Shown here: one piece after another, positions 1 to 42,248 of the stretch
Layout: each line of letters begins with the position of its first letter
How positions within the stretch are numbered: the stretch's first letter is position 1
NCBI GenBank assembly: GCA_947476215.1
Contig: CANJQI010000024.1
Location: forward strand, 1-42,248
DNA length: 42,248 nucleotides
Direction: 5' to 3'
Source: Betaproteobacteria bacterium
Lineage (GTDB): Bacteria > Pseudomonadota > Gammaproteobacteria > Burkholderiales > SG8-41
Translations under genes and position numbers: made by a program
Notes under the pieces: generated by a model
Seen by the model: only the letters and a program-made list of their open reading frames with translations
What the model was told of the DNA's origin: nothing
The model's database searches: none

Positions 1-1
1 A

Positions 2-151
2 ATCTCCGGATGCTTTCGCACGCTTAAGGGCGCGCAGAACTTCTGCGCCATTCGCTCCTATCTCGATACCATGCATAAGCAGGGCCATAATCTGTTCGAG
101 GTACTGCGTCTGACCTTCATGGGACAATCACCCATCCCTGCTTCAGTCTGA
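2..151 (+). pseudogene. IS66-family transposase, C-terminal fragment (5' end outside window)
   Basis: An open frame enters from the left edge and stops at TGA 149-151. The 49 residues contain SGCFRTLKGAQNFCAIRSYL followed by a KQGHNLFEVLRLTF stretch, which matches the typical C-terminal tail of IS66-type DDE transposases (SG.FRs..GA..F..IRSYL..ar.qg). Only the tail is visible, so I cannot tell whether the element is whole to the left. No terminal inverted repeat can be paired from one end. The insertion end lies less than 100 bases from ilvB. Confidence 0.7.
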
Positions 152-183
152 ACCGTCACTATTTAACTTGACCAAACCCGGTG

Positions 184-199
184 CGAACGGTATCGTTCG
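184..199 (+). terminator. Short hairpin with T-rich tail downstream of the transposase end
   Basis: CGAACG-GTAT-CGTTCG forms a perfect 6-bp stem with a 4-base loop, followed within a few bases by T-runs. It could stop transcripts from the IS fragment before ilvB. The stem is short and the T-runs are interrupted, so this is weak. Confidence 0.25.
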
Positions 200-238
200 A
201 GGTTTTCCGTTTTTCTTGGGAATGGTCAAGGTGCAGCT

Positions 239-1948
239 ATGGAACTGAACGGTGCTGAGATAGTGGTGAGATGCCTGCAGGAAGAAGGCGTCGACTATGT
301 GTTCGGATATCCCGGCGGCGCGGTCCTGTATCTCTACGATGAGCTATTCAAGCAGGATAAAGTCAAACATATACTGGTGCGCCATGAGCAGGGGGCCGTT
401 CACGCCGCCGATGGCTATTCGCGCTCGACGGAAAAAATCGGCGTGGCACTGGTGACATCCGGCCCGGGAGTTACCAACGCGGTGACGGGGATAGCGACCG
501 CTTACATGGACTCGATCCCGATGGTGATCATTACCGGACAGGTACCCACGCATGCAATCGGTCTGGACGCGTTTCAGGAGTGCGATACGGTCGGAATCAC
601 GCGTCCATGCGTGAAGCATAATTTTCTCGTCAAGAACGTCAAGGATCTTGCGCTGACCATCAAGAAAGCGTTTTACATTGCACGAACCGGCCGTCCGGGG
701 CCGGTGGTTGTTGACATCCCTAAAGACGTCACGATAGCGAAAACCGAATTTGAGTATCCCCGAACGGTCAGCATGCGGTCCTACAACCCGATCGTCAAGG
801 GCCATGCCGGTCAGATCAAGAAGGCGATCCAGCTCCTGTTGCGCGCGAAACGGCCCATGATATACACGGGGGGCGGCGTGGTACTAGGCAATGCCGCCGT
901 GGAACTTGTGCAGCTTGTGAGATGGCTCGGTTTCCCGTGTACTAATACCCTGATGGGATTGGGCGCGTATCCAGCCTCCGATGGCCAGTTCGTTGGCATG
1001 CTGGGCATGCACGGCACATACGAAGCCAATATGGCCATGCAGCATTGCGATGTTCTGCTGGCGGTAGGCGCGAGATTTGATGATCGCGTAATCGGCAATC
1101 CTCAGCATTTTTCCAAGGAACCACGCACTATAATACACATCGACATCGACCCTTCGTCGATTTCCAAGCGGGTCAAAGTCGACGTGCCTATCGTGGGCAA
1201 CGTGCGCGAAGTAATGCAGGACATGTCCAAACAGTTGCGCGCGTCTAAGGACAAACCTGATCACGGCGCGCTCAAAGCATGGTGGAAGCAGATAGACGTG
1301 TGGCGCGGGCGCAACTGTCTGAAGTACGAGCGCACGTCCAAGGTCATCAAGCCCCAATCCGTGGTCGAGAAATTGCACGAACTGACCCGGGGCGACGCAT
1401 TCGTAACGTCCGACGTGGGGCAGCATCAGATGTGGGCTGCGCAGTTTTACAAGTTCAGCAAGCCGCGTCGATGGATCAATTCCGGTGGACTTGGCACCAT
1501 GGGTTTTGGCCTGCCGGCGGCCATGGGTGTGCAGTTTGCTCATCCCAAGGCCACCGTTGCGTGCATTACCGGCGAAGGCAGCATACAGATGTGCATTCAG
1601 GAACTATCAACCTGCAAGCAATACCATTTGCCGATCAAGATCGTCAATCTCAACAACCGTTACCTTGGAATGGTGAGGCAGTGGCAGCAGATCGATTATT
1701 CGAGCCGCTATTCCGGATCCTACATGGATGCTTTGCCGGACTTTGTCAAACTAGCCGAAGCGTATGGTCATGTTGGCATGCGCATAGAAAAGACAGCGGA
1801 CGTTGAACCGGCGCTTAAGGAGGCGCTCAAGTTGAAGGACCGTCTCGTATTCATGGATTTCATAACCGATCAGACCGAAAACGTGTGGCCCATGGTGAAG
1901 GCAGGTAAGGGCCTGTCCGAAATGTTGCTCGGTTCGGAAGATTTATAG
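239..1948 (+). CDS. ilvB: Acetolactate synthase, large (catalytic) subunit
   Basis: This ThDP/FAD/Mg2+ enzyme condenses two pyruvates to acetolactate, or pyruvate and 2-oxobutyrate to acetohydroxybutyrate. It is the first common step of valine, leucine and isoleucine synthesis in the cytoplasm. The 569-residue length is normal. The N-terminal ThDP domain has FGYPGGAV and the catalytic glutamate E50 in VRHEQGAVHAADGY. The FAD-binding middle domain follows. The C-terminal ThDP motif runs from GEGS (445-448) to NN (472-473). The GEGS form in place of GDGS fits betaproteobacterial homologues as I know them. The ATG has an AAGGT ribosome site just upstream. ilvN starts 9 bases after the stop and ilvC follows, so this is the head of an ilvBNC operon. 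The gene could equally be named ilvI. Confidence 0.95.
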   Translation: MELNGAEIVVRCLQEEGVDYVFGYPGGAVLYLYDELFKQDKVKHILVRHEQGAVHAADGYSRSTEKIGVALVTSGPGVTNAVTGIATAYMDSIPMVIITGQVPTHAIGLDAFQECDTVGITRPCVKHNFLVKNVKDLALTIKKAFYIARTGRPGPVVVDIPKDVTIAKTEFEYPRTVSMRSYNPIVKGHAGQIKKAIQLLLRAKRPMIYTGGGVVLGNAAVELVQLVRWLGFPCTNTLMGLGAYPASDGQFVGMLGMHGTYEANMAMQHCDVLLAVGARFDDRVIGNPQHFSKEPRTIIHIDIDPSSISKRVKVDVPIVGNVREVMQDMSKQLRASKDKPDHGALKAWWKQIDVWRGRNCLKYERTSKVIKPQSVVEKLHELTRGDAFVTSDVGQHQMWAAQFYKFSKPRRWINSGGLGTMGFGLPAAMGVQFAHPKATVACITGEGSIQMCIQELSTCKQYHLPIKIVNLNNRYLGMVRQWQQIDYSSRYSGSYMDALPDFVKLAEAYGHVGMRIEKTADVEPALKEALKLKDRLVFMDFITDQTENVWPMVKAGKGLSEMLLGSEDL

Positions 1949-1957
1949 GAGGCGTCG

Positions 1958-2449
1958 ATGCGACACATCATCTCGGTGCTGCTCGAAAACGAATCCGGCG
2001 CTCTGTCTCGCGTGGTTGGACTGTTTTCGGCGCGCGGCTACAATATTGAAACCCTTACCGTCGCGCCGACTGAAGACCCGTCGTTGTCGCGCATGACGGT
2101 GGTTACCACCGGTTCCGATGAGGTCATTGAGCAGATAAACAAACAGCTCAACAAATTGATCGAAGTCGTGAAGGTGGTTGATTTGTCGGATGGGGAACAT
2201 ATCGAACGCGAATTGATGCTGGTGAAAGTGCGGGCGATTGGCAAGGGCCGGGAAGAAATGAAGCGCATGACGGACATATTCCGCGGGCGCATCATCGATG
2301 TCACCGACAAGGATTACACCATCGAACTGACGGGCACGGGAGCAAAGCTGGACGCGTTCCTGAATGCGATAGACCGCGCTGCGATACTCGAAACGGTACG
2401 CACTGGCGCATCGGGCATAGGACGCGGTGACCGGGCACTGAAGATTTAA
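1958..2449 (+). CDS. ilvN: Acetolactate synthase, small (regulatory) subunit
   Basis: This 163-residue regulatory subunit binds valine and activates and feedback-inhibits the catalytic subunit encoded just upstream. The N-terminal ACT domain starts MRHIISVLLENESGALSRVV and includes the FSARGYNIETLTV segment typical of the family. The C-terminal half carries the small-subunit domain (ELMLVKVRA, FRGRIIDVTD). A strong AGGAGG ribosome site precedes the ATG. The name ilvH is also used for this family. Position between ilvB and ilvC supports the call. Confidence 0.95.
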   Translation: MRHIISVLLENESGALSRVVGLFSARGYNIETLTVAPTEDPSLSRMTVVTTGSDEVIEQINKQLNKLIEVVKVVDLSDGEHIERELMLVKVRAIGKGREEMKRMTDIFRGRIIDVTDKDYTIELTGTGAKLDAFLNAIDRAAILETVRTGASGIGRGDRALKI

Positions 2450-2476
2450 CGTGGCGGCAACGCCGCAGGTTTGTAA

Positions 2477-3544
<1,068 letters not shown>

Positions 3545-3628
3545 GGTTTCCCGGGCACCAGGGGTAAAAACAATTATAATCAGAGGCTTACTATCGCTGC
3601 TACACCTCGGCCCTCCATCCTCACTCCA

Positions 3629-4273
3629 GTGAGCCACTATCCCCATCCCATCATCGCGCGCGAGGGATGGCCGTTCGTCGCCATCTCGATCGCGGCCGCT
3701 GTCGCGGCGACGATATGGGGAGGGTGGGGGTGGTCTGCCGGATGTTGGTTGGTGGCGATTTTCGTCTTGCAGTTCTTTCGCGACCCGCCGCGCAAGATTC
3801 CTCCGGAACAAGAGTCAGTGCTGTCACCGGCCGATGGCCGGATCGTGGTGGTGGAACGCACACGCGACCCTTACCTCCAGCGCGAAGCGCTCAAGATCAG
3901 CGTGTTCATGAACGTGTTCAATGCGCATTCCAATCGCAGCCCGGCTGACGGCGAAGTCCGTGAAGTGTGGTATCACGAGGGTAAGTTCGTGAATGCCGCG
4001 CTGTCCAAGGCGTCGAGCGAGAACGAGCGTAACGCGCTTTGGATAAGGACCGCGGAGGGCGTGGACATCACGTGCGTTCAGGTCGCCGGCTTGATTGCGC
4101 GGCGGATACTTTGCTATGTAAAGGCTGGTGATAAGCTGGCCCGTGGTCAGCGGTACGGGTTTATCCGATTCGGATCGCGCGTGGATTTATATTTGCCTCT
4201 GTCCGCGATTCCCAAGGTCAGTGTAGGTGATAAGGTCCATGCGACTGCGTCCGTCCTTGCGGCATTGGGTTGA
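3629..4273 (+). CDS. psd: Phosphatidylserine decarboxylase proenzyme (short type)
   Basis: This enzyme decarboxylates phosphatidylserine to phosphatidylethanolamine at the inner membrane and self-cleaves to form a pyruvoyl cofactor. The 214-residue short form has a hydrophobic N-terminus (about residues 16-48), [11 protein letters not shown] at 66 and [11 protein letters not shown]. The cleavage site is Gly182-Ser183 within [11 protein letters not shown]; Ser183 would become the pyruvoyl group. The GTG start gives the conserved [14 protein letters not shown] opening, although I see no good ribosome site. A TATAAT at 3575-3580 could be a -10 box, but no convincing -35 lies above it. pssA follows after 3 bases and makes its substrate. 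Confidence 0.92.
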
Positions 4274-4276
4274 TCC

Positions 4277-5095
4277 ATGTACGAGCCGCGCACCAAGTGG
4301 CTGGGAAAAGGCGGCAGGATAAGGCGGCGCGGAATCTATTGGCTGCCGAATTTGTTCACCACGGCGGCATTGTTCGCTGGCTTCTATGCCATAGTTAAGG
4401 CTATGGGCGGGCAATTTGAACAGTCCGTACTCGCAATTTTCGTCGCCATGGTGCTGGATGGGCTGGATGGGCGCGTTGCACGTTTTACCCATACCGAAAG
4501 CGCTTTTGGGGCGGAATACGACAGCCTGTCCGATATGGTGTCGTTTGGCGTTGCCCCGGCGCTGGTCATCTATGTGTGGGCACTCAAGGATTTTTCGGCT
4601 CCCCAGACCATTTCGGTGCTAGGGCCGTGGATTACCAGCAAACTGGGCTGGATCGCTGCTTTCATCTATTGCGCCTGTGCGGCGCTGCGATTGGCACGTT
4701 TCAATACGCAGATAGAAGTTGCCGAAAAAAGGTTTTTTCAGGGATTGCCGAGTCCAGCCGCCGCGTGCGTGGTCGCGGGCATGGTGTGGGCAATGAACGA
4801 GTACCAGGTGCGGGGTGCGGACGTAAAGTGGCTGGCCTGGTTTTTAACCATGTTCGCCGGGCTGACGATGGTAAGCAACATGAAGTATTACAGTGGCAAG
4901 GACATCAATCCACGCAAGAGCGTCTCGTTTCCGGTGGTGGTTGCAATTGCGCTGGCGGTAGTTGCACTGGTTGCGGTATCCAGCACATTGCCGGAAATGC
5001 TGTTTATGCTTTCACTGTGCTATGCATTGTCCGGCTATGCGATCCTGATGTGGGATCTCGCGCGGCGTCCTAAGGGAGCGGCCCGCGGGCCTTAA
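4277..5095 (+). CDS. pssA: CDP-diacylglycerol--serine O-phosphatidyltransferase
   Basis: This integral membrane enzyme makes phosphatidylserine from CDP-diacylglycerol and L-serine and supplies Psd, encoded just upstream. The CDP-alcohol phosphatidyltransferase signature DG..AR(8)G...D...D is complete: D64-G65, A68-R69, G78, D82 and D86 in LDGRVARF...GAEYDSLSD. Several hydrophobic segments flank it. The 272-residue length is normal for the Bacillus-type membrane PssA, unlike the soluble E. coli enzyme. ATG lies 3 bases after the psd stop, so the two are co-translated. The ilvBNC-psd-pssA order is one I recognise from betaproteobacteria. Confidence 0.93.
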   Translation: MYEPRTKWLGKGGRIRRRGIYWLPNLFTTAALFAGFYAIVKAMGGQFEQSVLAIFVAMVLDGLDGRVARFTHTESAFGAEYDSLSDMVSFGVAPALVIYVWALKDFSAPQTISVLGPWITSKLGWIAAFIYCACAALRLARFNTQIEVAEKRFFQGLPSPAAACVVAGMVWAMNEYQVRGADVKWLAWFLTMFAGLTMVSNMKYYSGKDINPRKSVSFPVVVAIALAVVALVAVSSTLPEMLFMLSLCYALSGYAILMWDLARRPKGAARGP

Positions 5096-5110
5096 CCCGC
5101 CCCCGATCGT

Positions 5111-5899
5111 TCACGTTCGTGGGACAGTATTTTCCAATCGTAAGATAAGGCCGAAACGTTTCGGATCAAGCGGCGGATTTACGGGCAACAGGAAGGCTAC
5201 GCTAATGTGTTCCACCGATGCCACTATTTCCCACTGGGTAACGATATCGACGGCGTTGATATGGTAGACGCCCTTAACCCCATCCCGATCGCCCTGGTGG
5301 ACAGTATCGATGCGGATGTGGCCGGGCAGTCCCTGCGGAGCCGACGCTTTGCGCACACCGATGGCTACACGCGAGGGCCGGGTGCACCGCCAAACCACGC
5401 GTAGTTTGAGATAGGGCTCACAGGCGCGCAGGTTATACAGATGCGAAACCGATATCCGCGACAGACGGGCAAAGCGTACATCGTCGAACACGGTAAAGGC
5501 CTGCAGAAACAGCACCTTGGCGGCCGGGCCGGAGAGCGTATCGTGAAGGCTGTCGGTTTCGGCCAACAATGCCACGTCCACAGTGTCGTCGTGGCGCACA
5601 AAACTCGTCCGGCTCACACGCACCCGAGGCTTCAGAGACTTGGTGTCGCGATATTGAGCGATCAACAGGGACACATGCTGTCGCGAATAACCGCACAAGC
5701 GTCGAATGTAGGCAATCAACACGGCGCGTTGACCCTTGCGGCGCCTGAAGTAACCAAAGCGCTTGAGCACGCTCGCGACAAACGCGTGCAACGTGGGTTC
5801 ATCGGTTGGAATAGAAAAAACGACGTCGGTGGTGCCCGTCAAGAATTCCCGGATTTGCTCAAGTGTCTTGAGCTTTGTTTCGTTCATATCGATCACCAT
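5111..5899 (-). pseudogene. Integrase-core (DDE) transposase, 3'-truncated
   Basis: The reading frame starts MNETKLKTLEQIREFLTGTT (preceded by MVID). It has an N-terminal helical/helix-turn-helix region (RLCGYSRQHVSLLIAQYR) and then the start of an rve-type catalytic core, HIRIDTVHQGDRDGVKGVYH, which carries the first acidic residue. After AFLLPV near residue 240 the similarity ends and an unrelated tail, NPPLDPKRFGLILRLENTVP, leads to a stop. The segment with the second Asp (HSDNGSEY in intact relatives as I recall them) and the Glu is absent. The protein should therefore be inactive. The 3' break lies right after pssA. No clear terminal repeats were found. Confidence 0.7.
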
Positions 5900-5957
5900 G
5901 GGTGGATGATCGATCCAAAATCCTCATTTCAGCCTCATATGCCGTTAGAAACACGAA

Positions 5958-6203
5958 CTAGGTTTCAACCTTATACGCCATTGGAAGATGCTTTAACTCG
6001 ACAAATGCGGTATCTCCAACCATTCTGCCTCCAAGTCTTGCCGCCAATTTCTCGGTTTGCTCCTCGGTTGCCATTTCGATAACCGCCATTGAGTTGGATT
6101 CGATAAATATCCGTATCGACTTGATGTTGCCGTATGCCACGCAATACCGCGTTACCAGCTGGACGATCTCATATCGCCCCTCATCGAAATCCACGTTCAG
6201 CAT
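5958..6203 (-). CDS. Small protein with predicted RRM-like (beta-alpha-beta-beta-alpha-beta) fold
   Basis: I do not recognise a named family. The 81 residues read as strand (MLNVDF), helix (YEIVQLVTRYCVAYG), strand (IKSIRIFIES), strand (SMAVIEMAT), helix (EEQTEKLAARLGG) and strand (TAFVEL). That order is the RRM/ferredoxin-like topology. The aromatic RNP residues of a true RRM are not evident, so RNA binding is only a guess. A GGGAAG ribosome site precedes the ATG by 5 bases. The gene 6259-6498 lies upstream on the same strand with a similar site, so the two may share a transcript. Confidence 0.55.
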   Translation of the reverse strand: MLNVDFDEGRYEIVQLVTRYCVAYGNIKSIRIFIESNSMAVIEMATEEQTEKLAARLGGRMVGDTAFVELKHLPMAYKVET

Positions 6204-6258
6204 AATTCTTCCCTTTGTATATTCATGGTGCCAGACCGGTGCCCTGTTGGTGTCGTGG

Positions 6259-6498
6259 CTATGCGGGACACCGCTGGTTACGCATTTGTTCTATGACCCA
6301 CATTGGTATTGCCGGCTTGCCCCCAACGACCCACCATTGCGGTTTGCGCAAGCGGTACTGCATGGCGGCGATGCGAAATTCCTTTTCATGAGGACAAGCG
6401 TCCGTGCCATTGAGATCTGATTGCAGGAGTTCCGCCATCCCGTGATTGGTCAGGGATTTGACTCGTGCCAGGCAGTAGCTACAGGTATTTGGCTCCAT
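6259..6498 (-). CDS. Hypothetical 79-residue protein with CxxC and CPHE motifs
   Basis: The family is unknown to me. The protein opens MEPNTCSYCLARV (Cys6, Cys9) and later has DACPHEKEF. This arrangement could bind a metal as a small zinc ribbon, but spacing alone does not prove it. The C-terminal half is rich in aromatics (QWWVVGG). A GGGAAG site lies 7 bases ahead of the ATG, resembling the site of the next gene downstream, 55 bases away. I take it as real because of that site and the shared strand, with moderate doubt. Confidence 0.45.
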   Translation of the reverse strand: MEPNTCSYCLARVKSLTNHGMAELLQSDLNGTDACPHEKEFRIAAMQYRLRKPQWWVVGGKPAIPMWVIEQMRNQRCPA

Positions 6499-6548
6499 AA
6501 TCGTCTTCCCGGATGCAAGCGCGAGAAACTTGTTGTGTTTGAATCACT

Positions 6549-6570
6549 GCAATATCTGTACCAATATTGC
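6549..6570. repeat. Perfect 7-base inverted repeat, operator-like
   Basis: GCAATAT at 6549-6555 and ATATTGC at 6564-6570 are separated by 8 bases. The site lies in the 328-base gap 6499-6826, between the minus-strand 79-residue gene and the plus-strand Bug gene. The geometry would suit a dimeric regulator, but no regulator gene adjoins. I see nothing else definite in this gap; an open frame extends upstream of the Bug start but does not look like coding sequence. Confidence 0.3.
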
Positions 6571-6826
6571 CTCTCACGGCACTAGTGCCTGAAAATCACC
6601 AAAAGAGGCAATAATGCACACACAAAATGTAGGTAAAAACCCTTGTGCAATGAATCCGTTCCGGATGCCTGCGGACAATACTGTCGAGATGTGCAACATG
6701 GCGGTCTGCAAGGGCAAGTCAAATTTCCGTGCGCGGCCGTCTCGATGGCCGCAGATAGCAGAGCGGTTGCGCGTATTATCAACAGCCATGAATTTGGCCG
6801 TAAGATGGCGCAAATTTTGGAAAACC

Positions 6827-7837
6827 ATGTCTAATGTTCGTAAATTGGGATCTGTACTGCTGACCGGCTTGCCGATCTTTTGCGTGGTGCCCGTGTCTGC
6901 TCAGACGCCCGCTTCAGGCCCAGGCCAGCCCACTGTGCAGGGCGCGGGACAGGCATATCCAAACAAGCCCATACGACTGGTTACGTCGCCGGCAGGTGGG
7001 GCGGGAGACTTTCTGGCCCGGCTCATCGCGGCCGGCATTTCCACCCCGCTGGGTGAGCAGGTGCTCGTCGACAATCGCCCCAGCGGCATCATTCCCGGAG
7101 AACTGGTGGCGCGGGCATCGCCTGACGGCTATACGTTGCTGGTTACGGGCAACAGCCTGTGGATAGGCCCGCTCCTGCAGGATACACCCTACGATCCGGT
7201 AAAGGACTTTCTGCCCATCACCGCGGCGGTGACCGCGCCGAACGTCTTGATCGTGCATCCGTCGTTGTCGGTACGATCCGTCAAGGAGCTGCTTGCTTTG
7301 GCCAGAGCAAGGCCGGGTGAGCTCAACTATGGTTCTTCCGGGACAGGTTCGACCAACCACCTCGCCGCGGAAATGTTCAAGGCGATGGCACGCGTCAAAA
7401 TCGAGCGTGTCAACTACAAGGGTTCCGGATTTGCGCTCACCGCATTGCTTGCAGGCGAGATACAGATAATTTTCAACACCGCGGGTGTCGTGACGGTTCA
7501 CCTGAAGTCGGGCAGACTCAAGGCGCTGGCGGTGACTTCCGCCGCGCCGTCGTCGTTGACGCCTGGTGTGCCTACTCTCGCGGCGTCAGGGCTGGCCGGC
7601 TACGAAGCGGTCACGGTGAATGGATTGCTGGCGCCTCCCAAAACACCGTCGACTATCATTAACCGGCTCAACCAGGAAACCGTGCGCTACCTGAGTCAAC
7701 CCGACGTCAGGCAGAAAGTCCTGAGTGCGGGCGTGGAGGTGGTTGCGGGTTCGCCGGAAGCGTTTGCCGCCATTATTAAATCCGAAATGGCCAGCATGGG
7801 CAGAGTTATAAAAGACGCCGGTATACGAACCAATTAA
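6827..7837 (+). CDS. Bug/TctC family periplasmic solute-binding protein
   Basis: Proteins of this family bind carboxylates or other small organic molecules in the periplasm. Start 6827 gives MSNVRKLGSVLLTGLPIFCV with a cleavable signal ending VSA-Q. An open frame reaches back to 6614 but would bury the signal. The mature part shows the usual blocks: YPNKPIRLVTSPAGGAGDF, a DNRPSG loop, ASPDGYTLL, DPVKDFLPI, and the C-terminal VIKDAGIRTN. It has 336 residues. No tctA/tctB membrane genes adjoin, so it is an orphan receptor. Its stop directly abuts the stop of the convergent gene 7838-8959. Confidence 0.9.
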   Translation: MSNVRKLGSVLLTGLPIFCVVPVSAQTPASGPGQPTVQGAGQAYPNKPIRLVTSPAGGAGDFLARLIAAGISTPLGEQVLVDNRPSGIIPGELVARASPDGYTLLVTGNSLWIGPLLQDTPYDPVKDFLPITAAVTAPNVLIVHPSLSVRSVKELLALARARPGELNYGSSGTGSTNHLAAEMFKAMARVKIERVNYKGSGFALTALLAGEIQIIFNTAGVVTVHLKSGRLKALAVTSAAPSSLTPGVPTLAASGLAGYEAVTVNGLLAPPKTPSTIINRLNQETVRYLSQPDVRQKVLSAGVEVVAGSPEAFAAIIKSEMASMGRVIKDAGIRTN

Positions 7838-8959
7838 TCAGCCGTTCCAGAATTCCTTGATCGAACGGGCAATCTGGCCTTCGCGTCGCCTGAGGGCCAG
7901 CGTTACCGAGCGCGTATTGCCGCCAAAACTCGGAATGAACGCCGAGTGTTTCCCGGGGCCGCCCACCACGACAATAATAATGTCATCGGGATTGTGTACT
8001 GCATACACCGGTGCGTCAGGCCCCGCGTTTGCATAGCGGTCCTTGAACATCACCTTCAGACGGCGCTCGATATTTTCCGTGGAGAATCGTCCCATGGGCA
8101 GCCAGGCGTGCTTCTGAATAAAGCGTTTTGCATCGGCCTTGGAGTAACCGCCCTGGGCTATGGTGTTCGCATGTTCCGGTCCGAGGACGACAACCGGCTG
8201 TTGCGATGGAAAATGCACATCGTTTGATCCGGTAATAGCCATGGTGCCGGCGATGGTCATCATGACGCCTTCGGCGCTCAGGCTCTCGTGGTCATTGACA
8301 TTGTGCGGAGCTTCGGCCCCGACCACGGTGACCGTCGTGGTTTCCCGCGCATGGCCGCGCTCCACGTGCAGCGGCTCCCATGGGCTTGCCACCTCGTTTT
8401 CCGCAATGCAGTACGTATATTTCGCCGGCGAGCCGTGCGTGGCCATGTCACCGACACCGGGGCGTGCACCGCCTATATTCAGTTGCGCGAGCCGAATCGC
8501 GCGGCCTATGGTGGCATTGGCCTGCACGCCGGGTCCGAAAGCATTGTGGCCGCTGTTGATGCCGAGTTCTTGCGCCACCGGGCCGTTGAAAATTAGCAGC
8601 GGCGCGCACGGGTGCGTCGTCGCCTGTATCGTGTAAAGATTGAAAGCCTCCTCGCACAGCGCTTCGACCGCGAGCATGACCAGCGGGAAATACTCCGGCT
8701 CGCATCCCGCCATCACCGCGTTGGCCGCGAGCCGCAGCGGCGTTGCTTCGCCGTAACGCGGCGCCATCCTGCCGATGGGCGCGGTCCACGTGCGGTCGCA
8801 CCAAGCCAGCATGGCCTCGACGCGTTCTTTGGTGGGCGGAACCACGGGCAGTCCGTCGCCCCAGCCGCGTTCCCGTATCATCGCATTCACCGCGGTAAAG
8901 TCGTCGTCGACCCACAGGCTGGCGCCATCGGCGCGCAGAAGATCCGCGAGATCGGTCAT
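7838..8959 (-). CDS. Conserved protein of unknown function, partner of the UGSC-like selenoprotein
   Basis: The 373-residue soluble protein has no signal peptide or membrane segment. I cannot assign a family name. Visible features are GWGDGLPVVPPTKERVEAML near the N-terminus, ANAVMAGCEPEYFPLV, TTHPCAPLLIFNGPV, ELGINSGHNAFGPG, and VVVGGPGKHSAFIPSFGG near the C-terminus, with several conserved-looking Cys and His residues. Its ATG overlaps the TGA stop of the selenoprotein gene by four bases (ATGA), so the two are translationally coupled and likely work together. The GDGLP and GGPGKHS segments could be catalytic or ligand loops; that is inference. Confidence 0.75.
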   Translation of the reverse strand: MTDLADLLRADGASLWVDDDFTAVNAMIRERGWGDGLPVVPPTKERVEAMLAWCDRTWTAPIGRMAPRYGEATPLRLAANAVMAGCEPEYFPLVMLAVEALCEEAFNLYTIQATTHPCAPLLIFNGPVAQELGINSGHNAFGPGVQANATIGRAIRLAQLNIGGARPGVGDMATHGSPAKYTYCIAENEVASPWEPLHVERGHARETTTVTVVGAEAPHNVNDHESLSAEGVMMTIAGTMAITGSNDVHFPSQQPVVVLGPEHANTIAQGGYSKADAKRFIQKHAWLPMGRFSTENIERRLKVMFKDRYANAGPDAPVYAVHNPDDIIIVVVGGPGKHSAFIPSFGGNTRSVTLALRRREGQIARSIKEFWNG

Positions 8960-9495
8960 TTGAAATGCTCCTTGATCAGGGGCACCAGTCTCGCTACCAC
9001 GATGTCGGCGCGTTGCTTGACGTTGTCCATCGCGAGCCCGCCGAGCGGGTGAGGAATTTCCACAAGCGGCAGGTCAGGGACGCCGAACGTGCGCGCCTGC
9101 GTGCTGCCAAGTTTCATGAAAGGGCTCGAACAGATGACCGCCGACACCATGCCGCGCTTTCGAAGTTCCGCCATGTCGTGGACACTCCACGACGTGCAGC
9201 CGCCTCAATCCGCCATTGCGCTGACCACAAAGTCAGCATCGGCCGCGAGTTGATCGAGAACAGACGCCGGCGCCCCCTTGCCGGAGGTCACTTTGCGCAG
9301 TGAGACGATAGACTTAACCGCAATCGCCGACTGTATGCCCTCGACGACAAAGCGCAGCAAATGGTCCGCATTGCCCTTGCTGTTGTCGAGTATGCCGATG
9401 CGCAGGCTGTTGCGTTTGAGCTCGCGCTGCTTACCCGCGCTTGCCAGCGGCAGCATGGGGGCTTCTGGCACGACTAAACAAATTTTAAGGGCCAT
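8956..9495 (-). CDS. Putative selenoprotein, UGSC-like family (in-frame UGA read as selenocysteine)
   Basis: Two open frames (9495-9205 and 9174-8956) lie in the same frame, joined by one TGA at 9207-9205 and ten further sense codons. Reading TGA as Sec gives one 179-residue protein with Sec97 in the context MAD-U-GGCTSWSVHD. This U-G-x-C motif followed by TSW.VHD resembles the described UGSC selenoprotein family, with Gly in place of Ser. Similarity of style continues on both sides (FVVSAMAD before, MAELRKRGMVSAVICSSPF after), as expected for one protein. An AAGGAAA ribosome site precedes ATG 9495. A hairpin suited to a SECIS follows the TGA. A redox role through Sec97/Cys100 is inferred. 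A nonsense mutation is the main alternative. No sel genes occur in this window. Confidence 0.75.
9175..9193 (-). promoter_or_regulatory. SECIS-like hairpin downstream of the in-frame UGA
   Basis: On the mRNA strand, GTCGTGG (9193-9187) pairs perfectly with CCACGAC (9181-9175) around the loop AGTGT. The closing A-T can extend the stem to 8 bp with a GUG triloop. The stem starts 11 bases after the UGA, and the loop G lies about 20 bases after it. Bacterial SECIS elements sit inside the coding region with an apical-loop G roughly 16-37 bases past the UGA, so the position fits. Part of the stem also encodes the conserved TSWSVHD, so coding constraint explains some of the sequence. Confidence 0.6.
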
Positions 9496-9629
9496 AGGGT
9501 TTCCTTGGTATTCGATTGCTCGTACGTCATTTCACGACGCACACGACAAGTTTTTGCTCAGGCTATGCTTGTAGAATGTACCGATATGATAAAGATGGTA
9601 TTTCAATGACAGTATCGAAAGAATAACAG

Positions 9630-10448
9630 ATGCCACGGATTCAGATTTCTCCTGGCCATGAGATGAACTATGCGATCGACGATTTCACCGATCCGTGGCG
9701 CAGACCGGAAACGGTGCTGCTTCTTCATGGAAACTTCGAGAGCGGTGACGTATGGTTCGGCTGGGTGCCGCATCTTGCGCGCAACTTCAGGGTGGTGCGT
9801 CCGGACATGCGCGGCTTTGGCGGCTCCACGCCCATGCCGCGTGATTATCGCTGGACTCTAGACGGCATTGTTGGCGATTACGTTCGTCTCATGGACGCCT
9901 TGGGCATCGGCAACTGCCATCTGGTGGGTGCCAAGATAGGAGGGCATATTGCGCGCCGTTTCGCATCCCGCCATCCTGAACGCGTTCGTACCCTGACGCT
10001 GGTCGGGACGCCACCACCCCGTCTGGATCACCTGGTCGAGGGACTTGCTGACCGGATCAAGGAATACGACATGCAAGGCGTCGGTGCGTGGGCGCGCAGA
10101 ACCATGCCGGGCCGGCTGGGTAGCCGATTCGCAGCCGAGGGCGCCGAGTGGTGGTCGCAGCTGATGAGCCGGACGCCTGTTTCGACGCAAATCGGGTTCA
10201 TGTCGTCCATTCCTGCTTCGGATGTGACGGCTGATTTGCCGCGCATTGCCTGCCCGACGCTGGTTATCACCAACGAAGACAGCCTGTCCGAAACGGTGGA
10301 AGACACCCGGGAATGGCAGCGACAAATAGCGGATTCGTCCCTGCTGGTGCTGCCCGGGGACTCACATCATGTCGCGGCAACCGACGCGGACAACTGTGCC
10401 AGGGCCACGCGGGATTTCATCCTGCGCGTTTCACCTACAACCAGCTGA
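9630..10448 (+). CDS. Alpha/beta hydrolase-fold protein with lysine at the nucleophile position
   Basis: The 272-residue protein has the oxyanion HG block (VLLLHGNFESGDVWFGW), the DMRGFGGS block and a C-terminal His pair in LPGDSHHVAAT (246-247). The nucleophile elbow, normally G-x-S-x-G, reads VGAKIGG, with Lys102 where Ser, Cys or Asp should be. Classical ester hydrolysis is therefore doubtful; it may be a lyase-like, binding or altered-mechanism member. ATG 9630 opens MPRIQISPGHEMNYAIDDFT. The next Bug gene starts 19 bases after its stop, so the two are probably co-transcribed, which hints that the ligand is what that receptor binds. Confidence 0.85.
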   Translation: MPRIQISPGHEMNYAIDDFTDPWRRPETVLLLHGNFESGDVWFGWVPHLARNFRVVRPDMRGFGGSTPMPRDYRWTLDGIVGDYVRLMDALGIGNCHLVGAKIGGHIARRFASRHPERVRTLTLVGTPPPRLDHLVEGLADRIKEYDMQGVGAWARRTMPGRLGSRFAAEGAEWWSQLMSRTPVSTQIGFMSSIPASDVTADLPRIACPTLVITNEDSLSETVEDTREWQRQIADSSLLVLPGDSHHVAATDADNCARATRDFILRVSPTTS

Positions 10449-10467
10449 CGACGGCAAAGGCATCGCG

Positions 10468-11469
10468 ATGCAAAGCATAAAGACGGAATCCGTTGCGTAT
10501 CGGCTGGTTGCCCGGCTCGTGCGTGTTCTGTTGCTGCTCACGGCAATAGGGCTGCCAGGCCACACCTTCGCGCAAACCTATCCATCAAAGTCCGTGCGTA
10601 TCGTGGTGCCGTTTCCGGCCGGTGCGGGTGGAGATTATGCGACGCGCTTGTTTACGCCGCGACTTTCCGAAGCGTTCGGGCAACAGTTCGTCATCGACAA
10701 CCGCAGCGGCGCCGCGGGAAATATCGGGGCCGAGGCTGTAGCCCGTGCCGCGCCGGATGGCTATACGCTGTTGACGGTATCGGTATCGCTTGCCATTGGC
10801 CAGAGCCTCTACAAAAATTTGACGTTCGATCTGGCACGCGATTTCGAACCGGTTGCACTGTTTGCATCCACGCCTTATGTGTTGGGCATACATCCGTCCG
10901 TGCCGGCAAAAAGTCTGGCTGACCTCGTCGCACTGGCCAAAGCGCGGCCGGGCCAGTTGATTTTTGGTTCCGCCGGCAGTGGCAGCGGCGGACACCTGAC
11001 AGCGGAAATGCTCAAGATGCAGGCCAACATCAACTTTCTGCATGTTCCCTACAAGGGTACGATACCCGCGATCACGGATCTGATTAGTGGACAGATTTCC
11101 ATGACATTTGCGTCCTCGCTGTTAACCCACATCAAGGCAGGCCGATTGCGTGGACTCGCCATTACGAGCGCCAAACGCAGCCTCGTTGCGCCGGAACTGG
11201 CGACCATAGCCGAGTCCGGTTTTCCGGGGTTCGAATCCGGCACCTGGTTCGGACTGCTGGCACCGGCGGGCACGCCGCGGGAAATCGTCACACGTCTGAA
11301 CGCGGTGGTCACGAATGCGGGACAGCTCCGGGAGATCCGTGATCTCCTGATGGCGCAGAGCGCCGCCGAGTCGCTGAGCGGAACCCCGGATCAGGCAGGC
11401 GCATATGTCCGAAACGAGATTACAAAATGGCGTAAAGTGGTTGCAGTGTCCGGTGCGCGGGCGGATTGA
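10468..11469 (+). CDS. Bug/TctC family periplasmic solute-binding protein
   Basis: Start 10468 gives MQSIKTESVAYRLVARLVRV and a signal peptide ending HTFA-Q; the longer open frame from 10369 overlaps the hydrolase and is unlikely. AAAGG lies 7 bases before the ATG. The mature protein shows TYPSKSVRIVVPFPAGAGGD, DNRSGAAGNIGAE, AAPDGYTLL, DLARDFEPV, and a variant C-terminus (WRKVVAVSGARAD) without the DAGI element of its neighbours. It has 333 residues. It is more divergent than the receptors at 6827 and 12478 and keeps the common PFPAGAGGD form. Confidence 0.9.
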   Translation: MQSIKTESVAYRLVARLVRVLLLLTAIGLPGHTFAQTYPSKSVRIVVPFPAGAGGDYATRLFTPRLSEAFGQQFVIDNRSGAAGNIGAEAVARAAPDGYTLLTVSVSLAIGQSLYKNLTFDLARDFEPVALFASTPYVLGIHPSVPAKSLADLVALAKARPGQLIFGSAGSGSGGHLTAEMLKMQANINFLHVPYKGTIPAITDLISGQISMTFASSLLTHIKAGRLRGLAITSAKRSLVAPELATIAESGFPGFESGTWFGLLAPAGTPREIVTRLNAVVTNAGQLREIRDLLMAQSAAESLSGTPDQAGAYVRNEITKWRKVVAVSGARAD

Positions 11470-11550
11470 ATCGCCATAAGGACGGATCGCCAACCACGCC
11501 GGTTACGTGCGGCATGGCAGGAAAGTCATATTCTTGAGGGGAATTCGGAA

Positions 11551-12408
11551 TTGCAGATTCAAAAGCTGTCTTATAACCTGGGTGCGGAAATCCTGGGGGT
11601 AGACCTTCGTCAGTCGCTGGACGCCACAACTTTCAGTCAGATACATGCTGCATTTCTACAATACAGTATGCTGCTGTTTCGTGATCAGCCGATTACCAAA
11701 GCACAGCAGATTGAGTTTAGCCGACGCTTCGGCGAACTCGACAACAACGACATGGCGCCGCGGGACAGGGATCCGGAATTTCCTGAAATCCTGCTGAATA
11801 CCAACCGGCCACTGCCGGGCGGTAAACCATTGGGCAAGGGCGCCATGGTCTGGCATTCGGACCGTGCGTTCATGTGCAGTCCCGCCATGGCAACGGTGCT
11901 GCACGGCGTTGACCTGCCGGATGTGGGTGGGGACACCCTGTTTGCAAACATGTACCTCGCCTATGACACCCTGTCCGAGGGCATGAAAAAACTGATTGAA
12001 GGCCTGTATGGCGTACATCCAGGGCCACATCTGATTATCGACGCCAGCACACCGGAACGTCTGGCGGCAACCAGCAAACTCAGTCGGCCGATAGCGCACC
12101 CATTGGTCAGAGTGCATCCGGAAACCGGCCGCAAAGTTCTTTACGTTGGTGAGAAAGTGAATATTATCGATGGTATGACGGTCGCAGAAAGCGTTCCTCT
12201 GATCCGGTTCCTGTGTGCGCACGCCACGCGCCCGCAGGGCGTTTACCACCATCGGTGGAATAAGGACGACGTATTGATGTGGGACAATCGCTGTACGCTG
12301 CACATGGCGGTCAACGACTACGACAAAACGAAAACGCGCTATCTCGACAAGACCTGTGTCATGGGAACGCCATCGGGAGGATATGTTTATGATGGCCCCA
12401 TGGATTGA
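11551..12408 (+). CDS. TauD/TfdA-family Fe(II)/2-oxoglutarate dioxygenase
   Basis: Enzymes of this family hydroxylate a C-H bond next to a leaving group or carboxylate, using O2 and 2-oxoglutarate. The iron ligands are visible: H102 and D104 in WHSDRAF and H251 in RCTLHMAV; R263 in KTRYLDK is the likely 2-oxoglutarate anchor. The 285-residue length is normal. The start is TTG 11551 with GAGGGG nine bases before it; no nearby ATG fits better. It is flanked by two Bug receptor genes on the same strand, which suggests that the imported compound is its substrate. The substrate (taurine-like sulfonate, aryloxy acid or other) cannot be read from the sequence. Confidence 0.9.
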   Translation: MQIQKLSYNLGAEILGVDLRQSLDATTFSQIHAAFLQYSMLLFRDQPITKAQQIEFSRRFGELDNNDMAPRDRDPEFPEILLNTNRPLPGGKPLGKGAMVWHSDRAFMCSPAMATVLHGVDLPDVGGDTLFANMYLAYDTLSEGMKKLIEGLYGVHPGPHLIIDASTPERLAATSKLSRPIAHPLVRVHPETGRKVLYVGEKVNIIDGMTVAESVPLIRFLCAHATRPQGVYHHRWNKDDVLMWDNRCTLHMAVNDYDKTKTRYLDKTCVMGTPSGGYVYDGPMD

Positions 12409-12477
12409 CCGCCGCCATCAATTGGTTGTGTCTTGCCTGACCTCAAGAAGATGCTGTATCTATTTCGGGAATTATTC

Positions 12478-13434
12478 ATGCTGAATCGCTTTCTTGCACT
12501 ATCCTTGTGGGCCGGACTAACACTGTTTTCTTGCGGTTATGCCTCGGCTCAGGAATATCCAGTCAAGCCGCTGCGCATATACACGGCCGAGCCCGGCGGC
12601 AGCGGAGACTTTCTGGCGCGTCTGATCGCATCGGGATTGAGTGCGAGTCTGGGTCAGCAGGTCATCGTCGAGAATCGGCCCGCCGGCATTATTCTGGCGG
12701 AGGCCGTCGCGCGTGCCGCACCGGACGGCTACAGCCTGCTCTATTTCAACAGCACGCTGTGGATACTGCCGTTTCTGCGCAAGACGCCCTATGATCCGGT
12801 GAAGGATTTTTCACCCATCAGTTTTGCCGCGAGTACGCCCAATGTGCTGGTGGGCCATCCCACGCTGCCGGTGAAATCCGTCAAGGAATTGATCGCATTG
12901 GCGAAGTCCAAGCCGGGCGCCCTGAATTACGCGTCTACGGCGATCGGAGGCTCCACGCATCTGGCCGCGGAACTGTTCAAATCGATGGCGGGCGTCAATA
13001 TTGTTCACATCCCGTACAAGGGCGCCGGCATCGCGATTACCGATCTGCTTGCCGGTCAGGTTGAACTGCTGTTCGGCGTAACCACGGCGGTGGCACCGCA
13101 TATTAAGTCGGGCCGGCTGCGCGCGCTTGCGGTTACCAGCGCGCAGCCGTCGCGGCTGGCGCCGGGTTTGCCGACCATCGCGTCTGCTGTCCCCGGTTAC
13201 GAATGCGTTTCAATATTTGGCGTGTTCGCACCGGCGAGGACGAATCAGGCCATCCTCAACCGCCTCGGGCATGAGATCAATCTGGTGCTTAATAACGCGG
13301 ACGTGAGAGAAAAGTTTGTCAACGCCGGGGCCGAACCGGTGGGTGGTTCGGCGGCAGATCTGGCGAGTGCGTTACGCGACGATATGGCCAAGTGGGGCAA
13401 GGTCATCCGCGACGCCGGCATCAAAGTCGAATAG
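12478..13434 (+). CDS. Bug/TctC family periplasmic solute-binding protein
   Basis: Start 12478 gives MLNRFLALSLWAGLTLFSCG with a signal ending ASA-Q and GGGAA eight bases upstream. TTG 12433 and ATG 12451 are in frame but lengthen the signal without reason. The mature 318-residue protein has YPVKPLRIYTAEPGGSGDFL, ENRPAGI, AAPDGYSLL, DPVKDFSPI and VIRDAGIKVE. The GDFLARLIA...NRP.GII segment is close to the receptor at 6827, so the two look like paralogues of one subgroup. It lies 69 bases after the dioxygenase gene. Confidence 0.9.
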   Translation: MLNRFLALSLWAGLTLFSCGYASAQEYPVKPLRIYTAEPGGSGDFLARLIASGLSASLGQQVIVENRPAGIILAEAVARAAPDGYSLLYFNSTLWILPFLRKTPYDPVKDFSPISFAASTPNVLVGHPTLPVKSVKELIALAKSKPGALNYASTAIGGSTHLAAELFKSMAGVNIVHIPYKGAGIAITDLLAGQVELLFGVTTAVAPHIKSGRLRALAVTSAQPSRLAPGLPTIASAVPGYECVSIFGVFAPARTNQAILNRLGHEINLVLNNADVREKFVNAGAEPVGGSAADLASALRDDMAKWGKVIRDAGIKVE

Positions 13435-13437
13435 CGT

Positions 13438-13456
13438 CGCGGCATTTGATGCCGCG
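13438..13456. terminator. Hairpin between convergent genes
   Basis: CGCGGCA (13438-13444) and TGCCGCG (13450-13456) pair perfectly around a TTTGA loop. The hairpin lies just after the Bug stop and before the end of the convergent capA-like gene. No long T-run follows on either strand, so termination efficiency is uncertain. Confidence 0.4.
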
Positions 13457-13484
13457 CGCTAGCGGCTAAATTGTTCTAGGACTA

Positions 13485-14621
13485 TTACCCGGTTACGACA
13501 ACTTCGTCGCCGTCCACCGCAAACTTGTGCGCGAGCCCGTCCGAGGCCCATTCCATATAACGGACGACGTCATCGAAACGCGTGTCGGCATGGTGCAGCA
13601 CTTCAGGCCGGTACAGCTTGTCTATCATCAGCGGCAGAAACGACACGCGCTTGACGCCTTCTTTCGACAAGATCGCTTTGACCAATAGCGATTTTGTGGA
13701 ATCCTTGCCGTACGGCATGAACGGATAATCCGGATCGAGATCGGTGTAGTTGCGCATGGAACCGTGCATCCACGCCGGTTCGCGCCACGCGTCCATAGGA
13801 CCCAGCCAGCTGGTCATGCACAGCGCGCCCATGCAATAGAAAATGGATTTGCCCTTGTAGACTTCGATACCCTTGGGCACGTGCGGATGATGGCCCATGA
13901 TCAGATCCGCACCCGCGTCTATGCAGGCATGCGCAACGGTCACCTGGTAATCCGCGATAACGCGCGGCACCCAGTCCACGCCCCAGTGAAATGCCATCAT
14001 CAATACGTCGACCTGCGGCCGCAGTGCGCGCACGCTGTCGACGATGACTTTCAGGTCTTTGGAGTCGGGTTCGGTGATCACGCATGGCGGCGAATGAGGT
14101 CCGCGCAGGTCGTATTTTGCCTTGATGCGCAACGGCGCGATCCCGACTTTGTCGGGTCCGGCCTCTCCGCCGTGCGGAATAACCGAGCAAAAACCCAGAA
14201 ACCCTACCTTGATTCCGTTGCGCTCGACGATCGCAGGCTGGCAGGCTTCTGCGAGATTTTTCCCCGCGCCCGTGACTGCTATGCCTTTTGACTGAAGCAA
14301 TGCACGCGTGTCCAGCAGTGCGTCCGGTCCGAACGCGTACATGTGATTGTTGGCTATCGTCATGGCGTCGAAACCGCAGTCGGTAAAGATCTTCGCCATA
14401 GACGTCGGCTGGCACGCATGCGCGGCGAGACCAACGGTTCCCTTGCGGTCGGAATACTGCCGTTCACAGTTGCCAAACCGCAGGTCGACCGACGCGAGCG
14501 TGGGGCGCACCAGTTCTGTGTAGCGTTCTATAGGGAATCCATCCTTGGGCCCGTGAGTCGGCCCGCAATCGGAGGTGCCTATGAATGAGATTTCCGTTGA
14601 TTTTCCGCCTGCTTTTGCCAA
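13485..14621 (-). CDS. CapA/PgsA-like metallophosphatase-fold protein
   Basis: The 378-residue protein belongs to the family of poly-gamma-glutamate synthesis protein CapA, which has a calcineurin-like metallophosphatase fold. Evidence is the N-terminal SFIGTSDCGP, DLRFGNCE, the metal-site block ANNHMYAFG, GITVTGAGKN-like GIAVTGAGKNL, AFHWGVDWVP and GHHPHVPKGIEVYKGK. It has no signal peptide, unlike true membrane-anchored CapA, so a cytoplasmic hydrolase role is possible. The start is TTG 14621 with GGGAGAA five bases before it. No capB or capC is nearby, so capsule synthesis is not supported by context. Confidence 0.85.
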   Translation of the reverse strand: MAKAGGKSTEISFIGTSDCGPTHGPKDGFPIERYTELVRPTLASVDLRFGNCERQYSDRKGTVGLAAHACQPTSMAKIFTDCGFDAMTIANNHMYAFGPDALLDTRALLQSKGIAVTGAGKNLAEACQPAIVERNGIKVGFLGFCSVIPHGGEAGPDKVGIAPLRIKAKYDLRGPHSPPCVITEPDSKDLKVIVDSVRALRPQVDVLMMAFHWGVDWVPRVIADYQVTVAHACIDAGADLIMGHHPHVPKGIEVYKGKSIFYCMGALCMTSWLGPMDAWREPAWMHGSMRNYTDLDPDYPFMPYGKDSTKSLLVKAILSKEGVKRVSFLPLMIDKLYRPEVLHHADTRFDDVVRYMEWASDGLAHKFAVDGDEVVVTG

Positions 14622-14980
14622 CTGTTTCTCCCTGCGCGTGGTATGCGCGCCTTTGCGGTTTCAAACCGAATTTTACTATAGTCACCAGCCGGCTACGTCC
14701 ATCCATGCAGGGCGTCCGGCATCGGGCTGAGCATGCCGGGGTAGCAAAGCGGCGTTTCATGGTTGCGTGGGTTCAGGATTTCTCGTGTCCGGTCGTAAAT
14801 CGATCTGGAGCGCGTCAATCTGGCGCGGACTGTGGCCGAAACGGGAGCCCACCATGACTATGCCGTTGTATAAGAGGGCAGAATCTGCTCGTGTCGATGG
14901 ATCGTATGACGCGCTAGGAGACGGTCTGCCGCGAGTCAGACAGAGGCCCCGGCGCGGCCCAATATCAAGAGGGATCATCA
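14622..14980. other. 359-base gap with no clear gene
   Basis: This gap separates the capA-like gene from the ppdK remnant. A short minus-strand frame at 14757-14852 ([20 protein letters not shown]...) can be read, but it has no ribosome site or recognised family. An AAGAGGGA ribosome site at the right end belongs to the ppdK start. I see no tRNA or strong terminator here. Confidence 0.5.
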
Positions 14981-16101
14981 TGGCGGCCCAAAAACACATT
15001 TTTGCGTTCGAAGACGGTGACGGCAAGAACAAGATGCTGCATGGCGGCAAAGGCGCCAACTTATGCGAAATGACACAAATCGGCCTCAATGTGCCGCCGG
15101 GCTTTACCATATACACGGATTTTTTCAGGATCAAGGCATGCTGACGGCGCGTGGCGGCAAGACTTCACACGCGGCGGTCGTCGCGCGCGGCATGGGCAAC
15201 CCCTGTGTTTCCAGTTGCGAGCAGATCGTGGTCAACGACAAGATGCGCAGTGCCGTGATCGGTGAAACCACATTGCAGGAAGGGGACGCCATCACCATAG
15301 ATGGCGGAACCGGTCACGTCTACGCGGGAGAAGTGCCGACCGTGGCAGCCGCTTTTTCGGAGCAGATGGTGACGTTGCTGGCGTGGGCCGACGAAGCGGC
15401 ACGGCTGCAGGTGATGGCCAATGCCGACACGCCGGAGGATGCGGTGCGCGCGCGTGCGTTCGGCGCCAGGGGCATAGGACTGGTGCGTACCGAACGCATG
15501 TTCAACAGCACCGATCGCCTGCCCATCGTGCAGGAGATGATACTGGCCGAATCGCAGGAAGAGCGGCAGGCCGCGCTGGACCGGCTGTTGCCCATACAGC
15601 GCGCGGATTTCAAGGCCATTTTCAAGGCCATGAAAAGATTGCCGGTGACGGTGCGTCTACTCGACCCGCCCATGCACGAATTCCTGCCCGCCGCGGCACA
15701 GCTTGAGCTGGAGATTGCGTACCTGCACCAGTTGCGCGACAGCATCAAGGCCCTCGGGGAACTGCCCGATACGCTTACATTGCTGAGTCCCAAGCTTTAC
15801 CAGCAGTACGCCGACGGATTGACAAAACTGGTTGGCGGGTTGGATACCTGCAAGGATTTGCATCTCGAAGAGGATGTCATCGCGCGCAAGGAAGCGATAC
15901 TCAAGAAAGTGCGTGTACTTGCGGAGGTCAATCCGATGTTGGGACACCGCGGCGTGCGGCGCGGCATCAGTTATCCGGAAAACTATACACTTCTGTCACC
16001 GCATCGGCATCAACTACGTGTCGTGTTCCGGCCCGCGCGTGCCCATCGCCCGACTCGCTGCCGCGCAGGCCCAGCTGCTTGAAGTCAGAATCGGCAGTTA
16101 A
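14981..16101 (+). pseudogene. ppdK: Pyruvate, phosphate dikinase remnant with two internal deletions
   Basis: Intact PPDK has about 870-880 residues. Here three pieces lie in order. The first (14981-15143) is the N-terminus, [15 protein letters not shown]...[10 protein letters not shown]...[10 protein letters not shown], with a good AAGAGGGA ribosome site. The second (about 15130-15990) is in another frame and carries the phosphohistidine block [19 protein letters not shown], then GIGLVRTERMF and [17 protein letters not shown]. The third (about 16010-16101) is the C-terminal tail [20 protein letters not shown] in a third frame. The ATP-grasp domain and much of the PEP-binding barrel are missing. 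No active enzyme is possible from this locus. Confidence 0.85.
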
Positions 16102-16117
16102 GCGTCGATGGCGTATT

Positions 16118-17470
16118 TCAGTGCGCGCGCCGCTGGTGATTCAGCATCAGTGGCAGAAAGCCGATCAGGATGCCACCTATGCCCATCACGTTGGTGACCA
16201 GATCGAAGGTCGGAATGCTGTATATGGCGATGAACACCATGAACAGCGCCGCCAGCAATGGCCATAGCACGTAGGAGATCGCGTTGCCCATGCCCTGCTG
16301 CAATTTATTCCGGTAGTGCCAGGCGCACGCAAACCCCGTCAGGCTCATGTAAAAACAGATTTGAAAACCGATTGCAAGTATCGAGCTTTCGAGGATTTGC
16401 TTCACTGATGGCATGTACGAGGAACTGAACAGAAGCAGCACGCCGAGTGCCCAGATGACCAGCGTTGCCACCCACGGGGTCTGCCATTCCGCGTGTATCC
16501 CCGCATAACGCTGGGGCAGCATCTGATCGCGCGCCATGGCAAACATGCTGCGGCTGAATTGCAGGATCTGCGTTTCAATCGTGCCTATCGTGCTGAGTAT
16601 GGTCGAGAGCACCGCAAGGTAGTTCCAGGGAGAAGGAAACAGCTTGGTGGCGACCGCGAACAGCACATTGGTATTCGCCTGCGCGATCTCTTCATTGGTC
16701 AGGACGATCAGCACCACGATCATCATGATGATGAAAAACAGGATCAGATTGACCATGGCCCAGAACGCGCCTTTGCTGGCCGTGCCCTCATAGGCCTCCT
16801 CGCTGAGATTCATGGTGACATCCCAGCCCCAGTAAAAGAATATGGCGGTCAAGGCGCCGGTGGCGAACAACTGAGGCGTGAATGAAAACGGCGAAAACCA
16901 GATTAACGACGGCGGGTGCGCGGGATTTCCCCAGTATTGATGGAACGCGCCGCCGATCAGGGCGAATATAACCGCGGTTTCCAACCCGGTCAGTATCAAT
17001 TGCGCGTAGCTCGCGTGTTTAATGCCTGTGGTGACAACGATGGTAACCACGGTCAGCCACACCGCGGCCGTGAATGTTACCCAGGTCGTGTTCTCGACCT
17101 GCTCAGGCGCAATCAGCAGCAGCGTGGAGGTGGCGGCGGGTATGGTTGCCGACACCATGAAAAATGTCGATGCGACCAGCAGTCCCCAGCCGGCGAAGAA
17201 CCCCCATTTCCTGCCGAAAACGTGGCCTACCCACGCGTATGCGGCGCCTGCGTGGGGCGTAATCTTGCTGAGATGGATAAACGCCAGCATGATGCCGAAC
17301 ATGACCAGACCGCAGTAGAGGATACTGCCGACCGACAGCACCCCTACCGCCGCGACTATGGTAGCCGTGGTGACTGCGACGCTGAATGCCGGCGCCGTGC
17401 CCGCGATGCCCATGACGGTGGATTCAAACGCATTGAGCGAGTTCTTCGCCAAGCCTTTGCGATCGGACAC
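16118..17470 (-). CDS. APC-superfamily amino acid/organic cation permease
   Basis: The 450-residue membrane protein has about 12 hydrophobic segments. It opens VSDRKGLAKNSLNAFESTVM (with the V read as fMet), followed by GIAGTAPAFSVAV, the glycine-containing TM1 break typical of the APC fold, and ITPHAGAAYAWVGHVFG. The start chosen is GTG 17470 with GGGAGG four bases ahead. The open frame runs 122 codons further, but that part is the shadow of the PrpD gene's 3' end and is not membrane-like. It lies 94 bases after the MmgE/PrpD gene on the same strand, which suggests one transcript. The substrate is unknown. Confidence 0.88.
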   Translation of the reverse strand: MSDRKGLAKNSLNAFESTVMGIAGTAPAFSVAVTTATIVAAVGVLSVGSILYCGLVMFGIMLAFIHLSKITPHAGAAYAWVGHVFGRKWGFFAGWGLLVASTFFMVSATIPAATSTLLLIAPEQVENTTWVTFTAAVWLTVVTIVVTTGIKHASYAQLILTGLETAVIFALIGGAFHQYWGNPAHPPSLIWFSPFSFTPQLFATGALTAIFFYWGWDVTMNLSEEAYEGTASKGAFWAMVNLILFFIIMMIVVLIVLTNEEIAQANTNVLFAVATKLFPSPWNYLAVLSTILSTIGTIETQILQFSRSMFAMARDQMLPQRYAGIHAEWQTPWVATLVIWALGVLLLFSSSYMPSVKQILESSILAIGFQICFYMSLTGFACAWHYRNKLQQGMGNAISYVLWPLLAALFMVFIAIYSIPTFDLVTNVMGIGGILIGFLPLMLNHQRRAH

Positions 17471-17564
17471 AGTGCCTCCCGAATGTTCAGGCGCGTCGCG
17501 AGTCGACGCCCCCAAATATTTTAACCGTCCTTGTGCGTGGTCTGGAATGGTGCGCCGGGACAGA

Positions 17565-18962
17565 TCACTTTTTGCACAGCAGCCGCGCAAGCTGCGCGGC
17601 GTCCGGGAGATTTTCCAGGTCCAGCATGGCATCGCGCAGCTGCTCAACCTGCGCTTTGGGCAGTACGTGCGCCGCCAGATTCTCGAACTTCTTGACCACC
17701 TCGGAGGCGCTCGCGAATGTTTCCTTGCGGCGTGAAACTTCCAGCGTGCGCCGCAACGTGCGTCCATCCTTGAGGTGTATCTCGACATTGACCATCTGAC
17801 GGAATTTCGAGCCCTTGGCGCTGATCGCGGGGTCATGCACGGCCGTTACCCTGGCCGCGAGCGCCATGCGCGCGGGGTCGGCCAGCTTGTCCTCGGTGAA
17901 CTGGTCGACGAAGACCGCGCCGTCGAGCAGCAGCGTGGCTACGCAGTAGGAAAGATTGAGCTGGGCCGCGGTAAAGCCCTGCGGGACATATTTCCAGCCC
18001 ACGTGGTCGAGCGTGACCTGCGAGCAGTGCACTATGATCTTTTCGACATCGTCAGGTTTGAAGGGATGCGCCTCGCGCAATTCGCTGATGGCGTCCAGGG
18101 TCGAGTGGGTGCTGCCTACGCACGAATAAAACTTGAGCCGCACCCCCATGGTTTGCCACACGGAGCCAAAATCGTTGGTCAGTTCGCTGAGATTGAATCG
18201 GTCGCTGGACCGCGAAAACGTAGTGCAGAATCCGCCGTATTCGCTCTCGAATACGTTGACGATGCCGGTGAATCCGGCGTCGGCAAGTTGCGCACCATAG
18301 AGTCCGCTCTGGGAAGCACGCCCGGCGTGCATGCGTTTGACCATGGATCCGAACTGCGCTGCCATCAGCCCCGAGGACTGCGTGCCGGCGATACCCAGCG
18401 CGTGCACGGTCTTGTCTGCGTCGAGCTTGAGTCCTCGCGCGGCGGCGGCGGCGGACGCGAACACGCCGACCGTCGCGCCGGCATGCCAGCCCTGTGCGAT
18501 ATGTTCAGCGCCCATGCAAATGCCTACGCGCGGTCCAATTTCGTACCCCGCTACTGCCGCCGTCAGAAACTCCCTGCCGCTCATACCCGGACGCACTTCC
18601 GCGACCGACACCAGCGCGGGCAACACCAGGCAGCCGGTATGCAGCACGCCGTGGCGGTGCATGTCATCGAGTTCGAAGCCCTGAACCTGGCTGCCGTTGA
18701 CCAGTGCCGCGTGCGGCGCCGAAAGCTTGTGGGACGTGCCCCATACGCCGCACGTGCTGGTGGTATCGAGCGACGCCAGGCGCTCCTGCAGTATGCGGCT
18801 CCACTCGAGATCCGCGCCGTAAATGCCGCATCCAAACGCGTCCAGCATCAACAATTTAATGCGGTCCCGGACTTCGGCCGGGATCGCGTCGTATTCGAGG
18901 CCGGACACGAACTCGGCAATGCCGCGGGTGTAGGGGTTGCCGCTAACAGTCTGATTTGACAT
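17565..18962 (-). CDS. MmgE/PrpD family protein
   Basis: The family includes 2-methylcitrate dehydratase PrpD and cis-aconitate decarboxylase. This 465-residue protein has the N-terminal all-helical domain (PAEVRDRIKLLMLDAFGCGI, NGSQVQGFELDDMHRHGVLH, GWHAGATVGVF) and the C-terminal lid domain (FKPDDVEKIIVHC, SYCVATLLLDG). Start 18962 (MSNQTVSGNPYTRG) has AAGGAAA upstream; an in-frame ATG lies 11 codons earlier. No prpB or prpC is nearby, so a dehydratase acting on another tricarboxylate-like or hydroxy-acid substrate is more likely than methylcitrate use. The permease gene follows. Confidence 0.88.
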   Translation of the reverse strand: MSNQTVSGNPYTRGIAEFVSGLEYDAIPAEVRDRIKLLMLDAFGCGIYGADLEWSRILQERLASLDTTSTCGVWGTSHKLSAPHAALVNGSQVQGFELDDMHRHGVLHTGCLVLPALVSVAEVRPGMSGREFLTAAVAGYEIGPRVGICMGAEHIAQGWHAGATVGVFASAAAAARGLKLDADKTVHALGIAGTQSSGLMAAQFGSMVKRMHAGRASQSGLYGAQLADAGFTGIVNVFESEYGGFCTTFSRSSDRFNLSELTNDFGSVWQTMGVRLKFYSCVGSTHSTLDAISELREAHPFKPDDVEKIIVHCSQVTLDHVGWKYVPQGFTAAQLNLSYCVATLLLDGAVFVDQFTEDKLADPARMALAARVTAVHDPAISAKGSKFRQMVNVEIHLKDGRTLRRTLEVSRRKETFASASEVVKKFENLAAHVLPKAQVEQLRDAMLDLENLPDAAQLARLLCKK

Positions 18963-19195
18963 TAAATTTTCCTTAATTTTGCTGAGATGCATCATAGATT
19001 TGTGAACCGCGGAGCCCGGACTTTAGGGGGCTGATTCAGCCATTGTCAAGGTGGTTGATCACCGCTTGACGGCCAAGTCCCGGTCAAGCGCGGGAACACT
19101 CCAGCAATTGCATGCCATATCCGAGTTTGTCCGCACTACCGCCCGCCGTAGACTCTTTGCATGCAGGTCAGCGTGGCGGAGGGGCGCCATCGCCG

Positions 19196-20725
19196 ATGCT
19201 GTTCATAGCCCGGGATGCGCATATGTCCGACAAGTCTCCGTCCGAAATCACACGCGACACCCTGATGTTGCTGGGTACTCGCAAGCTCGTACCCAATCCG
19301 GCCAACTTTCGTGCTGCTTATTGCGAGGTCGCGGGAGTTCCCGACGATCCGCCGTTTCCCGACGAAGCGCTACGCAAGATGACTCAGGCATTGCCGGTCC
19401 GCATGCCACTGCACCAGAAACTCAAGGCGCAAATTGACGGCGCCATACGCCGCGGCAACTGGAGTGAATTGCAAGCGGCACTTATCAGCTATGTCGAAGC
19501 AGGTGGCACCGTGGCCGCTCCCGTTGAAGCTCGAGGATCCACGGAGTTATTGGAACCCATCGCACGGCTAGTCGAAAATACCCTGCCTGCGCTGGGTACG
19601 GACGACGCACGAATTGCGGAACAGGCAACCCGATTGCTCGAGGCGCTGCGCACGCCGGGTTCCGCCATAGTCGCACTCAAAACGATGCTCGGAAATTTCA
19701 ATCTACGCGTGTCGTTTGCGGCGGAAGACCAGGCCGAGATACGCGCAACGTTGCTAAAACTGCTGCACCTGATCATCGAGAACATCGGTGCGCTGAGCAG
19801 CGATGACCACTGGCTCAAGCGCCAGATCGATGCCTTGATGGAGTCCGCCACGCCGCCGCTCTCGCTGCGTCGTCTCGACGACGCGGAGCGCCGCATCAAG
19901 GACGTGATGTACAAACAGACCGAAGCCAAGGGCCGCGCGCTCGAAGCGCAGGAGGAAATGAAGCGCATGGTGGCCATGTTCATTGAGCGCCTGACGCTCA
20001 TGACCGAGGCGACCGGCATGCATCACCGCCGCATGGAGGAGAACGCGCGTCTGATCGAGCAGGCGAAAAGTTTTGAGGACATTGCGCCCGTGCTCAAGGA
20101 CCTCGTTGCAGCGACACGCGACATTGCGCAATCGGTGGGCCGCGCTCACCAGGAGATGCGCGAAATGCGCGACAAGGTCCAGGCGACAGAAGCGGAGATA
20201 ACGCGGCTGCATCAAGAGCTGGACTCCGTGAGCACCCAGGTGCGGCACGATGCGCTGACCGGCGCGCTCAATCGCAAGGGCCTGGACGAAGCAATGGTAT
20301 GCGAACTGGCGGATGTGCGGCGCAAGGAAACGCCGCTGTGCGTGTCGCTGCTCGATATAGACAATTTCAAGAAATTGAACGACACACGTGGTCACGCCAC
20401 CGGCGACGCGGCGCTCGCGCACTTGTCCACGGTTACTCGCGACAGCATGCGCCCGCAGGACACGCTGGCACGATACGGTGGCGAAGAATTCGTCGTCATC
20501 ATGCCCGACACCGAGCTCGACCAGGGCGTCGAAGCCATGACGCGCCTGCAGCGCGAACTCACCAAGCGGTTCTTCCTCGCCGGTGACGACAAAATCGTAA
20601 TAACCTTCAGCGCCGGCGTCGCCCAGTTCGCGCCCGAAGAGTCCGCCGACGATGCAATCAAACGCGCCGATCAGGCGATGTATCTGGCAAAGCGCGCCGG
20701 GAAAAATCGCGTGGTTGCCGCCTGA
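19196..20725 (+). CDS. Diguanylate cyclase (GGDEF) with long helical N-terminal region
   Basis: This enzyme makes cyclic di-GMP from two GTP. The C-terminal GGDEF domain has the active-site GGEEF at about residue 428 and the product-inhibition I-site RPQD five residues before it, so feedback control is likely. The N-terminal region of about 340 residues is mostly helical with coiled-coil-like stretches (RMEENARLIEQAKSFEDIAP, MREMRDKVQATEAEITRLHQ) and no membrane segment, pointing to a cytoplasmic sensor of unknown input. ATG 19196 has GGAGGGG 11 bases ahead; ATG 19223 (MSDKSPSEITRDTL) is the alternative. It stands alone with no partner phosphodiesterase nearby. Confidence 0.9.
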   Translation: MLFIARDAHMSDKSPSEITRDTLMLLGTRKLVPNPANFRAAYCEVAGVPDDPPFPDEALRKMTQALPVRMPLHQKLKAQIDGAIRRGNWSELQAALISYVEAGGTVAAPVEARGSTELLEPIARLVENTLPALGTDDARIAEQATRLLEALRTPGSAIVALKTMLGNFNLRVSFAAEDQAEIRATLLKLLHLIIENIGALSSDDHWLKRQIDALMESATPPLSLRRLDDAERRIKDVMYKQTEAKGRALEAQEEMKRMVAMFIERLTLMTEATGMHHRRMEENARLIEQAKSFEDIAPVLKDLVAATRDIAQSVGRAHQEMREMRDKVQATEAEITRLHQELDSVSTQVRHDALTGALNRKGLDEAMVCELADVRRKETPLCVSLLDIDNFKKLNDTRGHATGDAALAHLSTVTRDSMRPQDTLARYGGEEFVVIMPDTELDQGVEAMTRLQRELTKRFFLAGDDKIVITFSAGVAQFAPEESADDAIKRADQAMYLAKRAGKNRVVAA

Positions 20726-20746
20726 GCATGCTTTTTCTGTTCTTCC

Positions 20747-20940
20747 CTTTCCCAAGGGGCATGCGTATTCGCACATCTTTGCTCCTGTAGGATGGGTTGC
20801 GGCACGAAACCCATCAGCTGCGGCATGTTGCTACGGAGGCTGTTTGATGGGTGTCGCTGCGCTCGACCCATCCTCCGCTGTGTGTGCGTGCGCAAGGGAG
20901 AGACACAATCTTGTGTAGATACGCATGCCCACGGGGAAAA
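20747..20940. repeat. Nested palindromic (REP/MITE-like) element
   Basis: Outer arms GGGCATGCGTATTCGCAC (20757-20774) and GTGTAGATACGCATGCCC (20913-20930) are inverted and extend with mismatches to about 20747 and 20940. Inside, GTAGGATGGGTTGCGGC (from 20787) pairs imperfectly with GCTGCGCTCGACCCATCCTC (ending about 20875). The inner TAGGATGGGT...ACCCATCCT core resembles dispersed intergenic palindromes common in proteobacteria. No coding sequence is present. It fills most of the 300-base gap after the GGDEF gene. Confidence 0.6.
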
Positions 20941-21025
20941 TATCTATCCACTTACCCTTTCCTGCGCCGTATCGTAGGGCGGCATCCCCATCCCGCCGCC
21001 GTTACTGTCGGCAAAGGATTACCGA

Positions 21026-21466
21026 CTAAATCCGCAGTTCGCGATGCTCGACCAGTATGCAGCGATTCTGCACGACGAGGATACCCGCCTCCGCCAGCGT
21101 CAACGCCGCCGCATCGTTGCGTATCCCGAGCTGCAGCCACACCGCTCGTGGTTTTTTCGCAAGTATGTCGGCGACGTGCGCGGGAACGTCGGCAGGGCGG
21201 CGAAACACGTTGACCAGATCCACGGGTTCCGGAATTTCGGTGAGTTTCCGGTAGACCGTGCGGCCGAGGATTTCGGTAACTTCCGGGAAGTAAACCGGAA
21301 CGGGAATGATGTCATAGCCCGCGGCCTGCATATAGGCCGGGACATAGTACGCGGCCTGATGGTCCTGTGCTTCAGTCTTGATACCCAGGACTGCAATGCT
21401 TTTGATTTGCAACAGAATCTCGCGTATCCCGGATGCGGATTCAATGATGTTGGGATGTGCGCTCAT
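21026..21466 (-). CDS. CoA-binding (YccU-like) domain protein
   Basis: The 146-residue protein is a single Rossmann-like CoA-binding domain of the CoA_binding_2 type. It shows the nucleotide loop IKSIAVLGIKTEAQDHQAAY, the AAGYDIIPV strand, YRKLTEIPEPVDLVNVFRRP, AVWLQLGIRND and the terminal AGILVVQNRCILVEH. All these fit the family's conserved blocks and length. Its role in the cell is not established. It has no operon partner here; the 275 bases upstream hold no convincing gene. Confidence 0.9.
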   Translation of the reverse strand: MSAHPNIIESASGIREILLQIKSIAVLGIKTEAQDHQAAYYVPAYMQAAGYDIIPVPVYFPEVTEILGRTVYRKLTEIPEPVDLVNVFRRPADVPAHVADILAKKPRAVWLQLGIRNDAAALTLAEAGILVVQNRCILVEHRELRI

Positions 21467-21741
21467 CGAACTGGCTCATGGTGATAAATGAGCGACATTG
21501 TCCGGCAGTTTCGAAAATGCTGCCAGCCGCTACTCAGAAGCAAGCCCGATGACGCGCAAAACGATGGTGCAGGCCATGTATTCACATCGAGTATCCGATG
21601 CGTTCGCAACCCGACTGCACAATCGTACGGCACCGGACCATCAGCGGGTTTCATCACTGATAGAGGCGAACGCGAGCGTAAAATGGAAGAGAGAATTACA
21701 ACAATATTTTGCATACTCCGTCATTTGGGGAGGCCGCTACG

Positions 21742-22604
21742 ATGCCGCGCTACTGCCATAGTTTGAGCAATCCAGGATGCGGGTTTCTGTTGCTGACCGG
21801 ATTATTCATCGCTGCCACCGCGTGGGCCGCGCCGCGGGTCGAAGTGTTCACGTTCGAAGGCCGGGTGCCTCGGAAACGCTGGAACGCCATCTGCGCGAAC
21901 TTGAAGGACGCAACGTCGAGGACGGCGCGGCGCGCGCTCTCACGTTCGGACTTGCGAGCCCGCTGGCCACGCGTTACCGGTCCAGCGTCAAGACCGGCAT
22001 CAGCAAGGACATGCGCGACAACTGGGCAGTTGGTTATACGTCGCGCTACACGGTCGGCGTGTGGGTCGGCAATTTCTCCGGCGAATCCATGCACGACGTG
22101 TCGGGTGTGAGTGGTGCCGCACCGATCTGGCGCGACGTAATGGACTTTCTGCACGACGAAAGCGCGCCTGCGCCCGTCGCACCGCCCGCAGATGCGGTAC
22201 GCCGCCACGTGACCTATGCAAACGCGGTTGAGCCAGAGCGCAACGAATGGTTTGTGGCCGGCACCGAAGCGTCCAGAATCACGCCACTGGCGGCGCCCGC
22301 CGAGCGAGCACGACTTGCGACGCCGGTGAACGGCGCGATCTACGCCGTCGACCCCGACATTCCTCGCCAACGCCAGGGTATTGCTGTCACCGCGCGTGGC
22401 GCATTGACGGGCGCGAGGTTCGTGTTTGAGGACGGCCGCCGCGCGCGTGCCGATGCACCGTATTTGTGGTTGCCGGCGCCGGGGGCGCGGCAGGTGACAC
22501 TCGTCGACCGCAACAGGCGCGAGCTTGATCGTGTGCGCATAGAAGTGCGTGGCGTGCGCGGGACGCAGCGAGTTACGGTTGCGTCTACTGCCGCGGCACC
22601 GTAA
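21742..22604 (+). pseudogene. Remnant: signal-peptide N-terminus joined to penicillin-binding protein 1C C-terminus
   Basis: A GGGGAGG ribosome site precedes ATG 21742, which opens a clear signal peptide (MPRYCHSLSNPGCGFLLLTG...ATAWA) and then PRVEVFTFEG. That opening resembles the start of bacterial alpha-2-macroglobulins, the usual neighbours of pbpC; this is a tentative reading. From about 21930 a different frame encodes the PBP1C C-terminus: FGLASPLATRYRSSVKTGIS with the KTG box, DMRDNWAVGYTSRYTVGVWV, then the BiPBP C-terminal domain ending at 22604. The glycosyltransferase domain, the SxxK serine and SxN motif are missing. A deletion spanning two genes could explain the structure. Confidence 0.7.
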
Positions 22605-22757
22605 CGCATTAATCCGGACTACGGTCACTGGAAGTTGAAGTGGCGGTGTCCTGCCGTCGTTGACACGCAGATTGTCCTTCTATATACGTTAGCCTCCGGA
22701 CGGGAATGCGTGGCACAGGCGACCCTGCAACCCGCCGGCATTTCATAGGAGATTGAG

Positions 22758-23534
22758 TTGGAACATCCATTCGATTTGAGCGGTAAGACAGCCCTGATTA
22801 CGGGGTCGGGGCGCAACATAGGCAAGGCCATCGCGTTGGAGTTTGCGGGACTCGGGGCGAACATTGTGCTGCACGGCCGAAGCAAAGGCGCGGAGATAGA
22901 GGCCGCGCGCGCCGAGGTCGAGGCCAAAGGCGCCAAGGCCGTCGTTGTCGTCGGCGACATGATGGAGAAGGCGACGGTGGAGGCGCTCAAAAAGGCTGCC
23001 GAGACGGCATTCGGGCGCGTCGACATCTGCGTGAGCAACGCGGCACGCCGGCTGCACAAGGATTTCTTCGAAACCACCGATGATGATTGGCACATGCACC
23101 TCAACCAGCAATTGACCGCCTCCTGGTATCTGGCCAAGGCGTTCGTGCCCGCCATGAAGGAAGCCGGATGGGGTCGCATCATTCATGTCAACGGCCCGGA
23201 TGGGTGGAGGGGTGGACCGTTGCGGATTCCGCACTCGACCTCGAAAGGCGGTCTACGGACTTTAACCAGATCGCTGGCGGCCGGTCTCGGACAATACGGC
23301 ATTACCGTCAACGACATCGTCCCATCCTTCACGTCGACCACCCGCGACCTGACGACACATCCGCAGCACGGCGATCCGGAATTGGTGGCTCGGCGCATAA
23401 AGCAGGTGCCCATACGCAGGATGATAGATTCCGAGGAGCTTGCATGGGTCGCTGCTTTCTTGTGTGCCAAACGGTCCGGTGGGATCAATGGCGCAGCGCT
23501 GCACGTCGACGGCGGCGTTTACATGTACGGGTAG
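22758..23534 (+). CDS. SDR-family protein lacking the canonical catalytic tyrosine
   Basis: The 258-residue protein has the classical short-chain dehydrogenase layout. The NAD(P) loop TGSGRNIG is at residues 15-22, SNAARR carries the conserved Asn at 94, and the C-terminal INGAALHVDGG block is present. The active site is unusual. The YxxxK position reads H159-STS-K163, and the usual catalytic Ser strand reads IIHVNGPDG. It may therefore reduce poorly, use His as acid/base, or do something else. The start is TTG 22758 with AGGAGA five bases ahead. It ends 23 bases before the convergent Bug gene. Confidence 0.87.
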   Translation: MEHPFDLSGKTALITGSGRNIGKAIALEFAGLGANIVLHGRSKGAEIEAARAEVEAKGAKAVVVVGDMMEKATVEALKKAAETAFGRVDICVSNAARRLHKDFFETTDDDWHMHLNQQLTASWYLAKAFVPAMKEAGWGRIIHVNGPDGWRGGPLRIPHSTSKGGLRTLTRSLAAGLGQYGITVNDIVPSFTSTTRDLTTHPQHGDPELVARRIKQVPIRRMIDSEELAWVAAFLCAKRSGGINGAALHVDGGVYMYG

Positions 23535-23557
23535 ACGCGGGCGGGCCTCGCTGGGAA

Positions 23558-24514
23558 TCAATCTGATGCGCCGATGCCTGCGTCGCGGATGATTTTTCCC
23601 ATGCGCGTCATTTCGGCCTTGATGACGGAGAGAAACTCATCGGGCGAACTTCCCACAGCTTCAACGCCGGAATCGAGAAACCTCTGTTTCGCCTCTGCCG
23701 TGGAAAGAAAACGCACGATCTCGAGATTGAGCCTCCTGACTACCGCATCGGGCGTCTTCGCCGGCGCGAACAGCCCGAAAATGGTTCCCGTTTCAAATCC
23801 TGGCAGTCCCGATGCCGCCAGCGTAGGCATTCCGGGAACCAGCGGCGAAGGTTGCAGGCTGGTGACAGCAAGCGCCTTCAGTCTGCCGGATTTGATATGC
23901 GTCATGACGCCGCCTGCGCTGGCGAATGACATCTGAACTTCGCCGCTTAACAGTCCTGGCGAGGCCTCTGTCTTGTAGGTGACGCGCACGATATGGATAC
24001 CTGCCATGGAATTGAAGAGCTCGCCGGCAAGGTGCGAGGTTGCCCCCGCCCCGCCCGACGAATAGTTGAGTGCACCAGGTCTGGATTTGGCAAGGACGAT
24101 GAGTTCCCGCACATTTTTTACCGGCAGAGACGGGTGAACAACGAGTATCGACGGCGAGCGGTTGGTCAGCGATAGCGGCACGAAATCGCGTATCGGGTCA
24201 TAGTCGACCTTGCCGAGCAATGGTGAGAGCCATAGCGTGCCTGGTGTGCCAAGCAGAATATACCCGTCAGGCGCCGCGCGTGCCACGACCGGCGCCACCG
24301 CGCCACTGCCCCTGTTCTCGACTATTACCGACTGGCCGAGGCCGCCGGAGATGCCCATCGCCAACAGACGCGATGCGAAATCGCTGCTGCCCCCCACGCC
24401 GCTGGTAACGATGCGTATCGCTTTTGACGGAAACTCCTGCGCAAGCGTGTTCACATTCTGCAGGCTCAACGACGAGACCGCTGCAAGGAGAATTATAAAG
24501 GGCGAAGTTGACAT
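23558..24514 (-). CDS. Bug/TctC family periplasmic solute-binding protein
   Basis: Start ATG 24514 gives MSTSPFIILLAAVSSLSLQN with a signal ending TLA-Q, short of positive residues at the front. GTG 24535 (MDNPENHMSTS) is possible. The 318-residue protein shows EFPSKAIRIVTSGVGGSSDF, ENRGSGAVAPV, AAPDGYILL, DPIRDFVPL and IIRDAGIGAS. The SGVGGSSDF loop differs from the other receptors here. It lies about 150 bases after the DUF4387 gene on the same strand, and I expect it to supply that AtuA-like unit with substrate. Confidence 0.9.
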   Translation of the reverse strand: MSTSPFIILLAAVSSLSLQNVNTLAQEFPSKAIRIVTSGVGGSSDFASRLLAMGISGGLGQSVIVENRGSGAVAPVVARAAPDGYILLGTPGTLWLSPLLGKVDYDPIRDFVPLSLTNRSPSILVVHPSLPVKNVRELIVLAKSRPGALNYSSGGAGATSHLAGELFNSMAGIHIVRVTYKTEASPGLLSGEVQMSFASAGGVMTHIKSGRLKALAVTSLQPSPLVPGMPTLAASGLPGFETGTIFGLFAPAKTPDAVVRRLNLEIVRFLSTAEAKQRFLDSGVEAVGSSPDEFLSVIKAEMTRMGKIIRDAGIGASD

Positions 24515-24662
24515 GTGATTTTCAGGATTGTCCACGAATCAAGTGGCACAAAGACAATTGGGACGCCGCCAGTCCAATCGACGCGGCGCGTGTGATGACA
24601 TATCCGCAATCACGGATCCCACGCTCTTGCAGAGCGGCAGACAGTGAGCCGGCGCCGTGCCG

Positions 24663-24971
24663 CTACGCAATTTCAATATCCATCAGCGGCGCATACTGCT
24701 GTCCGCCATGTCCGTCGCTGTCCAGCAAATCACCCTGAAAGTATGGCCGAGGTATGGACGCTTTAATCGCGAGCGCGTTGTCGCACCAGAAAAACTTTAC
24801 TTCGGCCGCCGGCAGGCCATAACGCTGCGCCACGGCTTCGCGGCTGATTGCACCTGAGCGCCTGACACGCTCGTAGGTGGCGGCATCATCAAACATAATA
24901 TCGAATGTCAGTTCGAACGGGCCGGCGTTCTTGCTGCGGATGAGGCGGGCGAGTTTGGCGAGTGTGGTCAT
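24663..24971 (-). CDS. DUF4387 domain protein
   Basis: The 102-residue protein matches DUF4387 as I know it: LARLIRSKNAGPFELTFDIM at the front, then YERVRRSG and the C-terminal SIPRPYFQGDLLDSDGHGGQ. Members usually accompany or are fused to AtuA-like (DUF1446) proteins. Here the ATG overlaps the AtuA-like stop by four bases (ATGA), so it is translationally coupled. Biochemical function is not established; a subunit role with the neighbouring protein is likely. Confidence 0.88.
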   Translation of the reverse strand: MTTLAKLARLIRSKNAGPFELTFDIMFDDAATYERVRRSGAISREAVAQRYGLPAAEVKFFWCDNALAIKASIPRPYFQGDLLDSDGHGGQQYAPLMDIEIA

Positions 24972-26365
24972 GTCTTAGCGCCTATGTCGATCAACTCCAT
25001 GGGAAACATCTCGTACGGGTCATCGGGTTCAACGACGTGATTGATGTTGAAGCGGTAGACAGCGCCACGGTCGAGGTGCGCCGGATTGTACGGGCAGGCG
25101 AGGGCGGTGATGAGCCCACTCCATTCGGGGATCGGCAAATGCAGTGCCTGATGGCGTGCCATGCCGGCGATGCTGCTGGCGACGTCCTGTGTGGGAGCGG
25201 TGACTTCGATCAGCAGGCACAGCTCGTGCGAAAGTATTTCCTTGACGGGTTCGAGCGGGCCCATGGTGCCGTTCTTGCCGTAGATGCGGATGTTGAGCAC
25301 GTAGTCGGTTGGTTTAAGGCGGTCGCCGTAAACCATGTGCACACGGGCGTGGATTTTGTCGGTCAAACGTGCGGTCCAGTCGTCGATCTGGCGGATGATG
25401 AACGGGTCGCGTATCGAGCCGATGACGATGCTCTGATAGCCGGCGAGTTCGGCGCCTTCCAGCTTGACGGTGTAGCACTGCGCGGGAATAAAAGTGCTGC
25501 CGGAGACTTTTACCGCGCGGTCGCTGATGGCTTCGTAGTGGCTTTGCGTGAGATCGAGCGTGCCGGAGCTTTCAATCAATCGGAACGGATCGGCGTTTTC
25601 ATAAAGGCTGTGCGAGGCCACGCTCTGCGGCGTGCAGCGCAATTCTTCGTCAGGCGCTTCGACCACGAAATGATCGTGGCGCAGCCACGCAAACATGCAG
25701 TCGGGGGTCTTGCGGTTGACCACCGCCGCCGCGCCGCATTCGAGAATCTTCGCCGCGTGCCACGCCATGCCTTCCGGAAAACCGCGCATCAGGGGCAGTG
25801 CCGCGAATATTGCGGTGTCGCTGGCACGGCCGGCGATGACGATGTCGGCGCCGGCATTCAATGCCTTCATGAACGGCTCGGCGCCCATCATGCCGACGAT
25901 GTGCGCACTGCGTTCTATCACCGACTCGTCGAAGTGTGGCGCGGGATGCAGCGGTTTGATGCGGCCCTCGTGCAGGCGCTGCTTGAGGTAAGTCTTGTCC
26001 TGCTCGGCGTGTATCAGCGCGAGCTTGAAACTCAAACTTTCGGCGGCCGCGATCTCCCTCACGATGTCGGCATACCATGCCAGATGCGGATCGGCGCCGG
26101 CCGTGCCCGCTGAGCCTATCAGCAGAGGCACCTTGAGCCTTCGTGCGCCGAGCATCATCAAACGCAGATCGCGTTTGACCGCTTCGCGCGGAAACGCAGG
26201 TTCACCGGAGCCCAAATGACTGGGGCCGGGATCCGTTGAGCCGGCATCGCAACCGATGAAATGCGGTTGGGCGCAGAGCCCTTTCTCGAAGGAAGCTTCG
26301 ACAAAGCCCGAGCCGCATACGCCGTTAGGCGCCAGAATGCGAATTTCTTCCATCATCTTCCTCAT
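24968..26365 (-). CDS. Acyclic terpene utilization AtuA-like protein (DUF1446)
   Basis: The 465-residue protein has the DUF1446 blocks: GCDAGSTDPGPSHLGSG near residue 39, LLIGSAGTAGADPHLAWY, DIVIAGRASDTAIFAALPL, and C-terminal PYNPAHLDRGAVYRFNINHV. AtuA was named in acyclic terpene (citronellol) use in Pseudomonas, but many relatives sit in other clusters and the reaction is unclear. Here no atuCF carboxylase or other atu genes are present, so terpene use is not supported. ATG 26365 is used; ATGs at 26356 and 26353 lie nearer to a GAGGAA site. It heads an operon with DUF4387 and a Bug receptor, divergent from an MFS gene. Confidence 0.87.
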   Translation of the reverse strand: MRKMMEEIRILAPNGVCGSGFVEASFEKGLCAQPHFIGCDAGSTDPGPSHLGSGEPAFPREAVKRDLRLMMLGARRLKVPLLIGSAGTAGADPHLAWYADIVREIAAAESLSFKLALIHAEQDKTYLKQRLHEGRIKPLHPAPHFDESVIERSAHIVGMMGAEPFMKALNAGADIVIAGRASDTAIFAALPLMRGFPEGMAWHAAKILECGAAAVVNRKTPDCMFAWLRHDHFVVEAPDEELRCTPQSVASHSLYENADPFRLIESSGTLDLTQSHYEAISDRAVKVSGSTFIPAQCYTVKLEGAELAGYQSIVIGSIRDPFIIRQIDDWTARLTDKIHARVHMVYGDRLKPTDYVLNIRIYGKNGTMGPLEPVKEILSHELCLLIEVTAPTQDVASSIAGMARHQALHLPIPEWSGLITALACPYNPAHLDRGAVYRFNINHVVEPDDPYEMFPMELIDIGAKT

Positions 26366-26499
26366 AAATCATTGCCTGCGTAAAACACATGGCTCCCGGT
26401 GATAATATCAGTCTCCGCAGAAAAAGCATTCAACCAGCACGCAATTGCTGAGCAGACCCGGAACGCAGCAGCCCCCGCGCGCCCGGTGCTCCATCTACT

Positions 26500-27657
26500 A
26501 TGACTATATACGTGATCATGTTGATCTGCATTCTGAACCAGGCCGCGTTCGGGGGCAGTCGCGTCGCCGTGTCGCTTTATGCGCTGGAATTGGGTGCTGA
26601 TCAAATTACGATCGGTGCGTTGGTGGCCCTGTATTCATTGTGCCCCATGCTGTTGTCGATCGTCATCGGCAAGTATGCGGATCGGGTCGCACCACGGGTG
26701 CCGATGATTATCGGCGCCGCGGGGATAGGGTTGACGCTGCTTTTGCCGCCGCTGTTTCAGGGGCTGGCTGTTTTGCATGTCATGGCGTTCGTGTTTGGAC
26801 TTTTTCATCAGTTGTTTCTGATTCCCCTCGAGGCCAGCGTGGGCGGGGTCGGCGGCGTGGAACACCGCGCCCGCAACTATGCCATGATAGGCATGGGGCA
26901 CGCCGCCGGCAACGTTCTCGGACCGCTGGCCGCCGGATTTTCCATAGACCATATCGGCAACGTGCAGGTATTTTTCGTGCTTGCAATATTTTCGGTGGCG
27001 CCGGTCTTGATGCTGTGGCTCAAACCGGCACTGCTGCCGCGCCTCACGCGCCACGCAGGCGCCGCGAAGCATGGGAGTGTGCTGGAGTTATGGCGCGTTC
27101 CCCATTTACGCAGCATCTTCATCGCCAGTGGCATTATCGGCTCGGCGCAGGATCTGTTTCAGTTTTATTTGCCGATCTACGGTCACTCCATCGGCCTTTC
27201 CGCGTCCGCTATCGGGTCGATACTCAGCGCGACGGCGATAGCGACCTTTGTGATACGCGGGGTTGTACCGTGGCTCATAAAAAAGCTGAGCGAAGCCGAG
27301 ATACTGACTTACTCCGTGTTCGTCGCTGCCTTTTCATTCATATTGATGCCATTTTTCGTGAATCCTTACGCGCTTGGGGTGATCGCTTTCGTGGTCGGCC
27401 TGGCGTGCGGCGGCGCGCAGCCGATGGCCATGTCGCTGATCTATGTGCTTACCCCGCACGGGAGGGTGGCAGAGGCGACTGGGTTGCGCAAGACCGTTAA
27501 TAACACCACGCATCTCGCAGTCCCGCTGATCTTTGGCAGCGTCGGCACCACCTTCGGAGTCATGGCGGTGTTCTTTTCCAATGCCGTCATATTGGTAGTC
27601 GGCGGCATCCTGATGTACAAGACGCGTGTGCCTGTGACCAAGGTTCGATCACAATAG
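26500..27657 (+). CDS. MFS transporter
   Basis: The 385-residue protein has about 12 membrane segments and starts almost directly in the first one (MTIYVIMLICILNQ). Between segments 2 and 3 it has GKYADRVAPRVPM, the MFS A-motif region. The C-terminal half has AMSLIYVLTPHGRVAEATGL. It is similar in length and sequence to the MFS gene at 29568-30713 (for example YGHSIGLSASAIGSIL versus YGHEIGLSASAIGVVL). It is divergent from the AtuA-like operon with 134 bases between, a likely place for shared control. The substrate is unknown. Confidence 0.88.
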   Translation: MTIYVIMLICILNQAAFGGSRVAVSLYALELGADQITIGALVALYSLCPMLLSIVIGKYADRVAPRVPMIIGAAGIGLTLLLPPLFQGLAVLHVMAFVFGLFHQLFLIPLEASVGGVGGVEHRARNYAMIGMGHAAGNVLGPLAAGFSIDHIGNVQVFFVLAIFSVAPVLMLWLKPALLPRLTRHAGAAKHGSVLELWRVPHLRSIFIASGIIGSAQDLFQFYLPIYGHSIGLSASAIGSILSATAIATFVIRGVVPWLIKKLSEAEILTYSVFVAAFSFILMPFFVNPYALGVIAFVVGLACGGAQPMAMSLIYVLTPHGRVAEATGLRKTVNNTTHLAVPLIFGSVGTTFGVMAVFFSNAVILVVGGILMYKTRVPVTKVRSQ

Positions 27658-27749
27658 ACTGCGCGTGAATTTCGCCGCCAAGCTGGGATGAGCGCGCCAA
27701 GCTTTACCTCTTTAAAATCAGTGCTTGTGTTGCCCGATAAGGACAAAAC

Positions 27750-28071
27750 ATGTGGATGGCGCGAATTGAGAGTTTGATTGTTTGCTTGGCACTCATGGCG
27801 GCGCCGGGTGTGACGGTGGCGCAGATCCAGCCGAAAGGCGTGGCACAGTCTGCTTCGGCAGGACCGGGACTGGTGGGGTTTCCAGCCAAACCGATACGCA
27901 TAGTCGCGTCCGCGCCGGGCGGTAACCAATCGGACGGAAGTAAAGCAGAAGTTCTTCGATGCAGGTAACGAAGTAATCGGCAGTTCGCCGCAGGCACTGG
28001 CTGACAAGGTGAAGTCAGAGATACGCCTGTGGGGCAAGATCATCAAGGATGCCGATATTCGCGAGGATTGA
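27750..28071 (+). pseudogene. Bug/TctC gene remnant: N- and C-terminal ends fused by internal deletion
   Basis: ATG 27750 opens a Bug-like signal (MWMARIESLIVCLALMAAPG...VAQ) followed by FPAKPIRIVASAPGGNQSD. At about 27940 the sequence jumps, with a frame change, to the family C-terminus KQKFFDAGNEVIGSSPQALA...IIKDADIRED and its TGA at 28069-28071. About 200-220 residues of an expected 320 are gone. No functional receptor can be made. Confidence 0.85.
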
Positions 28072-28103
28072 TGCCAATCGCGGAATGCCCTTGCTGCGGT
28101 GGA

Positions 28104-29507
28104 TCAGGCGCGAGCCACGACAGCGGGACGCCGGCTTCCTTTGTCCTCGACGGCGGTGAGCGCAATCAATTCGCGCATGCTAGCGACTTGATCGAGACGC
28201 TGTATCGTTTCGTAAATGCCATCGACGTTCGCTTGCGGTAACGCGCGCAATGAGCAGTTGATGAATTTTTCCTTCAGAAGTTCCGGCGGCAAGGGGTTGC
28301 GCGACGTGCGGCCGAACGGCTGGTCAACCTTTTGCGTGTGTACCTTGCCATCCACCATGGTGACTTTGATTTCCGCGCCGAAATGGTTGTCGGCGGGAAA
28401 CTGCGCCGTGGTATACGCCGCGGCATGCACACGCGGCAGCATGGCACGTACCTTGGGGTCCTTATAGGTGTCGCCTTCAAAGTGTTCGATAACCACCTTG
28501 CGTTCAATAACCGCTCGTGCCAGGCAGTACTGGACGCTGAACTTCGCATCCAGCGCGCCTTTGGGGTCGGGACGATTGGTGTGTTCGAGACGCCGTGAGT
28601 GCGTCCATGAGTCTATGCGTGCCACCTGATCGGGTTTGATGTCGTGATCGCGCGCCAGCATCAGCATGGCGTCGATGGCGGGATGCGTGCTGCCGCAGCA
28701 CGGGTACTGCTTGACGGCGATGCCGGGATCGACGATGTCCCACGGACTTGCCCACGCTGGAATTATCTTGCTCGCATCATAGTTGCCTTCACCGTTGAAT
28801 ACATTGAAAAACCCCTGTTTATGCTCGAACGCATTGGCGGTATTGGCCGTATAGTTCTCGCGCGCGAGCAGCGCTGCATAGAGCCCGTTTCGCGCTGCGT
28901 GTCCGACATGGAATGGCTTCATCATGGTGCCGAAGTTGGCCTTGATGCCCGATGCGAAGGACGCCGCGATGGCGAGCGCGGTCGAGGTCTGATGTTCGTT
29001 CAATCCCAGGAGACACGCGCACGCCGTCGCCGCACCAAATACGCCCATGGTCGCGGTCGGGTGCCAGCCCTTGGTGTAGTGATGAAAGTTGACGGCAAGC
29101 GCGATCTTGCACTCTGCCTCGAAGCCGGTGACATAGGCGTTGATGAAATCCTTGCCGCTCGTGCCGATGTCGTCCGCGAGCGCGAATATCGCCGACAACA
29201 CCGGGGCGGACGGATGCCCGCCTATGGTGTTGTTGCAGTCGTCGAAATCGAGCGCATGCGATGCAGCTCCGTTAACCACCGCGGCATCGAGCGCGCTGAT
29301 GCGCCGATTGCTGCCGAAAACGAGGCTGGGACCGGATCCGGAACCCAGCGCACGTTCGGCCAGCCGCGCCGTATCCTCGTGGCAGCCGGCCAGCGTGGCG
29401 CCGACGGTATCGAGTATGCCGGACTTTGCCCAGTGCACGGCCTGCGGCGGCAGGTCTTCAAAGCGCTGCGCGACGATGCGTTGGGCGAGTTCCAGTGTGA
29501 TGGTCAT
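28104..29507 (-). CDS. MmgE/PrpD family protein
   Basis: This 467-residue relative of PrpD has ALDFDDCNNTIGGHPSAPVL (the conserved DFDD..., H, P region), KGWHPTATMGVFGAA, and AVKQYPCCGSTHPAIDAML, where YP.C..TH is typical of the family. The C-terminal lid has KFSVQYCLARAVI and PRVHAAAYTTAQF. ATG 29507 has AAGGAAT upstream. It is the last gene of a minus-strand series with MFS, TauD and ThDP genes. A dehydratase or decarboxylase role on an organic acid made by that series is likely. It differs clearly from the other MmgE/PrpD protein at 17565. Confidence 0.88.
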   Translation of the reverse strand: MTITLELAQRIVAQRFEDLPPQAVHWAKSGILDTVGATLAGCHEDTARLAERALGSGSGPSLVFGSNRRISALDAAVVNGAASHALDFDDCNNTIGGHPSAPVLSAIFALADDIGTSGKDFINAYVTGFEAECKIALAVNFHHYTKGWHPTATMGVFGAATACACLLGLNEHQTSTALAIAASFASGIKANFGTMMKPFHVGHAARNGLYAALLARENYTANTANAFEHKQGFFNVFNGEGNYDASKIIPAWASPWDIVDPGIAVKQYPCCGSTHPAIDAMLMLARDHDIKPDQVARIDSWTHSRRLEHTNRPDPKGALDAKFSVQYCLARAVIERKVVIEHFEGDTYKDPKVRAMLPRVHAAAYTTAQFPADNHFGAEIKVTMVDGKVHTQKVDQPFGRTSRNPLPPELLKEKFINCSLRALPQANVDGIYETIQRLDQVASMRELIALTAVEDKGSRRPAVVARA

Positions 29508-29567
29508 GTGGAATTCCTTATACGTAATCGGAAAAGAATGAATTCGGGACAGGTCCGGGATTATAAG

Positions 29568-30713
29568 CTAGCCGCTTTTATCTTCGCTCGCCGCGGGGCG
29601 GTCCGTGTGCGCGAGTATGCCCCCGGACGCCATGAACGCCGCGGTCACCCAGAATATCGAGAAAATGCCGAACGCCGACCCCATGGACCCGAATATGACC
29701 GGGCCCACGGTGCGGGTCAGGTGATTGACGGTCATGCGCAAGCCCAGCGCCTCGCCCGAGCGGCCCTTGGGCGAGCGGCTGTAGGTCAGCATGGTCGTGA
29801 CGGGTTGGCCGCAACCCATGCCGATCCCGAACAGGAATGAGATGATGCCGAGTGCAATGGCGCTTTTGAAGAACGGAACCATCATAAAGCTTGCCGCACC
29901 GATATAGAACGACCATGCCAGTACTGTTTCCACGCCCAAGCGTGCGATCAGCGGCGGCAGAACCGTGCGCACCACGAAAGCGGAGACGGCAAACATCGCG
30001 AGCACGACGCCGATGGCGGATGCGGATAGTCCGATTTCATGACCGTATACCGGCATGTAGAAATGAAACATATCCAGCCCGAGTTGCACCAGGCTGCCCG
30101 TCGCCAGGAGGCGCCATATGGTGCGCTCCGGTGGTGCTTCGCCGCTGTCAGCAACAGGTATTTTGGAACGCGTGCCGGTGGGTAAAGCACCACCCCAGAT
30201 CGCCATCAGTGCGGCCGGCACGAGCGATAACAGGGCGATGTACAGGCAGGTTGCGGCATGGCCGCTGTAATCGATAGAGAACCCGGCAAACATCGGGCCG
30301 ATGAAGATGGATACCGCCACCATCAGGCTCAAATTGCTGAAATTACGCGTTCTTTCGTCGGGTTTGCTCATCATCCCGACCATGTTTTGCAGCGGAACGC
30401 TGTAGAAGGTGAACGAAATGCCGTTCAAGGCGGCCGCGAAAAACAAGGCCGGCAGGCCGGTGTAGAAGTAAGGGACCACCATGCCGATCGCGCCGCCCAG
30501 CGCACCGGCCACCAGCAGCCAGCGCGCGCCATAGCGATCAGTTAGTTTGCCGGTATGCCACGAAAGTATGGTCGGAAAAGCGGAAAACGTCGCGGCGATA
30601 AATCCTACGGTGAGCGGTTGGGCGCCGAGGTGCAGCGCATATAACGCGAGCAGCACGCGGCTGGCACGGATGGCGATCGCATTGAGCAGCGACGTGGCAA
30701 GGGTAAAAAGCAT
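29568..30713 (-). CDS. MFS transporter
   Basis: The start chosen is ATG 30713 (MLFTLATSLLNAIAIRASRV), because its ATG overlaps the dioxygenase stop as TGATG and it lines up with the related MFS gene at 26500. An ATG at 30770 would add 19 charged residues. The 381-residue protein has about 12 membrane segments, the GKLTDRYGARWL A-motif between segments 2 and 3, and SPKGRSGEALGLRMTVNH in the second half. Tight coupling to the dioxygenase suggests import of its substrate or export of its product. Confidence 0.88.
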   Translation of the reverse strand: MLFTLATSLLNAIAIRASRVLLALYALHLGAQPLTVGFIAATFSAFPTILSWHTGKLTDRYGARWLLVAGALGGAIGMVVPYFYTGLPALFFAAALNGISFTFYSVPLQNMVGMMSKPDERTRNFSNLSLMVAVSIFIGPMFAGFSIDYSGHAATCLYIALLSLVPAALMAIWGGALPTGTRSKIPVADSGEAPPERTIWRLLATGSLVQLGLDMFHFYMPVYGHEIGLSASAIGVVLAMFAVSAFVVRTVLPPLIARLGVETVLAWSFYIGAASFMMVPFFKSAIALGIISFLFGIGMGCGQPVTTMLTYSRSPKGRSGEALGLRMTVNHLTRTVGPVIFGSMGSAFGIFSIFWVTAAFMASGGILAHTDRPAASEDKSG

Positions 30714-31786
30714 CAACCGGCGGCGGTGCTCATCGTCCCGCGCGCGCGCCACTGCGTCACGGCGCGCCATCCTTCGCGACTGGGCACGCCGCCGCGAACA
30801 GCGCCGGCGCTAATGTCACCGAACAGCAACTCGTATCCGCGCGGCAAAGGACGGCTCCCCGGCACTGCCAGCCACAGACGCAACAACAGGCGTTTTCTGT
30901 CGCTTTCCGGATAATCTTCGTAACGTGTGCGGGCGTGATAAATCAGATGGTTGTTCAGCAACTGGATATCACCCGGTTCGAATGTCATATGCAGACACAA
31001 TTCTTCCGTCAATGCATCAAACAGTTCGAGTACTTCTTTCTGCGCTTGCGTCAGGCGCGGCACTTCGGGAAATGCCTGCGCGGTGCGGATGTAGACTGGC
31101 GAAAACATGCCCGTGAAATGGCCTTCGCAAAAACCGAAGACGGGTTTGGGATAGGCGCGTGTTTCGCCGGGCGCTTCGTCGCCCTGACGGCTGTTGTGCC
31201 AGTCGGCGTAGCAGACGTCTATCAGGTCGGGTCGACGCCGCAGGATCTCATTGTGTATCTGGGCGGCGCTGACGATGCGGCTCAATCCGCCTGACTTCGC
31301 CTTGCGCACGCACAGCAAACCGACGATGTCGCAACGGTCGGCATGGAACGGAAGCTCACCGGATGTTTTCGAACCGCGCCGTTTGGTCTCCTCGACTTCC
31401 ATGCCGGCATCGCGAACATCGCCGAGGAGTTCACCGGCGCCATTTTGAGAGACTGCGGTACCCAAGTGAGCACCTATGCCCCAGTAAATCAGGCGCAGCT
31501 CTTCGGGTGTATATGACAGGGGTAGTCCACGCAGCATGATCATGCCGCGTCCTGTTTCGAGTTCCTGTGCAATTCGTTGCAGAGCCGGAGCGAACCTCGG
31601 CAGCGGGAAATCATCGCGGGTGACGTTCAGCGTCGCAAGTCCCAGTTGTTTTACCGACTGCAGGGCCGCATCCAGTTCGGCAAGCTCGTCCGCGCTGAAA
31701 GGACGAAGCCAGTCCGGCTTGTCGGCAAGGTCGGCACCCTTCCACGCAAATGGCGCATCGACGACACTACGCTTGTTGTAATTCAT
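30713..31786 (-). CDS. TauD/TfdA-family Fe(II)/2-oxoglutarate dioxygenase
   Basis: This 357-residue protein is longer than classical TauD. The iron-binding H148 and D150 lie in LPFHADRCDIVG, and the distal His is most likely H284 in NNHLIYHARTRY, followed by Arg286. RLLLRLWLAVP near residue 300 fits the 2-oxoglutarate-binding end of the family. The N-terminus (KGADLADKPDWLRPFSADEL) and GMIMLRGLP resemble gamma-butyrobetaine hydroxylase-like and clavaminate synthase-like members. The gene is coupled to the MFS gene (TGATG) and lies 74 bases after the ThDP beta gene. The substrate is unknown. Confidence 0.87.
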   Translation of the reverse strand: MNYNKRSVVDAPFAWKGADLADKPDWLRPFSADELAELDAALQSVKQLGLATLNVTRDDFPLPRFAPALQRIAQELETGRGMIMLRGLPLSYTPEELRLIYWGIGAHLGTAVSQNGAGELLGDVRDAGMEVEETKRRGSKTSGELPFHADRCDIVGLLCVRKAKSGGLSRIVSAAQIHNEILRRRPDLIDVCYADWHNSRQGDEAPGETRAYPKPVFGFCEGHFTGMFSPVYIRTAQAFPEVPRLTQAQKEVLELFDALTEELCLHMTFEPGDIQLLNNHLIYHARTRYEDYPESDRKRLLLRLWLAVPGSRPLPRGYELLFGDISAGAVRGGVPSREGWRAVTQWRARGTMSTAAG

Positions 31787-31860
31787 GATTTACCCATCTG
31801 AGGACTAGCCTCGGTCAAGAACAATCGCGCACCAGCGGTGCAAGACGCTGCCGGGAATTG

Positions 31861-32433
31861 TTACCCCGGCAGTCGTTTGAGCGCCCGTTTGAAGTCTGCG
31901 CGGGCCTTGGGGCTGTGCATGTAACCAAAATTCTCGGGATACATCTTGCCCGGCACGATCTTCAGCGTGACAAAAACCGGTCCGCGCGCCTTGAGTATCC
32001 CGGGCAGCGCGGCGTCGAGCTTGTCCAGTTCGGAAAATTCATGAACCTCGCGGTAACCCGCGGCGCTCGCCATACCCGCGAAACTCAGCACATCCTTGCC
32101 CGGAATCGGATGGCCGCCGTTGGCTTCATAGGTTCCGTTTTCGCATACGAAATGCACGAGGTTGGGCGGAGCGGCAGTGGCTATGGTCACCAGCGTGCCC
32201 AGATTCATCAGCAGGCTGCCGTCTCCGTCCAGCACGAGGACTCGATGTTGCGGCATGCCCAGCGCGAAACCGAGGCCGTGCGATGAGCCCTGACCCATTG
32301 CGCCGGTCGCTATGCAGTTCGGCGCATCGGGTTTGATCACGACCCATTGGAATGCCGCCTGATACACGGCCACCACGATCTCGTTGGTGTGATGCCGTGC
32401 GATGACGTCCAGACATTCATCACGCTTCATCAT
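31861..32433 (-). CDS. ThDP-dependent decarboxylase, beta (C-terminal domain) subunit
   Basis: The 190-residue protein is the pyrophosphate-binding half of a split ThDP decarboxylase, as in sulfopyruvate decarboxylase ComE or the phosphonopyruvate type. The cofactor motif runs from GDGS (70-73) to EN (98-99) in VHFVCENGTYEANGG, with ATGAMGQGSSHGLGFALG before it. ATG 32433 overlaps the alpha stop by four bases and has AAGGAG nearby, so the subunits are made together. ComDE works in coenzyme M synthesis; in this context a 2-oxo acid decarboxylase in catabolism is more likely. Confidence 0.88.
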   Translation of the reverse strand: MMKRDECLDVIARHHTNEIVVAVYQAAFQWVVIKPDAPNCIATGAMGQGSSHGLGFALGMPQHRVLVLDGDGSLLMNLGTLVTIATAAPPNLVHFVCENGTYEANGGHPIPGKDVLSFAGMASAAGYREVHEFSELDKLDAALPGILKARGPVFVTLKIVPGKMYPENFGYMHSPKARADFKRALKRLPG

Positions 32434-32951
32434 ACGGGACTCCTTCCGATCAGAATTGCCAGCGGCGTGCTGTTCGCATAAGCACGTTCGATCGCGGGCG
32501 CGATGCGCTTCTCATCCCCGGCGCTATGCAGCACTTCGTACGCAATGTTCATCGCGTCGAGAATACGCGGCACTACACTGATGCCGTACTTTGGCGATTC
32601 GGCCGGCGGCGACTCCGATTCGTGTCCCAGCAGGCCCACCATCATCACCACGGGTTGCGCGTATTCGACGGCGATTGCACGCAGCGCGTTTACCGAGTCG
32701 AGCAGGCCTGTGCATTGCATCAACAGCACTGCCCGTTTGCCGCACACCGACAGCGCCGCGCAGATCGACACGCCTTCATCTTCCTTGCATACCCGAACGA
32801 GTTTGAGTGCCGTATCCGCGGCAACCCGGCGTAGAACGGATTCGCTGGTGACGCGGTCGGGAACCGAAACGATAAATTCCACGCCGCAGCGTTTGAATTC
32901 ATCGATGATGGCCGCACCCGAAAGAGCATCCACAGCTTTGATGGTTGCCAT
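32430..32951 (-). CDS. ThDP-dependent decarboxylase, alpha (N-terminal domain) subunit
   Basis: The 173-residue protein is the pyrimidine-binding half of the split enzyme. The glutamate that activates ThDP is in RVCKEDEGVSICAALSV (E57 or E59), and FIVSVPDRVTSESVL and LLMQCTGLLDSVNALRA match ComD-like proteins. The segment MMVGLLGHESESPPAESP could cover the substrate site. Start ATG 32951 has GGGGAAA upstream. The 58 bases before it are non-coding; above that lies a Bug tail fragment and an intact Bug gene on the same strand. Confidence 0.88.
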   Translation of the reverse strand: MATIKAVDALSGAAIIDEFKRCGVEFIVSVPDRVTSESVLRRVAADTALKLVRVCKEDEGVSICAALSVCGKRAVLLMQCTGLLDSVNALRAIAVEYAQPVVMMVGLLGHESESPPAESPKYGISVVPRILDAMNIAYEVLHSAGDEKRIAPAIERAYANSTPLAILIGRSPV

Positions 32952-33009
32952 TGATTATTTCCCCGGTATTTCGAGCGGCAAAGATAGCACAAAGCAAAGT
33001 CGACTGTCG

Positions 33010-33166
33010 TTATTCGGGCGCTATGCCGGCGGCACGGACAGCTTCACCAAAGTTCGCGACTGCCGCTGCGACCAGTGCCTGGAATTCCCTGGCGGTGCTT
33101 GCGGCGGGCTCCAATCCAAGCTTCAGGAATTGTTCGCGCGCCGCAGGTGTCATTAGCGCCTTGCGA
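33010..33166 (-). pseudogene. C-terminal fragment of a Bug/TctC gene
   Basis: Reading on the minus strand from directly after the intact Bug gene's stop gives VRKALMTPAAREQFLKLGLE, then PAASTAREFQALVAAAV and NFGEAVRAAGIAPE before a TAA at 33010-33012. These about 50 residues match the last part of Bug proteins (REKFL..G.EP..STPEEF...KW..V...AGI). There is no start codon or ribosome site. It is probably what remains of a second, tandem receptor gene whose front was lost. Confidence 0.75.
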
Positions 33167-33168
33167 AC

Positions 33169-34173
33169 TTATTCCGGCTTGATTCCCGCATTCCTTATGA
33201 CCTTGTCCCACTTGCCTAGATCGGCGCGGATGATGGCGGCAAATTCCTCCGGCGTGTTGCCGACGGTTTCTCCGCCGTCTCCCATGAAACGTTGTTTGAG
33301 GGCCGTATCCTGCAACACTCGCACGATCGTCGTATGCAGTTTCGCGATGATATCGCGCGGCGTTGCGGCCGGCGCCAGGACGCCGAACCACTGCACGACT
33401 TCGTAACCCGGCAGACCGGTTTCAGCGATGCTGGCAATATCCGGTGCAACCACGGAACGCTTAAGCGCGGTCACGCCTATGGCGCGCATCCTGCCGCTGC
33501 GCACATGCGGCAACGCGCCCAGAATATTGGCCATCGCCAGCGGCACATGTCCGGCCATCAGATCAACCAGCGCCGGTCCCTGGCCCTTGTGCGGCACGTG
33601 CACCATCTTCAGTCCGGCCATGGACAGGAACAGTTCCATGGCGAGATGTGGATTGCTGCCCACGCTGCCGGCGGTGAAGTTGATCTGCCCGGCGCGCGCT
33701 TTTGCGAACGCGATCAGTTCTTTCGTCGAGCCTGCCGGTAACGAAGGATGCGACACCATGATGTTGGGTAAGTGTATGACCTGTGATACCGGTGCCAGAT
33801 CCCTGATGACGTCGTAAGGTACCTTGGGGTGGATATACGGCAATATCGCCAGCGAACTGATCCCCATCAAGAGCGTATAACCATCCGGCGTCGCGCGCGC
33901 CACGTATTCGTTACCTATCATGGTGCTCGCGCCCGCGCGGTTCTCGACCACCACTTGTTGACCGAGATACTCGGAGAGCTTGGGCGCTATGTTGCGAGCC
34001 GAAATGTCGGTACCACCGCCGGGTGACGTGGGTACGACCAGACGTATGACCTTCATGGGGTAAGTTTGCCCATGAACGGCGCCGATTACCATCATTGAAA
34101 CAACGAGTTGCGCAACAAGTGCAAGCGGATAGTTCTTATATTTGAAATTCAACGATGTCGCTCCCGATGTCAT
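33169..34173 (-). CDS. Bug/TctC family periplasmic solute-binding protein
   Basis: ATG 34173 gives a long N-region (MTSGATSLNFKYKNYPLALV) and a hydrophobic core ending VHG-Q as the signal peptide. The 334-residue protein shows TYPMKVIRLVVPTSPGGGTD, ENRAGASTMIGNEY, ATPDGYTLL and VIRNAGIKPE. The PTSPGGGTD loop is of the common Bug type and differs from the GDF receptors of the 6.8-13.4 kb region. It is the first gene of the minus-strand ThDP/TauD series, so it likely binds the substrate of that pathway. The divergent regulator-like gene lies 190 bases away. Confidence 0.9.
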   Translation of the reverse strand: MTSGATSLNFKYKNYPLALVAQLVVSMMVIGAVHGQTYPMKVIRLVVPTSPGGGTDISARNIAPKLSEYLGQQVVVENRAGASTMIGNEYVARATPDGYTLLMGISSLAILPYIHPKVPYDVIRDLAPVSQVIHLPNIMVSHPSLPAGSTKELIAFAKARAGQINFTAGSVGSNPHLAMELFLSMAGLKMVHVPHKGQGPALVDLMAGHVPLAMANILGALPHVRSGRMRAIGVTALKRSVVAPDIASIAETGLPGYEVVQWFGVLAPAATPRDIIAKLHTTIVRVLQDTALKQRFMGDGGETVGNTPEEFAAIIRADLGKWDKVIRNAGIKPE

Positions 34174-34307
34174 GTAGTCGTCTTGACAGGCGCCTGATAA
34201 TCAGGAGCGCATTTGCATGTTAACTGCTATTTTTATGCCAATTAACGATAATTATACAGGCTATCATAATAAGTATCGTGCGCTAATGTAGTTAAAATAT
34301 AGAAAAT

Positions 34308-34340
34308 TATTGTTAATAGTTTATTTATTATTTACAATAA
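34308..34340 (+). promoter_or_regulatory. Sigma70-type promoter overlapped by a 12-base dyad
   Basis: TTGTTA (34310-34315), 17 bases, then TACAAT (34333-34338) make a good vegetative promoter. The same bases lie in an inverted repeat: TTATTGTTAATA (34308-34319) and TATTTACAATAA (34329-34340) match as reverse complements at 11 of 12 positions. A dimer bound here would cover both boxes. The flanks are strongly AT-rich, unlike the rest of the window. Transcription would begin near 34345, just at or before the possible start codons 34346 and 34361. Confidence 0.5.
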
Positions 34341-34360
34341 TAGACATGAGAGTTGACAAA

Positions 34361-35389
34361 ATGACCATCCGCCAGCAGGCGTTGGAACTCATCGCTGCAG
34401 ATTCGCATCGCGTCGGCAGCCGCCTCATGCAAGCCGCCGGTGTGTCGCGGCAAGTGGCCAATGGTTACTTGCAAGCGTTCGTGCGCGAGGGGCTGATCGA
34501 AGCTGAAGGCACAACCCGCGCCAAGACTTATCGGCTCAAGACGCTGGATTTCGTCGAGCGCAGCTACCCGTGTGCTGGCTTGCAGGAAGACCTGGTCTGG
34601 CGGGAACTGGTGATGCCACGAGTACGTGGTCTGCCGGAGAACGTGCGCGACATCTGGCATTACGGCGCGACCGAGATGATCAACAACGCGATCGCTCATT
34701 CCGGCGCAGCGAAGGTAACTGTCGCGGTGCGTATCAATGCGCTGGAAAACGAAGTGCTGGTCGTGGACGAGGGCGAGGGGATTTTTGTCAAGATTCAGAA
34801 GGCGCTCGGCTTGCACGATCCGCGCGAGTCCATTCTCGAACTGGCCAAGGGCAAGCTCACCACCGCACCAGAGCACCATACCGGTCAGGGGATTTTTTTC
34901 ACCTCGCGGGCGATGGATGTATTCGAGATCGAATCGCACCGGCTGCGTTATATTCACGCGCCGCATACCGAAGATGCCATTGTGGAGCAGGCGGCCGCCA
35001 CGCCGGGTACACGCGTCCGTATGCGTCTGGCGAACCACGGCACTCGCGTGTTGCGCCAAGTATTCGATGCGTTTACCGACGAAACCGAGGACTATGCCTT
35101 CGACAAAACCGTGGTGCCACTACGGTTGGCGCAGTACGAAGGCGAGAAGCTGGTATCGCGCTCGCAGGCGAAGCGTGTGGTGTACCGATTCGAGCGCTTC
35201 AAACGCGTGGAACTGGACTTTTCGGGGATTTCCGATATCGGGCAGGCGTTTGCCGACGAACTGTTCCGCGTATTCGTGGTGGCACATCCCGAAATCCGCA
35301 TCACCCCGATCAATGCCGGGCCGGCCGTGGCGCAGATGATACGTCGCGCCGTCGCCGGCGGCGTAGCGCGTGGGGCGGGCGATCTGTAG
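34361..35389 (+). CDS. Winged-helix / GHKL-ATPase / STAS-like (DUF4325) regulatory protein
   Basis: The 342-residue protein has three parts. Residues 1-60 look like a winged helix (SRLMQAAGVSRQVANGYLQA, FVREGLIEAEG). Residues about 90-225 form a GHKL ATPase with N box EMINNAIAHS (105-114), G1 DEGEGI (136-141) and G2 HTGQGIFFTS (173-182). Residues about 245-330 match the STAS-like DUF4325 (LVSRSQAKRVVYRFERF, LDFSGISDIGQAFADELFRV). It joins in one chain parts that resemble an anti-sigma kinase and its STAS antagonist. ATG 34346 is an alternative start that would be almost leaderless. Autoregulation through the upstream dyad is inferred. Confidence 0.87.
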   Translation: MTIRQQALELIAADSHRVGSRLMQAAGVSRQVANGYLQAFVREGLIEAEGTTRAKTYRLKTLDFVERSYPCAGLQEDLVWRELVMPRVRGLPENVRDIWHYGATEMINNAIAHSGAAKVTVAVRINALENEVLVVDEGEGIFVKIQKALGLHDPRESILELAKGKLTTAPEHHTGQGIFFTSRAMDVFEIESHRLRYIHAPHTEDAIVEQAAATPGTRVRMRLANHGTRVLRQVFDAFTDETEDYAFDKTVVPLRLAQYEGEKLVSRSQAKRVVYRFERFKRVELDFSGISDIGQAFADELFRVFVVAHPEIRITPINAGPAVAQMIRRAVAGGVARGAGDL

Positions 35390-35660
35390 GGCGGGGGAAC
35401 GGTGGCGATTCGCGTCAAGTAACATCGAATGGTTGCGGTGCGACGTACCCTGGCAGCATCACATGTCGATCAAGCTGGCTCCGGCCCTTTAATTCTAAGA
35501 TTGCCGACTCAAGCGTCTGCTGTCCGTATACGTCAGATCACCCTTTCGAACCAAAGCGGACTTGGCCAACTGCCGGCTAACGGGTTGTCCAATCGACTAC
35601 CCTTTGTGGGTAAGACGTTCATTGTTTTGCCCACGTTGGCGCACGGCGACGGCGTTGCAA

Positions 35661-35689
35661 CGCGTGGGCACAAAGGACGTGCCCACGCG
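35661..35689. repeat. Perfect 11-base inverted repeat (GTGGGCAC-type)
   Basis: CGCGTGGGCAC (35661-35671) and GTGCCCACGCG (35679-35689) flank AAAGGAC. A further TGCCCACG lies at about 35627. GTGGGCAC palindromes recur between genes in many betaproteobacteria, so this is probably a dispersed REP-like element. Confidence 0.5.
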
Positions 35690-35760
35690 GGGACTGTTTG
35701 CGTTCCGTGGCGCCCTCAGCGAGAAAGGTTTGACTGGAACAACGTAGTGCGCCAAAGAAA

Positions 35761-35790
35761 AGAAAAGGCCCGCATGCGCGGGCCTTTTCT
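35761..35790. terminator. Bidirectional intrinsic terminator
   Basis: AGAAAAGGCCCGC and GCGGGCCTTTTCT form a perfect 13-base stem around ATGC. The GC core is followed by TTTT on both strands. It sits between the convergent GHKL/STAS gene and the pseudopilin gene and can end both transcripts. Confidence 0.8.
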
Positions 35791-35822
35791 ATCGGGCAGC
35801 TAGCCCTATACCCGATACGAAA

Positions 35823-36521
35823 TCAGAACAGACTGGCGCCGCCGCAGTTGGTGTCCACAGTCGTCGAAGCCCATGTTGTGACTGTGCCGGCAGTAATAGT
35901 GCATCCTGCAGCAGGCGGAACACCACCGCCGCCGCCGCCGGCATAGGCCGAAAACTGGAATGTGCCGCCGATGGGGTTGCCATCGTCGATCTTGCGGTCG
36001 ATTTCCGCCATTAGGTCGGAAGGAATCTGATTGCCGGTCTTGAGATTGTGCCGCCTGGCTGGGTCGCCACCGATACTGCCGTAAACTTTGTCGTAAATAA
36101 CGCGCAGGTAGCGCGCGTACGGATTGGTGGGCGCCGACGCAGTCGTTTCATCTCCTGCGGCATATGTGTAGCTGCCATTAATGAAACCGGCTTTGGACAA
36201 ATGGTCCCACGCCGCGATATGTTCGTCGATACCGCTTCCGCCGTCCGATAGCGACTGAATCTGGCCATTGTTATTGCCGTTGGCGGCACCGGCGACATTG
36301 GCGATGGTTGTGGAGGCGTTGCTGTAGTCCCCCGGCAATGCACGGAAGCGGTCTAAGAAACCGAGGTACGCGGCCTTGACGCCGTCCTGTTGCGAAATCA
36401 GATTGCGCACGCGGGCGCTGGTAATAAGTTCCTGGCCCTTCAGAACGCCGCCCAGCAGCAGGCCTATGATGACGAGCACGATGGCGATTTCGATCAGGGT
36501 AAAGCCAGCTTGTTTTCGCAT
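35823..36521 (-). CDS. Type IV pilin/pseudopilin-like protein
   Basis: The 232-residue protein begins MRKQAG-FTLIEIAIVLVII, a short basic leader with the prepilin peptidase site after Gly6 and Glu5 of the mature chain. The hydrophobic helix continues as GLLLGGVLKGQEL. The remaining domain has FLDRFRALPGDYSNASTTIA and a glycine run near the C-terminus (YAGGGGGGVPPAAG), with two Cys that could form a disulfide (CTITAG...TNCGG). It is closer to type II secretion/minor-pilin types than to a major PilA. A sigma54-like promoter lies upstream. No assembly ATPase or secretin is in the window. Confidence 0.88.
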   Translation of the reverse strand: MRKQAGFTLIEIAIVLVIIGLLLGGVLKGQELITSARVRNLISQQDGVKAAYLGFLDRFRALPGDYSNASTTIANVAGAANGNNNGQIQSLSDGGSGIDEHIAAWDHLSKAGFINGSYTYAAGDETTASAPTNPYARYLRVIYDKVYGSIGGDPARRHNLKTGNQIPSDLMAEIDRKIDDGNPIGGTFQFSAYAGGGGGGVPPAAGCTITAGTVTTWASTTVDTNCGGASLF

Positions 36522-36566
36522 TAGCGTAGTCCTTGACTGGAAAGATCGATGTATTATGTTGGTTTA

Positions 36567-36582
36567 AGCAACTTACATACCA
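36567..36582 (-). promoter_or_regulatory. Candidate sigma54 (-24/-12) promoter for the pseudopilin gene
   Basis: On the minus strand TGGTAT-GTAAG-TTGCT fits the consensus TGGCAC-N5-TTGCW at 9 of 11 fixed positions, including the GG at -24 and GC at -12. Transcription would start about 35 bases before the ATG at 36521. Pilin genes are often RpoN-dependent, which supports the reading. Confidence 0.45.
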
Positions 36583-36752
36583 AATGTGATGATATTGACT
36601 TATTTGGCTTCTCAAACGTGGTTGTACATAAACTCATGTATTTGTTCGTGAATGTCGCAGTTTGAGGGTGAAAATTTTGTGAATTTATGTCACGGAATGG
36701 CGTATTCTTGCATAAAGTTTCGCGACTAAGCGCGCAAGTTTGACGTTAATTG

Positions 36753-37478
36753 TCACTTTTTCGTCATAGGCGTCGAATTTTCGACGTTTTTCATGGATTC
36801 CAGCCGTTCCATCAGAAAGTGTATTTCCCGTTCATCTTTGATCTGCTTGCCCTCAAGCAGCCCGCCAAGCAAGATTCTTGCGGCCTCTATCTCCCCGATA
36901 TCTTCAAGGATGAATATCTGCATTTGCCGGGCCCAGCTGGGTGCCTCAGGCGCGTACTTCGCGATATCGCGCGCGTACTGCAATGCGAGTGCGTCATCGT
37001 GCAGCCGGTGCTTGGCCATGATGGTGGCGTGCGCCAGCCAGCGCCAGCGCGCGTTGGGGGCGCGCAGAAACTCCAGTCGCACGAAGTCCAGCATCTGCCG
37101 TTCGCGTGCCTGATCCGGCACCTGGGAGTAAACCTGGGCTGCCAACAGCAGCGGGTACTGGCCGGCAGGATCGAGCGCAAGTATCGTCTCCAGCCACAGG
37201 ATGACCTTTTGATAGTCAAGATCGCGAAACGGGATGCTGATGCCGGGCTGATTGTCGAATGCCTGTAGATACAGGGTCATCAGTTGCGCCAGAACCACGG
37301 GTTCTCCAAAGCTGGACAACTTCAATGCGGATACGGGGGCGGGGGCGTCGAGTGCCGCTGCGGCCGCAACGGGCCTGGGTTGCGACCATTGCCATGTTAT
37401 TTGCAGGATCAGCGCAATCAGCAATAGCGCCCACACGCGGCCGGATACTGAACCGATCGGACGCTCGTCACGTGCCAT
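36753..37478 (-). CDS. Membrane-anchored protein with TPR-like helical repeats
   Basis: The 241-residue protein starts MARDERPIGSVSGRVWALLL with one N-terminal membrane segment (ALLLIALILQITWQW). It then has a mostly helical domain: VILWLETILALDPAGQYPLL, RWRWLAHATIMAKHRLHDDA, LALQYARDIAKYAPEAPSWA and ARQMQIFILEDIGEIEAARI, which look like TPR units. The frame is open back to 37856, but ATG 37478 overlaps the stop of the upstream membrane gene by one base (TAATG), so that start is preferred. It is coupled to the ABC-2-like gene; the role is unknown. Confidence 0.75.
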   Translation of the reverse strand: MARDERPIGSVSGRVWALLLIALILQITWQWSQPRPVAAAAALDAPAPVSALKLSSFGEPVVLAQLMTLYLQAFDNQPGISIPFRDLDYQKVILWLETILALDPAGQYPLLLAAQVYSQVPDQARERQMLDFVRLEFLRAPNARWRWLAHATIMAKHRLHDDALALQYARDIAKYAPEAPSWARQMQIFILEDIGEIEAARILLGGLLEGKQIKDEREIHFLMERLESMKNVENSTPMTKK

Positions 37479-38251
37479 TACAGATTCCTGCGCTGAAAAT
37501 CGAATAGTGTTGCCGCGCCCAGTAACGCGACATAAAGTGCAGTCTGCATGACATTGGCGCCGACAGCCGGCCACGATACACCGCCATCGATCAGCCACGT
37601 GCTCTGCGCATAACGATCGAGTGCTGGCAGCACGAGCGACAGCGATTCGGTGATTAGCGCGAGGAATTGATTCGACCATGAGTCGCCGCCGAACAGCGGT
37701 GTGTCGGTCATGACTCGTAGCGCGGTAATGGCGCGCGCGAGCAGGTAAAAGGCGGCGACGAAGCTCGCCGCCGGCATCAACTGCGTGAATGTCACGATGC
37801 AAAACAGGCTCAACGCACACATGATGACAAGTTCCATGGCGAGCGACAGGCCCCATTGCAAAGCTGCCATCGTCGGTCCGAGCAGAAGCTGCGGCAAGGT
37901 TGCCAGCATTGCGGCGAGAAGTGCGATCAACGCAAATCCGCTCAGACGGCCGAGAATATAGTGTGAGCGCGGCAGGTCAAATGACAAAGTAAGCTCCAGA
38001 CCCTTGTCGTTAAATTCCCGGACAATACTGGTCAGAACGTGCAAGCTCAGGACCGCAACGACGGCAAAGCGCGTCGCAGCGGCGGAAAACGCGGTCTGAA
38101 GGCGCACACTTTCAGTGATGGCAAGCTGTTGGATAAAGTAGGCGGTGCCGAATATCACAGCCAGGACGATGACCAGCAGCCATGGCAGGCGTGTGCGCAC
38201 CGCTTCGAGCAGCGTAAAACGAGCTATAGTTACAATTTGCGATCTGGGCAT
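37478..38251 (-). CDS. ABC-2-type membrane protein (permease-like)
   Basis: The 257-residue protein has about six hydrophobic segments. It opens MPRSQIVTIARFTLLEAVRT, the ARFT..E..R pattern of ABC-2/NosY-type permeases, followed by RLPWLLVIVLAVIFG, and has VREFNDKGLELTLSFDLPRS, another typical ABC-2 cytosolic stretch. No ATP-binding subunit gene is in the window, so the partner must lie elsewhere if it works as an ABC exporter. It is coupled to the TPR-like gene. The gene is divergent from the histidine kinase with 123 bases between. Confidence 0.78.
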   Translation of the reverse strand: MPRSQIVTIARFTLLEAVRTRLPWLLVIVLAVIFGTAYFIQQLAITESVRLQTAFSAAATRFAVVAVLSLHVLTSIVREFNDKGLELTLSFDLPRSHYILGRLSGFALIALLAAMLATLPQLLLGPTMAALQWGLSLAMELVIMCALSLFCIVTFTQLMPAASFVAAFYLLARAITALRVMTDTPLFGGDSWSNQFLALITESLSLVLPALDRYAQSTWLIDGGVSWPAVGANVMQTALYVALLGAATLFDFQRRNL

Positions 38252-38374
38252 GGAATAATCATTGCTTTTGAGTGCGTAACAGAATGAAACACGCGCGTTT
38301 CATCCCGTAATGCGCTCACAAGCGACCAAGTATATCAAGCTCCCGTCGATGAAAATGCGAATCAGGCAAGGCGC

Positions 38375-40108
38375 ATGACAGAAACCAGAGAGAAGATCGA
38401 GCGGCAGCTAACAGGGGCCCACCCGCAATGGTGGCTGGGCGCGATGCTGTTGACTCTGCATTATGCCCTGGCGTGGGGTATCGACAGTTGGACGGCACGC
38501 GCTATGTTGCTGGCGCACTTCGGTTTGTTCCTGATGTGGCAACCCATATGGCGCGGCGAGCGCAGCATAGCACCGCGCCACGCGGTGCTGGTCCTCAGTA
38601 TCGGATTGCTGCTGGTTGCATGGAACAACTGGTGGTTAATGGCGGTGTGGCTGGCGGTACTGTTTGCCTTGATCGGCGGTAATGTGCTGGGTAGTCAGCA
38701 GCCGCGGCAGCGTCTGGCGGCGACCATGGCGGCACTGTACCTGCTGTCGATATTGTTGATGTGGGTGGTGCCGCAATTGTTCGCTGGCCAGCGCGTCGAT
38801 CCGGTACTCACCATGCTGGTGCAGTATGGATTGCAGGTGCTTCCGGTCCTGATCATCTTTGTGCGTATCCCGCAGGGTAGCAAGTCCGCGCCGCTGGCGA
38901 TGGATCTGTTCTACAGCCTGATGCTGTTTCTACTGGTTACGGGACTCGTGCTGGGCAGCTTTGTCGTCAAGGAGGTCAGCCACGGAGACTATCCCGTCGC
39001 GCTTGCGCAAAGCCTGATCGTGATGGCGTTGATACTCATCATCCTGAGCTGGTTGTGGAGCCCGCACAACGGGTTTATGGGCCTGGGCCACCTGATGTCG
39101 CGCTATTTGATGAGTTTGGGTATGCCCTTCGAACGCTGGGTCAAAGGCGTCGCGGATCTGGCGGAGAGTGAGCGCGATTCGTCGCAGTTTCTTTCCGCCG
39201 CGCTGGACACGATGTGCGAGCTCCCCTGGGTCGGGGGACTCTCGTGGCGTGCGCGTAATAGCAGCGGTGATGTTGGCGGGCGCTCGCGTTTCAGGGCCGA
39301 CTATACTTTCCATGATCTGAGTTTGACCTATTACACGAAATGGGCGCTAAGCCCTGCGTTGTTGCTGCACCTCAAGCTGTTGACTCAAATGCTGGGGCAT
39401 TTTTACCAGGCCAAGTTACGCGAGGAAGTGCAGCGTCAGAACGCTTACACGCAGGCCATCTACGAAACTGGCGCCAGGCTGACCCACGACGTGAAGAATC
39501 TGCTGCAGTCGTTGCGCTCACTATGCTCGGCGGCGGAAACCAGCAGCGCCGACGAGGCAGCCGCATTGCAGGCGTTGATCAAGCGCCAACTCCCCCAAAT
39601 TGCACAGCGCTTGTCCACCACGCTTGAAAAACTCAAGGCGCCGCAGCCGGAAACGGTAGCGCAGGTGGATGCAGCGGCGTGGTGGGAAGGACTGAAACAG
39701 CGTTACACGCGCTCGGAGATCACTTACGCCGATGACGGCGTCGCGGAGGGGAGCAGCGTGCCCGGCGAACTATTTGATGGTGTCGCCGAGAATCTGCTGC
39801 AGAACGCAATCGCGAAAGCGCAGCAGCGGGATGGACTTCACATCAGCGTACGTTTTGAGGCGGACGCCGGTGGAAAATTAGCAGTGTGTGATAGCGGGAA
39901 TGCCGTGCCCAAGGCCGTCGCGGATCGCCTGCTTTCAGCGCCTGTTCCATCGCAGACCGGGCTGGGCATAGGACTTTATCAGGCCGCTAAGCAGGCGGAA
40001 CAACTCGGCTACACCCTCACGCTTGCGCATAACGAAGCCGGCAAAGTCTGCTTTGAATTGTACGCTACGCGGCAAGCAGTCGGCGCTACGGTAGCTGGCC
40101 AGCGCTGA
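38375..40108 (+). CDS. Membrane sensor histidine kinase (orphan)
   Basis: The 577-residue protein has about seven or eight membrane segments in residues 15-235, a linker, a dimerisation helix with the phospho-acceptor H371 in GARLTHDVKNLLQSL, and an ATPase domain. N box: GVAENLLQNAIAKA (about 470-482). G1: CDSGNAVP with D506. G2: TGLGIGLY (528-535). The large membrane part suggests that it senses a membrane-associated or hydrophobic signal. No response regulator is adjacent. Its last 23 bases overlap the end of the convergent pseudopilin gene. Confidence 0.87.
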   Translation: MTETREKIERQLTGAHPQWWLGAMLLTLHYALAWGIDSWTARAMLLAHFGLFLMWQPIWRGERSIAPRHAVLVLSIGLLLVAWNNWWLMAVWLAVLFALIGGNVLGSQQPRQRLAATMAALYLLSILLMWVVPQLFAGQRVDPVLTMLVQYGLQVLPVLIIFVRIPQGSKSAPLAMDLFYSLMLFLLVTGLVLGSFVVKEVSHGDYPVALAQSLIVMALILIILSWLWSPHNGFMGLGHLMSRYLMSLGMPFERWVKGVADLAESERDSSQFLSAALDTMCELPWVGGLSWRARNSSGDVGGRSRFRADYTFHDLSLTYYTKWALSPALLLHLKLLTQMLGHFYQAKLREEVQRQNAYTQAIYETGARLTHDVKNLLQSLRSLCSAAETSSADEAAALQALIKRQLPQIAQRLSTTLEKLKAPQPETVAQVDAAAWWEGLKQRYTRSEITYADDGVAEGSSVPGELFDGVAENLLQNAIAKAQQRDGLHISVRFEADAGGKLAVCDSGNAVPKAVADRLLSAPVPSQTGLGIGLYQAAKQAEQLGYTLTLAHNEAGKVCFELYATRQAVGATVAGQR

Positions 40109-40844
40109 TCAGCCTGCTGTACAGGATATTGGGCGACATCCACACCATGATGTCGTCGTATTCGCCATTCGGCGCGCTATCCGCGGCTGAGGTGTGCCAG
40201 ACGAACGCCCGGTTGTTGTTGAGGTTTTCCACCTCATCGGCGCCTACGCCGCCGGTGGCTGCATTCTTGCCTAGCGAATAGATAATTGCCGCGGCATTGC
40301 TCGTCAACGTCGTGCCGGCCGCGCAATTGCCTCCGGCAATACCGGTCGCGGTCGAGCACACCGAAAGGGTTGGTGTCGCCCCGCCCGCCATAACGTTGCT
40401 CCAGCACGTCCTTAAACCTCCGGAAGAGGTGTACGGATAGGGCGAGCAAGCCGAGTTGGTGTTTGTCACCGCATAACGGACACGGTTTTGCGTTGATGCC
40501 CAGCCATCGACGAGGTATCCCTGCGCATCAACCGGCCCGATACCGAGCGTGGCAGCCGGGAAAAAACCATCGAACGGGTGATTGCAATTGCCCCCGCCTA
40601 CGGGGTCTTCTATGCCGTTGCTTGTGGAAGACGCAGGGCATGGAAGCCGTCCATTCACCGCGGCAAACCCTGCAAGCGCTTCCATGGCATGAGCGAGAAT
40701 GCGCTGGGTATCCGTTGTCTTGCGCTGCTCGACTTGTGTGTTAAGCGGCACCAGAATACTGCCGAGTACGAGCGTTATGATGAATAACGCCACCGCCATT
40801 TCAATCAAAGTGAAGCCGCGCATATGACGTTTATAAAAAATCAT
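40086..40844 (-). CDS. Type IV pilin/pseudopilin-like protein
   Basis: The 252-residue protein begins MIFYKRHMRG-FTLIEMAVAL, with a prepilin leader cut after Gly10 and Glu at mature position 5. ATG 40823 (MRG-FTLIE) would give a shorter leader. The exported part has several Cys (GRLPCPASS, GGNCNHPF, NSACSPYPY, GLRTCWSN, SVCSTATG, GGNCAAG) that could form disulfides in the periplasm. It is coupled to the gene upstream by a four-base ATGA overlap. The two probably form a minor-pilin set. Confidence 0.87.
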   Translation of the reverse strand: MIFYKRHMRGFTLIEMAVALFIITLVLGSILVPLNTQVEQRKTTDTQRILAHAMEALAGFAAVNGRLPCPASSTSNGIEDPVGGGNCNHPFDGFFPAATLGIGPVDAQGYLVDGWASTQNRVRYAVTNTNSACSPYPYTSSGGLRTCWSNVMAGGATPTLSVCSTATGIAGGNCAAGTTLTSNAAAIIYSLGKNAATGGVGADEVENLNNNRAFVWHTSAADSAPNGEYDDIMVWMSPNILYSRLISAGQLP

Positions 40845-42064
40845 GGCGCAACGATCGTAACCTTGTCGTTGAATGTAGCGGACATCGCGTTTCTCTCATA
40901 AATGTCGTCGGGAACGGTGGCGTTTCCGGCTTCCAGATAGTCGGAAACATTGATACTGGGGCGTGTTTGCCCTGCCAGGGCGCGGCCAGCGATAATAATC
41001 AGCGCCCGCTTATCGTAATTCGGCGCCGGCGTGTTGACAACCGTCAGAAATCCGGCACCGGCACAATTCGGTGTTGCTTCAATGCACGCGGCTGCCACGG
41101 TGTAATACGTAAGATAATGCCAGTTATTCGTGGCAAACCAGGATGGCAATGAAAATGCTCCCCAATTGGCAATCGCAGGGCAGCCAAGGTGGTCATCAGG
41201 TATGAACTTGTCTTTGATCAGGTAATTGCCTCCGATTCCCGGCTTGGCCAACCTTCCGCGAGTCAAACCTGGTACGCAAGTGAAGCCCGCATCGTTATGC
41301 TTGCTTGCGTAGGGGAAATAGTTATTCGCTGCGTAGTATGTGATCAGGCTGGCGCGGATTTCGCGCGCCACCCGCGCTTCTACAGCTTGAAAAAGCACAT
41401 CATTGGTTATAGCCAGCAGCGTGTCATTTGATGTAATGGTGACGGCGCCAGTTATAAAAGTGTTGTCACCATTGGCGTTTTCGCCTTCGAGATAGTTCGC
41501 GATGTTGTTTTGATTAGCGGCGTCGCGTAACTGTCCGCTGAGCGTGGGACCTGGAGCGAAGACAACCGCGACTACGTTGCTCGCGGGATTGGTGCCGGTG
41601 ATCGTGAACTGTCCCGCAGTCTCGCTGTTGAGCGGGCTGACCGCTGGATTATCACGGAAATTGGCTGATAGCGCGTACCACAGTCGCTCTCCGCCGCCAT
41701 CCCGCAAGTCGGGCAATCCCAAAGTCTTCCATGGAAGTCTGCCGATAAAGCTGGTGCAGTTGCCAGCTACCTGATCGACCGCAGTGAGCTGGCCATCGTT
41801 GTCGACGTCTGGGCACGGCAGACTGCCGGGAATCGTATTGTCCACCGCCGCCCTGGCGACGAGGGCGTCACGTGCCAGTGCGAGCGCGGCAACGGTGATC
41901 GGATCATTGTTAATGGTCCGAGCGTAAGGCGTAATGTAACTGAACAGCAGGGAACTCAGTACCACGCCCATCACCAGCAATACCAACACCAGCGCGAACC
42001 CCCGTTGACCAACACCATCGAATGGATGCCGATCTATCTTGCCGGGGGCGATGTCGCGAAGCAT
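40841..42064 (-). CDS. PilX/GspK-like minor pilin or pseudopilin-associated protein
   Basis: The 407-residue protein has a 20-residue basic leader and one membrane helix, GFALVLVLLVMGVVLSSLL, preceded by Gly-Gln-Arg-Gly, as in PilX-type minor pilins that carry FALV in place of FTLIE. The exported part is long and rich in Asn, Ala and Thr, with LPCPDVDNDGQLTAVDQVAG, which resembles a calcium-binding-like Asp-rich loop, and LRDGGGERLWYALSANF. A role in assembly or capping of a pseudopilus is inferred. No ribosome site is clear before ATG 42064; an upstream gene ends 18 bases before it. Confidence 0.75.
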   Translation of the reverse strand: MLRDIAPGKIDRHPFDGVGQRGFALVLVLLVMGVVLSSLLFSYITPYARTINNDPITVAALALARDALVARAAVDNTIPGSLPCPDVDNDGQLTAVDQVAGNCTSFIGRLPWKTLGLPDLRDGGGERLWYALSANFRDNPAVSPLNSETAGQFTITGTNPASNVVAVVFAPGPTLSGQLRDAANQNNIANYLEGENANGDNTFITGAVTITSNDTLLAITNDVLFQAVEARVAREIRASLITYYAANNYFPYASKHNDAGFTCVPGLTRGRLAKPGIGGNYLIKDKFIPDDHLGCPAIANWGAFSLPSWFATNNWHYLTYYTVAAACIEATPNCAGAGFLTVVNTPAPNYDKRALIIIAGRALAGQTRPSINVSDYLEAGNATVPDDIYERNAMSATFNDKVTIVAP

Positions 42065-42082
42065 CTGATTTGCGGGAAAAAG

Positions 42083-42247
42083 CTATTTTGACTTTGAATC
42101 GACGCGTGAACGCTCGCCTGGCGAACCGCGGGCGCTGTCAACTGCGTCGCGTATGGTTCTCGCGTTGGCAGATGCAGGCGCGGCCTGGTCGCCGGCAGGC
42201 GCCGTATTTTCTGGCGTGGCCTCTTTGGTCGGCGGACGCCGGGAATA
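42083..42247 (-). CDS. Partial CDS, C-terminus of an unknown protein (5' end outside window)
   Basis: A minus-strand frame runs from the right edge to a TAG at 42083-42085. Its 54 residues are rich in Pro, Ala, Arg and Ser (RRPPTKEATPENTAPAGDQA, then SPGERSRVDSKSK), like a disordered tail. Its position just upstream of the pilin-like pair on the same strand suggests another member of that set. Family cannot be told from this part. Confidence 0.45.
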   Translation of the reverse strand, partial: YSRRPPTKEATPENTAPAGDQAAPASANARTIRDAVDSARGSPGERSRVDSKSK

Positions 42248-42248
42248 G

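Follow-up and report, generated by a model that had tools for sequence, protein, structure and literature searches.

A predicted UGSC-family selenoprotein and its partner gene, multiplied to about fifty copies in a betaproteobacterial genome

We analyzed a stretch of betaproteobacterial DNA of 42,248 nucleotides (here called the window) and identified a gene predicted to encode a selenoprotein of the known UGSC family, in which an in-frame TGA would be read as selenocysteine (Sec, U). This selenoprotein probably acts with the product of the next gene as a two-part enzyme, a judgment that leaves the chemistry of the enzyme aside. The unexpected part is the lineage-wide multiplication of this two-part selenoenzyme, with about 50 copies in one genome. 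The features of the window are as follows.

6614..7837, plus strand: TctC/Bug substrate-binding receptor, convergent neighbor (PF03401, E 9.9e-59; enrichment near UGSC units)
7838..8959, minus strand: partner gene, 373 amino acids (ATGA overlap with the UGSC stop; fused to UGSC in other copies)
8956..9495, minus strand: predicted UGSC-family selenoprotein gene, ATG at 9495-9493 and stop TGA at 8958-8956, 179 amino acids, Sec at residue 97
9175..9193, minus strand: predicted SECIS hairpin, 8-bp stem, loop GTG, 19 nt from TGA to loop (fold, codon freeze, covariation, and synonymous constraint)
9205..9207, minus strand: predicted Sec codon TGA, the U of U-G-G-C (sequence and invariance in a 34-row alignment)
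9501..9506, minus strand: putative ribosome-binding site AAGGAA, 5 nt before the ATG (read from the sequence)
9630..10448, plus strand: alpha/beta hydrolase, divergent neighbor (PF00561, E 5.6e-29)
10369..11469, plus strand: TctC/Bug receptor (PF03401, E 8.9e-63)

On the minus strand, the first frame closes at the TGA at 9207-9205; the second opens with an ATG at 9174, after ten intervening sense codons (9204-9175). An earlier interpretation of this DNA from its letters (the sequence-only reading) had described two in-register frames parted by one TGA and ten sense codons, and re-reading the coordinates bore this out. Translating the TGA as Sec returned the 179-residue joined protein that it had described, with the motif U97-G-G-C-T-S-W-S-V-H-D. 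Its remarks on expression also held: the ribosome site that it had called good is AAGGAA at 9506-9501, five bases 5' of the ATG, and the downstream gene that it had called coupled is the partner gene, whose ATG (8959-8957) shares the bases ATGA with the terminal TGA (8958-8956) of the UGSC gene.

The joined protein matched the Pfam UGSC profile (PF24696) at 135.4 bits (E 2.8e-39; curated cut-off, 25 bits) when searched against UGSC-family models, as had been suggested. Protein residues 23-173 aligned to positions 19-169 of the 172 in the profile, which also recognized each half alone (5e-11 and 3e-13). Against the NCBIfam equivalog NF041046 the joined protein scored 118.5 bits, below the curated cut-off of 125, and we therefore filed it as a member of Pfam UGSC and not of NF041046. 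We defined relatives as the best 80 of 101 matches in a collection of named genomes; the closest came from MAGs titled Betaproteobacteria or Burkholderiales. The sequence-only reading had held that homologues with a different residue and no conservation after the TGA would speak against it; instead, a TGA stood at the Sec codon in 80 of these 80 relatives. Ten loci (L087, L093, L104, L108, L120, L123, L146, L147, L152, and L155) came from MAG records titled Bordetella parapertussis, labels that look doubtful because the contigs bear UGSC genes like those of uncultured betaproteobacteria.

A PF24696 search of the genome to which the window belongs gave 58 match places, equivalent to 57 genes, 54 of which have U at the motif (here called U-genes). 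In a 34-row alignment U97, G98, and C100 were invariant. The literal U-G-S-C is absent from the joined protein, whose motif is UGGC. Among the best 80 of 101 relatives the motif was UGSC in 60, UGAC in 20, and UGGC in none, and of 30 loci from the same genus, 27 were readable, 2 of them from this genome itself; only 1 of the remaining 25 had UGGC. In contrast, the 54 U-genes comprised 31 UGSC, 12 UGGC, 7 UGAC, 3 UGTC, and 1 UESC, such that UGGC, UGAC, or UGTC occurred in 22. The claim that a Gly variant would be unusual is thus only partly borne out: UGGC is a minority form, and this genome leans to Gly after Sec-Gly (9202-9196 in the window), with varied codons. Because searches with the family model or the joined protein found variants without Ser, Ser does not define the UGSC family. 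It is important to note that the family was already described as the "UGSC-containing protein" in the accessible part of PMC2398784, and that the available text of a review (PMC13188914) credits a 2007 paper for UGSC. The "putative new UGSC-like selenoprotein" of the sequence-only reading is therefore supported as a UGSC selenoprotein (by PF24696, selABCD, the retained TGA, and the SECIS) but is not of a new kind.

Beyond the TGA, the stem arms GTCGTGGA (9193-9186) and TCCACGAC (9182-9175) form eight perfect pairs around the loop GTG (9185-9183), 19 nt from the TGA, in agreement with the perfect 7-8 bp hairpin with a G in its loop, about 20 bases past the UGA, that had been reported. The hairpin folded alone at -11.1 kcal/mol and the 45 nt after the TGA at -17.2 kcal/mol. 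The bSECIS limits given in the accessible part of PMC13188914 are a loop of 3-9 nt with G in its first two positions, a spacing of 16-37, and an energy of <= -7.5; with its loop GTG, spacing of 19, and -17.2 kcal/mol for 45 nt, the hairpin falls inside them, and so does belong within the bacterial SECIS range, as had been proposed. Its fold was only moderately better than those of 200 synonymous shuffles, 18 of which reached an energy as low (z -1.56), and the strong evidence for a SECIS is comparative rather than drawn from the fold of the window gene alone. The synonymous difference to the 80 relatives was 0.21 in the ten codons after the TGA, compared with 0.63 before and 0.64 after. In 52 of the 54 U-genes the lowest-energy fold (45 or 60 nt after the TGA) included a hairpin within the bSECIS limits, a count that carries no shuffled control; the other 2 do not fit the SECIS model. 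Against 200 synonymous shuffles, 40 of the 54 had z < -1 (mean z, -1.52).

The paralogues divide into copies of the T-S-W type (n = 30), copies of a second type (n = 17), and seven that belong to neither stem type. Codons under the stem were frozen in the first type (Ser+5 TCG, 29/29; Ser+7 AGT, 26/26; Val+8 GTC, 18/18; His+9 CAC, 29/29) and in the second (Leu+8 TTG, 13/13; Arg+9 CGG, 16/17), with backgrounds of 0.10 for Ser AGT and 0.17 for Leu TTG in the same gene set. The outermost stem pair joins two silent positions, the third bases of codons +4 and +10. These were G-C in 22, A-T in 5, and G-T in 2 of the T-S-W copies, the single other pair belonging to a damaged copy on contig C7; among the 80 relatives they were G-C in 77, A-T in 2, and C-C in 1. 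In the second type, the third base of Thr+4 pairs with the second base of codon +10 (G-C 11, A-T 4, unpaired 2), and copies with ACA in place of ACG as the Thr codon have Val at +10, where the others have Ala. These covariation and codon counts are raw tallies that ignore shared descent. Given the codon freeze under the stem and the silent covariation of its outer pair between paralogues, we predict that the hairpin at 9193-9175 is a bacterial SECIS.

The genome is a draft of 5.75 Mb in 326 contigs (completeness, 98.46; contamination, 1.17). The sequence-only reading had proposed a search for selA, selB, selC, and selD and had taken a lack of selB or selC as evidence against itself. All four were found above curated cut-offs: selB (446 bits), selA (584), and tRNA-Sec (74) cluster in 5 kb of contig C221, and contig C41 has selD (424 bits), with an in-frame TGA of its own. 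We predicted at least 52 Sec genes, comprising 50 UGSC genes, SelD, and one GrdB-like gene. Judged by sequence, insertion of Sec into the window gene product in the cell is close to certain. The GrdB-like selenoprotein, with the motif UGTCTRCG (L198:1781-3271; contig C148:4958-6007 onward), corresponds to the selenoprotein B of glycine, sarcosine, or betaine reductases, here in a betaproteobacterium, and its relatives in genomes G003 and G009 have UGTSTR, without Cys after Sec. For comparison, the largest bacterial selenoprotein sets mentioned in the available text of PMC13188914 have 57 and 63 genes (the 63-gene genome being that of Deng 2026, according to its reference list), and the richest organisms are mainly anaerobes.

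The partner is a protein of about 370 residues that was fused or adjacent to UGSC in 53 of the 54 U-genes: as a C-terminal fusion in 35, as the next gene in 12, and directly upstream in 6. The one U-gene with no partner found is a damaged copy on contig C45. In total the genome had 65 partner matches, some being two pieces of one gene; those at C106:12283-13305 and C182:3817-4857 have an internal TGA. In 70 of the 80 relatives UGSC was followed by an open frame of 300 codons or more, with a 4-base overlap in 65, and the 27 of those 70 that were aligned were 58-72% identical to the window partner; the ten relatives without such a frame include L147, which is cut by a contig end. Across 60 related genomes, partner and UGSC had an identical distribution, both occurring in 39 and both missing from the other 21, and their copy numbers were correlated over 36 genomes (Spearman, 0.99, with several counts being lower bounds). 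An alignment of 51 partner rows revealed invariant C86, D35, G36, N80, R153, E187, and W194 (window numbering) and ten other invariant residues, and it includes copies on contigs C76 and C80 whose UGSC domain is without both U and C. These two fused copies (C76:16708-17226 and C80:22300-22671) have lost Sec and the following Cys (LCNAGI) and kept the invariant Cys of the partner. No Pfam family matched the partner at E up to 1, NCBIfam gave one 9.3-bit chance match, direct comparison with GrdB gave no similarity, and a fold comparison gave no confident fold. A fusion of UGSC with an extra domain, Unknown_1, was described in 2008 from Global Ocean Sampling data (PMC2398784, accessible part), and our partner is probably the same domain. 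We consider it likely that UGSC and the partner form one enzyme of two parts.

The UGSC part was without evident damage in 50 of the 54 U-genes, as far as the contigs reach and counting the C104 copy, which is cut by a contig end; in the other four it has an additional stop, is broken in frame, or lacks one end. No pair of paralogues exceeded 73% identity, and the median identity to the closest paralogue was 62% (54 copies; alignments over 100 residues), which indicates that the copies are neither recent duplicates nor mixed strains. UGSC was present in all 36 genomes searched from the same family (this one included), with 2 to 31 matches in each of the other 35 (median, 11). Beyond that family, it was present in 3 of the 24 genomes searched elsewhere in the order and, as a single copy, in 2 of a further 231 from the class. 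The literature that we searched contained no UGSC expansion or selenoprotein-rich Betaproteobacteria, and Haft and Tolstoy 2025 may, by its title, overlap with this result. With 255 sequences, UGSC ranked among the most abundant selenoprotein families of the Global Ocean Sampling data (accessible part of PMC2398784), and the available portions of the reviews examined give no function for it. Gene callers blind to Sec would probably cut most copies at the TGA.

A same-strand TctC/Bug receptor lay within 2 kb of 39 of the 58 UGSC match places, compared with 18.5% of control segments, the controls being 20 hand-picked contig stretches rather than random draws. The TctC genes closest to the UGSC gene of the window lie on the other strand from it. 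TctC occurs in at least 150 places in the genome, and it is common enough that co-location with UGSC may mean little. The density of TctC/Bug genes in a 200-kb hand-picked control (21; L157-L176) scales roughly to 600 genome-wide. With the window receptors on the other strand and TctC so abundant, a functional link of these receptors to the UGSC unit is suggestive only.

The structure predicted for a fused copy (pLDDT, 92.8; pTM, 0.93) had a Rossmann/flavodoxin-like UGSC part, and we treat the UGSC domain as Rossmann-like on the basis of this model. Comparison by hhalign of one UGSC alignment (A1) with four GrdB sequences gave 90.9% (E 1.1e-6) over 60 columns around Sec, and the 34-row UGSC alignment (A3) with the same four gave 25.8% (E 7e-4). 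In a scan of 51 members, 33 of them with a UGSC part, at E up to 0.1, GrdB was matched by 10 (best, 7.9e-5) and PrdB by 13 (best, 7.3e-4). The joined protein itself gave no PF07355 match at E up to 1, scored 16.6 bits against TIGR01917 (cut-off, 602), and reached none of the cut-offs of the GrdB/PrdB families (PF07355, TIGR01917, and TIGR04483). On these profile alignments, UGSC is putatively related, though remotely, to the Sec region of GrdB.

In the mechanism that we propose, SelB carrying tRNA-Sec would bind the hairpin at 9193-9175, and the ribosome would decode the UGA at 9207-9205 as selenocysteine, continue to 8958, and pass by translational coupling to the partner gene. The two proteins would then work as one enzyme, with two subunits in the window and a single fused chain in other copies. 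Sec would sit where a strand of the Rossmann-like UGSC domain leads into the following helix and would probably attack a small organic acid at a substituted carbon, C100 of U-G-G-C would resolve the selenium adduct, and the partner, with its one invariant Cys (C86), would probably bind or activate the substrate. Separate copies may serve separate substrates, some of them delivered by neighboring TctC/Bug receptors. GrdB-type Sec is held to attack a polarized carbon beside a carboxylate, and divergent GrdB copies reportedly serve different substrates, including fluoroacetate (PMC10838667, available part). We propose GrdB-related chemistry on many small acids on the grounds of remote homology and copy number; this chemistry, the substrate class, and the transporter link are tentative, and we would put them somewhat short of an even chance. 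In its fullest form, the proposal is that this family of uncultured betaproteobacteria has built dozens of substrate-specific selenoenzymes from one module, a GrdB-related UGSC Sec domain with its partner, each enzyme stripping a substituent from its own small organic acid, imported by a dedicated TctC/Bug receptor, and we offer this as a possibility that we rate below an even bet.

A different chemistry would follow if UGSC and its partner were a general thiol or peroxide redox enzyme, thioredoxin- or peroxiredoxin-like, with copies that differ in partner or regulation and not in substrate. The UxxC motif, the 2008 suggestion of a Trx-like fold, and the single invariant Cys of the partner fit such an enzyme. 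However, the fused-copy model at a pLDDT of 92.8 is Rossmann/flavodoxin-like, the 50 rows listed in the structure comparison included no thioredoxin (a listing that leaves a thioredoxin possible), and a general redox protein would not normally be expected in about 50 divergent copies. We regard a general redox enzyme as unlikely; the selenoprotein and its partner are common to both readings, which differ in chemistry only.

The coding frame itself could be read as two separate proteins, one ending at the TGA at 9207-9205 and the other starting at the ATG at 9174, or as a decaying pseudogene, and both frames do have start codons, with lengths of 96 and 72 codons. Yet the intervening codons are the most conserved part against the 80 relatives, all of which keep the TGA, no ribosome site was seen by eye before the ATG at 9174, and only 8 of the 30 copies of the same motif type in this genome have an ATG at that codon. 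The pN/pS ratio was 0.50 upstream of the TGA and 0.41 downstream of the post-TGA stretch, and we consider two proteins or a pseudogene extremely improbable. A sequencing error as the source of the TGA is likewise spoken against by the 54 in-genome copies and 80 relatives that share it. That the copy number is an artefact of several strains or species binned together would be in keeping with a draft of 326 contigs, and the accessible part of PMC13188914 voices the same caution about large selenoproteomes. The absence of any pair above 73% identity among the 54 copies, the completeness of 98.46 and contamination of 1.17, the occurrence of several matches on single contigs (six on C27, four on C11, and three on C14), and the 2 to 31 matches in each of 35 other genomes of the family make such an artefact very unlikely.

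With the preferred reading, a two-part selenoenzyme, UGSC is now tied to a fixed partner and its Sec region is tentatively placed near GrdB. At least 52 predicted Sec genes occur in one betaproteobacterium, nearly all of one family, and this lineage of about 50 copies allows UGSC function to be tested on fused, single-chain versions. If the proposal of many substrate-specific copies is true, the set of copies would be to selenium biochemistry what the extensive repertoires of cytochrome P450s or TonB receptors are in their own fields, and these bacteria would rank with the heaviest known users of selenium.

Compared with the UGSC family as described, the window protein has the same profile match over almost its full length, the same U-x-x-C motif, and a predicted SECIS. 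It differs in having UGGC and not UGSC, in its split two-gene form, and in its score below the NF041046 cut-off, and the genome differs in holding about 50 copies. Compared with GrdB, PrdB, GrdF, and GrdH (of the glycine, D-proline, sarcosine, and betaine reductases), about 60 residues around Sec align by profile, and the GrdB homologues aligned with UGSC include this genome's own GrdB-like protein (UGTCTRCG, L198). Growth into substrate-specific copies is known for GrdB, with 8 grdB genes in Cloacibacillus porcorum MFA1 (PMC10838667, available part). In contrast to GrdB, the joined protein is without a PF07355 match and far under the family cut-offs, and its partner is not GrdB-like.
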